NCBI RefSeq assembly: GCF_023507745.1
Contig: NZ_JALPZO010000081.1
Span: 1-64,000, forward strand
DNA from: Vreelandella olivaria
GTDB lineage: Bacteria > Pseudomonadota > Gammaproteobacteria > Pseudomonadales > Halomonadaceae
Length of the DNA stretch: 64,000 nt
Direction of reading: 5' to 3'
This document shows, piece after piece, positions 1-64,000 of this stretch. A program made the translations under genes and the position numbers. The notes under the pieces are model-generated. The model ran no database searches and was not told the origin of the DNA. It saw only the letters and a list, made by a program, of their open reading frames with translations. Position 1 is the first letter of the stretch, and each line of letters begins with the position of its first letter.

Positions 1-2
1 AG

Positions 3-176
3 TTTGAGATACCCTCAGTGTCCGAAGCGATAACGCGCGTGGGGCTGGCCGCCAAACTCACCAGTATCGGCAGTGCCGTAGGGGTTGGGCTGGACACCTA
101 CGCGACCCGTGACACTATCGCCGAGGCGTGCGCCACAGGGCGCGAGGAAGAGTGCCAAAGTAACCGGAGCCGATAA
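3..176 (+). CDS. Unknown protein, C-terminal fragment (5' end outside window)
   Basis: An open frame enters from the left edge and ends at TAA 174-176, giving the last 57 residues of a protein. The tail contains a small-residue-rich stretch (AAKLTSIGSAVGVGLDTYAT) that could pack as a helix, and ends in a polar part with two cysteines (ACATG...EEECQSNRSR). I do not recognise the family. It is probably a real gene because the frame is open from the first base and is followed three bases later by a clear hairpin terminator. The start and most of the protein lie outside the window. Confidence 0.55.
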   Translation, partial: FEIPSVSEAITRVGLAAKLTSIGSAVGVGLDTYATRDTIAEACATGREEECQSNRSR

Positions 177-178
177 TA

Positions 179-204
179 AAAAACCAGCGCTTGGGCTGGT
201 TTTG
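179..204. terminator. Bidirectional hairpin terminator
   Basis: An 8-bp perfect stem (AAACCAGC 181-188 with GCTGGTTT 195-202) has a 6-nt loop, a T run on the right and an A run on the left. It can end transcription of the gene entering from the left and of fdxA coming from the right. Confidence 0.75.
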
Positions 205-230
205 AGGTAGGTGATTACGGACAGGGGAAG

Positions 231-554
231 TTAACGCTCCAGTTTCTCAAGCTTGCCTGTTTTCCCATCCCACTCTTTGGCATCCGGAAGCGGATCCTTT
301 TTCTCAGAGATATTGGGCCATACGTCGGCCAGCTCCGCGTTAATCTCAATAAACTGCTCTTGGCCCTCGGGCAGTTCATCTTCTGAAAATATCGCCTCAG
401 CGGGGCATTCCGGCTCACACAGCGCGCAGTCGATGCACTCGTCTGGATGAATTACCAGAAAATTGGGGCCTTCATAGAAGCAGTCGACCGGGCAGACTTC
501 TACACAGTCGGTATATTTGCATTGGATGCAGTTCTCGGTAACGACAAACGTCAT
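231..554 (-). CDS. fdxA: Seven-iron ferredoxin FdxA (3Fe-4S/4Fe-4S)
   Basis: A 107-aa soluble low-potential electron carrier. Nine cysteines are seen at residues 9, 12, 17, 21, 25, 40, 43, 46 and 50. The CxxxxCxxxC pattern (17, 21, 25) with C9, and the CxxCxxCxxxC pattern (40-50), are those of Azotobacter-type 7Fe ferredoxins, which hold one [3Fe-4S] and one [4Fe-4S] cluster. The acidic C-terminal extension (residues 55-107) is typical of this family. The ATG at 552-554 follows an AGAGGG ribosome site. The gene lies directly downstream of mutS on the same strand (157-nt gap), as in pseudomonads. The physiological redox partner cannot be told from the sequence. Confidence 0.95.
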
Positions 555-710
555 CTTGCTATCCCTCTTGCAGGACCGAGAGCGTTCCCGGTCATGGTCA
601 ATCGTGAATGGTTATAAATCAGCCGTTTTTTATAAGCTAAAAAAGTATGGGCGACATTCTAGAGGTGCCCTTATCCCGCGGCAAGCGTCACATGCAGCTA
701 AGGCCTGCGA

Positions 711-3287
711 TTACAGCAGTTCGCGCCATTGATATAGCAGTGTCAGGGCCTCCCTGGGCGTTAAACCATCCACATCAGCGTTTTCGAGCGCTTCAACGAC
801 AGGGTGCGGGGCGCTTGCGAATAAGTCATTTTGCTGAGGCGGGGCCACGCCAGTGGCAGAAATGGGGCGCAGCGGCTGTTGGTCAACATCGCGCTGTTCC
901 AGCGCCACCAGTTTGTCTCGTGCGCGGGCAATAACATGGGTGGGTACACCGGCTAACTGTGCTACCTGTAAGCCATAGCTCTGGCTGGCTGGGCCCGCCT
1001 CAATACGATGCATAAAGACTATGCTGTCGCCATGTTCGGTAGCTGTCAGGTGGATATTGGCAACACCTTCCACTTGGTCAGGGAGTGCGGTCATTTCAAA
1101 GTAGTGTGTGGCGAACAGCGTTAAAGCACGCGTGGTTGCCAGATGCTCGGCACTGGCCCAGGCAAGGGAGAGGCCGTCAAAGGTGCTGGTGCCCCGGCCA
1201 ATTTCATCCATTAATACCAGGCTGTGTTCAGTGGCGTTATGCAGAATATTGGCGGTTTCCGTCATTTCCACCATAAACGTTGAGCGTCCGCCAGCCAGAT
1301 CGTCCGAAGAGCCAATACGCGTAAAAATACGATCAATGGAGCCTATTTCAGCGCCATCGGCGGGCACAAAGCTACCACTATGGGCCAGCAGGGCAATAAG
1401 AGCGGTTTGACGCATATAAGTTGATTTACCGCCCATATTGGGGCCAGTAATAATCAACATATGCTGTTTGGGATTCAGTGTGACATCGTTGGGCACAAAC
1501 GGTTTGTCACTTACATGCTCCACTACCGGATGACGACCCGCAACAATGGCAATGCCGGTAGCATCACTCAGCAGGGGGCGTACCCAGTTAAGCGCGTCAG
1601 CTCGTTCCGCAAAGGCGCATAAAACGTCAAGTTCAGCCAGTGCCCGGGAGGTATTCTGTAGCGCATGCAGAATCGCATTCAGCTCCCCGAGCAGGCGGTC
1701 ATATAGCCACTTTTCCCGGGTAAGCGCGCGAGACTTGGCGGATAGTGCCTTATCTTCGAACTCTTTCAGCTCTGGAATGATAAAGCGTTCGGCATTTTTT
1801 AACGTTTGGCGGCGAATGTAGTCAGCGGGAGCCTGCTGTGCCTGGGAGCGCGGCAGCTCAATAAAGTAGCCATGCACACGGTTGTAGCCCACCTTTAGAT
1901 TAGCAAGGCCGGTGCGCTCGCGCTCCCGTAGCTCAAGTTGAACCAGATAGTCACCGGCATTTTCGGCCATACCACGGTGTTCATCCAGCTCGGCGTCAAA
2001 GCCCTCGGCGATGACACCGCCATCACGTATAACGACCGGCGGATTCTCTACGAGTGCACGGGTTAACGTGTCGGCCATCTCGGGATAGGGGCGGATGTGT
2101 GGCTTAAGGCTATCCAGGGCGCTGCCGCTGTCAATATCGCCCAGCAATTGCTCAAGCGTTGGCAGGGTGGCCAAGGCGTCACGTAGGCGTGCCAGGTCCC
2201 GTGGTCGAGCACTATACAGTGCCACCCGGGCAAGAATGCGTTCCACATCGCCAACATCGCCCAGGGTTTCACGCAGAGCCATATAGGCTGCATCAATGGA
2301 TAGTAGCGCAACACCTGCCTGACGCCGTTCCACGATATCCCTTTGGCGCAGCGGGCGGTTTAGCCAGCGTTTTAACAGCCGTGAGCCCATGGCGGTGGTG
2401 CAGGTGTCCAGCACGCTGGCCAGGGTATTGTCGCTGCCGCCCGCCAGATTGATATCGATTTCAAGATTGCGTCGACTTGCCGCATCAATCACCACCGCAT
2501 CATCGCGGTTCTCCACACTGATCGCGGTGACATGAGGCAGGCGCGAGCGTTGGGTATCGCGGGCGTAATCAATCAGTACGCCCGCCGCTATCAACGCCGT
2601 GGTCAAATGTGCGCAGCCAAAGCCACGCAGGTCTTTAACTTCAAACTGGTCGCACAGGCTACGCGTAGCGCTTTCCAAATCAAACAGCCACTCCCCCTGG
2701 CGGCGCAGGCTGCGCTTCTGTGACCAGGTGTCGGGCAGTGTCAGGCTTTCGGGGACCAATAACTCGGCAGGGGAGAGGCGGGTCAGCTCCGCCAGCATTT
2801 CGGCTTCACTTTCCACTTCCAGCACGTTGAAGCGGCCGCTGGAAAGCTCTAGCCATGCCAGGCCCCAGCTCTCTTTGCCCGGAGCTACGGACACCAGTAC
2901 GTTATCGCGGCGAGCATCCAGCAAGGCTTCATCGTGCAGTGTGCCGGGCGTCACGATACGCACTACCTGACGCTCCACCGGGCCTTTGCTGGTAGCCGGG
3001 TCGCCAATTTGCTCGCAAATGGCCACCGATTCGCCCCCGGCTACCAGGCGGGCTAAATAGCCTTCTGCGCTGTGGTAGGGCACACCTGCCATGGGGATGG
3101 GCTTGCCACCTGACTGGCCGCGCTGGGTCAGGGTAATATCCAGCAGTGCAGCAGCGCGCTTGGCATCGTCGAAGAATAGCTCGTAGAAATCGCCCATGCG
3201 GTAGAACAGCAGCACGTCAGGGTGTTCGCGCTTGATTGTCAGGAACTGCTGCATCATCGGGGTGTGAGAAGGATTGGCCTGGCTCAT
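711..3287 (-). CDS. mutS: DNA mismatch repair protein MutS
   Basis: An 858-aa mismatch-recognition ATPase that starts methyl-directed repair with MutL. The N-terminal mismatch-binding domain carries the GDFYELF motif (Phe34 and Glu36, the residues that stack and bond at the mispair). The lever/clamp middle region follows. The C-terminal ABC-type ATPase has Walker [10 protein letters not shown], a Walker B region ([13 protein letters not shown]) and the STFMVEM signature. A short C-terminal tail ends in LYQWRELL, similar to the tetramerisation end of E. coli MutS. Length matches the family (E. coli 853 aa). The ATG is preceded only by a weak GGGA site. fdxA follows on the same strand. Confidence 0.98.
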
Positions 3288-3605
3288 GGTGATCCCGTGG
3301 TGTTGCGTCGGTTGAGATGATGCGCCGGGTGCGACCTTGGTAGCTTCAGCGCATCGTAGGCAAAGGCGATATTCTACGCAAAACTCCGCGCTTTTGCGCG
3401 GCGGTGTCAGTGGGGTTTTCGGTGGAGCGTTGGCGGCGGCGCCATGCCATGATTAGGAGTGGGCCGGGAACTGACCGGGTGGTTTCGGCAGGCGGCACAA
3501 GAAGGATAGAGGGGAAATATCGCGTTGTTAGGGTAGGAACGGTAATCTGATGATATAAGTCAGGGAGCGGCCGGGCGCTCCCTGATAGTAGGTGATTGTT
3601 GCCGG
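3288..3605. other. Intergenic region between mutS and azurin gene
   Basis: About 318 bases with no convincing gene. It holds the mutS 5' region, a GC-rich hairpin with a TTTT loop (CCGCGC 3386-3391 with GCGCGG 3396-3401), and the hairpin listed separately at 3560-3585. No repeat family or RNA gene was recognised. Confidence 0.5.
3560..3585 (-). terminator. Probable terminator of the azurin gene
   Basis: A perfect 10-bp inverted repeat (TCAGGGAGCG with CGCTCCCTGA) with a 6-nt loop lies 20 bases past the azurin stop. On the minus strand the bases after the stem are only moderately T-rich, so the terminator call is tentative. Confidence 0.5.
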
Positions 3606-4052
3606 TCAGTCGACCAGGGTTACGCTGCCACGCATCATCATGGAGTGTCCTGGGAAGCTACAGAAGAAGAGATATTCCTCGTCTTCTTGTAGCTTGGCCA
3701 CGTCGAAGGTGACCGAGGTACTTTCACCACCACCGATCATATCGGTATGGGCGATGACGCGCTCATCGTCGGGCGGCAGGTAGCCTTGGTCGGCCCCGGC
3801 AGTGATGGCAGCAGTAGCGAGGTCATTTACCTCGCTCTCCTTGGCCAATACCCAGTTGTGCCCCATTGAGCTCACGGGCATGGTGCCTTCATGTGTCAAA
3901 TTGACGGTGAAGGTGTCACAGCTCTTGCTGATCTCAATGGCGTCGGTATCGAAGGTCATCTGGTCGGTGGCAGCAATATCCACTTCGCACTCGGCGGCGA
4001 GAGCCGAAGAACTGGCCAAGAGTAGTAAAGCGACGGCAATCCAGCGAAGCAT
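3606..4052 (-). CDS. azu: Azurin (periplasmic type I blue copper protein)
   Basis: A 148-aa precursor with a classic signal peptide (MLRWIAVALLLLASSSALA, cleaved before AECEVD), giving a mature protein of about 129 aa, the usual azurin length. Copper ligands are visible: His in MGHNW, Cys in FFCSFPGH, His in PGH, and Met in the following SMMM stretch. The Cys3-Cys26 disulfide pair of azurins is also present. It carries single electrons in the periplasm between c-type cytochromes and enzymes such as nitrite reductase or peroxidase; the partner here is unknown. A longer in-frame reading exists, but the ATG at 4050-4052 has an AGGAGGGG ribosome site and starts the signal peptide. Confidence 0.95.
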   Translation of the reverse strand: MLRWIAVALLLLASSSALAAECEVDIAATDQMTFDTDAIEISKSCDTFTVNLTHEGTMPVSSMGHNWVLAKESEVNDLATAAITAGADQGYLPPDDERVIAHTDMIGGGESTSVTFDVAKLQEDEEYLFFCSFPGHSMMMRGSVTLVD

Positions 4053-4295
4053 GGTGTAACCCCTCCTACGTTTTCGATAATGAGATTCAATCCTAAAGCG
4101 TTGGAAAACAGACTGCGACCGACATCGCAGGAAATGCGGCAATTTACCGCAGTGCAGGGCGGGTGTCAGGGGCGCCCGAATACTGCCCGCGAGGTGCGAG
4201 GGCGGGTGTAGGCTCCAGCTGTCGCGAAAGAGTCAACAGGCGGAGAGGTGGTATGATGGATAAACATAGCGCGAACAGTTTCGAGGAGTATTTCC

Positions 4296-4829
4296 ATGGC
4301 CCATAGTGCTTCCATTCTAGCCAATCCCGATCTGAGCACCCTGGCCGAGCGTCTTGGTCGATACTGTCGTGAGCGTGGTGTGACGCTTACCGTTGCTGAA
4401 TCCTGTACCGGGGGAGGCGTGGCCAGTGCCATCACATCGGTGTCCGGTAGCTCGGACTACTTCGAGATTGGATACGTTACCTATTCTAATGCCGCCAAGA
4501 CTCGGCTGCTCGGGGTACCGGAAAACACGTTGGCGGAACAGGGTGCCGTTAGCGGTGACGTGGTCCGGGCCATGGTGGCCGGTGCCTGCCGTGACAGTGG
4601 GGCACAGTTGGGCGTGGCCGTTAGCGGCGTGGCGGGACCCGGTGGCGGAACGGTGGACAAGCCTGTGGGCACCGTATGGCTGGCCTGGGGTAATGCCGAA
4701 CATCAACAGGCCGAATGCTTTCACTTTCCTGGTGGCCGTCAGGAAGTGCGTGAACAGGCGGTGCGCGAGTCGCTGGCAGGGTTAGTGGCTCGTTTAACCA
4801 CCCAAGCTAAAAACAGCGAAAATAAATAA
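4296..4829 (+). CDS. pncC: Nicotinamide-nucleotide amidohydrolase PncC (CinA C-terminal domain)
   Basis: A 177-aa single-domain CinA_C protein. It deamidates nicotinamide mononucleotide to nicotinate mononucleotide in NAD recycling. Family motifs are VAESCTGGG (nucleophile-containing loop, residues ~34-42), GYVTYSN, GAVSGDVV, and VAVSGVAGPGGG followed by KPVGTVW. It lacks the N-terminal MoCF-like domain of long CinA proteins, as E. coli PncC does. The ATG has a GAGGAG site 7 nt upstream. It sits directly before recA, the usual gammaproteobacterial order, but recA has its own SOS promoter in the 89-nt gap. Confidence 0.95.
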   Translation: MAHSASILANPDLSTLAERLGRYCRERGVTLTVAESCTGGGVASAITSVSGSSDYFEIGYVTYSNAAKTRLLGVPENTLAEQGAVSGDVVRAMVAGACRDSGAQLGVAVSGVAGPGGGTVDKPVGTVWLAWGNAEHQQAECFHFPGGRQEVREQAVRESLAGLVARLTTQAKNSENK

Positions 4830-4852
4830 TCATTAAATATAGCGCTGAGGAT

Positions 4853-4880
4853 TTGTTTAGCCGCCAATCTTTGGCATACT
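4853..4880 (+). promoter_or_regulatory. Probable sigma-70 promoter of recA
   Basis: TTGTTT (4853-4858) and CATACT (4875-4880) are separated by 16 bp, with the SOS box immediately downstream over the expected start point. The hexamers are imperfect, as is common for recA promoters. Confidence 0.55.
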
Positions 4881-4881
4881 A

Positions 4882-4897
4882 CTGGCTAATTATACAG
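4882..4897. promoter_or_regulatory. LexA (SOS) box of recA
   Basis: CTGG-CTAATTAT-ACAG, inside TACTG...ACAG context, matches the gammaproteobacterial LexA consensus CTGT-N8-ACAG with one change. It lies 22 nt before the recA start codon, where LexA would block initiation until DNA damage. Confidence 0.8.
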
Positions 4898-4918
4898 CTT
4901 GTTACGAGGAATTTCTGA

Positions 4919-5980
4919 ATGGCTCAGGATGACAACCGCACTAAGGCACTCAACGCTGCACTCAGCCAGATTGATCGTCAGTTCGGTAAAGGCACGGTGA
5001 TGCGCCTGGGTGATGCGCCCCGCGTTGTAATGCCGTCAGTCTCTACTGGTTCGCTTGGGCTGGATATTGCACTTGGTATTGGTGGGCTACCGTTTGGCCG
5101 GGTGGTGGAAATCTTCGGCCCTGAATCATCGGGTAAAACCACGCTAACACTCTCTGTGATTGCTCAGGCGCAAAAACAGGGCAAGGTGTGTGCCTTCGTG
5201 GATGCTGAGCACGCGCTGGATCCAAGCTATGCCGAGAAACTGGGCGTCAATCTGGATGACCTGTTGGTATCCCAGCCGGATACGGGTGAACAGGCACTGG
5301 AAATCACCGACATGCTGGTGCGTTCCGGTGGTGTGGATGTGATTATCATTGACTCTGTGGCGGCGCTAACCCCCCGGGCTGAAATTGAAGGCGAGATGGG
5401 GGACTCTCACGTTGGCCTGCAAGCACGCTTAATGTCCCAGGCACTGCGCAAAATTACCGGTAATATCAAGAACGCCAACTGTCTGGTCGTTTTCATCAAC
5501 CAGATCCGTATGAAGATCGGGGTCATGTTTGGTAGCCCTGAAACCACTACCGGTGGTAACGCGCTTAAGTTCTACGCCAGCGTGCGCCTGGATATTCGCC
5601 GCACTGGCTCAGTGAAGTCGGGGGATGAGGTCACTGGTAATGAAACCCGTGTGAAAGTGGTTAAAAACAAAGTGGCACCGCCTTTTCGTCAGGCTGAGTT
5701 CCAAATTCTGTACGGCAAAGGTATTTATCACGCAGGCGAAGTCATCGACCTGGGGGTACAGTGTAACCTGGTGGATAAAGCAGGTGCATGGTACAGCTAC
5801 AAAGGCAGTAAGATTGGCCAGGGCAAGGCGAATGCAGCGCAGTACCTGGAAGAGCACCCGGACATTATGGAAGAAATTGAGTCTCAGATCCGTGCTCAGT
5901 TACTTGCCAAACCTGACCCGAAGAAAGAGGAAGCGCCTGCAACTGATGTAGCTCTTGATGGTGATGATGATCTGCTGTGA
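4919..5980 (+). CDS. recA: Recombinase RecA
   Basis: A 353-aa DNA-dependent ATPase that forms filaments on single-stranded DNA, performs strand exchange and triggers LexA/UmuD self-cleavage. Walker A is GPESSGKT (residues 67-74), Walker B is [12 protein letters not shown], and DNA-binding loop L2 lies around [19 protein letters not shown]. The acidic C-terminal tail ([17 protein letters not shown]) modulates activity. The ATG has an ACGAGGA site 8 nt upstream. The SOS box at 4882-4897 shows LexA control. recX follows after 44 nt. Confidence 0.99.
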
Positions 5981-6024
5981 GCTGCTTGGGATGCTGTTGA
6001 TGCCCCAAACGCTGAGTGAGCCTC

Positions 6025-6483
6025 ATGTTTGCCACAAGTGAGGCCACGCCGCGTGATGTCGCTATTCAGCTGCTGGCCCGGCGCGAGTATTCGCGTGCCG
6101 AGCTGGCGCGTAAACTGCACCAGAAATCCTTTGACGATGACGATATCACTGCCTGTCTGGATGAGTTGATTGAGCAGGACGTACAGTCAGATGCCCGCAT
6201 GGCGGAAAGTTTTGTGCGTTCGCGCATTGCACGTGGGCAGGGTGTCATCCGTATCCGAGGCGAGCTACGTCAGCGGGGAGTGGATCAAGGGACAGTAACG
6301 GAAGCGCTTGCTGCTGTGGCAGAGTGTGAATCCGTGGATTGGTTTGAGCTTGCCCGTGACACACTGGCACGGCGCTTTTCCTCTTCGGGTGATAGCCCCA
6401 AAGAGCGTGCCAAGCGCGAGCGCTTTCTTGCCGCTCGCGGCTTTGATTTTGAGCAAATCCGCTACGCGCTATCCTGCTTATAA
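6025..6483 (+). CDS. recX: RecA regulator RecX
   Basis: A 152-aa, mostly helical protein with the three RecX tandem repeats, e.g. ALARREYSRAELARKL, ARGQGVIRIRGELRQRG and RFLAARGFDFEQIRYAL. RecX caps or destabilises RecA filaments and inhibits the recombinase and coprotease activity. It is immediately downstream of recA without an obvious terminator, so it is likely co-transcribed and SOS-induced. A GTG at 6016 would add three residues (MSL); neither start has a strong ribosome site, so the exact start is uncertain. Confidence 0.93.
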   Translation: MFATSEATPRDVAIQLLARREYSRAELARKLHQKSFDDDDITACLDELIEQDVQSDARMAESFVRSRIARGQGVIRIRGELRQRGVDQGTVTEALAAVAECESVDWFELARDTLARRFSSSGDSPKERAKRERFLAARGFDFEQIRYALSCL

Positions 6484-6487
6484 GTTT

Positions 6488-6574
6488 GCTCAGGGCTTTT
6501 TATCCAACCGCTCAGGGCTGCTGTCAATTAGCTCAGGACTGTCTATTAACCCACTCAGGACTGTCCTGCCAACC
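6488..6574. repeat. Four degenerate ~22-bp tandem repeats between recX and alaS
   Basis: The decamer GCTCAGGRCT recurs at 6488, 6510 and 6531, and as ACTCAGGACT at 6553, with periods of 22, 21 and 22 bp. The unit is followed by a looser part that ends in AACC in several copies. No coding frame is suggested. The period is about two DNA helical turns. Confidence 0.7.
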
Positions 6575-6649
6575 GCCTCTTCTTCAGGTTCTCTTCAGCC
6601 GTTTCGCATTCTGCCACTAACTGCGGCTTTAGTCGTTTGACAACTACGT

Positions 6650-6655
6650 TATAAT
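6650..6655 (+). promoter_or_regulatory. Probable -10 element of the alaS promoter
   Basis: A consensus TATAAT lies 74 nt before the alaS start. A TTGACA at 6637-6642 is only 7 bp away, too near to pair with it; the best -35 at proper distance (TTTAGT, 6628-6633) is weak. Confidence 0.45.
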
Positions 6656-6728
6656 AGACCCTTTGCATCCCCAGTGGGTGGCGACGACAGCGCCCTGGGG
6701 CATCACGCTTTCTTGTCACGGATACCCT

Positions 6729-9338
6729 ATGAAAAGCGCAGAGATCAGACAGGCTTTTTTATCCTTTTTTGAAGAGCGGGGACACACTGTTGTGCCTACC
6801 AGCTCTCTGGTGCCGGGTAATGACCCGACACTGCTGTTTACCAACGCAGGCATGGTGCCGTTCAAGGATGTGTTCCTGGGTCGTGACCCGCGTCCTTATG
6901 TGCGAGCGACCTCTGCCCAGCGCTGTGTGCGTGCCGGCGGTAAGCATAACGACCTGGATAACGTTGGCTATACTGCGCGCCACCACACCTTTTTCGAAAT
7001 GCTGGGTAACTTTAGTTTTGGCGATTATTTTAAGCGTGATGCCATCCGCTTTGCCTGGACGTTTCTGACTGAAACGCTGGGTCTGCCCAAAGAGAAGCTC
7101 TGGGTGACGGTGCATGTCAGTGACGATGAAGCCGAACGCATCTGGAAAGATGAGATTGGTGTTGACCCTGAGCGTTTCTCCAGGCTGGACGAAGATAACT
7201 TCTGGCAGATGGGCGATACCGGCCCCTGTGGCCCTAGCTCCGAGATTTTCTTTGATCATGGCCCAGAGGTGTGGGGAGGCCCGCCAGGAAGCCCAGAGGA
7301 AGACGGTGACCGCTATATCGAGGTATGGAATCTCGTATTCATGCAGTTTGACCGTGATGCCTCGGGAACGCTGCACCCTTTACCCAAGCCTTCTATTGAT
7401 ACTGGCATGGGATTGGAACGTGTGGCGGCTGTTATGCAGGGCGTGCACTCCAATTATGAAATCGACCTGTTTCAGAACCTGCTGCAAGCCGCTGCCAAGG
7501 CGACAGGATATGCCGACACCACGACACCATCACTGCGTGTTATTGCTGACCATATTCGCTCCTGCGCCTTCCTGATTGCCGACGGTGTGCTTCCATCAAA
7601 TGAAGGCCGCGGTTACGTGCTGCGTCGGATTATTCGCCGGGCGATCCGCCATGGGCACAAGCTGGGTGCCTCTGAACCGTTCTTCCATAAACTGGTTGCC
7701 GCGCTGGATGCTGAAATGGGGGGCGCCTACCCCGAGCTTCGCGAAGCCAGCGAACAGATCGCCCGTGTATTACTGAAAGAGGAAGAGCAGTTTGCGCGTA
7801 CACTGGATCACGGTATGGGACTACTGAACGCCGTCCTTAAAGAGCTTGAAGGCGATGTACTACCCGGTGAAACCGTGTTCAAGCTCTACGATACTTACGG
7901 CTTTCCCTATGACTTGACTGCGGATGTGTGCCGCGAGCGGGAAGTATCCCTGGATGAAGAGGGGTTCCAGCGGGAACTGGAAGCTCAGCGTGAGCGTGCC
8001 CGTTCCGCCAGCCAGTTTGGTGCTGACTACAGTGCTGCCATTGAGTTGGAGGGGGAAACCAGTTTTACCGGTTATGACCACCTTGAAGACGAGGCGACTG
8101 TTACGGCCATTGTGGATGGTGAGGGTAATGCACTGGCGGCGCTGGAAGCGGGGCAAAAGGGTACCGTTGTGCTTGACCGCACTCCGTTTTATGGCGAGTC
8201 AGGTGGACAGGTAGGTGATACCGGTTACCTGCACGTCAGTGGCGGCCGGTTCCAGGTGACGGATACCCAGAAGCAGAGAGGTCATCACCTCCACCAGGGG
8301 GTGATGGTGGAAGGCACGCTCAATGTTGGAGCAAATGTGCGTGGCGAGGTGGATGCAAGCCTGCGAGCAGCAACAATTCGTAATCACTCCGCGACCCACT
8401 TGCTGCACAAAGCGCTGCGCATGGTATTGGGCGACCACGTTCAGCAAAAGGGGTCGTTGGTCAATGCGGAACGCCTACGCTTTGACTTTAGCCATTTTGA
8501 ACCGATGACCACTGAACAACTGGCGGAAGTTGAACGGCTGGTCAATGAGCAGATACTTGCCAATGCGCCGACGAAAATCGAGCAAATGAGCCTGGAGCAG
8601 GCAAAAGCCAAAGGGGCTGCTGCACTGTTTGAAGCAAAATATGCCGAGAATGTGCGCGTGCTAACGATTGGTGCGGATGACTTCTCGATTGAGCTGTGTG
8701 GTGGTACCCACGTAATACGAAGTGGTGACATTGGCTGTTGTCATATTATTAGCGAAGTGGGTATCGCCTCCGGTGTGCGCCGTATTGAAGCGATCACTGG
8801 TGAGAATGCACTAACCTACTTTAATGAACAGGAAGCCCGCTTGCAGCGACTGGGTGAGCGATTGAAAACCAAACCTGAGCAGGTAGAAGCGCGGGTTGAG
8901 TCGCTGGTCGAGCGTAACCGTACCCTCGAAAAAGAGTTGGAGCAGCTTAAAGCTAAGCTAGCCAGCGCTGCTGGTAGTGACATGCTTAGCCAGGTACAGG
9001 AGGTGCATGGTGTTAAGCTGCTGGTCACTCAGCTTGAAGGTGTTTCTGGCAAGGATCTGCGTGGCGTACTTGATCAGCTGAAAAATAAGCTGGGCTCAGG
9101 GGTTATTATGCTGGGCACAGTGGATAAAGCTGCTGGGAAAGTCAGTCTGATCGCTGGGGTTACCCAGGATCTGACTGGCCGGGTCAAGGCGGGAGAACTC
9201 GTTAATCACGTTGCCTCACAGGTGGGCGGAAAAGGTGGAGGCCGCCCTGATATGGCACAAGCGGGAGGTAGCCAACCTGATGCTCTGCCGGATGCGTTAA
9301 GCAGCGTTCCTGCTTGGCTGAAAAGCACGCTGAACTAA
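6729..9338 (+). CDS. alaS: Alanyl-tRNA synthetase
   Basis: An 869-aa cytoplasmic class II synthetase that charges tRNA-Ala. The N-terminal aminoacylation domain starts [18 protein letters not shown] and has [14 protein letters not shown]. The editing domain carries the zinc/water ligands HSATHLLH and [13 protein letters not shown]. The C-Ala domain follows a coiled-coil-like stretch ([18 protein letters not shown]). Length agrees with E. coli AlaS (876 aa). In-frame codons run further upstream, but the ATG at 6729 aligns with the conserved N-terminus. A terminator follows at 9344. Confidence 0.98.
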
Positions 9339-9343
9339 ACACG

Positions 9344-9376
9344 AAGGCCGGTGGCATTATTTGCTACCGGCCTTTT
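9344..9376 (+). terminator. Rho-independent terminator of alaS
   Basis: A perfect 9-bp stem (AAGGCCGGT 9344-9352 with ACCGGCCTT 9366-9374) is followed by a short T run. It begins 6 nt after the alaS stop. Confidence 0.8.
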
Positions 9377-9434
9377 GCTAAATCGCAAGAACAACATTCA
9401 CCCTCCATTCCCGAACGAATAGGAAAAACGGCAT

Positions 9435-10685
9435 ATGGCACTATACGTACAGAAGTTCGGCGGTACTTCGGTGGGCTCTGTCGACCGTATCAAGGCCGTG
9501 GCGGAAAAGGTCAAGGACTTTCGCGACCAAGGTCACCAGGTCGTGGTGGTGGTCTCCGCGATGAGCGGTGAGACCAATCGTTTGACCGACATGGCCCATG
9601 CACTGAACGAAGATCCTGCACCACGTGAAATGGATATGCTGCTGTCTACCGGCGAGCAGGTCACTATTTCACTGCTGGCAATGGCACTACAGCAGATCGG
9701 TGTGTCTGCCACGTCTCACACGGGTGCCCAAGTAGGTATTCATACGGATAGCGCTTATACCAAGGCGCGTATTCAGCGTATTGAAACCGACGACCTTAAA
9801 ACTGACCTGGATGCTGGCAAAGTGGTTGTAGTGGCGGGCTTCCAGGGAGTTGATGAGAACGGCAACATTACCACGCTGGGGCGCGGAGGTTCTGACACAA
9901 CGGGTGTCGCGCTGGCAGCGGCACTAGGTGCTGACGAATGTCAAATCTATACCGATGTGGACGGTGTTTACACCACTGACCCTCGCGTTTGTTCAAAGGC
10001 TCAGCGCCTTGAAAGCATCACTGTCGAAGAAATGCTTGAACTCGCCAGCCTGGGCTCCAAAGTGTTGCAAATTCGCGCTGTGGAGTTTGCAGGCAAGTAC
10101 AACGTACCCTTGCGGGTGTTGTCGAGCTTTGAAGAAGGCCCTGGCACCCTGATTGTTGCAGATGCAGACCAAGACGAGGACTCTATGGAAGAACCGCTGA
10201 TCTCCGGTATCGCTTTTACCAAAAATGAAGCCAAGCTCACCCTTTTGAACACGCCCGATGTTCCTGGTGTTGCATCGCGTATTCTTGGCCCTATCGCCGA
10301 CGCGAATATCGAAGTTGATATGATCGTCCAGAATGTTGCCCCGGCAGGTGACTACACTGACTTCACCTTTACTGTTGCCAAAGGTGATTATAAGGCAACC
10401 AAAAAACTGCTCGAAGAGAGCGTGATTCCTGATTTAGGCGGTGGCGAGTTGCGCGGTGATGATAATATTGCCAAGGTGTCGCTGGTGGGTGTGGGAATGC
10501 GCTCTCATGCAGGTGTTGCCTCTAAAATGTTCCGTGTTTTGGCCGATGAAAATGTGAATATCCGCATGGTTTCTACCTCTGAGATTAAAATCTCCGTGGT
10601 CATTGATGAAAAACATATGGAACTGGCGGTGAATGCCTTACACAAGGCATTTGGCCTGGATAAGGCAGATATCGAGTCTGAATAA
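9435..10685 (+). CDS. lysC: Aspartate kinase (monofunctional, ACT domains)
   Basis: A 416-aa enzyme that phosphorylates aspartate, the first step toward lysine, threonine and methionine. In halophiles it also feeds ectoine via aspartate semialdehyde. The N-terminal amino-acid kinase domain has KFGGTSVGS (residues 7-15) and TTLGRGGSDTTG. Two ACT domains follow from about residue 265 (GIAFTKNEAKLTLLN; VSLVGVGMRSHAGVASKMF), the site of feedback inhibition by lysine/threonine in this class. The size (~410 aa) fits the alpha2beta2-type or homodimeric enzymes of Pseudomonas. An AGGA site precedes the ATG at 9435. It lies between alaS and csrA, as in pseudomonads and Halomonas. Confidence 0.97.
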   Translation: MALYVQKFGGTSVGSVDRIKAVAEKVKDFRDQGHQVVVVVSAMSGETNRLTDMAHALNEDPAPREMDMLLSTGEQVTISLLAMALQQIGVSATSHTGAQVGIHTDSAYTKARIQRIETDDLKTDLDAGKVVVVAGFQGVDENGNITTLGRGGSDTTGVALAAALGADECQIYTDVDGVYTTDPRVCSKAQRLESITVEEMLELASLGSKVLQIRAVEFAGKYNVPLRVLSSFEEGPGTLIVADADQDEDSMEEPLISGIAFTKNEAKLTLLNTPDVPGVASRILGPIADANIEVDMIVQNVAPAGDYTDFTFTVAKGDYKATKKLLEESVIPDLGGGELRGDDNIAKVSLVGVGMRSHAGVASKMFRVLADENVNIRMVSTSEIKISVVIDEKHMELAVNALHKAFGLDKADIESE

Positions 10686-10878
10686 CAATTGTGCCTTAAA
10701 CCTTCTACGCTGAAGGGGTACTTGCTGCCGTGTGGTGGTGAGCTTTCTTTCAACGGGAGGTTAAGGTGTCATGGAGCCAGAGCCATTGGTGATGAGCGGT
10801 GCCATGCCGCATAATAGCGTGGTATCGCCTCTGGCGGACACATCCCGTTGTATAAAACGTCTGAGAAGGAGATCAGCC

Positions 10879-11067
10879 ATGCTCATCCTAACCCGCCGTG
10901 TTGGCGAAACGCTGATGATTGGTGATGAAATCACCGTCACAGTGTTGGGTGTGAAAGGTAATCAAGTCCGTATTGGTGTCAATGCGCCTAAAGATGTTGC
11001 GGTTCACCGTGAAGAGATCTATCAGCGCATTCAGCGTGAACGTAATAGCGAAAGCGAAGCTGAGTAA
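10879..11067 (+). CDS. csrA: Carbon storage regulator CsrA
   Basis: A 62-aa RNA-binding dimer that controls translation and stability of mRNAs by binding GGA motifs. The conserved start [16 protein letters not shown] and the C-terminal HREEIYQRI are complete; the RNA-contact residues Leu4 and Arg44 are present. The ATG at 10879 has a strong AGAAGGAGAT ribosome site, itself carrying a GGA that could allow autoregulation. An in-frame upstream extension lacks family similarity and is rejected. The context alaS-lysC-csrA-tRNA-Ser is conserved. Confidence 0.98.
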
Positions 11068-11192
11068 ATGGCTGCTAACGCCACGCCCATTAAGGGGTGT
11101 TTAAGCGGTAACGTCCGGTTGGCGCGAAAAAAAATCGGAGGAGGACTGGACACCAGTTGTCATAATCGGTAATATTCGCGCCGTGCCGTTGA

Positions 11193-11285
11193 GGAGAGGT
11201 GGCCGAGTGGCTGAAGGCGCTCCCCTGCTAAGGGAGTATAGGGTTTATAGCCCTATCGAGGGTTCGAATCCCTCTCTCTCCGCCA
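11193..11285 (+). tRNA. tRNA-Ser (anticodon GCT)
   Basis: A 93-nt tRNA with the long variable arm of class II tRNAs (AGGGTTTATAGCCCT stem), anticodon GCT in the loop CTGCTAA, T-loop GGTTCGAATCC, and encoded CCA end. It follows csrA as serV does in E. coli. Confidence 0.97.
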
Positions 11286-11351
11286 ACTGCATAATATCGA
11301 GCAGTAATTTAGCATTGCAGTAATGCAATTACTGGTAATGCGATAAGATAA

Positions 11352-11428
11352 GCGCCCGTAGCTCAGCTGGATAGAGTACCTGACTACGAATCAGGTGGTC
11401 GGAGGTTCGAATCCTCCCGGGCGCGCCA
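11352..11428 (+). tRNA. tRNA-Arg (anticodon ACG), copy 1
   Basis: A 77-nt cloverleaf with acceptor GCGCCCG pairing with CGGGCGC, D-loop AGCTGGATAGA, anticodon loop CTACGAA, T-loop GTTCGAATC and encoded CCA. The A34 is normally deaminated to inosine to read CGU/CGC/CGA. Confidence 0.97.
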
Positions 11429-11496
11429 TCTTTTAATCAGAAGTGCTTGATGTTAAAATGTTTTTCATCAGTTAGATGAAATAACATATCTACTAA

Positions 11497-11573
11497 GCGC
11501 CCGTAGCTCAGCTGGATAGAGTACCTGACTACGAATCAGGTGGTCGGAGGTTCGAATCCTCCCGGGCGCGCCA
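11497..11573 (+). tRNA. tRNA-Arg (anticodon ACG), copy 2
   Basis: Base-for-base identical over all 77 nt to the copy starting at 11352, separated by a 68-nt AT-rich spacer. This matches the E. coli serV-argV-argY-argZ-argQ arrangement with fewer copies. Confidence 0.97.
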
Positions 11574-11582
11574 GAATTTAAG

Positions 11583-11610
11583 AACCCGCTCTCCAATGAG
11601 AGCGGGTTTT
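11583..11610 (+). terminator. Terminator of the tRNA operon
   Basis: A perfect 10-bp stem (AACCCGCTCT 11583-11592 with AGAGCGGGTT 11599-11608) with a CCAATG loop and a T run, 10 nt after the last tRNA. Confidence 0.85.
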
Positions 11611-11662
11611 CTGTTTCCTAGCCTGATCAAAGTGGCTCGCGCTTTGGTTTTGCGATCGTGTC

Positions 11663-11699
11663 AAGCGCCCCCGTATTTCGTCGGTAGGGCGCTTTTTTT
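11663..11699. terminator. Second terminator, shared with convergent dusC
   Basis: The stem AAGCGCCC (11663-11670) with GGGCGCTT (11687-11694) has seven T on the right. It is the second stop for the tRNA operon and may also act for dusC, whose stop is 43 nt away. Confidence 0.65.
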
Positions 11700-11741
11700 G
11701 TCATGACAACGGTGGGAGAGTGTCGCTGGGGTGGTCTACCG

Positions 11742-12722
11742 TTATGCCGCGTGGGTAAGCAGGTTGTTGAGTAATATGTCGAGATCGGTCAGGCGTTTCA
11801 GCCGCTGAAAATGCTGGTCAGCTTCGCTATTGCCCTGGCGCATCTGAGCCAGCCACTGTTTGACCAGAGAGACCACGACCCGATCCGGCAGGTGTTGGCG
11901 TTGAAGTGCCGCGTACTCGTTAAGTACGTTGGCCCGCATCTCCCAGGTGGTTTCAGCAAGTCGCTCACCAGTGCGCTGCCAGTGGCGTATACGGGGCGCA
12001 AGCCAAGGGTCGGCAAGTGCACTGCGTCCAAGCATGACATCGTGGCAGCCAGAAAGCGTGCGTGCTTTCCAGTAATCTTCCAGTGTCCAAATATCACCGT
12101 TGGCCACGACAGGAATGGATACCTGATGGCGTACCTTTCCTATCCACTCCCAGTGTGCCGGTGGGCGATATCCTTCATCCCGTGTGCGGCCATGCACTAC
12201 CAGGCGCGCGGCACCTCCGGCTTGAGTCGCTTGGGCGCAGGCAATAGCCAGTCGTCGGTTAGAGAAGCCGAGGCGTATTTTTGCTGTGACTGGTATTGCA
12301 CCATTAAGAGCGTCTGCGACAGCCTTAACAGTCTGATAGACGCGTTCAGGTTGGCGTAATAGCGATGCACCACCATCATGGCGATTAACCAGCTTGGCAG
12401 GGCAGCCAAAATTCAAGTCGATACTGAGGGCGCCCAGTGCGAGTGCCTGACGGGCATTTTCTGCCAGGGCCCGTGGGTCTGAGCCTAAAAGTTGCAAGTG
12501 AACCGGCACGCCACTGGGCGTTGCAACGGTGCGATCAGTGAGTTCTGGGCAGTGCTTATAAAACACGCGTGCTGGCAGTCGCGTATCCACGACTCGGACA
12601 AACTCGGTAACTGACCAGTCGAAACCGGCCTGACGGGTGAGTAAGTCGCGTGTGAGGGCGTCAATAACGCCTTCCATGGGGGCTAGGCCAATTTTACCGG
12701 CTTGTAGTAAATTAACAACCAT
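11742..12722 (-). CDS. dusC: tRNA-dihydrouridine(16) synthase DusC
   Basis: A 326-aa FMN enzyme that reduces uridine 16 of tRNA to dihydrouridine. The TIM-barrel start LAPMEGVIDALTRDLLT, the DusC-like EFVRVVDTRLPARVF, the catalytic-cysteine loop NFGCPAKLVNRHDGG, and the FMN-binding VVHGRTRDEGY and NGDIWTL motifs are visible. The ITEFVRV-type segment points to DusC rather than DusA/DusB. A GTG at 12731 would add three residues; the ATG at 12720-12722 is preferred. It converges on the tRNA genes, so the modifying enzyme lies next to its kind of substrate, probably by chance. Confidence 0.93.
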   Translation of the reverse strand: MVVNLLQAGKIGLAPMEGVIDALTRDLLTRQAGFDWSVTEFVRVVDTRLPARVFYKHCPELTDRTVATPSGVPVHLQLLGSDPRALAENARQALALGALSIDLNFGCPAKLVNRHDGGASLLRQPERVYQTVKAVADALNGAIPVTAKIRLGFSNRRLAIACAQATQAGGAARLVVHGRTRDEGYRPPAHWEWIGKVRHQVSIPVVANGDIWTLEDYWKARTLSGCHDVMLGRSALADPWLAPRIRHWQRTGERLAETTWEMRANVLNEYAALQRQHLPDRVVVSLVKQWLAQMRQGNSEADQHFQRLKRLTDLDILLNNLLTHAA

Positions 12723-12849
12723 GACTTCCACTATGGCGCCATTGCAATCTATTCTGGATGTGGCAGGTTAGTGTATTACCCTCACTGCGCCAAGCGACTT
12801 TAGAGGCTATTGGTGTACCGATAAACATTGCGAACAAGGAGAATGCGGT

Positions 12850-13107
12850 ATGCAGGATATGGAGTTGCTCCATGAGGGGCTGGCTCTTATGGGATTGGGT
12901 ATGGGGTTTGTGTTTGTTTTTCTTACGGTTTTGGTGATCAGTGTTGTGCTGATGTCAAAACTGATTGACCGCTTCCAGCCAACTCCTCCAGCAGCGCCTG
13001 TTGGCAGGAACAGTGTGAAATCCCCTGCAATAACTGGCCAGAGTGACGAGGTGATGGCCGTGATTAGTGCTGCAGTGCATCGTTACCGTTCCTCGCGCCG
13101 CCAATAA
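12850..13107 (+). CDS. oadG: Oxaloacetate decarboxylase gamma subunit OadG
   Basis: An 85-aa small membrane protein with one N-terminal transmembrane helix (about residues 15-36) and a polar, proline-containing cytoplasmic tail. In the Na+-pumping decarboxylase, gamma joins the alpha and beta subunits and helps the carboxyl transfer. The ATG has an AAGGAGA site 7 nt upstream. It is first in the oadG-oadA-oadB order, the usual arrangement. Sequence conservation is low in this family, so the call rests on size, topology and position. Confidence 0.92.
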   Translation: MQDMELLHEGLALMGLGMGFVFVFLTVLVISVVLMSKLIDRFQPTPPAAPVGRNSVKSPAITGQSDEVMAVISAAVHRYRSSRRQ

Positions 13108-13200
13108 CCTGCTTTTTTGTAGCTAATTTTCCATCCTATCGATAGTCTTTTTTGCTAAATTTACTACAAATTTATAACATACGAACTGTGAGCCACGACC

Positions 13201-15000
13201 ATGAATGAAACAAAACGTCCTCTGGGAATCACTGATGTTGTCCTTCGCGACGCCCATCAATCGCTGTTTGCCACACGACTTCGTCTGGACGACATGCTGC
13301 CCATTGCCGAAAAACTCGATAAAGTCGGCTACTGGTCTATAGAAACCTGGGGGGGCGCTACGTTTGATGCTTGCATTCGCTATTTGGGGGAGGACCCGTG
13401 GGAGCGTATTCGTGCATTGAAAGAAGCGATGCCGAATACGCCTCAGGCGATGTTGTTGCGGGGCCAGAACCTGCTCGGCTATCGCCACTATGCTGATGAT
13501 GTGGTTGATAAATTCGTTGAGCGTGCCAAAAACAATGGCGTTGATGTGTTCCGTGTGTTTGACGCCATGAACGATCCGCGCAACCTTGAGCGTGCAATTA
13601 AAGCCGTTCGTCAGGTGGGGGGGCACGCCCAGGGGACGATCTCTTATACGGTGAGTCCGGTACATACCCTGGATAGCTGGGTAGATCTTGCGAATACCAT
13701 TGCGGCAATGGGCGCTGACTCGTTGGCTATCAAGGATATGGCGGGGCTTCTGACGCCGTACACGGCGTATGATCTGGTGACACGCCTGAAAAAAGAGCTA
13801 TCCATTCCGGTTCACCTGCACTGCCACGCGACAACTGGCTTGTCCACGTCGACGATACTCAAGGCGGTAGAGGCCGGTATCGATAACGTCGATACCGCAA
13901 TTTCCTCCATGTCGATGACGTATGGTCACAGTCCCACTGAATCGGTCGTGGCCATGCTGAAAGACACCAGCCGGGATACTGGTCTGGATCTTGAGCTGTT
14001 GGAAGATATTGCTGGTTACTTCCGCGAGGTGCGTAAAAAGTACGCTGATTTTGAGGGCTCTCTACGCGGCATTGATTCGCGCATTCTGATCGCTCAGGTG
14101 CCTGGCGGCATGCTGACCAATATGGAAGGTCAGCTAAAGGAGCAGGGTGCGGGCGACAAGCTGGATGATGTACTTGGCGAGATTCCCCGGGTGCGTGAAG
14201 ATTTGGGCTTTATACCGCTGGTGACACCAACATCGCAAATTGTAGGAACCCAAGCGGTGATGAACGTCATGATGGGGGAGCGCTACAAGTCGATTTCCAA
14301 GGAAGTCCAGGCGCTGCTGAAAGGTGAGTACGGTTCTGCGCCTGCTCCTTTCAACGGCGAGCTGCAAAAGCGCGTGCTGGAGGGCGGTGAGCCGATTACT
14401 TGTCGTCCTGCAGATAATCTCTCACCTGAAATGGACAAACTGGCTGCCGAGCTGAGAGAAAAAGCCAGTGCCGAGAGCATTCGCCTCGCTGATGATAAGC
14501 GGGAGGTGGATGATGTGCTGACCTACGCTCTATTCCCGCAAATTGGTCTGAAGTTTCTGAAAAATCGCGATAATCCGGATGCCTTTGAGCCAGAGCCTCA
14601 GGCTAAACAGGCCCAGCTACCTGTGCAAGCTGCCACCAAAGCGGCTGTGGCCGCTGGTGGTCCGGAAACCTATACCGTCAAGCTCAACGGCAAGGCGTAT
14701 GTTGTGGAAGTATCGGAAGGTGGCGATATTGGTGCGGTGCAGGAGCAGGCCACCACGGCGCAGGAAGCGGACGCCAGCGTTGTCAGTAGTGGCGAAAGCA
14801 TTAATGCTCCATTGGCTGGCAATATCTTTAAAGTGAATGTGCGCCCGGGTGATCAGGTGGCCGAAGGTGATGTCGTGATTATTCTGGAAGCCATGAAAAT
14901 GGAAACCGAAGTGCGCGCCAGCAGTGCCGGTACCGTGTCTAAGGTCAACGTCAGCGAGGGCGACAGCGTAGCCGTAGGCGATTCGCTGATCGAGCTTTAA
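13201..15000 (+). CDS. oadA: Oxaloacetate decarboxylase alpha subunit OadA (biotin protein)
   Basis: A 599-aa cytoplasmic subunit that transfers the carboxyl group of oxaloacetate to biotin. The N-terminal carboxyltransferase TIM barrel has [21 protein letters not shown], the metal/catalytic KDMAGLLTP and HLHCHATTG motifs. A conserved PYC_OADA linker domain follows. An Ala/Gln-rich linker leads to the biotinyl domain with EAMKMET, giving biotinyl Lys566. Full length for the family. 93 nt separate it from oadG; 12 nt separate it from oadB. Confidence 0.97.
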
Positions 15001-15012
15001 GGGCATTCGGTA

Positions 15013-16335
15013 ATGGAAAAATTAATCACCCTATGGGAAGGCTCGGGGCTATATAACCTTGAGCTTGGCCAGGCGGTAATGATCATGGTGGGGTTATTGC
15101 TGCTTTACCTCGCCATTTATAAGAAATTTGAACCGCTGTTACTGGTACCAATTGGTTTTGGCGGCATCCTTGCCAACATTCCTGAAGCCGGGCTTGCCAT
15201 TTCAGCGCTTGATCAAGCGATTGAAGTGGCAAGGCCTGCAGTGCTGCAGCAGTTGGCAGCAGCATTAGGAGCAACGCTTGACCCGTTGGCAGGTGTGGAG
15301 GCATGGCGGGAGTCTTTGAAAGTCATTGCCCACGATGCGGCAGCGCCCGACCAGTTGCGTGCTGCCAAGGATATCGCCATTAACGTTGGCTATGGCGATG
15401 GCATGCTCTACAGCTTTTACCGTGTAGCCATTGCCTCAGGTATTGCCCCGTTGATTATCTTTATGGGGGTGGGGGCCATGACAGATTTTGGCCCTCTGCT
15501 GGCAAATCCCCGCACGCTATTCCTGGGGGCGGCCGCCCAGTTTGGTATCTTTGCCACTCTGTTTGGTGCCGTTGGGTTAACTTCCATGGGCTTGATGGAC
15601 TTCTCACTTAATCAGGCAGCTGCTATTGGTATTATTGGTGGTGCCGATGGGCCGACATCCATTTATGTGTCGAGTATGCTGGCGCCTGAGCTGCTGGGTG
15701 CTATTGCGGTGGCTGCCTACGCCTATATGGCGTTGGTGCCGCTGATTCAGCCCCCCATAATGCGTTTATTGACTACCGAGAAAGAGCGCCAGATCGCAAT
15801 GATACAGCTGCGTCCGGTATCGAAGCTGGAGAAAATTGTTTTCCCGCTGATGCTGTTAATTCTGGTGGCACTCTTCCTGCCTGATGCGGCGCCACTGTTG
15901 GGCATGTTCTGCTTCGGTAACCTGATGCGTGAGTGCGGTGTGGTTGAGCGTTTGTCGGATACCGCTCAAAATGCACTGATCAATATTGTAACGATTATTC
16001 TTGGCTTGTCGGTGGGCTCAAAACTAATGGCTGAGAGCTTTCTGGCGTTTGAAACGCTGGGTATTTTGGGGCTGGGGATCGTCGCTTTTGGTATTGGCAC
16101 TGCCGCAGGCGTTTTGATGGCAAAACTGATGAACCTGGTGAGCCGCATGCCTATTAATCCACTCATTGGAGCGGCAGGGGTATCGGCAGTGCCCATGGCA
16201 GCGCGAGTGGCTAATAAAGTAGGGCTTGAGTCTAACCCCCACAACTTTCTGCTGATGCATGCGATGGGCCCCAATGTAGCAGGCGTTATCGGGTCGGCTG
16301 TGGCGGCGGGGGTGATGATTAAGTACCTGAGCTGA
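15013..16335 (+). CDS. oadB: Oxaloacetate decarboxylase beta subunit OadB (Na+ pump)
   Basis: A 440-aa polytopic inner-membrane protein that decarboxylates carboxybiotin and exports Na+. About nine to eleven hydrophobic segments are seen. The family motifs [16 protein letters not shown] (re-entrant loop with the Asp needed for Na+ translocation) and [20 protein letters not shown] near the C-terminus are intact. It is last in oadGAB and followed by a strong terminator. In a halophile this enzyme couples oxaloacetate removal to the Na+ gradient. Confidence 0.97.
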
Positions 16336-16354
16336 GCGTGAAGATTCCGCAGTC

Positions 16355-16402
16355 AAAGCGCGGCTTACCGAGCGGGTGCTCGTGTAAGCCGCGCTTTTTT
16401 AT
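16355..16402. terminator. Strong bidirectional terminator between oadB and yigZ
   Basis: A perfect 14-bp stem (AAAGCGCGGCTTAC 16355-16368 with GTAAGCCGCGCTTT 16384-16397) is followed by a T run. It sits between two convergent genes and can serve both. Confidence 0.85.
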
Positions 16403-17019
16403 TAGGCTTTTGCAATGTTGATGGACATTTTAAGACGGTTTTCCAACGCAGTCAGATCAAGCGCACAGTCACTGGGCCAGCCGATGGTTAAACATGCGCC
16501 TTTGCCATCGTAATCTGCTTGGAGAATGGGGATATGTTGTTCATCACACCAGGTGCGTACTAACGCTTCCTGGGCAAAGCCGATACTCAGCAGGTAGCTG
16601 TCTCTTTCCACTACCTCCCGGGTGGGCAGCGTCTCAAGCGCTGCATTGACAGCCTGGGCATAAGCGCGAGCAAGGCCGCCAGTGCCTAATTTGGTGCCGC
16701 CAAAATACCGGATCACTACACAGCCGACTTCTCCAAGGCGACTACCCAAAAGAGCCTGAAACATGGGCCGACCTGCTGTTCCTCCCGGCTCTCCGTCATC
16801 TGAAAAGCCAATCAGCGTTTGTTCTCCAGGCGGGCCAGCAATAAAAGCCGTACAGTGGTGGCTTGCATTGGGATGGGCCGCTTTGGCAGCGCTCAATAAC
16901 GCGTCGAAGGCGGCTTTGTCGGGAGCATGGCATACCCAGGCGAGGAATAGGCTTTTTTCAACCTCGATATCAGCAGTATGCCGTTCCATTGTGGATAAGC
17001 GGGGGACTCGATAACGCAA
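16402..17019 (-). CDS. yigZ: YigZ/IMPACT family protein
   Basis: A 205-aa protein of the UPF0029/IMPACT family, related to eukaryotic IMPACT and E. coli YigZ (204 aa); the biochemical role is not settled. The signature is clear: HPNASHHCTAFI, FSDDGEPGGTAGRPM, VVIRYFGGTKLGTGGLARAY. A C-terminal ferredoxin-like domain follows. The TTG at 17017-17019 has a GGAG site 6 nt upstream and gives the right N-terminal length; the internal ATG ten codons later would shorten the conserved start. It lies 32 nt behind the SOS-boxed S24-like gene on the same strand, so it may be read through from that promoter. Confidence 0.9.
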   Translation of the reverse strand: MRYRVPRLSTMERHTADIEVEKSLFLAWVCHAPDKAAFDALLSAAKAAHPNASHHCTAFIAGPPGEQTLIGFSDDGEPGGTAGRPMFQALLGSRLGEVGCVVIRYFGGTKLGTGGLARAYAQAVNAALETLPTREVVERDSYLLSIGFAQEALVRTWCDEQHIPILQADYDGKGACLTIGWPSDCALDLTALENRLKMSINIAKA

Positions 17020-17051
17020 TCAGTGCTCCAATGTGATGATACGGGCATAAC

Positions 17052-17459
17052 TTAATGGTGCAGGGAGGGGGTGGGGTGGTGCTCAATGCCCATTACCATC
17101 CCTAACACCTGAATATCACAATTATGCAGGAATAGTGCAGGAGTCGCTGCATCTTCGGGCCATAAATGTATGCCTAGCCGACTAATCGATAGCTGCTTTA
17201 AAGCGATTTCGCGCTGATTGATAGTGACCATAGCCGTTTCCTGCTGAGTATCATGCTGGTAACGACGGATAATAATAACATCGCCATCAAAGAGGTTGCT
17301 GTCACGCATCCGATCGCCGCGAACTTTAAGCGCATAGGTGTTGCGACGTGTCATATGCTGGGTGGCATGGGGACGGGCTGCTGGTGCAGTTACCGGCACA
17401 GGTGCTGCGTGTAGCGTTACGTTATGGTGCTGTCGTGATGCTGGCATCGACATTGTCAT
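17052..17459 (-). CDS. LexA-like S24 domain protein lacking the catalytic serine and any HTH
   Basis: A 135-aa protein that resembles only the C-terminal half of LexA/UmuD. Residues ~40-63 (TYALKVRGDRMRDSNLFDGD) match the S24 motif normally reading LxVxGDSMxD...DGD, but the nucleophile position is Arg: the codons read GAT CGG ATG. The general-base lysine is probably kept (REIALKQLS). The N-terminal ~36 residues are Ala/Pro/His-rich, with no helix-turn-helix and no clear Ala-Gly cleavage site, so self-cleavage is unlikely. It has a GGAG site before the ATG and faces three SOS-box matches, so it is probably damage-inducible. No umuC or polymerase gene adjoins it. The function is unknown; a non-cleaving partner for LexA/UmuD-type proteins or RecA is a guess. 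Confidence 0.85.
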   Translation of the reverse strand: MTMSMPASRQHHNVTLHAAPVPVTAPAARPHATQHMTRRNTYALKVRGDRMRDSNLFDGDVIIIRRYQHDTQQETAMVTINQREIALKQLSISRLGIHLWPEDAATPALFLHNCDIQVLGMVMGIEHHPTPSLHH

Positions 17460-17512
17460 TCTGTATTCTCCAATGCAGCGCCCGCTCCCTAGGCGTGTGG
17501 TAGATTATCAAA

Positions 17513-17528
17513 CTGTGTTTATATACTG
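17513..17528. promoter_or_regulatory. SOS-box match 1 (proximal)
   Basis: CTGT-GTTTATAT-ACTG, one change from the consensus CTGT-N8-ACAG. It lies 54 nt upstream of the S24-like start codon, within the likely promoter. Confidence 0.6.
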
Positions 17529-17530
17529 AG

Positions 17531-17546
17531 GTGTTTTTTCATACAG
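17531..17546. promoter_or_regulatory. SOS-box match 2 (middle)
   Basis: GTGT-TTTTTCAT-ACAG, one change from consensus, 18 bp from the start of box 1. Confidence 0.6.
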
Positions 17547-17562
17547 TGGTTGTAGTATAAGC

Positions 17563-17578
17563 CTGTTTTTGCATACAG
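17563..17578. promoter_or_regulatory. SOS-box match 3 (distal, perfect core)
   Basis: CTGT-TTTTGCAT-ACAG, a perfect CTGT-N8-ACAG core, 32 bp from box 2. It is about 104 nt from the S24-like start and 154 nt before ccmA, so the divergent S24-like gene is the more likely target. Confidence 0.75.
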
Positions 17579-17636
17579 TGCCAGTGCTGAATTTACCTTG
17601 CCCGGTGCTCGGGGGCTGACCGAGGTTATTGATGTG

Positions 17637-17685
17637 AGTCATGCTGCGACCCAAGACCGCAGAGTGTGACTGGCAGGTAACTGCC
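17637..17685 (+). other. Two hairpins in the ccmA leader
   Basis: The first is an imperfect hairpin (AGTCA...CTGCG 17637-17648 with CGCAG...TGACT 17658-17671). The second is a compact perfect one (GGCAG-GTAA-CTGCC, 17672-17685) with a GNRA-type loop, followed by TTT. They end 46 nt before the ccmA start and may be a leader structure or a weak terminator. Confidence 0.4.
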
Positions 17686-17731
17686 TTTCCGTGTAGAGTT
17701 CGACGCAAAATCATTGTGCCTGGAGAGACTT

Positions 17732-18352
17732 TTGAGCCTGTGCCTACAAGCCCGACAACTGGCCTGTGAACGTGATGACCGTTGGTTGTTTGAGGGGCTC
17801 GATCTTGATATCCACAGCGGCGAGATTGTACGTATTGAAGGGCCCAATGGCAGTGGTAAGACGACGCTGTTAAAAATTCTTTCGGGTCAACTGAGTGACT
17901 ATCACGGCGAGCTTTATTGGGGGGGCGCGCCGATGCATGAGGTGCGTGAACATTTTCTCGCTAACCTGCTCTATTTAGGGCATGCCCCCGGGGTTAAAGC
18001 AGGCCTTACCCCTTTAGAAAATCTTGCTTGGTATCAGGCGCTTAGTGGTGAGCAAGGCTCGGAGTCAGCACGGGAGGAAGCCTTGGCCCACGTTGGACTC
18101 AGTGGGTTTGAAGACGTGCCTGCCGGGCAACTCTCCGCCGGTCAGCAGCGGCGTATCGCATTGGCAAGACTAACGCTTACTCAACGGGCATTGTGGGTAC
18201 TGGATGAACCTTTCACGGCGATTGACCGCCATGGCGTAGGGGCGCTGGAAGCGCAATTGGTCGCGCATGCCAATGCAGGGGGATGTGTACTCGTTACCAC
18301 GCATCATGAGTTAACCGCTTCACCAGTGCTCAGAAGAGTGCAGTTGGGGTAG
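17732..18352 (+). CDS. ccmA: Heme exporter ATP-binding protein CcmA
   Basis: A 206-aa cytoplasmic ABC ATPase of the CcmAB(CD) complex, which uses ATP to release holo-CcmE from CcmC/D. Walker A is GPNGSGKTT, the signature is LSAGQQRRIALARL, Walker B is LWVLDEPF, and the switch His lies in TTHHEL. Length matches E. coli CcmA (207 aa). The TTG at 17732 follows a TGGAGA site and begins the conserved region; an upstream in-frame TTG at 17714 would add six residues without a ribosome site. First gene of the nine-gene ccm operon. Confidence 0.95.
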   Translation: MSLCLQARQLACERDDRWLFEGLDLDIHSGEIVRIEGPNGSGKTTLLKILSGQLSDYHGELYWGGAPMHEVREHFLANLLYLGHAPGVKAGLTPLENLAWYQALSGEQGSESAREEALAHVGLSGFEDVPAGQLSAGQQRRIALARLTLTQRALWVLDEPFTAIDRHGVGALEAQLVAHANAGGCVLVTTHHELTASPVLRRVQLG

Positions 18353-18364
18353 AAGGAGATAGCG

Positions 18365-19099
18365 TTGCATAGCTCAAATGCCACCATTGATGCCCCGGTA
18401 ATGTCCATGCATGACCCGAAGGGGGGGCTTGTTGTTGCGCTTAACGCCACGCTAAAGCGCGATTTAACGCTAATGCTCAGGCGGCGTGGTGAGGTGCTTA
18501 ATCCGCTGGTGTTTTTTGCTCTGGTTATTACGCTCTTTCCGATTGGCATTTCACCAGACCCAGAGTTATTGGCGGCTATTGCGCCGGGTTTGCTATGGGT
18601 AGCTGCACTGCTGGCGGCGTTACTCTCTCTGGATAGCCTGTTCCGCAGTGACTATGAGGATGGTAGCCTGGAACAGTTGTTGCTGGCACCGCAGCCGCTG
18701 GCTGCGCTGGGGTTGGCAAAAGTAGCTGTCCACTGGCTGCTGACTGGCTTGCCGTTAGCTCTGATGGCGCCTGTATTGGGCATTATGCTGTCGTTGCCGG
18801 CGGGCAGCTATGCTGTGTTGGCCCTTTCATTAGCAGTAGGCACGGCCAGTCTGAGTTTAATAGGTGCCATCGGCGCAGCGCTAACTGTAGGGTTAGCCCG
18901 GGGAGGGGTACTGCTGTCGCTGCTGGTACTGCCGCTTTATATTCCAATACTAATTTTTGGCGCAGGAGCGGTACAGGCCGCGATCATGGGCGATGGGGTG
19001 ATGGCTCACCTGGCAATTTTAGGTGCCTTGCTGGCAGTTGCCCTGATGTTGGCTCCCTGGGCCATTGCCGCCTCTCTGCGCATCAGCATTAACGGTTAA
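18365..19099 (+). CDS. ccmB: Heme exporter membrane protein CcmB
   Basis: A 244-aa membrane component with six predicted transmembrane helices after an ~30-residue cytoplasmic N-terminus ([25 protein letters not shown] is the family's typical start, given here only as a location, residues 27-51). [11 protein letters not shown] is a conserved cytoplasmic loop. The TTG at 18365 lies behind an AAGGAGAT site; ATG codons at 18401 and 18407 are possible later starts and would fit the E. coli length (220 aa) better. Confidence 0.93.
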
Positions 19100-19112
19100 G
19101 GATGGGAACACC

Positions 19113-19853
19113 ATGTGGGCCTTTATTCATAAATTGGGATCACCCAAGTGGTTCTACAGTATTAGTGCCAAGCTACAGCCCTGGTTTTGGGGGGCGGCCA
19201 CTCTGCTTCTGGTCACAGGCACGCTCTGGGGGTTGGCGTTTGCACCTGCAGACTACCAGCAGGGTAATAGCTTTCGCATTATATACGTACATGTCCCTGC
19301 TGCCTTTTTAGCCCAATCCATTTTTGTGTCCATGGCCATCGCTGGGCTGGTGTTTATGGTATGGAAAATCAAGGTTGCTGATATGGCGGCTTCGGTGATG
19401 GCTCCCTTAGGGGCGGCGATGACTTTCGTGGCACTGTTTTCCGGAGCGGTATGGGGCGTACCCACCTGGGGCACCTGGTGGATGTGGGATGCACGACTGA
19501 CATCCATGCTGATTCTGTTGTTTTTATACCTTGGTGTCATCGCGCTCCGTGGTGCTTTTAGTAGCCGCGATAGTGGTTCCCGTGCCGCCTCGGTCCTGGC
19601 GATGGTCGGCGTGATTAATATTCCGATTATTAAATACTCTGTTGACTGGTGGTACACGCTGCATCAGCCTGCCACTTTTTCGATTACCGGCCGTGCGGCC
19701 ATGCCAATGGAAATGTGGGCACCGCTGTTGATCATGGTGCTGGGGTTTTACAGTTTTTTTATCGCGCTAATCCTCATGCGTACGCGCAGTGAGATTCTGC
19801 GCCGTGAAGCCAATAAGCGCTGGGTGCGTGAATTGGTTGGGGAGGCGCGCTGA
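19113..19853 (+). CDS. ccmC: Heme handling protein CcmC
   Basis: A 246-aa inner-membrane protein with six helices that loads heme onto CcmE. The tryptophan-rich WWD domain facing the periplasm ([16 protein letters not shown]) and the flanking conserved histidines (YVHVPAA; TLHQPAT) that bind heme are present. The ATG at 19113 follows AAGGATGGGA. Its stop overlaps the ccmD start (TGATG), indicating translational coupling. Confidence 0.96.
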
Positions 19854-20101
19854 TGGCTTTTTCCTCGCTTAATGAATTTCTCGCCATGGGTGGTCATGGA
19901 CCCTATGTATGGGCCGCCTGGGGCGTTACTGCGCTGTTAATAATCGTGATTGTGTGGCATGCACGGCTGGAACGCCGTCAGTTGCTTCGTGGCCTGAAGC
20001 GCCGTGCTCGCCGCGAAAAACAGCAAGCCAGTAACTACTCGCACCGTACAGCGCAGGCACCGGTTACACCTGCTCAAGGAGACGTTCGTGATGACGCCTA
20101 A
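19853..20101 (+). CDS. ccmD: Small heme-handling protein CcmD
   Basis: An 82-aa protein with one transmembrane helix (VWAAWGVTALLIIVIVW, about residues 19-35) after the conserved start FLAMGGHGPYVW, then a basic arginine-rich cytoplasmic stretch. CcmD stabilises the CcmC-CcmE-CcmAB complex. It overlaps ccmC by one base of its ATG and ccmE by 11 nt. Confidence 0.92.
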   Translation: MAFSSLNEFLAMGGHGPYVWAAWGVTALLIIVIVWHARLERRQLLRGLKRRARREKQQASNYSHRTAQAPVTPAQGDVRDDA

Positions 20102-20600
20102 ACGTAAACAGAAACTCTTTGTCATTTTGGGGTTGGTTTCATTAACGGCCATTGCCGTTGGATTAACCCTGTACGCGCTGCGCTCAAATATCAATCTGTT
20201 TTTTAGTCCGGTACAGATTGCTCAAGGGGATGCGCCAGTGGAACGCCAGATCCGGGCCGGTGGCATGGTGAAAGAGGGATCGGTGTCCCGGGATCGGGAA
20301 AGCCTCGATGTTACTTTTGAGGTCACTGACTATGTGGATGATTTAGAGGTTTACTACAGCGGTATTCTTCCTGACCTTTTCCGGGAAGGGCAAGGTGTCG
20401 TGGTGGTGGGAGAGTTGCAGGCAGATGGGCGTTTCCGTGCCGATCAGGTGCTTGCTCGTCACGATGAAAATTATATGCCACCTGAGGTAGCCCAGGCGCT
20501 GGAGGAGGCAGGGTACTCTCCGGCTGATTTCCAGGCAAAGGCGGCCAAGGTTGGCGCGCGCCTGGAGCAGGAAGGTGTTCCACAAGCTAGCGAATACTAA
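20091..20600 (+). CDS. ccmE: Heme chaperone CcmE
   Basis: A 169-aa periplasmic heme carrier anchored by one N-terminal helix (residues ~9-30). It binds heme covalently via His124 in LARHDENY (HxxxY motif with Tyr128), then passes it to CcmF/H. The OB-fold core includes GGMVKEGSV and VTDYVDDLEVYYSGILPDLFREGQG (residues 77-101). The ATG at 20091 lies inside the ccmD end behind an AAGGAGA site; a longer in-frame reading upstream is within ccmD and rejected. Confidence 0.96.
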   Translation: MTPKRKQKLFVILGLVSLTAIAVGLTLYALRSNINLFFSPVQIAQGDAPVERQIRAGGMVKEGSVSRDRESLDVTFEVTDYVDDLEVYYSGILPDLFREGQGVVVVGELQADGRFRADQVLARHDENYMPPEVAQALEEAGYSPADFQAKAAKVGARLEQEGVPQASEY

Positions 20601-20659
20601 CCGCTCAGGCTGCCAACTGCGCAGCATGCTGTTTTGCCCAGTGCTAACTTGGAGCGCAC

Positions 20660-22666
20660 ATGTTCATTAAGATGATTCCTGAAATTGGCCACTTTGCCCT
20701 CATTATCGCCCTGCTGATGGCGATAGTGCAGGCTATTATGCCGCTAGCGGGTGCTGCCACGCGGCGGCCACTCTGGATGGCTTACGGTCGTCCAATGGCA
20801 GCGGGACAGTTTTTGTTTGTTGCCATTGCCTATCTCTGCCTGACCACCAGCTACATGCTGGATGACTTCAGCGTGGCCAACGTGGCGAATAACTCTAACT
20901 CACTGCTGCCCTGGTACTACAAATTCAGTGCTGTGTGGGGAAACCACGAGGGCTCTGTGCTGCTGTGGAGTCTGATGCTGGCTGGCTGGGGCTATGTGGC
21001 CTCGGTTTTCTCCGGTGATTTGCCCCGTGACATGGTGGCGCGGGTACAGGGCATCATGGGCATGGTATGCGTGGGTTTCCTGCTCTTTATTTTGCTGACC
21101 TCCAACCCGTTTGAACGTCTGTTGCCAAATATGCCCCAGGATGGTGCTGACCTGAACCCATTGCTTCAGGACTTTGGGCTGATTGTGCATCCCCCGATGT
21201 TGTACATGGGATATGTGGGGTTTTCAGTGGTATTTGCGTTTGCCATTGCGGCGCTGCTGGGGGGGCGGCTGGACTCAGCCTGGACCCGTTGGGCGCGCCC
21301 CTGGACTAACGTGGCCTGGGCATTTCTTACCGTAGGCATCGCATTGGGAAGTTGGTGGGCCTACTATGAGCTTGGCTGGGGGGGCTGGTGGTTTTGGGAC
21401 CCGGTTGAAAACGCGTCCTTGCTTCCCTGGTTGACAGGGACTGCCCTGATGCACTCTCTGGCCGTTACGGAAAAGCGTGGCTCATTCAAGAGTTGGTCCG
21501 TACTGCTGGCAATATCCACCTTCTCGCTCTCACTGATGGGTACCTTCCTGGTGCGCTCAGGAGTGCTAACGTCAGTCCATGCGTTTGCCAACGACCCATC
21601 ACGCGGCTTTTTCATTCTTATGCTGCTGGCGATTACCGTGACGCTTTCGTTACTGGTATTTGCGTTGCGAGCCCCACGGGTGAGTCACAAAGTAGGCTTT
21701 AACTGGCTGTCCAGGGACTCACTGTTGCTGATTAACAATATTCTGTTAGTGATCATGACCGTTACTGTGCTGCTAGGAACGGTTTATCCACTGGTTCTGG
21801 ATTCGCTGGGGCTGGGTAAAATCAGTGTCGGCCCCCCGTACTTTAATGCTCTCTTTGTGCCGCTCACGGTGGTGATGTGCATGTTTATGGGCTTGGGGCC
21901 CATCGCCCGCTGGAAAAGCATGGCGGCCAGTGAGTTGACCCGCAAGTTATGGGTGTCAGGGGCTGTGGCGCTGGTGCTTGGTGGTGCGGTGCCACTGCTG
22001 TATAGCGGCGAGTGGGATCTGTGGGTCGCCTTAGGCATTATTTCTGCGCTGTGGATAGTGTTGCCCATGGTGCGTGATGTATTCGACAAAACACGCCACG
22101 CCAGCTCATTTCTGGCAGGGCTTCGTAAGCTCTCACTGGCATACTGGGGCATGGTGCTCGGCCATGTGGGTATCGCAGTGACAATCGTGGGGGTGGCAAT
22201 CGTCTCCAACTACAATATCGAGCGCAATGTCCGTATGTCGCCGGGTACTACGGTAGAGGTGGCTGGCTACCAGTTCACCATGACGGAGCTTACCAGCCGT
22301 CGTGGGCCAAACTTTCTGGCCGATACCTCAGTGATTCAGGTACAGCGGGGGGAGTCGGGGCGCAGCTTTGTCATGCACCCTGAGAAACGGCTGTATCTCG
22401 CCACAGGAATGCCAATGACCCAAGTGGCCCTGCGCCCAGGGCTGTTCCGCGATCTGTATGTCGCCATGGGGGAGGATCTGGGGGACGATAGTTACGCCAT
22501 GCGTATCCAGTACAAACCCTTTGTACGCTGGTTATGGTTGGGTGGTTTACTGATGGCGCTGGGTGGAGTTCTGGCTGTTATCGATAAGCGTTACCGCCGC
22601 GCCATTGCGCGTCAATCATCCTCAGCCGGTACCACCCAGGCGGCAGTGAAGGAGGCAACGGCATGA
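20660..22666 (+). CDS. ccmF: Cytochrome c heme lyase subunit CcmF
   Basis: A 668-aa polytopic membrane protein that ligates heme to apocytochrome c. The periplasmic WWD domain (GWGGWWFWDPVENASLLPW) and heme-ligand histidine regions (WGNHEGSVLLW; IVHPPMLYMGY; TSVHAFANDP) are visible among about 14-15 hydrophobic segments. Full length (E. coli 647 aa). A GGAG site precedes the ATG. The stop overlaps ccmG by 4 nt (ATGA). Confidence 0.97.
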   Translation: MFIKMIPEIGHFALIIALLMAIVQAIMPLAGAATRRPLWMAYGRPMAAGQFLFVAIAYLCLTTSYMLDDFSVANVANNSNSLLPWYYKFSAVWGNHEGSVLLWSLMLAGWGYVASVFSGDLPRDMVARVQGIMGMVCVGFLLFILLTSNPFERLLPNMPQDGADLNPLLQDFGLIVHPPMLYMGYVGFSVVFAFAIAALLGGRLDSAWTRWARPWTNVAWAFLTVGIALGSWWAYYELGWGGWWFWDPVENASLLPWLTGTALMHSLAVTEKRGSFKSWSVLLAISTFSLSLMGTFLVRSGVLTSVHAFANDPSRGFFILMLLAITVTLSLLVFALRAPRVSHKVGFNWLSRDSLLLINNILLVIMTVTVLLGTVYPLVLDSLGLGKISVGPPYFNALFVPLTVVMCMFMGLGPIARWKSMAASELTRKLWVSGAVALVLGGAVPLLYSGEWDLWVALGIISALWIVLPMVRDVFDKTRHASSFLAGLRKLSLAYWGMVLGHVGIAVTIVGVAIVSNYNIERNVRMSPGTTVEVAGYQFTMTELTSRRGPNFLADTSVIQVQRGESGRSFVMHPEKRLYLATGMPMTQVALRPGLFRDLYVAMGEDLGDDSYAMRIQYKPFVRWLWLGGLLMALGGVLAVIDKRYRRAIARQSSSAGTTQAAVKEATA

Positions 22667-23190
22667 CGCGACGCCTACTGCTTTTACTGCTGCCGGTTGG
22701 CTTTATCGGCATTGCCCTGTTTCTTTATCAGGGCTTGGGTCGCAATCCTTCTGACAGGGACTCGGCGCTCATGGCGCGGGAGTTTCCCGCTTTTGAAGCC
22801 AGTACGTTGCGTGATGCCAACCGTCAGGTGGATCAGACACTGCTAACCGGCGAAGTTACCCTGGTTAACGTCTGGGGCGAGTGGTGCCCTGCCTGTAAAC
22901 AGGAAATGCCACAACTGCTGGAACTCGCCGACCGGGGCATTCGCATGGTGGGTATTAATTACCGGGATACCCGTGAGAAAGGGTTGGAATTCCTGAGCGA
23001 GTTTGGTGATCCCTTTGAAATTAACATCTTTGACCCTGAAGGCGATTTAGGCTTTGAGCTGGGGGTTTATGGAGCGCCAGAAACCTTTCTGGTAGATGCC
23101 GACGGTGTTATTCGCTATCACCATAAAGGCTATGTATCGCCTGAAGATGTTCGCGAACATATTTTGCCGGAGGTGGAAAAATGGCGTTAG
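22663..23190 (+). CDS. ccmG: Periplasmic thioredoxin CcmG (DsbE)
   Basis: A 175-aa membrane-anchored thioredoxin-fold protein that reduces the cysteines of apocytochrome c or CcmH. One N-terminal helix (residues 4-23), active site WCPAC (Cys75, Cys78) and the cis-Pro loop VYGAPETFLVD, with the CcmG-specific acidic residue before the active site (WGEWCPAC). Overlaps ccmF and ccmH. Confidence 0.95.
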   Translation: MTRRLLLLLLPVGFIGIALFLYQGLGRNPSDRDSALMAREFPAFEASTLRDANRQVDQTLLTGEVTLVNVWGEWCPACKQEMPQLLELADRGIRMVGINYRDTREKGLEFLSEFGDPFEINIFDPEGDLGFELGVYGAPETFLVDADGVIRYHHKGYVSPEDVREHILPEVEKWR

Positions 23191-23651
23191 TTCGTACGCT
23201 ATCAGTGCTCTTGCTGTTGATGTTTTCAGGGGGTGCTATCGCGGGGGGCATTGAAGTGAGAGAGTTTGATGACCCGGTGATGGAGAAGCGCTATCGGGAC
23301 TTAACGGCCTCTATGCGCTGCCCACTGTGTGAAAATCAGGCAATTGATGATTCTGATGCACCGATTTCCGCTGATATGCGAGAGCGTGTTTATCAACTGC
23401 TACAGGATGGCCAGTCGGATATCGAGATTGTCGATCACATGGTGCAACGGTTTGGGGATTACATCCTTTATAACCCCCGCCTGGAAAACCGTACCTACCT
23501 GCTGTGGGGGCTGCCCATTGGTCTGGTGCTGGTAGGGGTGATAGTGGTGGTGCTGATGGTGCGCGCCCGCCGTAATGCATCTGCCAAAGCCCTGACGGCC
23601 GAAGAGCGCGCCCGCCTGGATGCCCTGATCAACCGCGAGAGGTCTTCATGA
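23181..23651 (+). CDS. ccmH: Cytochrome c maturation protein CcmH (CycL type)
   Basis: A 156-aa thiol-disulfide protein with a cleavable signal (cut near AIAGG), the redox motif RCPLCENQ (Cys47, Cys50), a three-helix periplasmic domain and a C-terminal transmembrane helix (about residues 110-130). It presents reduced apocytochrome to CcmF. It corresponds to the N-terminal half of the fused E. coli CcmH; the TPR half is the separate ccmI here, as in pseudomonads. Confidence 0.95.
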   Translation: MALVRTLSVLLLLMFSGGAIAGGIEVREFDDPVMEKRYRDLTASMRCPLCENQAIDDSDAPISADMRERVYQLLQDGQSDIEIVDHMVQRFGDYILYNPRLENRTYLLWGLPIGLVLVGVIVVVLMVRARRNASAKALTAEERARLDALINRERSS

Positions 23652-24895
23652 CACCGCTCTGGATTGCGATAGCCCTGCTGTTATTACCTGCCTTATGGTT
23701 GCTGATAGCCCCTATGCGAGGCGCCCGTTTGCTGCATAATCAGCAATACCATTTCGAAACAAACGATACGTCTGCTGAGCAGAATGTGGCGATATTCAAG
23801 CGTCGTTTAGCTTCTTTGGAAGCCGCCCGTGAGCGGGGAGACATTGACGACGAGCGCTTTAAGGAAGACCGCCTGGAGCTTGAGCGCAGCTTGCTGGAGG
23901 ATACAGTAGTCCAAGCCAGACATCCGCTAAAAGCAGCCTCTGCTGGTAAGCTCATCGTGCCCCTGCTCATGGTGGCTGTGGTCGTGGTCAGTGTGTTTTG
24001 GTATCAGCAGCAGGGCGCAGAGGGGGATTTAACGCTTTATGCGATACAGCAGGAAGTCAGAAACGACCCCGATGGTTCACTTGCCATGTATCTTGAACGT
24101 CTGGAGGCTGAAGCTGAACGACAGCCTAATAACCCCAATGTGTGGAGTTCGCTTTTTCCGCTCTATCGTGACACGGGGCAGTCGGAAAAGGCCGCTCATG
24201 CGCTGGAGCGTTTGATTGAAATAGATGGCCGTATTCCTCCGTTACTCGCCCAACTGGCCCAACTGCGCTTTTTTATGGCTGAGCGAGAACTAACGCCAGA
24301 TGTTCAGGCGCTGGTGGATGAAACCTTAGAGAAAGATCCCCGTCAGCCGACGGTGCTTGGCTTGCTGGGTATTCACGCTTTTGATAACGGTGATTATGAA
24401 GTTGCCATAGACCGTTGGCGCCGAGCGGTAGCCAATATTGAGGATCCGAATACCGCCTCTTCGCTGCGTGATGGCATTCGCGTTGCCCAGGAGCGGCTCG
24501 GTATTGAGCCGGAAACCGCTAACGTCGAGGCTGCCCAAAGCCAGGGCGTAAGAGTAACGGTCTCTCTGGATGAGTCACTGTCTGGCAGTGTCGATGAGAA
24601 TGCGGCGGTATTTATTACTGCTCGTGATACGGAAGGGGAACTGCCACCTCTGGCCGTGGTACGTGCCCAGGTATCGGAGCTACCCATCACCGTTGTGCTG
24701 GATGATAGTGTCGCCATGTCGCCCCAGGCACAGATATCCCAGGTCCGCGAAGCACGTCTGATGGTGCGTGTTTCCCCTTCAGGGCAGGCAACGCCTCAGC
24801 CGGGGGACCTGTTTGGAGACCTGGAGAGCGTTAGTGTCGGGCCTATAAGTGAAGACGACGCGGAAAATGTCGTTATTAACCGCGTTTTTGAATAA
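23648..24895 (+). CDS. ccmI: Apocytochrome c chaperone CcmI (TPR)
   Basis: A 415-aa protein with two transmembrane helices (residues ~4-21 and ~98-115) flanking a cytoplasmic loop with a leucine-zipper-like stretch, and a periplasmic TPR domain (NNPNVWSSLFPLYRDTGQSEKA; QPTVLGLLGIHAFDNGDYEVA, each given as position markers near residues 160 and 237). The C-terminal beta-rich domain (VRVTVSLDESLSGSV) resembles those of two-part CcmI proteins. It binds C-termini of apocytochromes. Last gene of the ccm operon; smc starts 33 nt on, without a terminator between. Confidence 0.92.
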   Translation: MTPLWIAIALLLLPALWLLIAPMRGARLLHNQQYHFETNDTSAEQNVAIFKRRLASLEAARERGDIDDERFKEDRLELERSLLEDTVVQARHPLKAASAGKLIVPLLMVAVVVVSVFWYQQQGAEGDLTLYAIQQEVRNDPDGSLAMYLERLEAEAERQPNNPNVWSSLFPLYRDTGQSEKAAHALERLIEIDGRIPPLLAQLAQLRFFMAERELTPDVQALVDETLEKDPRQPTVLGLLGIHAFDNGDYEVAIDRWRRAVANIEDPNTASSLRDGIRVAQERLGIEPETANVEAAQSQGVRVTVSLDESLSGSVDENAAVFITARDTEGELPPLAVVRAQVSELPITVVLDDSVAMSPQAQISQVREARLMVRVSPSGQATPQPGDLFGDLESVSVGPISEDDAENVVINRVFE

Positions 24896-24928
24896 CCGTC
24901 ACGAAAGTAGCCGCTTGAAAGGGTCGCA

Positions 24929-27900
24929 ATGCGCTTAACCTCCATACGCCTTGTTGGGTTCAAGTCTTTTGTTGACCCAGTGACGGTTCCCTTCGATGGC
25001 AATATGACCGCCATCGTGGGGCCGAACGGTTGCGGCAAGTCAAATATTATCGACGCCGTGCGCTGGGTAATGGGGGAGTCCTCTGCCAAAACCCTGCGTG
25101 GCGAATCCATGGCCGACGTTATCTTTAACGGGTCAACAGGTCGTAAGCCTATCGGGCAAGCGTCCATCGAGCTTAAGTTTGATAACCGCGATGGTGGCAT
25201 GGGCGGCGTATATGCCCAGTACTCGGAAATTGCGGTAAAGCGGTTAGTGACACGCGATGGCCAGTCGAACTACTTCTTTAATGGCCAAAAATGCCGACGC
25301 CGGGATATTGCTGATCTGTTCATGGGTACCGGGCTAGGCCCGCGCTCTTATGCCATTATTGGCCAGGGAATGATTTCCCGGCTGATTGAAGCCCGCCCGG
25401 ATGATTTACGCGCTACGCTGGAAGAAGCCGCCGGGATTTCCAAATATAAAGAGCGCCGCCGGGAAACCGAAAATCGTATGCGGCGCACCCAGGAAAACCT
25501 GGAGCGGCTTGACGATATTCGTGAAGAGCTTGATAAACAGCTGGAACGCCTAAAGCGTCAGGCTGAAGCAGCTAAACGCTACCAAGAGTTAAAACAGCAG
25601 GAGTACCGGCTTAAAGGTGAGCTTGCGCTGTTGCGCGGCCGCACACTTCGCGCGGAGCAGTCCCACCAGGAAAGCCGGGTGCGCGAGCTTGAAATTGCGG
25701 TTGAAAAAGATGTCTTTGGTGTTCGTCAATGTGAGACTCGCCTGGAGCAGGCCCGCGAACAGCATGATGCATTGGCCGAAGTCCTTGATCGCCATCAGCA
25801 GCAATTCTATGAAACCACCACGCGAATCGCGCGGCTGGAGCAGGATCAAGCCCATCGCCGCAGCCGGGAAGCGCAACTGGCAAGTGATATTGCCACTGCC
25901 CGCCGCGATTTGGATGAGCAGCGTCGTGTCAGTGAGGGCGATCGGGAGCGGCTTGCCACGGTAGAGGCACGTCTGGATGATTTGCTCCCAGAGCATGAAG
26001 CGCTTGAAGAACAGTTGGAACTTCTGGAGCAGGCCCTTGCGGATGCCACCCCCGCACTGGAGGCTGCCGAGCAGACGTGGGTGGATGCCGAAAGCCATTG
26101 GCGTGATGCCAGTCGTGACGCCGATCGTAGCCAAGACCAGCTGCGCGACTTGGAGCAGCGTATTGCACGTTTACAGGCTGAAAACCAACGCCGCCGTCAG
26201 CAGCGTGGTGAACTGGCCGATATCACTATACTGCGCAGTGAACATGCTGAGTGTCAGGCCCAGCGCGAAGAAGCTGAGCAGCATGCAGACAACTTCCAGG
26301 TCGAACGCGAGCAATGGCAGCAGCGTTACAGCACTGCCAAGGCCAGCTATCAGCAAGCCATCCAGGCCCGCGACCAACAGCGCGGCAAGCTAAGCCAAAC
26401 CCAGGGTGAGCTTGCCTCGTTGCAAGCGCTCATAGATGCAGCCCTGGCTGACCATGACGCGCATGTAAGCGAAACACTGGCGGTCCATGGCCTGGAAAAT
26501 GCGCCACGGCTGGGGGAAACCATAGGCGTTGCTGACGGGTGGGAACGGGTGACCTCCTGGTTGCTCGCACCTTGGTTAAACGCTCGTCTGGTAGGGGGGG
26601 ATCAGCTTAAAACCTTACCTGATGCATTAGCCACCGATTGGTGCCTGATCGATAAAACCGAGCAGCCCGCTACGGCTAACCGCCTGAGTGCGCTAGTAAC
26701 CGGAGCGGGTGCGCTGAGGGAGTGGTTAGCGAGTATTCACTATGCTGAAACCCGTGAAGACGCAGAACAGTTGCTTGCGACTCTGGCTCCTGGGGAAAGT
26801 GTTGTCAGTCGCGACGGCGTTTGGCGTGGTCGCGGCTGGCTACATCAGCAGGCCAATGGCAGCGGCGTTGATGCCTTACTGGTTACCCGCCGTCGGTTTG
26901 ACGAACTGGCTGCCCAGCTTAAGCAGGATGAGGCCGAGCTGGCGCGGTTAGATGAGCAGTGCACCTCGACCAGTGGGGCGATTGAAAACCTGGAGCATGC
27001 TCGTGAGCAGCAGGCGAAGCAGGAACGCGACCACGCCACTGTGCTACAGCAACTGGCAGTAAAAGAGCAGCGACTTGCCCAGCGGCTTGAACACTTCGAG
27101 AGCCGTGCGACTGAGTTGGATGACGAACTCGCTCAGTTACAGCAGGATGAGGCGGAGTTAACGCTTACTTTAGAAGAACAGCGTGCCCGTTGGCATACGG
27201 CGATGGAGCAGTTGGAAATTGCTGCGGAGTCCCGTGAAACTAGCGCTGAGCAACGTAGCCGCCAGCGCGAGCAGCGTGAACAGCTCAATCAGCAGCATGC
27301 CCCCTTAAAGGCCCGCCAGCAGGCACTGGCGTTAGAGCGTGAACGTTTATGTGCCGAGCGAGACAGCCTGCGTGCCCAGCAAACCCGTAGTGGCGATACC
27401 GAAGAGCGCCTTGCCATGCGTATTGCTGAGCTGGAAGAGTCGCGGGAAATGCTGGTAGAGCCGGATGAGCAGGCTGCCGAAGAACTTGAAGAGCTGCTGC
27501 ACCAGCGTGAACAGCAGGAACGTCGCCTTAACGATGTTCGGCAGCAGGCTCAGGCGCTGGCGGAGCAATTGCGCAATGATGAATTGGCCCGCCAACAACA
27601 CGAACGTAATTTAGAGCAGAGCCGCGAGCAGCTACAGCAGCGCCGTATGGAGGTTCAGGCGCTGGCGTTAAGAGCCGCGACCCAGGATGAGCAGTTGGCA
27701 GAGCTTGGCCATAATGTGGATGAACTGGCCGAGCAGTTGCCCAGTGATGCCAGTGAGTCGGTCTGGCAGGAACGGCTGGAAAGCACGTCGGATAAAATTA
27801 GGCGCCTGGGGGCCATTAACCTCGCCGCCATCGAAGAGTATGACCAGCAGGCCGAGCGGCGTAACTATTTGGAAGCTCAGCATGCAGAGTTAAGTGAGGC

Positions 27901-28417
27901 GTTGGAAACGCTGGAGCGGGCCATCAAGCGTATTGACCAGGAAACCCGCGTACGCTTTCGGGAAACCTTTGACCAGGTGAATACCGGTTTGCAAACACTC
28001 TTCCCCAGAGTATTTGGCGGTGGCGCCGCCTGGTTGACGCTTACCGGAGACGATTTACTGGAAACAGGGGTCGCCATCATGGCGCGTCCACCAGGGAAAA
28101 AGAACAGCACTATTCACCTGTTGTCTGGTGGTGAAAAGGCATTGACAGCCCTCTCCCTGGTATTCGCCATTTTCCAGCTTAATCCCGCTCCGTTCTGCAT
28201 GTTAGACGAGGTTGATGCCCCATTGGATGATGCTAACGTTGGGCGTTATGCCAGGCTTGTTAAAGAGATGTCCGAAAACGTGCAGTTCATCTATATCACC
28301 CATAACAAAATTGCCATGGAAGCCGCCGAGCGTCTAATGGGGGTAACCATGCAGGAGCCCGGTGTTTCGCGTTTGGTATCGGTGGGCATTGATGAAGCGG
28401 CAGCGCTGGTCGATTAA
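24929..28417 (+). CDS. smc: Chromosome condensation ATPase SMC
   Basis: A 1162-aa SMC protein that organises the chromosome with ScpA/ScpB. N-terminal head with Walker A VGPNGCGKSN (residues ~31-40) and IIGQGMISRLIEARP; long antiparallel coiled coil rich in Glu/Gln/Arg; hinge around residues 515-650, where the coil heptads stop; C-terminal head with the signature LLSGGEKALTALSL and Walker B PFCMLDEVDAPLDD. The pseudomonad-type Smc replaces MukBEF. Its last 4 nt overlap the end of the convergent tarD-like gene. Confidence 0.98.
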   Translation: MRLTSIRLVGFKSFVDPVTVPFDGNMTAIVGPNGCGKSNIIDAVRWVMGESSAKTLRGESMADVIFNGSTGRKPIGQASIELKFDNRDGGMGGVYAQYSEIAVKRLVTRDGQSNYFFNGQKCRRRDIADLFMGTGLGPRSYAIIGQGMISRLIEARPDDLRATLEEAAGISKYKERRRETENRMRRTQENLERLDDIREELDKQLERLKRQAEAAKRYQELKQQEYRLKGELALLRGRTLRAEQSHQESRVRELEIAVEKDVFGVRQCETRLEQAREQHDALAEVLDRHQQQFYETTTRIARLEQDQAHRRSREAQLASDIATARRDLDEQRRVSEGDRERLATVEARLDDLLPEHEALEEQLELLEQALADATPALEAAEQTWVDAESHWRDASRDADRSQDQLRDLEQRIARLQAENQRRRQQRGELADITILRSEHAECQAQREEAEQHADNFQVEREQWQQRYSTAKASYQQAIQARDQQRGKLSQTQGELASLQALIDAALADHDAHVSETLAVHGLENAPRLGETIGVADGWERVTSWLLAPWLNARLVGGDQLKTLPDALATDWCLIDKTEQPATANRLSALVTGAGALREWLASIHYAETREDAEQLLATLAPGESVVSRDGVWRGRGWLHQQANGSGVDALLVTRRRFDELAAQLKQDEAELARLDEQCTSTSGAIENLEHAREQQAKQERDHATVLQQLAVKEQRLAQRLEHFESRATELDDELAQLQQDEAELTLTLEEQRARWHTAMEQLEIAAESRETSAEQRSRQREQREQLNQQHAPLKARQQALALERERLCAERDSLRAQQTRSGDTEERLAMRIAELEESREMLVEPDEQAAEELEELLHQREQQERRLNDVRQQAQALAEQLRNDELARQQHERNLEQSREQLQQRRMEVQALALRAATQDEQLAELGHNVDELAEQLPSDASESVWQERLESTSDKIRRLGAINLAAIEEYDQQAERRNYLEAQHAELSEALETLERAIKRIDQETRVRFRETFDQVNTGLQTLFPRVFGGGAAWLTLTGDDLLETGVAIMARPPGKKNSTIHLLSGGEKALTALSLVFAIFQLNPAPFCMLDEVDAPLDDANVGRYARLVKEMSENVQFIYITHNKIAMEAAERLMGVTMQEPGVSRLVSVGIDEAAALVD

Positions 28418-29583
28418 CCTTCGCCCAATTCGCGCATAACGGCATGCAATTTGGATTTTGCTTCAAAACCCACCCCTGGGATATCCGGCAGCGCGACATA
28501 GCCGTTCTCTACCTGTATACCGTCTGCGAAACCACCAAAGGGTTGGAACACATCCGGGTAAGATTCATTACCGCCCAAGTGCAGCCCGGCGGCAATATTG
28601 AGCGACATTTGATGTCCGCCATGGGGAACAACACGACGGGATGACCACCCCTGGTCATTCATGACATCCAACGTACGCATATATTCAACCAGACCATAGG
28701 AGAGCGCACAGTCGAACTGTACATAGTCCCGGTCTGGGCGCATACCACCATGGCGCAGCAGGTTGCGTGCATCCTGATGAGAGAACAGATTTTCACCTGT
28801 TGCCATCGGCAGGCTGTAATGGTTGGCCAACTCTGCCTGCAAGGCATAATCCAGGGGATCACCCGCCTCTTCGTACCAGAAGAGTCCATAGGGTTTCAGC
28901 GCTTCCGCGTAAGCGATAGCGGTTTCCTGATCAAAACGGCCATTAGCATCCACCGCCAGTCGGCTACCGTCGCCCACCACGTCCAGAACCGCCTCAATTC
29001 TGCGAAGATCCTCATCCAGCGATTCGGCACCAATCTTCATTTTGACCACGTTATAGCCACGGTCTAAATAGCTGCGCATCTCGTCCTGTAGTTTCGCGTG
29101 GTCTTTGCCTGGGTAATAGTAGCCACCGGCAGCATAGACCCATACCTTGTCGTCAGCCTTACCATCACGGTAGCGGTCCGCTAACAAACGATAGAGTGGC
29201 TTACCCTCAATCTTGGCGACTGCGTCCCATATAGCCATGTCGATTGTGCCTACCGCCACGGACCGTTCGCCGTGGCCTCCAGGCTTTTCGTTGGTCATCA
29301 GTGCTTTCCAAATGGCAAACGGATCCAGGTTATTATTGGTCTGGTCGATCAGACTTTCCGGGGAAGCCTCTAATACACGGTCAATAAAACGGTCGCGCAT
29401 TAACGCACCCTGACCATAGCGACCATTGGAGTTAAATCCATAACCAATCACAGGTTTACCGTCACGAATGATATCGGTAATCACTGCAACCACTGAGCAG
29501 GTCATCTTCGAGAAGTCGATATAGGCGTTAGCAATGGGGGAAGCAATCGAAACCGTCTTTTCACGAATTTCCACAATACGCAT
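28414..29583 (-). CDS. tarD: D(-)-tartrate dehydratase-like enolase-superfamily enzyme
   Basis: A 389-aa member of the enolase/mandelate racemase superfamily, close in memory to the characterised Bradyrhizobium D-tartrate dehydratase. It shares NAYIDFSKMT, GYGFNSNGRYGQG, NEKPGGHGERSVAVGTIDMA and PDRDYVQFDCALSYGL. It would dehydrate D-tartrate to oxaloacetate. Likely catalytic residues: KMK (Lys181/183); metal ligands Asp212, Glu238 or 239, and Glu264; acid His in PHGGHQ (321-324). The ATG at 29581-29583 is used because upstream codons lack homology. It is divergent from a LysR gene over a 99-bp region with an inverted repeat, so it is probably induced by its substrate. Confidence 0.88.
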   Translation of the reverse strand: MRIVEIREKTVSIASPIANAYIDFSKMTCSVVAVITDIIRDGKPVIGYGFNSNGRYGQGALMRDRFIDRVLEASPESLIDQTNNNLDPFAIWKALMTNEKPGGHGERSVAVGTIDMAIWDAVAKIEGKPLYRLLADRYRDGKADDKVWVYAAGGYYYPGKDHAKLQDEMRSYLDRGYNVVKMKIGAESLDEDLRRIEAVLDVVGDGSRLAVDANGRFDQETAIAYAEALKPYGLFWYEEAGDPLDYALQAELANHYSLPMATGENLFSHQDARNLLRHGGMRPDRDYVQFDCALSYGLVEYMRTLDVMNDQGWSSRRVVPHGGHQMSLNIAAGLHLGGNESYPDVFQPFGGFADGIQVENGYVALPDIPGVGFEAKSKLHAVMRELGEG

Positions 29584-29598
29584 GGTGTGCTCCTGGGT

Positions 29599-29652
29599 AA
29601 GTGATAGCACTACCATAAAGGTGACAACGCCATGCGCCCAATGCTATTACTT
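29599..29652. promoter_or_regulatory. Inverted repeat in the tarD/LysR divergent promoter
   Basis: AAGTGATAGCACT (29599-29611) and AATGCTATTACTT (29640-29652) are inverted copies matching at 10 of 13 positions, 28 bp apart. The placement and symmetry suit paired LysR-regulator sites controlling both genes. Confidence 0.5.
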
Positions 29653-29682
29653 CTATAATCCCATGCTGAAACGGCATTGCCT

Positions 29683-30564
29683 ATGGAACTGGTCTGGTTA
29701 GAAGATTTTACGGCGCTGGCCGAGCACGGCAGTTTTGTCCGGGCGGCACAGGCGCGGCATATTACCCAGCCGGCGTTTAGTCGTCGGATTCGGGCGTTGG
29801 AGCAGTGGGTTGGCACGAGCCTGTTTATTCGTACGCCCCAGGGCACTACCTTGACGGAAGCAGGTAAACATATTCAGGCAAGCGCCTTTGAATCGATAGG
29901 ACGTCTTTACCGACTACGGACAGAAGCTCAGGAAATTGCTGGCAAGGCCGATCGTACCTTGCAATTTGCTGCTACTCACTCGCTTTCGTTCACTTTTTTC
30001 CCCCGCTGGGTGCGTCAGGCAGAGCAGGGTACCCCTATTGAAGCTGTCCAGCTGCACTCAGACACGATGGCGGCCTGTGAGCAAATGCTGCTACAGGGAT
30101 CTGCTCACTTTTTACTTAGTCATCGAGATCCTTTAGTGCCCTCATTATTATCCGCAGAACAATTTGAAAGTATCTGCATTGGAGAGGATAGGCTAATTCC
30201 ACTGGTCGGCAGAGAGTTGGCTGGGGAGCAAGATTTTGAAGCGTTTCCCTATTTGGCATATGCTGAAGCATCAGGACTTGGACGCATTGTTAGCCATCGC
30301 TTAAAAAAATACAGTACTAATTATTTTATGCCTGAGCCACGCTTTAGTAGTCACCTGGCAGCTGTCTTGATGTCTATGGCATTAGAGAATAAAGGGCTTG
30401 CATGGTTACCAGAAAGCCTTTCTGAACAAGAGGTTGTTGAAGATAAGTTAGTGCGAGCCTTAAGTGAAGAATGGGATATTCCTGTGCAAATACACTTAAC
30501 TCGTCCACGTATACTAAGCAGTACCTTTGCAGATTCTTTTTGGAAGAAACTCGCAAGAAACTAA
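29683..30564 (+). CDS. LysR-family transcriptional regulator
   Basis: A 293-aa regulator. The N-terminal winged HTH (residues ~3-60: FTALAEHGSFVRAAQARH, then TQPAFSRRIRALE) is followed by a periplasmic-binding-like effector domain. It is divergent from the tartrate dehydratase-like gene, so it probably controls it. The ATG at 29683 is chosen over a TTG two codons earlier. Base composition changes inside the gene: by hand count 38 of 60 bases are G/C at 30001-30060 but 23 of 60 at 30121-30180 and 21 of 60 at 30301-30360, although the reading frame and length stay normal. Confidence 0.9.
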   Translation: MELVWLEDFTALAEHGSFVRAAQARHITQPAFSRRIRALEQWVGTSLFIRTPQGTTLTEAGKHIQASAFESIGRLYRLRTEAQEIAGKADRTLQFAATHSLSFTFFPRWVRQAEQGTPIEAVQLHSDTMAACEQMLLQGSAHFLLSHRDPLVPSLLSAEQFESICIGEDRLIPLVGRELAGEQDFEAFPYLAYAEASGLGRIVSHRLKKYSTNYFMPEPRFSSHLAAVLMSMALENKGLAWLPESLSEQEVVEDKLVRALSEEWDIPVQIHLTRPRILSSTFADSFWKKLARN

Positions 30565-31012
30565 AACATTCACTAGCATACTGTTTAGCGATGGTTGGCT
30601 TATTGGCTAAAATGTGCTGTAGTTATTCAATATACTCGTAGTCCAGTTACCATTATCGCATCTGCTGGCAGTCTGACTTCGTTCAAGCGACTCAGGTATT
30701 CGAGCTAAAGATTGCCCTTGTACCAACGCAGAAAGTGAACCGAGAGGAGGAGCCTGGGTCTCCTCAATAACAAGGTAAAAGCGGTGTTACGGTGCAGCGT
30801 TTGAGGTTAATAGCGCTAAAATGGCACTTTTCGCTATTGATATAGTCGGAAAATTGGCCTAAAAATCGTCCAAGGCGATGTTATAGCGCGAAAATTAGCA
30901 AAAAGTGGCCCTTTTCGTAGCAACCGCGCTATGCTTGGTGGTAAATAGCTACCATTAGAAGGTTTCCGTCTTCAGGCATAGCGCCTTAGCAACCGGTAAA
31001 ATGACCCATGGA
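30565..31012. other. AT-rich intergenic region before zipA
   Basis: About 450 bases with no convincing gene. It contains a GAGGAG...CTCCTC hairpin (about 30743-30766) that could end LysR transcription, a long imperfect inverted repeat (30818-30915, listed separately), repeated TAGCGC words, and a small stem GTGGTA/TACCAT near 30940. The zipA promoter must lie here, but no clear consensus pair stands out. Confidence 0.5.
30818..30915. repeat. Imperfect inverted repeat with ~59-nt loop
   Basis: AAAATGGCACTTTTCGCTA (30818-30836) is nearly the reverse complement of TAGCAAAAAGTGGCCCTTTT (30896-30915), with one bulge and about two mismatches. The loop includes a near direct repeat of the left flank (GTTATAGCGCGAAAAT against GTTAATAGCGCTAAAAT). 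It could be a structured RNA, a small mobile remnant or regulatory sites. Confidence 0.45.
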
Positions 31013-32923
31013 ATGCTCGACATGGAATTAAGAGAGTGGTTAATCATTCTAGGACTGGCGTTGGTATCGCTCATCGTGGTCGACGGTGTGCGAAGGCTTC
31101 AGCGTCAGCGGCGTGTACCCCGGCTTGACCAGGCAGTCAGAGATCTGCCTAAAGCGAAGCTGGGGGAGTTTGACGACGAAGCGAAAGAAGCAGAAATTAA
31201 TTGGGAGCTACCTAATGGTGGCGCCAGGGTCGTCAAGCCCGCTGATTATAGTGGCTTGGGGCAGAAGCCCAAGTTAGAGCGCCAGGAGCATCCGGGGCCA
31301 TCCAAAGTGCTATCTGATTTCAGACGCTCTTTCTCCAAGGCTGTTCCCAAGCAAAAGACAGCGACAAATTTGAAAGCCGAACCAGTTGCAGCGGCTCAGC
31401 CCCAAAAACAGTCCACTTCATTTGCCAAGCCTGTCTTGAATGTAGCAAAAGCTGCATTTACTGCATCATCCACGCCTGCAGAGTATAAGCCCACTGAGTC
31501 TACAGCGTGTGAGCAGGAGCGTAGAGAGCCGAGTATATCGATGGCTGCGGAGGCAGCCAAAGAGCCCGTCGTAGCCGTTAATGCTGACACCTCAAACTCT
31601 GAGTCCACCACTGTTAAGCAGCCACCTACTCAAGTAGCGGTTGAGCAGCCCGCTCAAAGTAGTGGCACGGTTAGTGGTAAGGTCGCCGATGTTCAGGCTT
31701 CAGAGCAAGAGGTAGCGGCAGCGGACGTTGACGTTAGTGTCGAGCAGACTCCTTCCGTTCAGGCTGAAACCGCCGCAATACTACTCTCAGCGGCGGAAGA
31801 TGAAGTTTCTGCCGATAAAACGCCGGAAACCAGAAGTGAAGAGTCCCAGGAACCTGTGTTGCGCGCTGAGCCGGAAGACGCCGTATTCGCCAAGCAACCT
31901 TCGGATGCACCGAAGCCGAAGCGCCGCCAGCTACGTTCGGACATCGCTGGTGACCACGGTGAACTCAATGACGATGAGATTGATGAGTACCGGCTGGTCG
32001 ATTTTGAAGGGATTGGCCGTTCCTTCAAGCGCAAGTTAATTGAGCGCCGTAAACAAAGAGCAATCAAAAAAGCGGAAAAAGCCAAACGTGCTGAGGCACT
32101 AGCCAAACAGAAGGCTGAGCGCAAAGCGCTTGAGGCAGAGCAGCGCCGCGAAGCGAAAGAGGCCGCGGAGGCCGAGCGAGCACGTATTGCGCAAGAGCGT
32201 GCTGAAGCCCGTGAAGCAGCCGCTAATGCGGCGGCTGCTCAGCGCGCTACTGTACAGGAATCCCATGAAACGGTAGCAGCTGGCGTTTATAGCCACTATG
32301 AGCGTGACGGTTATGCTGAGGCTTATGACAACGAGATTTATGACAACATAGATGAGCAGGAGCACTCCGCCCCGGCATACGTTGCTCAGGATAGTGTTGT
32401 ACGTGCCCACCCCACTCTGGAAAAAGCGTTACGCCATGATGTGAACGGTGAGCATGCCAAAGAAACACTGACCCATGCCGATGAGATGGTGGTTATTAGC
32501 GTTCTCTCTCGTGATCCTGAAGGTTTTGAGGGGGGGAAACTACTTGAGCTGATGATGGCTTGTGGTCTCCGCTATAGCCGCACAATGGGTGTTTTCCATC
32601 GTTTCGAAACGGAAAGTGATGATAGCGAGCTCCAGTTCTCAATGGTTAATGTGCTCAAGCCGGGAACCTTCCCCATTGAAGAGATGGACGAGTTCGTAAC
32701 GCCGGGGATCACCTTCCTGATGCCTTTGCCCGGTGCAACGGATAGCTCAGCAGCCTTTGAAGCCATGGTGGAAACTGCCATGGTAGTGGTGCGTCACATG
32801 GGTGGTGAACTGAAAGATGAAAACCACAGTGTGATGACGGCACAAACGATCGAGTTCGCCAGACAGCGGGTACATGAATTCGAGCGTCGTCATCGGTTGC
32901 ATCGTCATATGCAGGCTCGCTAA
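31013..32923 (+). CDS. zipA: Cell division protein ZipA, unusually long
   Basis: A 636-aa FtsZ-membrane tether. Very short N-terminus, one transmembrane helix (LREWLIILGLALVSLIVVDG, residues 6-25), then a basic patch. A roughly 465-residue low-complexity linker rich in Ala, Glu, Pro, Gln and Ser follows, with a highly charged Lys/Ala/Glu helix near residues 340-415. The C-terminal FtsZ-binding domain starts near 492 (MVVISVLSRDPEGFEGG). E. coli ZipA is 328 aa, so the extra length is all linker. Possible ATG starts are 31001, 31013 and 31022; none has a strong ribosome site. ligA follows after a terminator. Confidence 0.93.
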   Translation: MLDMELREWLIILGLALVSLIVVDGVRRLQRQRRVPRLDQAVRDLPKAKLGEFDDEAKEAEINWELPNGGARVVKPADYSGLGQKPKLERQEHPGPSKVLSDFRRSFSKAVPKQKTATNLKAEPVAAAQPQKQSTSFAKPVLNVAKAAFTASSTPAEYKPTESTACEQERREPSISMAAEAAKEPVVAVNADTSNSESTTVKQPPTQVAVEQPAQSSGTVSGKVADVQASEQEVAAADVDVSVEQTPSVQAETAAILLSAAEDEVSADKTPETRSEESQEPVLRAEPEDAVFAKQPSDAPKPKRRQLRSDIAGDHGELNDDEIDEYRLVDFEGIGRSFKRKLIERRKQRAIKKAEKAKRAEALAKQKAERKALEAEQRREAKEAAEAERARIAQERAEAREAAANAAAAQRATVQESHETVAAGVYSHYERDGYAEAYDNEIYDNIDEQEHSAPAYVAQDSVVRAHPTLEKALRHDVNGEHAKETLTHADEMVVISVLSRDPEGFEGGKLLELMMACGLRYSRTMGVFHRFETESDDSELQFSMVNVLKPGTFPIEEMDEFVTPGITFLMPLPGATDSSAAFEAMVETAMVVVRHMGGELKDENHSVMTAQTIEFARQRVHEFERRHRLHRHMQAR

Positions 32924-32937
32924 TTCGAGCGTGAATC

Positions 32938-32974
32938 AAACACCCGCCTTCCCTAAAGAAGGCGGGTGTTTTTG
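32938..32974 (+). terminator. Terminator of zipA
   Basis: A 13-bp stem (AAACACCCGCCTT 32938-32950 with AAGGCGGGTGTTT 32959-32971) with a CCCTAAAG loop and following T run, 14 nt after the stop. Confidence 0.9.
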
Positions 32975-33004
32975 TTACTGAATGATTGCCTTTAAGATCA
33001 CTAA

Positions 33005-35070
<2,066 letters not shown>

Positions 35071-35071
<1 letters not shown>

Positions 35072-35346
35072 TGAGCCGCTTTATTGAAGTGCCTGCACGA
35101 ATGCTGCCGCCAGAAACCCTTAATGCCCTGCTGGAGGCCTTTGTGACACGCCAGGGCTACGATACCACCGATACCTCGGGGGAAGGCATGCATGGCTGGG
35201 TAATCGAGCTGAAAAAGCAGCTGGAACGCCATGAATTGATCATTGCCCATGACCTTGAACTCGAAATGACGGAGGTTATGACCCTCGCCCAGTGGCGAGC
35301 CTTTGGGCGAGATATCGCAGACGATGAGGAGGAGGGCGATTATTGA
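35071..35346 (+). CDS. yheU: YheU-like (UPF0270) small protein
   Basis: A 91-aa protein of unknown function. The N-terminal pattern IEVPARMLPPETLNALLEAF and the later LKKQLERHELIIAHDLELE resemble E. coli YheU (IPWQDLSPETLENLIESF...), giving a fairly sure UPF0270 assignment. It has an acidic C-terminal tail (DIADDEEEGDY) not seen in the shorter E. coli protein. Translationally coupled to ligA through TAATG; its last 7 nt overlap the end of convergent mnmC. Confidence 0.8.
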
Positions 35347-37340
35347 GTGCGTATCAGCGTGCTAATAACCCGCCGCCCAGGGTGAAGATGATCCACGAGT
35401 GGTAGTTCTAACGGCAGTGGGTCGTCGCATATCCGTGAAGCAATGACCTCGGCACACAGTGGTGCGCTGGCTAACCCCCGCGACCCATGGGCAGATGATA
35501 TCCATAGTCCTGGATAGTGCTCTCCCTGGGTAGCGGGTACTAAAGAGGCATCTTTACGCAGCGCGTCGTAGTCGCGCTGCCATGCTTCAGCATTGGGTAC
35601 CGGCCCCGCGTAGGGGCTTTTGTCGGGGCTTGCTGCACGAACGGCAGCGCGCCCCTCAAGTGCATTTGCGTCCAGTACACATCCTGCTGCTTCCAGGGCG
35701 GCCACCCATCGGGGGAGTGTTTGGCGCAACTCGTCAATATTGCGCTGATGGTCTTCGGTTGTGACATCCGTGGTGGTGTTATTGGGTATAAAACTGGCGC
35801 CAAAGGTCATCACCCCATCCAGGGGAGGCGACACATATCCTCCAGCACAAACAACTCGCTGAGGCGTTGCTACGCCTTCGGGAAGCTTCACCTGGCTAAC
35901 CTGACCACGTACCTGCTGTAGTGGCAATTGAGCGGTCTGTGCAAAATGATTGGCCAGCGTCGCATTGGCGATGATCACCTGATCAGCGGTGATGGTATCA
36001 CCGTCGGCAAGGTCAAGGTGCCAGACAGAACCCACCCGGCGTAGCCGCGCCACTTCCCCTTGGTGTAACGCTATCTGGGCGTGGCGAAGTAGCCGTTCGC
36101 AGAGAAGCTTGGGTTTTACCCAGCCTGCCTGGGGATAAAATAGTCCATGGTCAGCGTCAATCGGAACGCCTGCCAGCCCACTGAGCGTACGCTCCTGAGC
36201 CGATACCACCGCCGCCGGTAACGGATGGCGAGCCATAAATCGCTGTTGACGGCCAGCTTCTTTGCCATTTAACGCTAGCTGAACCACACCGCAGGGCTGC
36301 CACAGCGGTGTTGTGGAGGATACCTGGTTAAGCCAGCGCTGGCTGTAAAGCAGGCCCGCCAGATAGAAGCGGCTTTGATGATTGGTTTCGGCCGCCAGCT
36401 TGACATACAGTGCCCCCTGCCGGTTACCGGAGCCGCCCGCACCGATGGCTTCGCGTTCAATTACTGTGACCTGAATACCACGCTTGGCCAGCGCTGCCGC
36501 CACGCTGCTGCCCGCTATGCCCGCGCCAATCACCGCTACATGGTTAGCCTTGCTGGCTGCTGGAGGGGTAAACCACGGCGTTGCCCTGCGTCGGGTATCC
36601 GCAGGTGGGGTTTGGATCTGGCCCGCCAGCATTTCACGTTTGCGTCCAAACCCAGGTACCTTTTGCCACTCAAATCCAGCCGCTTTCAGGCCACGTTTGA
36701 CAATGCCGGCACAGGTAAAGGTGGCAAAGGTCGCGTTGGGGCGGGAGCGGGCTGCCATGGCCTCAAACAACTCGGGTTGCCACATATCCGGGTTTTTGGA
36801 AGGGGCGAAGCCATCCAAAAACCACGCATCTACCCAACCATCCAGCAGATTTAGCCGCTCAGTGGTATCGCCAAAGTGCAGGTCAAGCGTTACTTGCTCG
36901 CTAAGATGCAGTCGGTGGATACCGCTGACTGCGTCTGGCCATTGGCGGCACAGTACCTGTGCATAACGCGCCAGGGATGGCCATGCGCTTAACGCACGGG
37001 CTAATGAAACCCGGTCGAGAGGGTATTTCTCTGTGGATATCAAATGAAGTCTGGCGGTTGACGGTGCCAGCTGTTCAAAGCACGCCCAGGCACACAGCAT
37101 ATTGAGCCCCGTGCCAAAGCCGGTTTCCCCGATGACAAACGCGCGAGTATGCTGCCAGTCCGCAAAGCGTTCGGGAAGGTGGTTGGCCGCTAAAAAGACA
37201 TGCTCGGTTTCAGCACGGCCGTCTTCCCTGGAAAAATAGACGTCATCGAAGGTGTCTGAGTGGGGGGCGGCGTCGTTCCAGGTGAGCGAAGGCGCGTTTA
37301 ACGCTGCGAGCGGAGGCAAAGCAGTGAGGCGTTGGGTCAC
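35340..37340 (-). CDS. mnmC: Bifunctional tRNA wobble-modification enzyme MnmC
   Basis: A 666-aa fused enzyme for the last two steps of mnm5(s2)U34 synthesis. N-terminal SAM methyltransferase (MnmD part) with GETGFGTGLNML and WFLDGFAPSKNPDMW; C-terminal FAD oxidoreductase (MnmC1 part) with dinucleotide motif VIGAGIAGSSVAAALAKRG. Same length as E. coli MnmC (668 aa) with both halves intact. The GTG at 37338-37340 is the best start before DFDDVYFS-like residues (TFDDVYFS, ~29-36). Convergent with yheU. Confidence 0.96.
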   Translation of the reverse strand: MTQRLTALPPLAALNAPSLTWNDAAPHSDTFDDVYFSREDGRAETEHVFLAANHLPERFADWQHTRAFVIGETGFGTGLNMLCAWACFEQLAPSTARLHLISTEKYPLDRVSLARALSAWPSLARYAQVLCRQWPDAVSGIHRLHLSEQVTLDLHFGDTTERLNLLDGWVDAWFLDGFAPSKNPDMWQPELFEAMAARSRPNATFATFTCAGIVKRGLKAAGFEWQKVPGFGRKREMLAGQIQTPPADTRRRATPWFTPPAASKANHVAVIGAGIAGSSVAAALAKRGIQVTVIEREAIGAGGSGNRQGALYVKLAAETNHQSRFYLAGLLYSQRWLNQVSSTTPLWQPCGVVQLALNGKEAGRQQRFMARHPLPAAVVSAQERTLSGLAGVPIDADHGLFYPQAGWVKPKLLCERLLRHAQIALHQGEVARLRRVGSVWHLDLADGDTITADQVIIANATLANHFAQTAQLPLQQVRGQVSQVKLPEGVATPQRVVCAGGYVSPPLDGVMTFGASFIPNNTTTDVTTEDHQRNIDELRQTLPRWVAALEAAGCVLDANALEGRAAVRAASPDKSPYAGPVPNAEAWQRDYDALRKDASLVPATQGEHYPGLWISSAHGSRGLASAPLCAEVIASRICDDPLPLELPLVDHLHPGRRVISTLIRTQ

Positions 37341-37442
37341 GCGAATATCCGTGGTAGTGAAGATTGGTTAAAAAATGATCAATTTGTTAATCAGGGCGTT
37401 ATCTCTGGCTTTGGGAAAAGCGTCCGCCGGGTTTGCACAGAG

Positions 37443-37465
37443 TTTTCCACAGGCTCTGTGAAAAA
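37443..37465. other. Inverted pair of DnaA-box-like nonamers
   Basis: TTTTCCACA (37443-37451) on the plus strand and TTTTTCACA on the minus strand (37457-37465) both fit the relaxed DnaA consensus TTWTNCACA and together form a small hairpin. They lie in the 157-nt gap between mnmC and yciI. This may be chance or a weak DnaA-binding site; no other origin features surround it. Confidence 0.3.
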
Positions 37466-37497
37466 GCGGGCGGACCCTTCATACTCGCCCCTATTGG

Positions 37498-37797
37498 TCA
37501 AGGCAAAACTTTTTTGAATGGCTTAACAATTACCTTGGCATATACCCCGGCAATGATGTAGGGGTCGGCGTCTGCCCAGGCCTGTGCGGCATTTAAACTC
37601 TCAAATTCGGCCACGACCAAACTGCCGCTAAATCCTGACTCGCCTGGGTTTTCTGTATCAATGGCAGGATGAGGGCCTGCCAAGACCAACCGGCCTTCGT
37701 TGCGTAGTGCCTCCAGCCGTGCCAAGTGGTCCGGGCGGGCTGCCAGGCGACGCTCCAAACTGTTGGAGACATCTTCACTGATAATCGCATATAGCAT
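37498..37797 (-). CDS. yciI: YciI-like protein
   Basis: A 99-aa dimeric alpha+beta-barrel protein of the YciI family (E. coli YciI is 98 aa); no firm function is known. The family start [25 protein letters not shown], with the His-Asp pair around position 24 (R-P-D-H) thought to form a putative active site, and [11 protein letters not shown] are clear. It is divergent from the rnm-yciO pair; in E. coli yciI and yciV/yciO also lie in the same neighbourhood around trp. Confidence 0.9.
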
Positions 37798-37971
37798 GGG
37801 GATAACTCCTTGAATGCGTAGGGGGGCGCTTTTAGCCTGTTAGGCCATCTGCAGAATTGACCGCACCCACATAAGCGCGCACCATGGCGAGCGCCTGTGA
37901 GCCATTTACGGGAAACAGGGTACCTGTTCGTATATGGCACTCCTATTCTGACAAACTCGCCACACGGCGTC

Positions 37972-38913
37972 ATGCCTATGCCTCTACTTCCTGCTATATC
38001 TCTTCCCTATGCGTTTGATGTCGATCAGCGTTATCCGGTGGATCTTCATATGCACTCAACCGCCTCAGATGGTGCACTAACCCCATCGCAGCTGGTTACC
38101 CTGTGTGCCGAGCGGGGGCTTACCCACATGGCGCTGACCGACCACGACACCATGGATGGGGTGGAAGAGGCTGGCATTGCAGCCCGGCAGATGGGGATAT
38201 GTCTTATCCCTGGTTGTGAGCTGTCCACTCGTTGGCAAGGGATTAATATCCATGTGGTGGCACTAATGCCCGGCGGATTGCAGGGCCCGTTGGTGGCAGG
38301 CTTGGAACAGCAGCGTACGGCACGTATTAAACGTGCGGAAGTGATTGCTGAGCGGTTGGAGAAAGCAGGGTTGAGTAATGCACTTGAAAAAGCCCGCGAG
38401 CAGGCAGGCAGCGATCGTCCCCTTGGGCGGCCGGACTTTGCCCGTGCCTTGGTTGCCGATGGTCTGGTGGCCGACTGGGCTGGGGCATTCAAGCGCTATT
38501 TGGGGAGTGGCAAAAAAGGTGATGTAAAAGCGCTTTGGCCGGAAATCAGTGAGGCGGTGGCTTGGGTTGTGGCCTCTGGTGGCGTGGCAGTACTGGCGCA
38601 TCCATTGCGGCATGGTCTGACCCGTCGCAAACGTGGCCTGTTAATGGATACCTTCCGAGCGGCGGGTGGCCAGGGAGTTGAACTGGTGAGTGGCCAGCAA
38701 AACCCGGACAGTACACGTGATTTAGCGCGTCAGTTAGTCGAACGTGAGTTATATGCCTCTATGGGCAGTGACTTTCATTTTCCCGGTAGCCATGCCGCCC
38801 CCGGTAGTATGAGCTTAATTCCGCGTACTGCCGCGCCGCCTATCTGGCAGCACCCACGGTTAGCACACCTGCGCAACGCACCTGGTGGAGTACTTACCAG
38901 TTATTCCGGCTAA
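37972..38913 (+). CDS. rnm: PHP-domain 5'-3' exoribonuclease (RNase AM, YciV type)
   Basis: A 313-aa cytoplasmic protein with the polymerase/histidinol-phosphatase (PHP) fold. Metal-binding motifs: DLHMHSTASDG, LTDHDTMDG, PGCELSTRW, AHPLRHG and SDFHFPGSH. E. coli YciV (Rnm) trims 5' ends of 5S, 16S and 23S rRNAs and hydrolyses 3',5'-pAp. The first ATG of the pair at 37972/37978 is used; an in-frame GTG at 37897 would add 25 unconserved residues. yciO follows 101 nt downstream, as in E. coli. Confidence 0.9.
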   Translation: MPMPLLPAISLPYAFDVDQRYPVDLHMHSTASDGALTPSQLVTLCAERGLTHMALTDHDTMDGVEEAGIAARQMGICLIPGCELSTRWQGINIHVVALMPGGLQGPLVAGLEQQRTARIKRAEVIAERLEKAGLSNALEKAREQAGSDRPLGRPDFARALVADGLVADWAGAFKRYLGSGKKGDVKALWPEISEAVAWVVASGGVAVLAHPLRHGLTRRKRGLLMDTFRAAGGQGVELVSGQQNPDSTRDLARQLVERELYASMGSDFHFPGSHAAPGSMSLIPRTAAPPIWQHPRLAHLRNAPGGVLTSYSG

Positions 38914-39014
38914 GTGGGTAGGAGGCTGCCAAGGGTGTCAGCTATGCTGATAGGCAGAGTGGGGACGATGCGTAACTCAATGGAAGATTATGTGCCCTCG
39001 GGCAGGAGCAAGCG

Positions 39015-39638
39015 ATGAGCCAATATTTTCAGATTCATCCAGAAAATCCACAAAAGCGTCTGATTGATCAGGCGACGGAAATTATTCGTCGGGGCGGAGT
39101 TGTCGCCTACCCCACTGATTCTGGCTATGCGTTGGGCTGTCATCTGGGCGAAAAGAAAGCGATTGAGAAAATAAAGTGGCTGCGCTCATTGGATGATAAG
39201 CACAACTTTACGCTGGTGTGCTCTGATCTGTCTGAGATCGGTACCTACGCGAAAGTGGATAATGCCGTGTTCCGGCTGCTAAAGGCGCATACCCCCGGTC
39301 CGTACACCTATATTCTGGACGCCACTACCGAAGTACCGCGCCTACTGCTACATCCTAAGCGTCGCTCTATCGGTGTCCGAGTACCTGATCACCGTATCAC
39401 CCATGCGCTGCTGCAAGCCTTGGGGGAGCCGCTGATGAGTGTGACGCTGATCCCGGTTGGCGAGCAACTGCCTATGAGCGAACCTGAGGTGATCCGCGAA
39501 CGTTTTGGTGCCCACCTCGATCTGATTATTGATGGCGGTGCCTGCCACTTGGACCCGACCAGTGTGATTGATCTACGTGAACTGCCGCCCAAAATCGTTC
39601 GGGAGGGCCGCGGGGATATTTCGCCGTTTACCAGCTAA
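39015..39638 (+). CDS. yciO: YciO, Sua5/YrdC-family protein
   Basis: A 207-aa YrdC-fold protein. GGVVAYPTDSGYALGCHL and KHNFTLVCSDLSEI correspond to the nucleotide/RNA-binding face of the family; the TDSGYALGC form (instead of TDTVYGLG) marks the YciO branch rather than TsaC/Sua5, which makes threonylcarbamoyl-AMP for t6A37. The role of YciO itself is poorly defined. A CAGGAG site precedes the ATG. Likely read with rnm; a strong terminator follows. Confidence 0.92.
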   Translation: MSQYFQIHPENPQKRLIDQATEIIRRGGVVAYPTDSGYALGCHLGEKKAIEKIKWLRSLDDKHNFTLVCSDLSEIGTYAKVDNAVFRLLKAHTPGPYTYILDATTEVPRLLLHPKRRSIGVRVPDHRITHALLQALGEPLMSVTLIPVGEQLPMSEPEVIRERFGAHLDLIIDGGACHLDPTSVIDLRELPPKIVREGRGDISPFTS

Positions 39639-39654
39639 TCGCTACTCTCACCTT

Positions 39655-39693
39655 AAAAGCCCTTGGGGATTTTTAGTCCCCAGGGCTTTTTTT
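39655..39693 (+). terminator. Terminator of rnm-yciO
   Basis: A 14-bp stem with one bulged T (AAAAGCCCTTGGGGA 39655-39669 with TCCCCAGGGCTTTT 39677-39690), then T-rich sequence, 16 nt after the yciO stop. Confidence 0.85.
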
Positions 39694-39879
39694 ATAGTCA
39701 TGGAAAAGCAAAGTTGGCAGATAAGAACACGCCGTGAATGGATAATGCCGGTATATTATTTTGATTGATCAATAAAAATAAAATATGATGAAAATTTGCA
39801 TTTACTATAACAAGGTGTGATTGATTGGCGAGCATAAGGCTCGTATTTAATGGGATTGGCAAACACAGGAGACTGCTTA

Positions 39880-40656
39880 ATGACAACGCTTAATTATCGT
39901 AAGACTGTTACCGTGGCGACTATGACAGGCTGTTTACTATTGCCACTGGCTGGTCAGTCAATGGCTGATGACCATGCTGGGTGTGCGCAGGCAGAATATG
40001 CGATGGGTTTGCGTTATCAGCAGCAGTCAGCCGAAATTATTGCTTTACAACGCCAAGGGTTTGAGCTGGCTACCTATCGCCTTGCAGAGCAGATCGAAGA
40101 GTATGATGGCAGTGCGGATTTAGCCATTATTACTGACCTGGACGAGACCGTCATTGATAACAGTGCCTTATTGGTTCGTGACATGCAGGCCTGTCACGAT
40201 TTTACTGCTTGGGATACGTGGCTGCATTGGGAGCGTGAAGGCGAGCCAACGCTGATTCCTGGTGCGAAGGAATTTCTGGAATACGCTGATGAGCAGGGGG
40301 TAGCGATCTACTATGTGTCTGATCGTTACGAAGAAAATAAACAACACACTTTGGATACTCTGGAAGCATTGCAGCTTCCCCAGGTTTCTGAAGAGCGTGT
40401 GATGCTGTTAGGACCACCCAAGACTGAGCGTCGCGCTATCGTGGCCGATCAGTATACTCTTGTTATGCAATTGGGTGATACGCTGCATGACTTTGCAGGT
40501 GAATTTGCGGGAGCCGACCTGGAAGAGCAGCGTGCGCTGGTGAATGACCATGCAGAGCGCTTTGGCCACGACTGGATTGTTTTCCCCAATGCAACCTATG
40601 GAAGCTGGAGTGAGGCAGATCTGGAGGCTTGGGAAGCACCTTTCGAAGAGGAATAA
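39880..40656 (+). CDS. Secreted HAD acid phosphatase (class B/C, e(P4)-like)
   Basis: A 258-aa periplasmic or secreted phosphomonoesterase. Signal peptide of about 29 residues (cleavage near GQSMA before DDHAG). The mature part begins with the family-typical CAQAEYAMGLRYQQQSAE region. The DDDD-type nucleophile motif is ITDLDETVIDNS (Asp86, Asp88), with YVSDRYEEN as motif II. Related to lipoprotein e(P4)/class C phosphatases that release phosphate from nucleotides, but without a lipobox cysteine at the cleavage site, so probably soluble. An AGGAG site precedes the ATG at 39880; an upstream ATG at 39850 would spoil the signal peptide. Phosphate-related genes lie 2 kb downstream. Confidence 0.88.
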   Translation: MTTLNYRKTVTVATMTGCLLLPLAGQSMADDHAGCAQAEYAMGLRYQQQSAEIIALQRQGFELATYRLAEQIEEYDGSADLAIITDLDETVIDNSALLVRDMQACHDFTAWDTWLHWEREGEPTLIPGAKEFLEYADEQGVAIYYVSDRYEENKQHTLDTLEALQLPQVSEERVMLLGPPKTERRAIVADQYTLVMQLGDTLHDFAGEFAGADLEEQRALVNDHAERFGHDWIVFPNATYGSWSEADLEAWEAPFEEE

Positions 40657-40725
40657 GGTGGCGTACATCTACGCAGGCTACAAATGTGCCCAGGCTACTT
40701 GCCTGGGTCATTGTCACTGGTCGTT

Positions 40726-41577
40726 TTACGTGGGGGCTTCACTCTCTTCATCCAACCACGTACCGCAGCGAAGACAGTAGCGTGCGCGCTTCTCATGTCG
40801 GTCATGCCCACATCCAGGGCAGGCTTCCTCCGAGTAGCGATCCTGGCGTATCGAGCGAATGACCTGGGCAGAAAAGACTCCGGTGGGCACAGCGATAATT
40901 GAGTAGCCAATCAGCATTAATACCACTGTGATGGCTTTCCCCAATGGAGTGGCGGGCACGATATCGCCGTAACCTACGGTGGTCATGCTGACAATGGCCC
41001 AATAAATCGAAATGGGAATGCTGGTAAAGCCTGACTCCGGTGACTCAATGGTATACATCAAAGCAGCAAACAGCGTCACTACCATCAGAATGCTGCTGAA
41101 GAACAGCAGGATTTGTCGCAGACTGCGCTTTAACGCATCCAGCAATAAGCGCCCTTCACCCACAAACTCCATCAGTCGCAGGATGCGGAAAATACGTAGT
41201 ACCCGCAGCAGGCGAACAATCACCAATGCATGGGCCCCTGGCACCAGGAGCACCAGCCAGGTCGGCAGGATGGCAATAAGATCCACTAAGCCGTAAAAGC
41301 TTTTGAGATAGAGATATGGGCGCTCTAAGCAGTAAATCCTCACGACAAGCTCAATACTGAAGAGCAACGTAAATGCCCACTCCAAATAGAAGAAAATATG
41401 CCCATAGTGCGCAGCGTACGCTTCCACCGTGCCCAGCATGATCACTGCCACACTCATTAAAATGGCCACAATCAGGGCCAGATCAAACGCCTTTGCGCCA
41501 AGCGTGTCGGACTCGAAGATAATATGGAAAAGCCGCGTGCGTACTCCCTCTGCGCCGGGCGCCAAATGAGTGCTCAT
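40726..41577 (-). CDS. Voltage-gated potassium channel with C-terminal zinc ribbon
   Basis: A 283-aa six-helix channel subunit. S4 has five Arg at every third position (122, 125, 128, 131, 134 in VIVRLLRVLRIFRILRLM), the selectivity filter is TTVGYGD (199-205) between the pore helix and S6, and a charged linker follows. The C-terminal tail has a CPGCG...YCLRCG pair (Cys253, 256, 268, 271), a probable zinc ribbon, instead of an RCK domain. It probably conducts K+ outward or sets membrane voltage. The ATG at 41575-41577 is used; a TTG four codons upstream is possible. It ends the CYTH-channel minus-strand pair. Confidence 0.9.
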   Translation of the reverse strand: MSTHLAPGAEGVRTRLFHIIFESDTLGAKAFDLALIVAILMSVAVIMLGTVEAYAAHYGHIFFYLEWAFTLLFSIELVVRIYCLERPYLYLKSFYGLVDLIAILPTWLVLLVPGAHALVIVRLLRVLRIFRILRLMEFVGEGRLLLDALKRSLRQILLFFSSILMVVTLFAALMYTIESPESGFTSIPISIYWAIVSMTTVGYGDIVPATPLGKAITVVLMLIGYSIIAVPTGVFSAQVIRSIRQDRYSEEACPGCGHDRHEKRARYCLRCGTWLDEESEAPT

Positions 41578-41607
41578 GGTGTCATCCAAAAGTGGGCTGA
41601 ACGCTCA

Positions 41608-42495
41608 CTAGCGTAGCGCGGTTTGAGACGCCAGGCGATGGGCGAGCATTAACGCGGCATGGCCGTAGGCGGCACTTGGCAGACCATGTGCGCTGAGCTC
41701 TTTAGGAAGCTGCTGCGCAACAGGGCGCAGGTCATCATCTAATTGCGGGTGTATTGCGAGCTGGCTTAGCGCCTGCTGGGCAACGCGTAAGTGCTCATGC
41801 TGGCCACTGTCGTGATAGGCATCCAGTGCGACAGTTGCCCGGTGTAACCACTCCATGGCAGTCGTTGCTGTGGGGAGTGGCCACCGTTTGGCGGCCAGTG
41901 AGTTACCGCGTGCGGCTTTACTGGTGTCGGACGGGCGCAGTGGTACCTGTTCCGCCAAATGCAGGGCCAGCGACCAGAGGGCTTCTGGCTGGCCCATTTT
42001 TAATTCCAGCTCCAACTCACAGATAGGGACTTGTGCGCCGCCAGTTACGATTTCGCCTTCATCCAGGACCATTTCAATAAGGCTTTCCTGCCACTCAATT
42101 TTCCAGCCTCTTCGGGTGAAGTCAGTATTCAGGGTGGGAGTTAGATGTGTAATAGCGGCTCCAAGCCTACCCTGAAAGGGGGGCAGTTCGCTTAGGGCTT
42201 GCTGATCAATGTGCAGGGAGGGAACCTGCCACTCCCACTCTTGTCGGCTGGACATGCCACCACCGCCCTGGCCTGCCGTTTTGACGGTCTGCACGATCAC
42301 ATCACCCGCCTGGCGTAATCGAACGGCAACCCTTGCATTGGCCAGGTCGTCGGTAGGTGTGTCGAAATAGGTGTTGGATAAATGCTGTTCCAGATGTGGA
42401 GCGGCAGCCAGTATAGGGTGGCTAAGGAGTATCGTCAGATACTCAGTGGCGAGAGCCAACTTAAGCTCCACTTCTATTGGTGATGCGATTTCCAT
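41608..42495 (-). CDS. CYTH-domain inorganic triphosphatase (YgiF-like)
   Basis: A 295-aa protein. The N-terminal CYTH domain begins with the EVELKL (ExExK) metal/triphosphate signature at residues 8-13, with YFDTP, RVAVRLRQAG and ELELELK further on. A helical C-terminal region (residues ~210-295) resembles a shortened CHAD domain. E. coli YgiF (433 aa) hydrolyses tripolyphosphate. It is divergent from the DUF47-PiT pair (136-nt gap), which suggests a phosphate-metabolism role, and lies 30 nt upstream of the channel gene on the same strand. Confidence 0.87.
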   Translation of the reverse strand: MEIASPIEVELKLALATEYLTILLSHPILAAAPHLEQHLSNTYFDTPTDDLANARVAVRLRQAGDVIVQTVKTAGQGGGGMSSRQEWEWQVPSLHIDQQALSELPPFQGRLGAAITHLTPTLNTDFTRRGWKIEWQESLIEMVLDEGEIVTGGAQVPICELELELKMGQPEALWSLALHLAEQVPLRPSDTSKAARGNSLAAKRWPLPTATTAMEWLHRATVALDAYHDSGQHEHLRVAQQALSQLAIHPQLDDDLRPVAQQLPKELSAHGLPSAAYGHAALMLAHRLASQTALR

Positions 42496-42631
42496 GATCT
42501 TAGCTACCTTTAAATTGTGACATTTAGGTTAAATTTTAATGACATTATGAACTTTTCATGACGGCGGCGGGCGCACTCTTTATACTGGCGCCGCCATTTC
42601 CAGGCTTCACGAAAACAGGCTTAAAGGCTAT

Positions 42632-43312
42632 ATGGTTACCTCCAACCCTTTTTCCTCGATGTTTGGCCGCTCGCCATTCCAGCCGCTGCTGGCCCACATC
42701 GTTAAGGCCAATGAATGCGCCGATCAATTATTACCTTTCTTTGAGGCATCGCTTGCCGGTGACTGGGATCGCGCTGCTGAACTGCGCGAAACCGTTACCC
42801 GTTTGGAGCATGAGGCGGATGTACTCAAGACGGAATTGCGGCTCAATCTACCCAATACCATGTTTTTGCCCGTGTCTCGTTCTGACCTGCTTGATCTGAT
42901 CAGTGTACAGGACAAGATTGCCAATAAGGTGCGCGATATTACGGGCATTATGCTGGGGCGTAAAATGCGTGTGCCCAACGAACTGGCTGGGTTAATGCGC
43001 GATTATATCGCCACGAGTGTGGCATGCGTCGCGCAAGCCCGACAGGCGCTGGAAGAGCTCAAAGAGCTATTGGAGTCAGGTTTTGGGCGTAATGTCTCTG
43101 ATGTCATGCAGAAAATGATCCGCGAACTGCATACCCTAGAACATCAGGCTGATGCTCAACAGGTGGCTATTCGCCGCCAATTGTTTGAGCTTGAAAGCCA
43201 ACTGCCGCCAGTGGATGTGATCTTTCTTTACAAGATCATTGAGTGGGTGGGCGAATTATCTGACCGCGCTGAGCGCGTGGGTAGCCGTTTGCAGATTTTG
43301 ACAGCGCGCTAA
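42632..43312 (+). CDS. PhoU-like DUF47 (TIGR00153) Pit accessory protein
   Basis: A 226-aa all-helical protein of the DUF47 family, structurally like PhoU. The start SNPFSSMFGRSPFQPLLAHI and the conserved helix EHEADVLKTELRLNL (repeated as LEHQADAQQVAIRRQL) are typical. It is 10 nt upstream of the PiT transporter, with which this family is almost always paired, and probably controls its activity. The ATG at 42632 gives the normal length. Confidence 0.93.
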   Translation: MVTSNPFSSMFGRSPFQPLLAHIVKANECADQLLPFFEASLAGDWDRAAELRETVTRLEHEADVLKTELRLNLPNTMFLPVSRSDLLDLISVQDKIANKVRDITGIMLGRKMRVPNELAGLMRDYIATSVACVAQARQALEELKELLESGFGRNVSDVMQKMIRELHTLEHQADAQQVAIRRQLFELESQLPPVDVIFLYKIIEWVGELSDRAERVGSRLQILTAR

Positions 43313-43322
43313 GGGGAACTTA

Positions 43323-44588
43323 ATGCTGATTATTGCCCAGCACGGTGAGGTTTTTATTATCCTGGCCTGTCTTTTCGGCTTTTTTATGGCGTGGGGGGTC
43401 GGTGCCAATGATGTGGCGAACGCCATGGGGACCTCGGTAGGGTCCAAAGCGATCACCATCAAACAGGCGATTTTGATTGCTGTCGTCTTTGAATTCCTGG
43501 GGGCCTGGCTCGCCGGTGGTGAAGTAACCGCAACGATTCGTGGTGGTATCGTTGACCCTGATTTGTTTGTGGATGAACCCCAGCTACTGGTCTATGGCAT
43601 GCTGTCGGCGTTGTTGGCGGCGGCCATTTGGCTCATGGTGGCATCGGCCAAAGGGTGGCCTGTCTCCACCACCCACTCTATCGTGGGGGCCATTGTGGGA
43701 TTTGGTGCTGTTGGTGTTGGGATGGAGGCGGTTGCCTGGGGAAGTGTTGGTACCATCGCGTCCAGTTGGGTTGTATCGCCCTTGCTGGCGGGCACCATTG
43801 CTTTCGTGCTGTTTAAATCCGTTCACCATCTGATTTTCGAGAACAAAGACCCGTTTCTGGCCGCCAAGCGCTATGTGCCTGCCTACACGTTCCTTGTGGG
43901 CTTTATTGTAGCGATGGTTACTTTGACGAAAGGTTTAACGCATGTTGGGCTGGACCTTACCTTTGCGCAGAGCTTCCTGTTCTCTGTGGCCATTGGGGTA
44001 GCGGTTGCAGTGCTTGGCTTTGTCATGCAGCGCCGTATTCGCTATGTGCAGAGTGCGAGTGATCATTTTGGTTATGCCAATGTTGAGCGCGTCTTTGGTG
44101 TTCTGATGGTGTTCACTGCCTGTGCAATGGCATTTGCTCACGGTTCCAATGATGTTGCCAATGCCGTTGGTCCACTGGCTGCGGTGATCAGTGTGGTGCG
44201 TAGTGAAGGCATGATTAACGGTGCCACTCTGGTGCCTTGGTGGGTGCTCGTGCTCGGCGGCGGTGGGATTGTGGCCGGTCTGGTTACCTATGGTCATAAA
44301 GTGATCGCGACGGTGGGTACGGGGATTACAGAGTTGACGCCCAGCCGTGGTTTTGCCGCCACCCTTGCGGCAGCAACAACCGTTGTGCTGGCCTCGGGCA
44401 CCGGCTTGCCCATTTCCACCACCCACACTCTGGTGGGGGCTGTTTTGGGGGTAGGCTTGGCACGTGGGATGGCAGCACTCAATCTTCAGGTCATCGTTAC
44501 GATCGTGATGTCCTGGCTAATCACGCTGCCCGCAGGGGCTGGCCTTGCCATTCTCTTCTTCTTTATGTTTAAAGGTATGTTTGGTTAA
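43323..44588 (+). CDS. pit: Low-affinity inorganic phosphate transporter (PiT family)
   Basis: A 421-aa inner-membrane symporter with 10-11 hydrophobic segments in two related halves. The duplicated PiT signatures are GVGANDVANAMGTSVGSKAI near the N-terminus and AHGSNDVANAVGPLAAV in the second half, each with STTHS/STTHT motifs (WPVSTTHSIVGAIVG; LPISTTHTLVGAVLG). It imports phosphate with H+ or Na+. Coupled to the DUF47 gene upstream; a strong terminator follows. Confidence 0.95.
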   Translation: MLIIAQHGEVFIILACLFGFFMAWGVGANDVANAMGTSVGSKAITIKQAILIAVVFEFLGAWLAGGEVTATIRGGIVDPDLFVDEPQLLVYGMLSALLAAAIWLMVASAKGWPVSTTHSIVGAIVGFGAVGVGMEAVAWGSVGTIASSWVVSPLLAGTIAFVLFKSVHHLIFENKDPFLAAKRYVPAYTFLVGFIVAMVTLTKGLTHVGLDLTFAQSFLFSVAIGVAVAVLGFVMQRRIRYVQSASDHFGYANVERVFGVLMVFTACAMAFAHGSNDVANAVGPLAAVISVVRSEGMINGATLVPWWVLVLGGGGIVAGLVTYGHKVIATVGTGITELTPSRGFAATLAAATTVVLASGTGLPISTTHTLVGAVLGVGLARGMAALNLQVIVTIVMSWLITLPAGAGLAILFFFMFKGMFG

Positions 44589-44639
44589 AAGACGGGGCTC
44601 ACCCTGCTGTAGTAGTACGCCATGGCTTAACCTATAGCG

Positions 44640-44680
44640 CAGCGGCACCTTCTTTGCACAAGAAGGTGCCGCTGTTTTTT
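44640..44680 (+). terminator. Terminator of DUF47-pit
   Basis: A perfect 15-bp stem (CAGCGGCACCTTCTT 44640-44654 with AAGAAGGTGCCGCTG 44660-44674), TGCAC loop, and six T. Confidence 0.92.
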
Positions 44681-44736
44681 GTGCTCTGTTAAAGTAATCT
44701 CGTTACTCTTATTCACCTGCTGCCGGAGAGCGGCCC

Positions 44737-46053
44737 TTGGACACACGCTTCCCTTTTGTTGATTGGTTTCGTAACGCATCCCCTTATATTAACGCACACC
44801 GGGGGCGAACCTTTGTCATCCTCATCGAAGGTGAAGCGATGGCGTCTGGCCGAGGAGAGCAGCTCATCCAGGATTTGGCGCTACTGCATACGCTGGGTGT
44901 GCGTCTGGTGGTAGTGTTTGGTATTCGTCCTCAGGTACATGAAGCCTTAACCGCCGCTGGTGTGGAGCCAACCCGCGTGGATGGCCGCTGGGTGGCTGAC
45001 CGTTCGGTGATGGCCCATGTGGAGCAGGTGGCTGCCCATCAGCGGCTATGGCTTGAAGCCCGGTTGTCACTGGGGCTACCCAGCACGCCGCTGCATGGCG
45101 TAGAGCTCAGTGTCATTTCGGGTAATCTGGTGACCGCCAAACCCTTAGGCGTGCGCGAAGGTGTCGATTTTGACCATAGCGGTGAGGTGCGCCGGGTACG
45201 CGCCAACGCCATTGAAGGGTTATTGGAAAAAGGCTCATTGGTGCTACTGCCGCCACTGGGCTTCTCCAGCACCGGTGAAGTCTTTGATTTGGATGCCTCC
45301 GAAGTGGCCCAGCACGCTGCGGTAGCGCTTAAGGCTGATAAGCTGATTTTACTGGGCGAATCGGATGGGCTGGAGGATGAAAAAGGGGCACTGTTACGCC
45401 AGCTTTCCCCTGCTGAGGCCGAACCGCGCCTGCAAAGCGCTGCCCCTGGAAGCGAATTAGCCCGCCATCTTAACGCTGCCTGTACAGCTGCCCGTAAAGG
45501 GGTGGCACGCACCCACCTGCTTTCCTGGCGCAACCACGATGCGCTACTTGGAGAGCTGTTTACCCGCGATGGTGTGGGCACCATGATTACCCAGCACCGT
45601 TACGAGCAATTACGCCCAGCCACGCTCAATGATGTGGCAGGTTTGTTGGAACTGCTCGAACCACTCGAACACCGTGGCATGCTGGTGGCCCGCTCCCGAG
45701 AGCGTCTGGAGCATGAAATCGACGACTACATGGTCATCGAGCGTGACGGTATGGTGATTGGCTGTGCCGCGCTGCATGTCTTTCCTGGCACCACTGTGGG
45801 TGAGCTGGCCTGTGTTGCGGTACACAGCAATTACCGTGGCGGTGAGCGGGGCGAGCGCCTGGTGGAGGCGTTAGAGCGCCGTGCCCGGCAGCAGGGGCTA
45901 TCCGAGATGTTTGTGCTTACCACACATACGGCTCACTGGTTTGTGGAGCGCGGCTTTCGCACCGCCAGCCTGGAGGATCTTCCACCCCTCAAACGGGAAA
46001 CCTATAACCACGCCCGTAAATCCAAGGTGCTGGTGAAAACACTGGGAGGATAA
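44737..46053 (+). CDS. argA: Amino-acid N-acetyltransferase (N-acetylglutamate synthase)
   Basis: A 438-aa first enzyme of arginine synthesis. The N-terminal amino-acid-kinase-like domain (INAHRGRTFVI; LLHTLGVRLVVVFG) binds arginine for feedback inhibition; the C-terminal GNAT domain (GCAALHVF; ELACVAVHSNYRGGERGERL; FVLTTHTAHWFVERGF) binds acetyl-CoA. It aligns end to end with E. coli ArgA (443 aa), finishing NHARKSKVLVKTL. The start is TTG at 44737 with a CCGGAGAG site upstream. It lies alone between a terminator and the ycaO gene. Confidence 0.96.
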   Translation: MDTRFPFVDWFRNASPYINAHRGRTFVILIEGEAMASGRGEQLIQDLALLHTLGVRLVVVFGIRPQVHEALTAAGVEPTRVDGRWVADRSVMAHVEQVAAHQRLWLEARLSLGLPSTPLHGVELSVISGNLVTAKPLGVREGVDFDHSGEVRRVRANAIEGLLEKGSLVLLPPLGFSSTGEVFDLDASEVAQHAAVALKADKLILLGESDGLEDEKGALLRQLSPAEAEPRLQSAAPGSELARHLNAACTAARKGVARTHLLSWRNHDALLGELFTRDGVGTMITQHRYEQLRPATLNDVAGLLELLEPLEHRGMLVARSRERLEHEIDDYMVIERDGMVIGCAALHVFPGTTVGELACVAVHSNYRGGERGERLVEALERRARQQGLSEMFVLTTHTAHWFVERGFRTASLEDLPPLKRETYNHARKSKVLVKTLGG

Positions 46054-46155
46054 TCCCCAAGACGAAGCGGGTGAAAAACTGGATAATGGGCCGCAATTCG
46101 CCTGCCAGCCTATATTTTAATGCTCAGGCACATACATTACCCCGGACACCCGCTC

Positions 46156-48339
46156 ATGGAAATTAAAGTCAACTATCTTGATAACCTCCGGTTGGAGGCC
46201 AGGTTCGACGATTTTACGGTTATTTCAGACCAGCCGATTCGTTATAAGGGCGATGGTTCGGCGCCAGGACCTTTTGACTACTTTCTGGCTTCCTCGGCCA
46301 TGTGCGCCGCTTATTTTGTAAAGGTGTACTGCAATGCACGGGATATTCCCACTGAGAATATTCGCCTTTCCCAGAATAACATTGTTGATCCGGAAAACCG
46401 CTACAAGCAGATTTTCAAAATCCAGGTAGAGCTACCGGAGGATATCTCCGCCAAGGACCGCGAAGGTATTTTGCGCTCTATCGATCGTTGTACGGTAAAG
46501 AAAGTGGTGCAAACCGGCCCCGAGTTTCAGATTGAGGTGGTCGAAAATATCGATGAAGACGCCCAGGCGCTATTGATGGGAGCACCGGAGGGCAGCAGCA
46601 CCTATATTCCTGGTAAAGATCTGCCCCTGGAGCAAACCATCGCTAACATGAGTGCGATGCTGGCAGATTTGGGAATGAAAATCGAAATTGCCTCCTGGCG
46701 GAATATCGTCCCTCACGTGTGGTCGCTGCATATCCGTGATGCGGCCTCGCCCATGTGCTTCACCAATGGCAAAGGCGCCACCAAAGAGAGTGCGCTGTGC
46801 TCGGCATTGGGCGAGTTTATCGAGCGGTTAAGCTGTAACTTCTTCTATAACGATCAGTTTTTTGGCGAAGCAATTGCTAACAGTCCTTTCGTTCATTACC
46901 CCAATGAAAAGTGGTTTCAGCCAGGCCCCAACGATGAGTTGCCCGCTGAAATTCTTGATGAGCACTGCCTGGAGGTATATAACCCGGAAGGCGAACTGTG
47001 TGGCTCGCATCTGATTGATACCAATTCCGGCCGGGTGGATCGCGGCATTGTTTCACTACCGTTTGTGCGTCAGTCGGATGGAGAAACGGTTTACTTCCCT
47101 TCCAACCTGGTCGAGAACCTGTTCCTGAGTAATGGCATGAGCGCCGGTAATACGCTGGCAGAAGCCCAGGTGCAGTGCCTTTCGGAAATTTTCGAACGGG
47201 CGGTAAAGCGGGAAATACTGGAGCAGGAACTGGCCTTGCCGGATGTACCCCACCACGTATTGGCTAAGTACCCAAGTATCGTGGAAGGTATTAATGCCCT
47301 GGAAGCGCAGGGATTTCCGGTACTGGTGAAAGATGCCTCCATGGGCGGGCAGTTTCCGGTGATGTGCGTCACGTTGATGAACCCGCGTACTGGCGGGGTG
47401 TTTGCCTCCTTTGGTGCTCATCCCAGCTTTGAGGTGGCGCTGGAGCGCAGCCTGACGGAGCTGCTGCAGGGGCGCAGCTTTGAAGGTCTGAATGATCTGC
47501 CGCTGCCAACCTTTAACTCGCAAACCGTCGCTGAACCCAACAACTTCGTCGAACACTTTATCGACTCGGTGGGCGTTGTGTCCTGGCGTTTCTTTAGTGC
47601 AAGGCCCGACTTTGCGTTCTGCGAGTGGGATTTCTCCGGCAGCAATGACGAAGAGGCCGAAACACTGTTTGGCATCTTCGAAGACCTGGGGGCCGAAGTC
47701 TATATGGCCGTGCATGAAGATCTGGGCGCACCGGTGTGCCGTATTCTGGTGCCGGGCTACTCAGAGGTGTATCCCATTGAGGATTTGATTTGGGATAACA
47801 CCAACAAGGCGCTGGAGTACCGCGAGGATATTCTCAACCTGCACCACCTGGACGACGGCCAGCTCACTGATCTAGTGGAGCGGCTGGAAGAGAGCCAGAT
47901 GGATGACCACGCCGATATCATTACACTGATCGGTATTGAGTTTGATGAGAATACCGTGTGGGGGCAGTTGACCATTCTGGAACTGAAGCTCCTGATCTAT
48001 CTGGCGCTGCAACGCCATGAAGAGGCGCTGGACTGCGTGCAGATGTTCCTGCAGTACAATGACAACACTGTCGAACGTGGTCTGTTTTACCAGGCAGTCA
48101 ATGCCGTGTTAGAGATTACCCTGGATGATGAACTGGAGCTTGACGATTACCTGCCCAACTTCCAGCGCATGTTTGGCGAGGAGACAATGACAGCGGTGGT
48201 TGGCTCGGTCAGCGGTAAGGTACGCTTCCATGGGCTGACCCCGACTAATATGCAGTTGGAAGGGCTCAACCGACACCTGCGTTTGATTGAGAGCTACAAA
48301 AAGCTTCATGCGGCCCGTGCGGCCAGCGCGGTGATATAA
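46156..48339 (+). CDS. ycaO: OsmC-YcaO fusion protein
   Basis: A 727-aa two-domain protein. Residues ~1-140 form an OsmC-like domain (GDGSAPGPFDYFLASSAMCAAYFV, residues ~37-60, includes the peroxidatic-type Cys). Residues ~150-727 match E. coli YcaO: a start like TYIPGKDLPLEQTIANM, then CFTNGKGATKESALCSALGEFIERL, HYPNEKWF, SNGMSAGNTLAEAQVQ and SFGAHPSFEVALERSLTELLQG. YcaO enzymes activate amides with ATP; E. coli YcaO aids RimO in beta-methylthiolation of ribosomal protein S12. An upstream ATG at 46120 would add 12 residues; the 46156 start (MEIKVNYLDNLRLEA) fits the family. Confidence 0.93.
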   Translation: MEIKVNYLDNLRLEARFDDFTVISDQPIRYKGDGSAPGPFDYFLASSAMCAAYFVKVYCNARDIPTENIRLSQNNIVDPENRYKQIFKIQVELPEDISAKDREGILRSIDRCTVKKVVQTGPEFQIEVVENIDEDAQALLMGAPEGSSTYIPGKDLPLEQTIANMSAMLADLGMKIEIASWRNIVPHVWSLHIRDAASPMCFTNGKGATKESALCSALGEFIERLSCNFFYNDQFFGEAIANSPFVHYPNEKWFQPGPNDELPAEILDEHCLEVYNPEGELCGSHLIDTNSGRVDRGIVSLPFVRQSDGETVYFPSNLVENLFLSNGMSAGNTLAEAQVQCLSEIFERAVKREILEQELALPDVPHHVLAKYPSIVEGINALEAQGFPVLVKDASMGGQFPVMCVTLMNPRTGGVFASFGAHPSFEVALERSLTELLQGRSFEGLNDLPLPTFNSQTVAEPNNFVEHFIDSVGVVSWRFFSARPDFAFCEWDFSGSNDEEAETLFGIFEDLGAEVYMAVHEDLGAPVCRILVPGYSEVYPIEDLIWDNTNKALEYREDILNLHHLDDGQLTDLVERLEESQMDDHADIITLIGIEFDENTVWGQLTILELKLLIYLALQRHEEALDCVQMFLQYNDNTVERGLFYQAVNAVLEITLDDELELDDYLPNFQRMFGEETMTAVVGSVSGKVRFHGLTPTNMQLEGLNRHLRLIESYKKLHAARAASAVI

Positions 48340-48345
48340 GCCCTT

Positions 48346-48381
48346 AGCCCTCTGTTCGCGTTGATGGACCAACAGAGGGCT
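48346..48381. terminator. Bidirectional terminator between ycaO and the SpmAB-like gene
   Basis: A perfect 11-bp stem (AGCCCTCTGTT 48346-48356 with AACAGAGGGCT 48371-48381), T-rich to the right; it lies between convergent genes. Confidence 0.8.
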
Positions 48382-48398
48382 ATTCTATATTCATTCTG

Positions 48399-49628
48399 CT
48401 ATCCGAAGAACCAGTAACACACCACGATGGCGGTGGTGATGCCTGCCGCATCCGCGACCAGCGCGCACCCCAGGCCATGGCGGATTCGGGTAATGCCTAC
48501 GGCACCAAAGTAGACGGCTAGCACATAAAAGGTGGTCTCGGTGCTGCCCTGCATGGTAGCCGCGAGCAGTCCTGCGAAGCTGTCGACGCCGAAGGTGCCC
48601 ATGGTTTCAATCATCATGGCGCGGGCACCGCTGCCGGAAAGAGGTTTTACAAAGGCGGTTGGCAATGCATCCACAAAACGTGTATCCCACCCGAATCCAT
48701 CTACCAGCCAACGAATGCCACTCAATCCCGCATCCAGCACGCCACTAGAGCGCAATACACCTACCGCAACCAGCATGGCAATCAGGTAGGGTAATAGGGT
48801 AACGGTAAAGCTAAAGCCCTCTTTCGCGCCTTCAATAAAGGCGTCGTACACTTTTACCCCGCGTAGCGCCCCCACCACTAAAAACATCATCACAATGCTA
48901 AACAGTGTCAGATTACCGACAAGCGTAGAGGCCGCTGCCAGTGCTTGAGCGGACATACCCGCCAAGGTGGTAAGCAAAAGACCCAGTACGATGGCTGCTG
49001 CGAGCAGGTAAGCCAGTACTACGGGTTGCCAGAGCTTTAAACGCTGCATAGCGGAGACGGCCAGCAGGCCAGCGAGGCTTGATGCCGTGGTCGCCAGCAG
49101 AATAGGTAAAAACACCAGAGTAGGCTCTGCGGCCCCTTGCTGGGCACGGTACATAAAGATGGTTACCGGTAAGAGTGTCAATGAGGAGGTATTAAGCACC
49201 AGAAACAGAATTTGCGCGTTGCTGGCGGTATCGCGGCTGGGGTTAAGGCTTTGCAGGGAGTGCATGGCTTTAATGCCAATGGGGGTGGCGGCATTATCCA
49301 ACCCCAGAATATTTGCCGCGAAATTCATACTGATCAGGCCCATGGCGGGATGGCCGCGGGGTACCTCCGGCATCAAGCGACAAAACAGCGGGTCAAGTAT
49401 CCTCCCCAATAAACGAATCATGCCCGCTTTTTCAGCGATGGAAAGAAACCCCAGCCAAAGTGTCATGGTGCCGAGCAGCACCAGGATAATATCGACGCTT
49501 ACCCTTGCCATATCGAACAGGGAGTGCACTAAACGGGCAAATACTTCGCTATCCCCGCCGATCAGCCATTGCCATAGGGAAGCCACAAAGGCGGCAATAA
49601 AAAAACCTAACCAAATTCCATTTAGCAT
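48399..49628 (-). CDS. SpmA-SpmB-type nucleoside-recognition membrane protein (fused)
   Basis: A 409-aa polytopic membrane protein with about 8-10 helices and two nucleoside-recognition (Gate) domains. The first half (TLWLGFLSIAEKAGMIRLLGR, residues ~55-75, ...MNFAANILGLDNAATPIG) resembles Bacillus SpmA; the second half (FSFTVTLLPYLIAMLVAVGVLR; GSTETTFYVLAVYFGAVGITR) resembles SpmB. Non-spore-formers carry this fusion; its substrate is unknown. The ATG at 49626-49628 is used. It follows lysO on the minus strand (82-nt gap), perhaps in one transcription unit with DUF3108-lysO. Confidence 0.88.
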   Translation of the reverse strand: MLNGIWLGFFIAAFVASLWQWLIGGDSEVFARLVHSLFDMARVSVDIILVLLGTMTLWLGFLSIAEKAGMIRLLGRILDPLFCRLMPEVPRGHPAMGLISMNFAANILGLDNAATPIGIKAMHSLQSLNPSRDTASNAQILFLVLNTSSLTLLPVTIFMYRAQQGAAEPTLVFLPILLATTASSLAGLLAVSAMQRLKLWQPVVLAYLLAAAIVLGLLLTTLAGMSAQALAAASTLVGNLTLFSIVMMFLVVGALRGVKVYDAFIEGAKEGFSFTVTLLPYLIAMLVAVGVLRSSGVLDAGLSGIRWLVDGFGWDTRFVDALPTAFVKPLSGSGARAMMIETMGTFGVDSFAGLLAATMQGSTETTFYVLAVYFGAVGITRIRHGLGCALVADAAGITTAIVVCYWFFG

Positions 49629-49710
49629 GGTGGGCGGGCATCCTGAATAGTGAATAACCATGGGATAACGTCAGTTTCCCATTATCCTACCCAAGGAGTG
49701 GCCGTTACGG

Positions 49711-50643
49711 CTAACCCGAAAGAGATAGAAAGAACAGGATAAGTGGCGGGGAGAGCAGCGAAAGGATAAAGCCGCTAACGACCGCGATGGGTACACAGGC
49801 CACACCGCCGTGCTGTTGAATGACCGGCAGTGTGAAATCCATGGAGGTTGCACCACCATAGCCAATCGCCAGTGCAGTATGGCGGTGAATCACTAAGGGG
49901 ATCAAAATAAACGCCAGCAACTCTCGGGTAAGGTCGTTGAAAAATGCCACCCCGCCCATCAATGGCCCAAGCTGGTCACCAATTAAAATGGCGGAAAGCG
50001 AGTACCAGCCAAACCCTGAGGCCATGGCCAGGCCTTCGTTCCAGGTGAGCGAGAGCAGCGGGGCAGCTATCAAGCCTGCCAACAGGGAACTTAGTGCCAG
50101 GGTGATGGCAATGGCAAGCCCAAGCCGGTTTAGCAGAATTTGCTTGAGAGGCATGCCGGAGTTTCGCAGCTGGCAGCCAATCAGCACCAGCAGCACATAG
50201 AGCACCCACTCGGCCAGCTTATCCGCCGTGGTAAATAGTACCTCCCCTGTGAGCGGGCCCAATAATAGGCCTATCATCACGCCACCGACCACTACGGCTA
50301 CCAGCATTAATGACCCCTGCATGGCAGCCAGCTTACTGGTAGGGGCATCTTTAACCACCGGGGAACCGCCAGCCCTTAGGGCCGCCCGGCGGGAAAGCCA
50401 CCACAACGCGGTAAGATTGCACACGGTGGTAATACTAAACAGTAGCAGGGCATTGCCCCCCAAACGCGAAAGTTGGTTGCCCAGGTTCTCAAGCCCGGCC
50501 AGACTTACGCCCATAAACAGCAAAATCGCGTACACCGAGCCGGTTACGGCTCGGTTGATAACGTTCATCAGGCGAAGGGAGCGAACGCGGACTAAATAGC
50601 CCAACAGCAGGGGCAGTAAAACAATCAGTAGACCTGAGAACAT
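49711..50643 (-). CDS. lysO: Lysine exporter LysO (YbjE family)
   Basis: A 310-aa inner-membrane protein with about eight helices. Family features: the N-terminal pair of helices (LLPLLLGYLVRV), a conserved cytoplasmic/periplasmic stretch with LLVLIGCQLRNSG, and GFGWYSLSAIL followed by GATSMDFTLPVIQQHGG near the end, all as in E. coli LysO (YbjE), which exports lysine. The ATG directly follows the stop of the DUF3108 gene (TAA-ATG), so the two are co-translated. Confidence 0.92.
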   Translation of the reverse strand: MFSGLLIVLLPLLLGYLVRVRSLRLMNVINRAVTGSVYAILLFMGVSLAGLENLGNQLSRLGGNALLLFSITTVCNLTALWWLSRRAALRAGGSPVVKDAPTSKLAAMQGSLMLVAVVVGGVMIGLLLGPLTGEVLFTTADKLAEWVLYVLLVLIGCQLRNSGMPLKQILLNRLGLAIAITLALSSLLAGLIAAPLLSLTWNEGLAMASGFGWYSLSAILIGDQLGPLMGGVAFFNDLTRELLAFILIPLVIHRHTALAIGYGGATSMDFTLPVIQQHGGVACVPIAVVSGFILSLLSPPLILFFLSLSG

Positions 50644-51384
50644 TTAAGGTGCATCACCCCCGGTGGGGTTAAACTGGGTCATGGTGAGTTGGGTTTGGCG
50701 CCGCCCCTCTTTTTGATACTCCGCTGACAGAATCAAGCCAGGCCATTGTGGATGGAAGTTAATTTGTAGATGACGGTCGGGCTTTTCCCCATCAATTAGT
50801 GTCACGCGGTTGGCGTTAAACTCGCCTGCCGGCACGCGAATGGTGCCGGGCTCGTTGACATAGTAAAGAAAATGCTCATCGCGTCCGCGGTGGTCAACGA
50901 ATTCGATATTGCAGGGAGCGCTTTCCGTACAGCTCTCATGGCCTGCACGGCGTGAGAGGTCAAAGAGGGCTGTTTGCCTGTCAAGGGAGCTGATATCGCC
51001 CTCATTCAACTGGTAGCTGTCTCCAACGCCAAAGAGCGAATAGCTACTGCTATAAAGCAGTGATCGGGTGGTCGTGTCATCCAAAACAAAGCGGCTGCGC
51101 TCCTGGCCACGGGCAACGGCCACCGAGAAGCTCATGTCGCTTAACCAGTGCAGCCCTTCGTTGCTAAGGGTGTGGGTGATATTGGCATTTGGCCAACCAC
51201 GTATAGCAAGCCGGTACTGAGCTTCAAAAGGGTGTGGAGCCGGTAGCGCTTGGGTGGCGTCATCCGGCGTATCATTGGCAGTTACAACGTTACAAAATGC
51301 CATCGCAGCCGTAGCGAAGGCTGCACTGATTACCTTACTTTTCGTGGAACGTACCGAAACGTTACGCAAAGGCTCTTTCTCCAT
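50644..51384 (-). CDS. DUF3108 family exported protein
   Basis: A 246-aa protein with a positively charged start and a hydrophobic segment near residues 18-36 (VISAAFATAAMAFCNVVTA), probably a cleaved signal peptide. The rest is beta-rich with the DUF3108 features: an initial PFEAQYRLAIRGWPNANI, then VPAGEFNANRVTLIDGEKPDRHLQINFHP (located about residues 186-215). Function unknown; it probably sits in the periplasm. The stop abuts lysO with no gap. A Cys pair (ESCTESAPCN) could form a disulfide. Confidence 0.82.
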   Translation of the reverse strand: MEKEPLRNVSVRSTKSKVISAAFATAAMAFCNVVTANDTPDDATQALPAPHPFEAQYRLAIRGWPNANITHTLSNEGLHWLSDMSFSVAVARGQERSRFVLDDTTTRSLLYSSSYSLFGVGDSYQLNEGDISSLDRQTALFDLSRRAGHESCTESAPCNIEFVDHRGRDEHFLYYVNEPGTIRVPAGEFNANRVTLIDGEKPDRHLQINFHPQWPGLILSAEYQKEGRRQTQLTMTQFNPTGGDAP

Positions 51385-51462
51385 TTGTCATGTTGTCCTA
51401 AGAGCCTTTAGCCAGCGCTTGGTTCCCAGTCGCCAGCAGTATAGCGAGCGTGTCTGATCAGG

Positions 51463-52398
51463 TCAGTAGCCTGCATCAGGATTTATGGTGGTCAGTTTTT
51501 CTCCCGACTCAAAGGCGCGCAAGTACGAGATCACCTGATCAATGGCGTCATTCAATGGCGTAGGGGCTGCCATATGGGGGGTCACAATGACACGGGGGTG
51601 TTGCCATAGCGGGTGACGGGACGGCAGCGGCTCTTCGCTGAACACATCCAGCAATGCGCCCCGCAGATGGCCTGTTTGTGTTTCGTTACCTAGCGCATCC
51701 AGCAGCGCTTGCTCGTCAATCAAGCTGCCCCTGCCTGGGTTAATGACGCTGGCCCCTTGTGGTAGTTTGCTCAGCCGTTCAGCATTGAGAATGCCTTGTG
51801 TGGCGGCAGTATCAGGAAGAATTGTCACCACGCTCTGCACTTGGCTCAGCAACTCATCCAGCCCATCATCACCATGCAAACAGCGAACGCCAGTAAGCGT
51901 TTTCGGGGTGCGGCTCCAGCCGACAACGGGGAAACCTGCCTGTTGAATGGCGCTGGCCACGAAGCTACCGATGGCGCCCAGGCCGAGAACACCCACTGGC
52001 CACTGGGACTTTTCGACAACTGAATGGGGTTGCCAGTTGGCGTTTGTTTGTTGCAGCGCATAGCGGTCCATACTGCGGTAGAAGTGTAAGACCCCGTAGA
52101 GGACATAGTCCGCCATCAACTCACCCATGCCAGCATCACGGAGTTTTACAATGGGTACCTCTTTGGGCAACCCCGGTGTTTTCAGCAGGTAATCCACCCC
52201 AGCACCCAGGTTGATAATGCCTTTTAACTGGGCTTGTTCCTGCAGCAGGTGGGCGGGTGCTTTCCAGGCTGCAAGGTAGTCGGCATTTTTGCGCTCCTCT
52301 GCGGGTGCATCGCTGGTGACCACGGTTGCTTCTGGCAATGCCTCGGAAAGCGCTGCCTGCCACTCTGCGGCGTCGTTAATATGCACCACTATTTTCAT
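51463..52398 (-). CDS. ghrA: Glyoxylate/hydroxypyruvate reductase A
   Basis: A 311-aa D-2-hydroxyacid dehydrogenase of the GhrA branch, which reduces glyoxylate and hydroxypyruvate with NADPH. Rossmann motif VGVLGLGAIGSFVASAI, catalytic Arg in INPGRGSLID region, Glu in DVFSEEPLP, and His in VTPHMAAPT. Length equals E. coli GhrA (312 aa). A strong AGGAGG site precedes the ATG at 52396-52398. It is divergent from doeA across a 365-nt region. Confidence 0.93.
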   Translation of the reverse strand: MKIVVHINDAAEWQAALSEALPEATVVTSDAPAEERKNADYLAAWKAPAHLLQEQAQLKGIINLGAGVDYLLKTPGLPKEVPIVKLRDAGMGELMADYVLYGVLHFYRSMDRYALQQTNANWQPHSVVEKSQWPVGVLGLGAIGSFVASAIQQAGFPVVGWSRTPKTLTGVRCLHGDDGLDELLSQVQSVVTILPDTAATQGILNAERLSKLPQGASVINPGRGSLIDEQALLDALGNETQTGHLRGALLDVFSEEPLPSRHPLWQHPRVIVTPHMAAPTPLNDAIDQVISYLRAFESGEKLTTINPDAGY

Positions 52399-52763
52399 GC
52401 TGCCTCCTATTGCGTCACCTGTTCTGAGTTAACCGCTATCATGGGTTAGGTTGGGTGAGTGCTGCAAGGGATACGCTTGCCCACTCAGAGAGTCGCGCTA
52501 ACCACTGCTCAACTGCAACACGTAGTGGGAATGCCTCTGGTCTGGCGCGTTAAAGCGGTGCTGGGTGTACCCTTTACAATGCTTTCATGCAGCTTTTGCG
52601 ATAAAGGCTTTGACCGGCAACCGAGGGTCGGTGCTAGTATCGGCTTAAGACGACATTGGCGGGCCTACTGCGGCGGTGGCCAGGTCGATCCTGTGGCCCA
52701 GCGTAGTGTGCCTAAGGTGGGTAGTACGCTGGTTCTTAGTGATCTTTGATGGCGAGTTGCCCG
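52399..52763. promoter_or_regulatory. Divergent regulatory region ghrA / doeA
   Basis: 365 bases without a convincing gene. The best promoter match toward doeA is TTGACC (52610-52615) with TAGTAT (52635-52640), 19-bp spacing, about 124 nt before the doeA ATG. An open frame at 52459-52749 has no family likeness and is not called. DoeX or another regulator may bind here, but no clear symmetric site was found. Confidence 0.45.
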
Positions 52764-53963
52764 ATGACTGAGGTTTCCCTGCCCTTCACGCGCGAAGAGT
52801 ACGCTACCCGCCTGTGGAAGGTGCGTGCAGAAATGGCTGGTCGAGGCATTGACGTGTTGATCGTCAGTGATCCCTCCAATATGGCATGGTTGACCGGTTA
52901 CGATGGCTGGTCGTTTTATGTCCACCAGTGCGTGCTGGTTGGACTTGAAGGCGAGCCTGTCTGGTTTGGCCGCCGAATGGATGCCAACGGCGCGCTGCGC
53001 ACCTGCTGGATTCACCCCGATAATATTACCTACTACCCGGATTATTACGTTCAGAACCCCGATATGCATCCGATGGAATATCTGGCGCAGTCGATTATGC
53101 CTGACCGCGGCTGGCACACTGGTGTGGTAGGGATGGAGATGGATAACTACTACTTCTCCGCAAAAGCGTACCAAAGCCTGCTTCGCGAGCTGCCTCACGC
53201 ACGCTTTATGGATGCCAATTCGCTGGTGAACTGGTGCCGGGCGATTAAGTCTCCCCAAGAAGTCGCTTATATGCGGGTGGCTGCTAAAATCGTGGAGGGT
53301 ATGCATTCGCGCATTTTGGAAGTCATCGAACCAGGTTTGCCCAAAAGCAAGCTGGTGTCGGAAATCTACCGTGTGGGGATCGAAGGTTTTGTGGATGAGA
53401 GCGGCAAGGTATTTGGTGGTGATTACCCTGCTATTGTTCCCATGCTGCCTACCGGTAAAGATGCAGCAGCGCCACACCTGACCTGGGATGACACCCCCTT
53501 CCGTAATGGGGAGGGCACCTTCTTTGAAATTGCCGGGGTGTTCAAGCGCTATCATGCCCCCATGTCACGTACGGTGTTCCTTGGCACGCCGCCCATTGAC
53601 TTTATTCGTGCGGAATCTGCCCTGTTGGAAGGGATAGAAAACGGCCTGGCCGTGGCGAAACCCGGTAATCGGACGGCGGATATTGCCATGGCGTTGGGGG
53701 CCGCCATGGATAAATACGGTTTTGACCGCGGTGGTGCGCGTTGCGGTTACCCTATAGGCATTTCGTACCCGCCCGACTGGGGCGAGCGAACCATGAGCCT
53801 GCGTCCCTCGGATGAAACCATTCTGCAGCCCGGCATGACCTTTCACTTTATGCCCGGCCTATGGGTTGACGACTGGGGGCTGGAAATTACGGAAAGTATT
53901 TTAATTACCGAAGATGGTTGCGAAACCCTGGCCAATTTTCCGCGCCAGCTGTTCGTCAAGTAG
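52764..53963 (+). CDS. doeA: Ectoine hydrolase DoeA
   Basis: A 399-aa M24-family (pita-bread fold) hydrolase, the same length as the H. elongata enzyme. It opens the ectoine ring to N-alpha-acetyl-L-2,4-diaminobutyrate. The N-terminal creatinase-like domain (VLIVSDPSNMAWLTGYDGWS, residues 33-52) and the catalytic domain (ITESILITEDGCETLANFP near the end) are complete. The ATG at 52764 (MTEVSLPFTREEYA) is preferred over one six codons upstream. First of doeABX, whose order identifies it against plain prolidases. Confidence 0.94.
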   Translation: MTEVSLPFTREEYATRLWKVRAEMAGRGIDVLIVSDPSNMAWLTGYDGWSFYVHQCVLVGLEGEPVWFGRRMDANGALRTCWIHPDNITYYPDYYVQNPDMHPMEYLAQSIMPDRGWHTGVVGMEMDNYYFSAKAYQSLLRELPHARFMDANSLVNWCRAIKSPQEVAYMRVAAKIVEGMHSRILEVIEPGLPKSKLVSEIYRVGIEGFVDESGKVFGGDYPAIVPMLPTGKDAAAPHLTWDDTPFRNGEGTFFEIAGVFKRYHAPMSRTVFLGTPPIDFIRAESALLEGIENGLAVAKPGNRTADIAMALGAAMDKYGFDRGGARCGYPIGISYPPDWGERTMSLRPSDETILQPGMTFHFMPGLWVDDWGLEITESILITEDGCETLANFPRQLFVK

Positions 53964-53989
53964 CCGTTTGCCAATATAAGGAATGCATC

Positions 53990-55033
53990 ATGACCCTTCA
54001 ACCGAACCAACTGCGGCCCAGCCCTATTTCCGCCACCGTTGATTTCGACGCTGATGGTGTGCAACACGGTTTTTTAAAACTGCCCATCTCAACCGATGAG
54101 TCTGCCTGGGGAGCTGTGATGATTCCTGTCACCGTGGTTAAAAACGGTGAGGGTCCCACGGCGCTACTGACCGGCGGCAACCACGGTGATGAGTATGAAG
54201 GCATTACCTCCCTGCTAAAGCTGTCATCCACGCTGAAGGCCGAGGATGTAACCGGTCGGGTGATTATCGTACCGTGTATGAACACCCCGGCGGTGATGGC
54301 GGGCAAGCGCACCTCTCCAATGGATAAGGGAAATCTCAATCGCAGCTTTCCAGGCGACCCTAACGGCATGGTGACGTCGCAAATTGCCGACTACTTTACC
54401 CGTGTATTAGTACCGATGAGTGATGTCGTCCTTGATCTGCATTCCGGTGGCCGTACGTTGGATATTTTACCGTTTGGCGCCTCCCATGTGCTGGATGATA
54501 AAGCCCAGCAGCAGGCGGCCCTGGACGGCGCAAAAGCCTTTGGCGCCCCCTATGCCATGGTGATGTTTGAGCTGGATGCGGAGAAGCTGTTCGACACCGC
54601 CTGCGAGCGGCAGGGTAAAGTGTTTGTGGCCACCGAGCTTGGTGGCGGTGGCACCTCAACCCCCCAAAGCATGGCCATTGCCGAACGCGGTGTGCACAAC
54701 TTCCTGATCCACTATGGCCTGGTGGCAGGCGAGGTGGAAATGCCTGTGGGTGGGCAGATGTATCTGGATATGCCGGATGCCAGTTGTTATGTGCAGAGCC
54801 AGCACTCCGGAGTGTTGGAGCTGCTGGTAGCGCTGGGCGATGAGGTAAAGAGAGGCCAAACCATCGCCTATGTGTACGATATGACCCGTAGTGGCACCGC
54901 GCCAGTTGCATATAAAGCGGAGCGGGACGGTATTTTAATGGCCCGTCGTGCACCTTCATTAATTAATATGGGAGATACCCTGGCGGTGATTGCCGATATC
55001 GTTGAACGCCTGGAGGCGTCTCCTAAGGCATGA
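53990..55033 (+). CDS. doeB: N-alpha-acetyl-L-2,4-diaminobutyrate deacetylase DoeB
   Basis: A 347-aa zinc hydrolase of the succinylglutamate desuccinylase/aspartoacylase (M14-like) family. It removes acetate from N-acetyl-diaminobutyrate. Zinc-site motif TGGNHGDEYEG (His and Glu), RSFPGD, and a third ligand His in DLHSGGRTLD; catalytic Glu likely in ATELGGGG. The C-terminal beta domain resembles a lipoyl-like fold (SGVLELLVALGDEVKRGQTI). It starts 26 nt after doeA and overlaps doeX by 4 nt. Confidence 0.94.
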   Translation: MTLQPNQLRPSPISATVDFDADGVQHGFLKLPISTDESAWGAVMIPVTVVKNGEGPTALLTGGNHGDEYEGITSLLKLSSTLKAEDVTGRVIIVPCMNTPAVMAGKRTSPMDKGNLNRSFPGDPNGMVTSQIADYFTRVLVPMSDVVLDLHSGGRTLDILPFGASHVLDDKAQQQAALDGAKAFGAPYAMVMFELDAEKLFDTACERQGKVFVATELGGGGTSTPQSMAIAERGVHNFLIHYGLVAGEVEMPVGGQMYLDMPDASCYVQSQHSGVLELLVALGDEVKRGQTIAYVYDMTRSGTAPVAYKAERDGILMARRAPSLINMGDTLAVIADIVERLEASPKA

Positions 55034-55506
55034 TGAAACTTGACCGTTATGATCTGAAAATCCTCGATATCCTGTCTCGTGATGGGCGGATTACCAAGTC
55101 CAGGCTGGCTGAAGCCATCAACCTCTCGGTCAGTCCTTGCTGGGAGCGGGTGAAGCGGCTGGAAAAGGCGGGGGTTATTCAGGGCTACAGCGCGCGCATC
55201 AATGCTGAGGTATTGGTGCCGCGTAATCCTGTATGGGTGCAGATCGAGCTGAAACAGCATAATGCCGAAAGCTTTGCCCGCTTTGAAGCATTAGTGATGC
55301 AAACACCTGATGTCACCGAGTGTGTGGCCGTTGGCGGTGGTGTGGATTACCTGGTGAAGTTTGAGGCACGAACCATTGATAGCTATCAGCGGCTGATGGA
55401 CAAATGGCTGGTATCGGAAGTGGGGATTGAGCGCTACTTCACCTATATCGTGACAAAGACGGTTAAAAGACAGCCCATTGGTATTGATATGGGCGAGATA
55501 CAGTAG
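55030..55506 (+). CDS. doeX: Lrp/AsnC-type regulator DoeX
   Basis: A 158-aa feast/famine regulator of ectoine catabolism. N-terminal HTH (LDRYDLKILDILSRDGRI, residues 4-21, then LAEAINLSVSPCWERVKRLE) and a C-terminal RAM ligand domain (TECVAVGGGVDYLVKFEA). In H. elongata the homologue binds DNA near doeA. It overlaps doeB by ATGATG, so it is made with the enzymes. Two adjacent ATGs (55030, 55033) are possible starts. Confidence 0.93.
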   Translation: MMKLDRYDLKILDILSRDGRITKSRLAEAINLSVSPCWERVKRLEKAGVIQGYSARINAEVLVPRNPVWVQIELKQHNAESFARFEALVMQTPDVTECVAVGGGVDYLVKFEARTIDSYQRLMDKWLVSEVGIERYFTYIVTKTVKRQPIGIDMGEIQ

Positions 55507-55710
55507 CGGCTGCTGCCCTATGTCCCAAAAAAACTACCTGTAAACGTCGTTTTGGCAAAAAAACTCCTGTTATAAAGCGCCACTTTCAAAAACACTTCGT
55601 GCGGCATCTCCCTTACCCTGGGTACAACTCATCAGGTTGGCGATAGGCCGATCATTTGTAACGTACAACGTTTTGATGCCCGCTATTGGCTTCAAACAGG
55701 GGAGGTTGCC

Positions 55711-57207
55711 ATGACCACATTATCGACCACGCTCGCCAAGCGCCTGGAAGATCCGCGCCTGTTTCGGCAGTACGCTTATGTGAACGGTAAGTGGACCCAC
55801 GGAGTAGGTGGCCGCGAAGAAGCGGTGTATGACCCTGCCACCAACGAAGCCATTGGCCATATTCCGCTGCTGGAAGCAGAACAAATTACCGCTGCGGTAG
55901 ATGCCGCAGAGGCTGCTTTTGTGCACTGGCGTGCACTGCGTACAGATGAACGCTGCGAGCGGTTGCTGGCCTGGTACGACCTGATTCAAGCCAATCGTGA
56001 AGACCTCGCGACCATTATGACCCTGGAGCAGGGAAAACCGCTGCCCGATGCCCGTGGTGAGGTGGAGTATGGCGCAAGTTTTGTGCGCTGGTTCGCTGAA
56101 GAGGGTAAGCGCACTTATGGCGAAACGATTCCCAGCCATATACCCAATGCCGCCTTGGGCACTATTAAAGAGCCGGTTGGTATTGCGGCGATGATTACGC
56201 CCTGGAACTTTCCCCTGGCGATGATTACCCGCAAGGCAGCAGCGGCCTTGGCGGCAGGCTGCCCGGTGGTTATCAAGCCTGCCAATGAAACGCCTTTTTC
56301 AGCGCTGGCGCTGGCGGAACTTGCCGAACGTGCGGGGATTCCTGCAGGTATTTTTAATGTCGTTTTGGGCGACCCGGCGGAAGTCTCGAACATTCTATGC
56401 GGTGAGCCGCGCATTCGGGCGCTCTCGTTTACTGGCTCCACCCGCGTGGGCCGTTTACTGATCGAGCAAAGCGCTCACACGGTTAAGCGTCTATCGCTGG
56501 AGTTGGGGGGCAATGCACCCTTTATTGTTGGCCCGGATATGGACCCAAAAGAAGCTGCCTTCGCGGCGGTGGCGGCTAAATTTCAAACAGCCGGGCAGGA
56601 TTGCCTGGCGGCTAACCGCATATTGGTACATGAATCGATTCATGATGCATTCGTTGAGCACTTCACCGAGCGCATGGCGGCACTGACCGTTGGTAATGGG
56701 CTACATGGTGAAGTGGACCTTGGCCCCTTGATTCACCGTCAGGCAGTCGAGAAAGCTGCTGCCATTGTCGATGATGCCATCTCGCGCGGTGCCAAACTGG
56801 TTGCTGGTGATCAAAGCCAGGCGCCCGGTGAGAACTTCTTTATGCCGGTGATGCTGACCGGTGTAACGCCGCAAATGAAAGTGTGGCGGGAAGAGAACTT
56901 TGCCCCGGTGGCGGGTATTACCGCTTATAGTACCGACGATGAAGTGATCGAACTGGCTAACGACACCGAGTACGGCTTGGCGGCGTATATCTATACCCAC
57001 GATATCCGCCGTATCTGGAAGCTAATGCGCGCCCTGGAGTACGGCATGGTCAGTGTTAATTCGGTGAAAATGACCGGGCCTCCCGTCCCCTTCGGTGGTG
57101 TGAAGCAGTCCGGCCTTGGCCGTGAAGGCGGCGCCACGGGTATTGATGAGTACCTGGAGACGAAGTACTACTGCCTGGGAGCACTTGGCTCGGTGTCGGG
57201 AAGCTAG
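55711..57207 (+). CDS. doeC: Aspartate-semialdehyde dehydrogenase DoeC (ALDH family)
   Basis: A 498-aa NAD(P)-dependent aldehyde dehydrogenase of the succinate-semialdehyde type; in this context it oxidises aspartate semialdehyde to aspartate, the last step of ectoine breakdown. Motifs: ITPWNFPLAMITRK, cofactor loop FTGSTRVG, general-base Glu in LELGGNAPFI, and catalytic Cys in AGQDCLAANR. A GGGGAGG ribosome site precedes the ATG. It is 204 nt after doeX, with its own likely promoter. By sequence alone a GabD role is also possible. Confidence 0.88.
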   Translation: MTTLSTTLAKRLEDPRLFRQYAYVNGKWTHGVGGREEAVYDPATNEAIGHIPLLEAEQITAAVDAAEAAFVHWRALRTDERCERLLAWYDLIQANREDLATIMTLEQGKPLPDARGEVEYGASFVRWFAEEGKRTYGETIPSHIPNAALGTIKEPVGIAAMITPWNFPLAMITRKAAAALAAGCPVVIKPANETPFSALALAELAERAGIPAGIFNVVLGDPAEVSNILCGEPRIRALSFTGSTRVGRLLIEQSAHTVKRLSLELGGNAPFIVGPDMDPKEAAFAAVAAKFQTAGQDCLAANRILVHESIHDAFVEHFTERMAALTVGNGLHGEVDLGPLIHRQAVEKAAAIVDDAISRGAKLVAGDQSQAPGENFFMPVMLTGVTPQMKVWREENFAPVAGITAYSTDDEVIELANDTEYGLAAYIYTHDIRRIWKLMRALEYGMVSVNSVKMTGPPVPFGGVKQSGLGREGGATGIDEYLETKYYCLGALGSVSGS

Positions 57208-57250
57208 CGACGATCACCTCCTACGCCGCTATGATTTACATTATTTCAGT

Positions 57251-57274
57251 ACCTTCCCCAACGTTGGGGAGGTT
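57251..57274. promoter_or_regulatory. Palindrome in the doeC-doeD gap
   Basis: A 24-bp near-palindrome centred on CCCCAACGTTGGGG (57256-57269), matching at 10 of 12 positions per arm, lies 21 nt before the doeD ATG. It may be an operator or a hairpin limiting doeD translation. The word CAACGTT also occurs before doeC near 55666. Confidence 0.5.
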
Positions 57275-57294
57275 TATCGTACAGAGAGAACGTT

Positions 57295-58728
57295 ATGAGC
57301 TTGCATCAGGATCTGATTGAACGCGACCGCAAAGTTACCTTTCACGCCTCCACCCATCTGCGTGACTTCGCCCATGGCGATGCACCCGGCCGTGTTATAA
57401 CCGGCGGTAAGGGCATCCATATCGTAGATAAGGATGGCCGCGAGTTCATCGACGGTTTTGCTGGCCTTTACTGCGTCAATATCGGCTATGGTCGCACCGA
57501 AGTGGCCGAGGCGATCTACAAGCAGGCCCTGGAGCTCTCCTACTACCACACCTATGTGGGCCACTCTAACGAGCCGCAAATCGAGCTTTCCGAACGCGTG
57601 CTGAAAATTGCGGGCATGAATATGTCCAAGGTGTATTACGGCATGTCCGGCAGTGATGCCAACGAAACCCAACTGAAGATTGTGCGCTACTACAATAACG
57701 TGCTGGGACGTCCGCAAAAGAAAAAGGTTATTTCCCGCATGCGTGGCTACCATGGCTCCGGTATTGCATCAGGCTCGCTCACCGGCCTGAAAGCGTTCCA
57801 CGACCACTTCGATCTGCCGATTGATACCATTCGTCATACCGAAGCGCCGCACTATTACCTGCGTGCCGCCGAGCAGCATGGCATGACGGAGCTGGAATTC
57901 TCTGCTTACTGCGCTGACAAGCTGGAAGCCATGATTCTGGAAGAGGGCCCGGATACCGTCGCTGCCTTTATTGGCGAGCCGGTGCTGGGTACCGGCGGTA
58001 TCGTGCCGCCGCCTGAGGGGTACTGGGATGCCATTCAAGCGGTACTGACCAAGTACGATGTGCTACTGATTGCCGATGAGGTTGTATGTGGTTTTGGCCG
58101 TACAGGGTCTGATTTCGGCAGTCATCACTACAATATGAAGCCTGATTTGGTCACGATTGCTAAAGGCTTAACCAGTGCTTATCAGCCACTTTCCGGGGTG
58201 ATTGTCGGTGATAAAGTGTGGCAGGTACTTGAGCAGGGTACCGGTGAGTTTGGCCCTATCGGCCATGGCTGGACCTACTCAGGCCACGCACTTGGCTGTG
58301 CCGCTGGCCTTGCTAACCTGGATATTATTGAGCGTGAGAATCTGGTGGGTAATGCTGCTGAAACTGGTGCTTACTTCCAGGCGCAGCTAAAAGCTAATTT
58401 TGAAGGCCACCCACTGTTGGGTGATGTTCGCGGTGTTGGCCTGATGGCCGCTCTTGAGTTTTCTCCAGATGCCAAGCAACGCCTGCACTTTGATCCGGCA
58501 TTGAAAGTTGGCCCTCGCGTTGCAGCAGCGGCGATGGAAGAGAACCTGATTGCCCGTGCCATGCCCCAGGGCGATATTCTGGGCTTCGCGCCGCCATTAA
58601 CGATTAATCGTGGCGAAGTGGATGAGATGATCGGGCGCGCCAAGCGTGCTATCGACCGGATCACCGATGAGCTGGTGCGCTCAGGCGACCTGAAATCTGG
58701 TGAACAGGAAGCGGCATTGACTGTGTAA
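57295..58728 (+). CDS. doeD: L-2,4-diaminobutyrate transaminase DoeD
   Basis: A 477-aa class III PLP aminotransferase. It converts 2,4-diaminobutyrate to aspartate semialdehyde. Motifs: GMSGSDANETQLKI (phosphate-binding region), RGYHGSG, ADEVVCGFGRTG, PLP-binding Lys in VTIAKGLTSAYQP, and YSGHALGCAAGLANL. It is close to omega-amino acid:pyruvate transaminases, so the specific role rests on the doeC neighbour and cluster. Starts 87 nt after doeC; a terminator follows. Confidence 0.9.
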   Translation: MSLHQDLIERDRKVTFHASTHLRDFAHGDAPGRVITGGKGIHIVDKDGREFIDGFAGLYCVNIGYGRTEVAEAIYKQALELSYYHTYVGHSNEPQIELSERVLKIAGMNMSKVYYGMSGSDANETQLKIVRYYNNVLGRPQKKKVISRMRGYHGSGIASGSLTGLKAFHDHFDLPIDTIRHTEAPHYYLRAAEQHGMTELEFSAYCADKLEAMILEEGPDTVAAFIGEPVLGTGGIVPPPEGYWDAIQAVLTKYDVLLIADEVVCGFGRTGSDFGSHHYNMKPDLVTIAKGLTSAYQPLSGVIVGDKVWQVLEQGTGEFGPIGHGWTYSGHALGCAAGLANLDIIERENLVGNAAETGAYFQAQLKANFEGHPLLGDVRGVGLMAALEFSPDAKQRLHFDPALKVGPRVAAAAMEENLIARAMPQGDILGFAPPLTINRGEVDEMIGRAKRAIDRITDELVRSGDLKSGEQEAALTV

Positions 58729-58757
58729 AACAGTCCGCGAGCCTGGTGCCAGATGTA

Positions 58758-58795
58758 ATACGCCGCAGTGTATTCACTGCGGCGTTTCTGTTTTT
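58758..58795 (+). terminator. Terminator of doeC-doeD
   Basis: A perfect 11-bp stem (ACGCCGCAGTG 58760-58770 with CACTGCGGCGT 58775-58785), TATT loop, T-rich tail. Confidence 0.88.
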
Positions 58796-58907
58796 GAAGT
58801 AGGTGGCTATGCTAAACACAAGATCACCACTCACAAGGACATGTTAGGTTGGTATCCGACTGTCCAGACCTCATAATGGTCGCATAGTTAACGAAGATGG
58901 AGCCAAC

Positions 58908-59375
58908 ATGACCGAGAAACGAATGAATGTCGAAAGCTTTAACCTGGACCACACCAAGGTTAAAGCCCCCTATGTGCGCTTGGCGGATATTAAAGAAGGC
59001 CTGAACGGCGACCGTATCCACAAGTACGATCTACGTATTTGTCAGCCCAATAAAGAGCACATGGAGATGCCGGCACTGCACTCTCTTGAGCATTTAATGG
59101 CTGAGCTGTCCCGTAACCACTCAGACAAAGTAGTGGATATCAGTCCTATGGGCTGTCAGACCGGCTTCTACATCGCGATGATTAATCACGATGACTACGA
59201 TGATGTGCTCAAGATTATAGAGCAGACATTGCAGGATGTTCTGGAAGCCACAGAAGTGCCCGCCTGTAATGAAGTACAGTGCGGCTGGGCCGCCAGCCAC
59301 AGCCTGGAAGGTGCCCAGGAGTTGGCGCGCAACCTGCTGGCTAAACGCAATGAGTGGACCGAAGTATTCGCTTAA
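58908..59375 (+). CDS. luxS: S-ribosylhomocysteine lyase LuxS
   Basis: A 155-aa metalloenzyme that splits S-ribosylhomocysteine to homocysteine and DPD, the precursor of autoinducer-2. Metal ligands His58 and His62 in HSLEHL, with catalytic Glu61, Cys83 in [10 protein letters not shown], and third metal ligand Cys125 in [16 protein letters not shown] site precedes the ATG. It stands alone between terminators. Whether it signals or only recycles the methyl cycle by-product cannot be told. Confidence 0.96.
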
Positions 59376-59404
59376 GCGTTTGTATTAACCGCCTGTCGTC
59401 ATGA

Positions 59405-59427
59405 AACGCCTCCCCAGTGGAGGCGTT
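59405..59427 (+). terminator. Hairpin after luxS
   Basis: A perfect 9-bp stem (AACGCCTCC 59405-59413 with GGAGGCGTT 59419-59427), 30 nt after the stop; the T tail is weak. Confidence 0.6.
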
Positions 59428-59492
59428 GGTGTTGCTGGTAGTGAGTGAAGCAAGGACACGTCTGGAAAAGGAGTAAACAAGTTGGCTGGCTT

Positions 59493-59522
59493 GTGTACAT
59501 GCAATATGACACCTGTGTACAC
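59493..59522. promoter_or_regulatory. Paired TGTACA operators before the TetR gene
   Basis: GTGTACAT (59493-59500) and the perfect palindrome GTGTACAC (59515-59522) are 22 bp apart, about two helical turns. The same core recurs three times before the next gene (60358-60396), so these are likely autoregulatory sites of the TetR protein. Confidence 0.7.
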
Positions 59523-59554
59523 TGCGCGAATTCAGTAATCAGGATTTATATGTG

Positions 59555-60187
59555 ATGCCAACTGAGGATGTTTCAACTGCTAAAGGTTCCCGTGACGTCT
59601 GGCTTGATGCCGCTTTCGAACTGCTGATCAAATCCGGCGTTGACAGCGTACGCATTCTGCCCCTGGCGAAGCGTCTCCAGCTCTCCCGAACCAGCTTCTA
59701 TTGGTTCTTCAAGGACCGTGAAGCGCTGCTCAATGCTCTGATCGAGTGCTGGCGAGAGAAGAATACTCAGGGGCTGGTGCGCCAGACCGAGGTCTACGCC
59801 GAGCATATTGTCGAGGCGATGCTCAACGTCTTCGACTGCTGGCTGAATCCCCTCCTGTTCGACTCCCGACTGGAGTTCGCCATGCGTAGTTGGGCGCTGC
59901 AGTCACAAGCCGTGGTAGATGAGATCGAGGCTGCCGATACTGCGCGCATTGAAGCACTGTCGCGCATGTTTGAACGTTACGGCTATGACCCATTGGCTGC
60001 CAATGTGCGTGGGCGTACCATCTACCTGACCCAGATCGGTTATATTTCGATGAAGACCCAGGAGCCGCTCGAAGTGCGCATGCAGCGAATCCCCACCTAT
60101 GTTGAGATATTCACCGGACAGGCGCCCGTGGCCAGGGACCTGCAACGTTTTCATGCCCGACATGGGTATGTGAACAGGGCCAACTGA
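59555..60187 (+). CDS. TetR-family transcriptional regulator
   Basis: A 210-aa regulator. N-terminal HTH (VWLDAAFELLIKSGVDSVRI, residues 16-35, then LAKRLQLSRTSFYWFFKDREALL, the recognition-helix region) and a helical ligand/dimer domain with ALQSQAVVDEIEAADTARIEAL. The phrase FYWFFKDREALL and the RTIYLTQIGYISM stretch are typical of a TetR branch near catabolic genes. TGTACA sites precede both it and the next gene, so it probably represses both. The ATG at 59555 is used; a GTG one codon earlier is possible. Confidence 0.9.
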   Translation: MPTEDVSTAKGSRDVWLDAAFELLIKSGVDSVRILPLAKRLQLSRTSFYWFFKDREALLNALIECWREKNTQGLVRQTEVYAEHIVEAMLNVFDCWLNPLLFDSRLEFAMRSWALQSQAVVDEIEAADTARIEALSRMFERYGYDPLAANVRGRTIYLTQIGYISMKTQEPLEVRMQRIPTYVEIFTGQAPVARDLQRFHARHGYVNRAN

Positions 60188-60441
60188 AGGCATCTTATTC
60201 CTTCAGTTCGGTAGGCGGCATCAAGACCGCAATGAATGGCTTGGTTGATCCCCGTATCCTGAATCGTTTCCTGCTCTTTTTTCATAGGTCGTTGACCCTG
60301 TTGACCAGTGTTAGCTCGGTATGACGCCGGGTGGGAATCACATAAATTATTCATCAAATGTACATCTATGTACATTTGGTTGACAAGTGTGTACATGTGC
60401 CGTTAGGTTTGTCAAGAACACAACAAAACGGTGCCTTGACC
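60188..60441. other. Control region between TetR and the demethylase-like gene
   Basis: 254 bases without a gene. It contains a TTGACA -35 at 60380-60385 with a weak -10 (TAGGTT, 60404-60409), overlapped by the operators listed at 60358-60396. The rest is unremarkable. Confidence 0.5.
60358..60396. promoter_or_regulatory. Three phased TGTACA operators before the demethylase-like gene
   Basis: ATGTACAT at 60358-60365 and 60368-60375, and GTGTACAT at 60389-60396. Core-to-core distances are 10 and 21 bp, placing all on one DNA face. The third lies between the -35 TTGACA and the -10, suiting repression. Confidence 0.75.
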
Positions 60442-62493
60442 ATGGCTAACGATCCGCTGCTGCAACCCTTGCAGCTCAAGCATCTCACCCTGAAGAATCG
60501 GTTGATGATGACTTCCCACGAGCCCGCGTATCCCGAGGACGGAATGCCCAAGGAGCTCTATCGGGCCTATCACGTCGAACGGGCCAGGGCCGGTATCGGC
60601 CTGACCATGACTGCCGGGTCCGCAACGGTGGCCAAGGACAGTCCACCAGTGTTCAATAACATCCTCGCCTACAAGGACGAAGTGGTGCCGTGGATGAAAG
60701 AGCTGACCGACGCCTGCCACGAGCACGGTACGGCGGTGATGATACAGTTGACCCACCTCGGCCGTCGCACCCGTTGGGACAAGGGCGACTGGCTACCGGC
60801 GGTGTCGCCCTCTCACCGCCGCGAAGCATCCCACCGCGCCTTTCCCAAGCAGGTCGAGGAGTGGGACATCGAGCGCTTGATCCGCGACTATGCCGATGCC
60901 GCCGAACGCATGCATGCCGCCGGCCTCGATGGCATCGAGTTGCAAGCCTATGGTCACCTGATGGATCAATTCTGGTCGCCGTTGACCAATACCCTTGAGG
61001 AACCGTACGGAGGCGGTCTCGACAACCGGCTGCGTTTTACTTTTGACGTACTGCGCGCCATTCGTCAGCGGGTTGGCGAGGCGTTCATCGTCGGCGTGCG
61101 CTACACCGGCGACGAAATGCTGCCGGGGGGGCTGACGGCCAGCGACGGGATGGAGATCTCGCGGCGCCTGAAGAACAGCGGTCTGATCGATTTCCTCAAC
61201 GTGGTACGCGGGCATATCGATACCGACCCGGGGCTCACCGACGTCATTCCGATTCAGGGTATGCCCAGCGCCCCGCACCTGGATTTTGCCGGCGAGATAC
61301 GCCGCGAAGTCAACTTCCCTACCTTCCATGGCGCCAAGATCCAGGACGTTGCCACCGCCCGCCATGCCATCGCCTCGGGCAAGGTCGACATAATCGGCAT
61401 GACCCGAGCCCACATGGCTGACCCGCACATCGTGCGCAAGATCATGGAAGGGCGCGAGGAGGAGATTCGTCCCTGCATCGGCGCCAACTACTGCCTCGAT
61501 CGCATCTACCAGGGTGGCGCCGCCTACTGCATTCACAATGCCGCCACCGGGCGGGAAACCACCATGCCTCACACCATCCCCAAGGCATCGCAGAGGCGTC
61601 GGGTAGTGATCGTCGGTGCCGGTCCCGCGGGGTTGGAGGCTGCCCGCGTCGCTGGCGAACGGGGACATGAAGTGATTGTTCTCGAAGCTGCCAGCGATGC
61701 GGGCGGCCAAGTGCGGCTCACGGCGCAGAGCGAACGCCGGCGCGAGATGATGGGCATCATCGACTGGCGCCTGGCTCAGTGCGAGGCACTGGGCGTCGAG
61801 ATCCGCTACAACGTCTGGGCGGAAGTCGAGGATGTGCTGCAGGAAAACCCGGGTGTGGTGATCGTGGCCACTGGTGGCTACCCCATGGAGGACCAGCCCG
61901 CAGTCGGGCACGACTTGGTGGTCAACACCTGGGACATCCTTTCCGGCCATGTGCCACCGGGCAAGCGGGTGCTGCTGTTCGACGATGCTGGCGATCATGC
62001 CGCCATGCAGGCGGCGGAGATCATTGCCGTAACGGGGGCCGAGCTTGAGATCATGACGCCGGACCGCACCTTCTCGGCGGAGATCATGGCCATGAATCTG
62101 GTGCCCTACATGCGCGCCCTGCAACGGCCGAACGTTGTCTTCACGCCCACCTATCGGCTGAAATCCGTACACCGCGATGGCAGCGAGCTGCTGGCCAGGA
62201 TCACCAGTGATTATGTCTCTCAAGATCGGCTGGACCTGAACCATGAACGGCGCGTCGATCAGGTGGTGGTCAATTACGGCATTATGCCGATGGCCGATAT
62301 CTATTTCGAGCTGAAGCCGCATTCCCGCAATGACGGCGAGGTGAATTACGACGACTTGATCGTGGGCAGGCCCCAGACCGTCATCCGTCGTGCGGATGGC
62401 GGGTTCCAGCTATTCCGGATTGGCGATGCCGTCGAGTCCCGCAATACCCATGCGGCTATTTATGATGCTTTACGTTTGGTCAAAGATATTTAA
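60442..62493 (+). CDS. FMN/FAD/Fe-S N-demethylase-like oxidoreductase (StcD/DgcA type)
   Basis: A 683-aa protein of the 2,4-dienoyl-CoA reductase-like family. N-terminal Old-Yellow-Enzyme TIM barrel (LKNRLMMTSHEP; IQLTHLGRR), then cysteines for an Fe-S cluster (CIGANYCLDR...AYCIHNA), then an FAD/NAD domain (VVIVGAGPAGLEAARVAGERG) and a conserved end (FRIGDAVESRNTHAAIYDAL). Closest known relatives in memory are stachydrine demethylase StcD and dimethylglycine demethylase DgcA, so an N-methylated osmolyte is the likely substrate; no DgcB/electron-transfer gene adjoins. The ATG at 60442 is used. GC is high: 43 of 60 bases at 61081-61140, against 32 of 60 in doeD at 58381-58440. Confidence 0.85.
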   Translation: MANDPLLQPLQLKHLTLKNRLMMTSHEPAYPEDGMPKELYRAYHVERARAGIGLTMTAGSATVAKDSPPVFNNILAYKDEVVPWMKELTDACHEHGTAVMIQLTHLGRRTRWDKGDWLPAVSPSHRREASHRAFPKQVEEWDIERLIRDYADAAERMHAAGLDGIELQAYGHLMDQFWSPLTNTLEEPYGGGLDNRLRFTFDVLRAIRQRVGEAFIVGVRYTGDEMLPGGLTASDGMEISRRLKNSGLIDFLNVVRGHIDTDPGLTDVIPIQGMPSAPHLDFAGEIRREVNFPTFHGAKIQDVATARHAIASGKVDIIGMTRAHMADPHIVRKIMEGREEEIRPCIGANYCLDRIYQGGAAYCIHNAATGRETTMPHTIPKASQRRRVVIVGAGPAGLEAARVAGERGHEVIVLEAASDAGGQVRLTAQSERRREMMGIIDWRLAQCEALGVEIRYNVWAEVEDVLQENPGVVIVATGGYPMEDQPAVGHDLVVNTWDILSGHVPPGKRVLLFDDAGDHAAMQAAEIIAVTGAELEIMTPDRTFSAEIMAMNLVPYMRALQRPNVVFTPTYRLKSVHRDGSELLARITSDYVSQDRLDLNHERRVDQVVVNYGIMPMADIYFELKPHSRNDGEVNYDDLIVGRPQTVIRRADGGFQLFRIGDAVESRNTHAAIYDALRLVKDI

Positions 62494-62549
62494 TCCTTCC
62501 GTGACGTGTTGGCACAATGCGCGCATTTTCTTATGGGTGAGGCACTAAG

Positions 62550-63161
62550 ATGCTAATGAATACTTGGTTTTTATACCTTATCGCCTGCATAGGACTGTCA
62601 TTTTCGCCAGGGCCTAACGGCTTGCTGGCGCTGACCCACGGCGCCATGCATGGTAGTCGTAAAACCCTGTTTACCATCATCGGCGGTACCACCGGATTTA
62701 TTCTGATTATTGCCCTGTGCATGTTTGGCATTGGTGCACTGCTTAAATCATCGGTGGTGTGGCTGACAGTACTGAAATGGGTGGGTGGAGCCTATCTTGT
62801 CTGGCTGGGTATTCAGGTATGGCGCTCACCGCCGGTTACAGGTGAGATTGATGTGAATGAGAGCCGGGCAGGCAGGTGGTACCTATATCGCCAGGGCGTG
62901 CTGGCATCGATTACCAACCCCAAGGTGCTGCTGTTTTTTAGCGCCTTTCTGCCTCAGTTTATCGACCCACAACGTAGTCTGGTCCTGCAATTCTTTGTAC
63001 TGGCAGGCACCTTTGTCGTTATCGAATATATGGTTGAAAGCCTGCTTGCCACTATGGCCAACCGCATTCGCCATTGGTTGAAGCGCGTTGGTCGTGGATT
63101 CAACCGTACCTGCGGTGGCATCTTCGTAGCCATTGGTGCCGCGTTGCCGTTAAGGGCTTAA
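62550..63161 (+). CDS. LysE/RhtB-family amino acid exporter
   Basis: A 203-aa inner-membrane protein with six hydrophobic segments. Family start with SFSPGPNGLLALTHGAMHGSRKT (residues ~17-39), a conserved GGAYLVWLGIQVWRS, and ITNPKVLLFFSAFLPQFIDP. It belongs to the RhtB/homoserine-threonine exporter group; the substrate is unknown. Composition is back to that of the chromosome. It starts 56 nt after the demethylase-like gene and could be co-transcribed, or driven by its own promoter. Confidence 0.92.
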   Translation: MLMNTWFLYLIACIGLSFSPGPNGLLALTHGAMHGSRKTLFTIIGGTTGFILIIALCMFGIGALLKSSVVWLTVLKWVGGAYLVWLGIQVWRSPPVTGEIDVNESRAGRWYLYRQGVLASITNPKVLLFFSAFLPQFIDPQRSLVLQFFVLAGTFVVIEYMVESLLATMANRIRHWLKRVGRGFNRTCGGIFVAIGAALPLRA

Positions 63162-63220
63162 AATTTGGGCTCAACGGCTCACTTAACTGTAGTGGCAATG
63201 GTGATGCTTTTTAAGGGAGC

Positions 63221-63249
63221 TTGACAGGCTTGGTGAATGGTCTTAAAAG
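63221..63249 (+). promoter_or_regulatory. Possible promoter of the CNNM-family gene
   Basis: A consensus TTGACA (63221-63226) with TAAAAG (63244-63249) at 17-bp spacing, 30 nt before the start codon. The -10 is weak. Confidence 0.4.
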
Positions 63250-63278
63250 TGCGTGACAATCCCCTACTTTAGGCGACC

Positions 63279-64000
63279 ATGTTTCTCCTTATCTCGATTG
63301 CCACGCTTTCGATAGCCCTCTCTTTTCTGTGTTCCATCTTTGAAGCTGCACTGCTGTCTATTACGCCAAGCTATATTGCGACACAGAAAGAAGCCCAACC
63401 CAAGTTGTATGCCGCCCTTACCAGGCTGAAAACCAATATTGATCGTCCCCTGGCGGCAATACTGACGTTGAACACTATTGCCCACACTGTTGGAGCAACA
63501 GCTGTGGGAGCCCAGGCCGCGGTCGTATTTGGCGAAGCCTCTATCGCGGTGGTGTCAGCGGTAATGACACTGTTGATTCTTGTGCTGTCAGAAATTATTC
63601 CAAAAACCATTGGGGCAACCTATTGGCGTGGACTGGCTCCATTATTGCCACGCACGCTCAACGTTATGATGTTAGCTTTACTGCCGTTTATCTGGGTATC
63701 GGAGTCAATTACCAAACGCTTTGGTAAGTCAGAGCACGATGTTGATTTGCGTAATGAGATCAAAGCGCTAGCCCAGGTAGGGCTGGAGGAAAACGTATTA
63801 GATGATGATGAGTCGCGCACCATCATTAACGTGTTGAATTTACATGAAATTGCGGTTAGCCAAGCAATGACGCCGCGTACTGTTTGTGAGACCGTTCCGC
63901 CCAATATGACGGTCAGCACATTTGACCAGCAGTATGGAAAAGCGCCTTTTACCCGTTTTCCTGTCATGGACAGCGGTGAGCAGGCATTTGGCTATGTGCA
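63279..64000 (+). CDS. CNNM/CorC-type DUF21-CBS membrane protein (3' end outside window)
   Basis: The first 240 residues of a protein that runs off the right edge. The N-terminal DUF21 membrane domain has three to four helices, with LSEIIPKTIGATYW (the conserved EIIPK motif) and an N-terminal SIFEAALLSI. It is followed by an acidic linker (VGLEENVLDDDESRTIINVLNLHE) and the start of a CBS pair (AMTPRT; FTRFPVMD). Related proteins (YfjD, CorC, TlyC, CNNM) act in Mg2+/Co2+ or Na+ handling. The ATG at 63279 begins the conserved region; only weak ribosome-site bases precede it. Confidence 0.9.
   Translation, partial: MFLLISIATLSIALSFLCSIFEAALLSITPSYIATQKEAQPKLYAALTRLKTNIDRPLAAILTLNTIAHTVGATAVGAQAAVVFGEASIAVVSAVMTLLILVLSEIIPKTIGATYWRGLAPLLPRTLNVMMLALLPFIWVSESITKRFGKSEHDVDLRNEIKALAQVGLEENVLDDDESRTIINVLNLHEIAVSQAMTPRTVCETVPPNMTVSTFDQQYGKAPFTRFPVMDSGEQAFGYV

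Follow-up and report, generated by a model that had tools for sequence, protein, structure and literature searches.

Within the window, the whole 64,000-nucleotide (64-kb) stretch of the Vreelandella olivaria genome analysed here, a minus-strand open reading frame running from 17459 to 17052 with an ATG start encodes a small protein of the S24 type. The gene is listed in Table 1 with its two neighbours, the paired LexA-box-like sites that precede it, and the recA gene found elsewhere in the window.

Table 1. Coordinates of the S24 locus and its surroundings, numbered from the first letter of the window.
Feature	Coordinates	Strand	Basis
S24 (LexA/UmuD C-terminal-domain-like) protein without Ser, 135 aa	17052..17459	minus	ORF list, Pfam, alignments, dN/dS
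CGG codon of Arg50, catalytic Ser position	17310..17312	minus	sequence and alignments
Codon of Lys88, catalytic Lys position	17196..17198	minus	alignments
LexA-box-like site 1, CTGTATGCAAAAACAG	17563..17578	minus	pattern search
LexA-box-like site 2, CTGTATGAAAAAACAC, 32 nt after site 1	17531..17546	minus	pattern search
TATACT, −10-like hexamer between the twin boxes	17554..17559	minus	40/48 orthologues with the box pair
yigZ-like gene (Pfam UPF0029), directly downstream, possibly co-transcribed	16402..17019	minus	ORF and neighbourhood survey
ABC ATPase at the ccmA position, divergent neighbour, synteny marker	17714..18352	plus	ORF and neighbourhood survey
recA, CTGGCTAATTATACAG 38 nt before the ATG (context, outside the locus)	4919..5980	plus	profile and pattern search

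Pfam assigns residues 37-122 of the protein to S24 (PF00717; E = 2e-10, 40.8 bits against a cut-off of 23.3). Around the active-site motif the protein reads YALKVRGDRMRDSNLFDGDV, and the codons GGC GAT CGG ATG specify GDRM. A first-pass annotation, made from the letters of the DNA, had described GDRM in place of GDSM, with codons GAT CGG ATG, and alignments bear this out on the minus strand: Arg50 occupies the position of the Ser that is catalytic in LexA and UmuD, and the S24 family Ser is absent. The catalytic Lys of the family is present as Lys88, in line with the retention of the Lys-containing strand that the same annotation had noted. The absence of an HTH domain is upheld as well, S24 being the sole Pfam family up to an E value of 1, and at that threshold the variable 36-residue N-terminus has no Pfam match. 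No cleavage motif of the form [VI][ASTC][AC]G lies upstream of the core, in agreement with the earlier view that the N-terminus contains no obvious Ala-Gly cleavage site. The full LexA model (TIGR00498, NCBIfam) scores 43.6 bits, under its cut-off of 110.95, and the NCBIfam UmuD subfamily model scores 40.3 bits (E = 2.7e-10), under a cut-off of 110. The UmuD-like profile PHROG 811 matches the protein with an E value of 1.2e-8.

The catalytic Ser is missing throughout the genus. An S24 orthologue was found in 37/37 Vreelandella genomes of one search and in 75/75 of another, and the residues were read in 76 genomes (37 + 39). At the Ser position, 52 genomes have Arg, 21 have Ala, and His, Asp, and Gly are found once each. 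Ser occurs in 0/76 within the genus and is seen in other genera alone. Whether Arg is fixed at this site was a question raised by the first-pass annotation; it is not (52/76), and the pattern is better described as "never Ser." The Lys position is occupied by Lys in 58 of the 76, by Arg in 13, Gln in three, and Glu and Ser in one each. The [VI][ASTC][AC]G site was found neither in the open frame upstream of the core in 74 genus genes (0/74) nor in the stretch read for the other two (0/2).

Selection on the gene was estimated from 54 sequences, the 53 named Vreelandella loci and the window copy, using pairs with a dS of 0.1-1.2. The median dN/dS of the S24 core is 0.068 across 259 pairs, none of which exceeds 0.5, and the core is therefore constrained. 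This strong purifying selection argues against decay of the gene. The first-pass annotation had named Ser-bearing orthologues and decay as findings that would refute it, and within the genus neither was seen. The median for the N-terminus is 0.35 (235 pairs). This tail is variable and comprises about 20-60 residues before the sequence NTYAL, with uncertain start codons. Judged by its sequence, the Vreelandella S24 protein is constrained yet without its peptidase residues and, by its motif, catalytically dead. Two Ser-less copies are more divergent and replace GDRM and LFDGD with RHDP and LFTGD (L041, genome G009) and with SHRM and LFAGD (L306, genome G182). In G009, neither umuC nor umuD was found.

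Homologues were found in 238 of 250 Halomonadaceae genomes, an even draw from a larger group, and represent 21 of the 24 genera. Outside Vreelandella there are 163 matches, 81 of which were read: 26 loci from 20 genera and 55 further genomes, the latter from 56 rows of which one repeats G064. All 81 have both the Ser and a cleavage site of the form V/I-A/S/T-A-G, and the catalytic Lys is present in each of the 26 Ser-bearing loci in which it was read. An N-terminal arm precedes the cleavage site in the Ser-bearing orthologues inspected for it. Their cores are 42-56% identical to the window core, with a median of 49% (25 rows). The chromosomal setting is also shared: ccmA lies upstream and yigZ downstream at 53/53 named Vreelandella loci, and within the stretch examined around the Ser-bearing loci, yigZ is downstream in 23/26 and ccmA upstream in 18/26. 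By gene order and by the tree described below, the window gene is the orthologue of the Ser-bearing, HTH-less, LexA-like protein of other Halomonadaceae. The position of yigZ (UPF0029) directly behind the S24 gene in the window, at L085-L137, and in most of the family hints at a possible damage-induced operon.

The Ser and Lys columns were left out of a quickly built tree (82 rows, 94 columns). It unites the 34 Ser-less rows in one clade (SH-aLRT 100, stem 1.31), although 41 of its 79 inner branches are open and it carries long-branch warnings. The clade is nested inside the family tree of HTH-less LexA-like proteins of the Halomonadaceae, and Ser changes once. As the tree needs one loss, Ser would have been lost a single time, in the Vreelandella ancestor. 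Many changes apart from Ser fall on the same stem branch. Several positions that vary little or not at all among the Ser forms, the equivalents of N72, G73, T86, and N103, are changed in the Ser-less proteins.

A second, more distant family of mostly small genomes (f15) has Ser in 11/11 rows. The neighbours at its loci (L204-L215) differ, and yigZ is beside the gene in 0/12. Between L213 and L214 on one side and L204-L212 on the other, the cleavage motif varies: one genus has VAAG, the other VSCG or VACG with a Cys-Gly bond. A plasmid search returned 14 records, all below 33% identity and annotated as umuD, lexA, S24, or nothing. In viral contigs, the Ser-bearing profile matched six distant S24 relatives. 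The possibility that the Vreelandella gene is a mobile or phage gene was rejected, as it gave no phage match and no PADLOC match.

The upstream region points to SOS control. Twin LexA-like boxes, spaced 30-34 nt apart, precede 48 of the 54 orthologues, with TATACT between them in 40; the six remaining Ser-less genes lack the standard pair. On this conservation, the Ser-less S24 gene is a predicted SOS gene with putative LexA binding. The pair occurs once in the 64-kb window, both strands considered, which argues against a chance promoter motif. A single box is weak evidence, since the strict pattern CTGTATNNAWAWACAG matches the genome once (site 1), as does its reversed control, and looser single boxes turn up 19 times on one strand of the window and 24 times on the other. 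For CTGTNTNNNNANACAG, the genome has 10 sites, of which four are identical and may come from an insertion sequence; the reversed control has six. Four copies of CTGTATACCCAAACAG occur in the window's own genome (L048, L051, L053, and L055), twice at contig ends; they may belong to an insertion sequence and not be LexA sites. A generic promoter scan did not report the TATACT between the boxes, and the yield of the generic promoter and terminator scan was no higher than in shuffled sequence.

Boxes of the same kind are found before the SOS regulators. In 13/13 genus genomes, lexA has a box resembling CTGTATACTTAA. The recA box was read at the recA gene of the window, the starts in 13/14 recA loci not being located by the script. 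Among the Ser-bearing genes, 19/26 have a LexA-like box within a 436-bp stretch at a score of 19 or more, compared with 2.4% of random stretches of 360 bp taken from the window. No LexA-like box was found before the other seven (L168, L169, L171, L172, L174, L175, and L177), which, together with the 6/54 Ser-less genes without the pair, indicates that SOS control is not universal. Control by LexA may have been lost in the box-less Ser-bearing genes. The sequence TGCTATGATG precedes six of these seven (not L177) and seemingly also some boxed genes (L180 and L185).

Predicted structures agree poorly with LexA. A first AlphaFold2 model, based on 43 alignment rows, has a mean pLDDT of 81 and a pTM of 0.65; the core is mostly above 90, and the first 30 residues are of low confidence, as disordered tails are. 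A second model, of residues 34-135 and based on 36 rows (17 of them distant viral S24 proteins), has a pLDDT of 89.3 and a pTM of 0.76. In Foldseek, LexA ranks first for each model (E = 0.036 and 0.038); the TM-scores are 0.19-0.36 and the rmsd is about 10-13, and neither model superposes on it. VIA-align favours other beta proteins (Z up to 6.1 and 5.9), with no LexA among the best 50, and a viral structure library gave no match at E ≤ 0.001. The superposition result conflicts with the sequence evidence for a LexA-like fold. Either the models or the assumption of an unchanged fold would be wrong. We tentatively favour the first and read the result as a possible artefact of shallow alignments, because the sequence relation to the Ser-bearing orthologues is strong.

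The distribution of umuDC bears on the partner of the protein. The search for umuC (E ≤ 1e-40) succeeded in 27 of 37 genomes, 10 of the 13 Vreelandella genomes among them. The S24 gene is kept where umuC was not found in three of the 13 (G009, G016, and G030), G016 being just 89% complete, and likewise in the Ser-bearing genomes G060, G063, G072, G073, and G143. The UmuD search had no match in G009 and matched solely lexA in G030. In the window's genome, a separate, Ser-bearing UmuD is encoded beside umuC, elsewhere than the S24 gene, whose neighbours are ccmA and yigZ. Both lexA and recA were found in 14/14 genomes tested. On these counts, the S24 gene would seem to belong to the core genome and umuDC to the accessory genome. 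Because the S24 gene persists where umuC was not found (3/13), its product probably does not require UmuC as a partner, and the same observation weakens a role as UmuD/UmuC accessory as the sole function. Elsewhere in the window's genome (L050, contig C120), CTGTATAAACAAACAG is found next to a divergent S24-like ORF and an apparently broken umuC, whose start piece is in L050 and which has a partial match further on.

Self-cleavage is the defining trait of both LexA and UmuD. UmuD becomes active through RecA-stimulated self-cleavage, and the product, UmuD', acts without further catalysis. In the mechanism that we prefer, tentatively and with somewhat less than even confidence, the Vreelandella S24 protein would be "born-cleaved," an SOS effector akin to UmuD' for which transcriptional induction suffices. 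In the ancestral form, a LexA-type cleavage site behind an N-terminal arm would have accompanied the Ser/Lys dyad, and activation would presumably have come from RecA-stimulated self-cleavage, as in UmuD. The Vreelandella ancestor would then have lost the Ser together with the arm and the cleavage site, leaving an S24 core with a variable tail that resembles the processed product. Upon DNA damage, LexA would leave the twin boxes, and the S24 protein, once made, would take a direct part in repair or damage tolerance by binding. Its partner is probably not obligately UmuC. Within this scheme, we infer the self-cleavage of the Ser form, LexA binding, and the activity of the processed form; the interaction and activity of the Vreelandella protein are predicted.

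A constitutively "processed" state would be expected to leave the traits that are seen: loss of arm, site, and Ser on one branch, a variable and fast-evolving tail, a conserved core, and retained boxes. The variable tail speaks against the born-cleaved effector in that it is not an exact remnant of the cleaved form. Moreover, because many stem positions besides Ser have changed, the protein may have acquired a changed function rather than been pre-activated. The genes in which boxes were not found (7/26 Ser-bearing, 6/54 Ser-less) and the poor superposition of both models on LexA also count against the effector, whereas retention of the gene where umuC was not found and the low model confidence of the first 30 residues count in its favour.

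The main rival of the effector is an SOS feedback decoy, and most of the evidence is common to both. In this explanation, which we consider unlikely though worth serious attention, the non-cleavable S24 core, produced in the course of the SOS response, would bind the RecA filament or pair with LexA or phage repressors, slowing the self-cleavage of its partner and so helping to switch the SOS response off. Predicted LexA control, the loss of the self-cleavage residues, and the presence of lexA and recA in every genome tested for them would all suit a decoy. There is also precedent in 434 Hex, a phage protein reported to block cleavage of the 434 and P22 repressors under RecA stimulation, but not the cleavage of LexA (PMC3564112). 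Inactive paralogues, namely SulA and ImuB, are already used in the SOS network (PMC3765255). Mimicry of RecA-bound LexA is weakened, however, as the region of the cleavage-site strand is gone and the equivalents of N72, G73, T86, and N103 are changed. The Ser-bearing orthologues, often under a like box, would in addition be unstable as decoys if they cleave themselves. With cleavage site and active site lost together, and with orthologues of a self-cleaving type, the effector appears to fit at least as well as the decoy.

A decoy had been the proposal of the first-pass annotation, with LexA, UmuD, or RecA as its target. Its basis stands in that a conserved S24 protein without self-cleavage residues is under purifying selection, and it gains from a predicted LexA control that the annotation had not seen. 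UmuD/UmuC as an obligate target is weakened, umuC not having been found in G009, G016, and G030. A bolder reading makes the S24 protein a "pseudo-LexA" of the chromosome, induced by damage and no longer cutting itself, which would act dominantly on RecA or LexA and set how deep or how long the SOS response runs across the genus. This reading, which includes descent through a single loss from a self-cleaving SOS switch kept in sister genera, seems to us rather unlikely.

The protein could instead regulate a Y-family polymerase other than UmuC, or UmuD itself through a hetero-dimer. The UmuD-type profile matches (PHROG 811 and, below cut-off, NCBIfam) and the finding of umuC in 10/13 genus genomes are compatible with this, but three of the 13 keep the S24 gene where umuC was not found (one at 89% completeness), and we think such a role improbable. 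It is a little more doubtful still that S24 and yigZ form a damage-induced operon with a joint task, such as translation or protein quality under stress. The same-strand yigZ directly downstream in 53/53 named and 23/26 Ser-bearing loci would support a partnership, but adjacency on its own is no proof of shared function, and the pairing is not common to the whole group, as it is seen in 0/12 f15 loci (L204-L215). A decaying relic, a sequencing error, or a strain mutation, as the lost catalytic residues and the more divergent L041 in G009 (umuC not found) might suggest, is hardly credible and already refuted for the genus as a whole, given a gene present and Ser-less in 76/76 genomes, a core dN/dS of 0.068 with 0/259 pairs above 0.5, and conserved promoter boxes.

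The born-cleaved effector thus remains the preferred reading, and the locus matters beyond it. The analysis brings to light a LexA-like protein that has no HTH and is retained by most of the Halomonadaceae sampled, and within it a clade of probably SOS-linked S24 proteins that discarded their self-cleavage residues once and keep the remainder under strong selection. In sister genera, orthologues that occupy this same site on the chromosome keep every motif. The role of an S24 core that neither represses nor cuts is thereby made a testable question. Should the "pseudo-LexA" reading be true, the two forms would be a natural before/after pair in which an autoproteolytic switch became a plain effector or inhibitor. 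Among the titles and abstract starts of the literature matches listed, which include few subscription journals, no Ser-less chromosomal S24 gene and no LexA regulon of Halomonadaceae appear. Nor do those titles and abstract starts name the Ser-bearing HTH-less LexA-like protein.

Compared with known systems, the S24 core is homologous in sequence to the C-terminal domain of LexA (TIGR00498/PF00717; PDB 3k2z and 1jhf), but unlike LexA, the window protein lacks an HTH, an Ala-Gly type site, and the catalytic Ser. UmuD and UmuD' are likewise HTH-less S24 proteins, and SOS control is predicted for the Vreelandella gene. Unlike the gene for UmuD, a Pol V subunit, this gene is not beside umuC and persists where umuC was not found. 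The Ser-bearing Halomonadaceae orthologue mostly shares the ccmA/yigZ neighbourhood and retains Ser, Lys, cleavage site, and N-terminal arm, whereas the Vreelandella form is without Ser, site, and arm. UmuDAb of Acinetobacter is described as a UmuD relative turned repressor (PMC11332147, PMC4807011), which resembles the present case as a UmuD relative in a new SOS role in one lineage. UmuDAb requires its N-terminal domain, whereas none was found in the Vreelandella protein. SulA and ImuB are, like the Vreelandella S24 protein, dead relatives of SOS enzymes kept in the network (PMC3765255), although their parent enzymes differ (RecA and a Y-family polymerase). Among the papers listed, the inactive paralogues SulA and ImuB, together with UmuDAb, are the nearest precedents for the Vreelandella protein.
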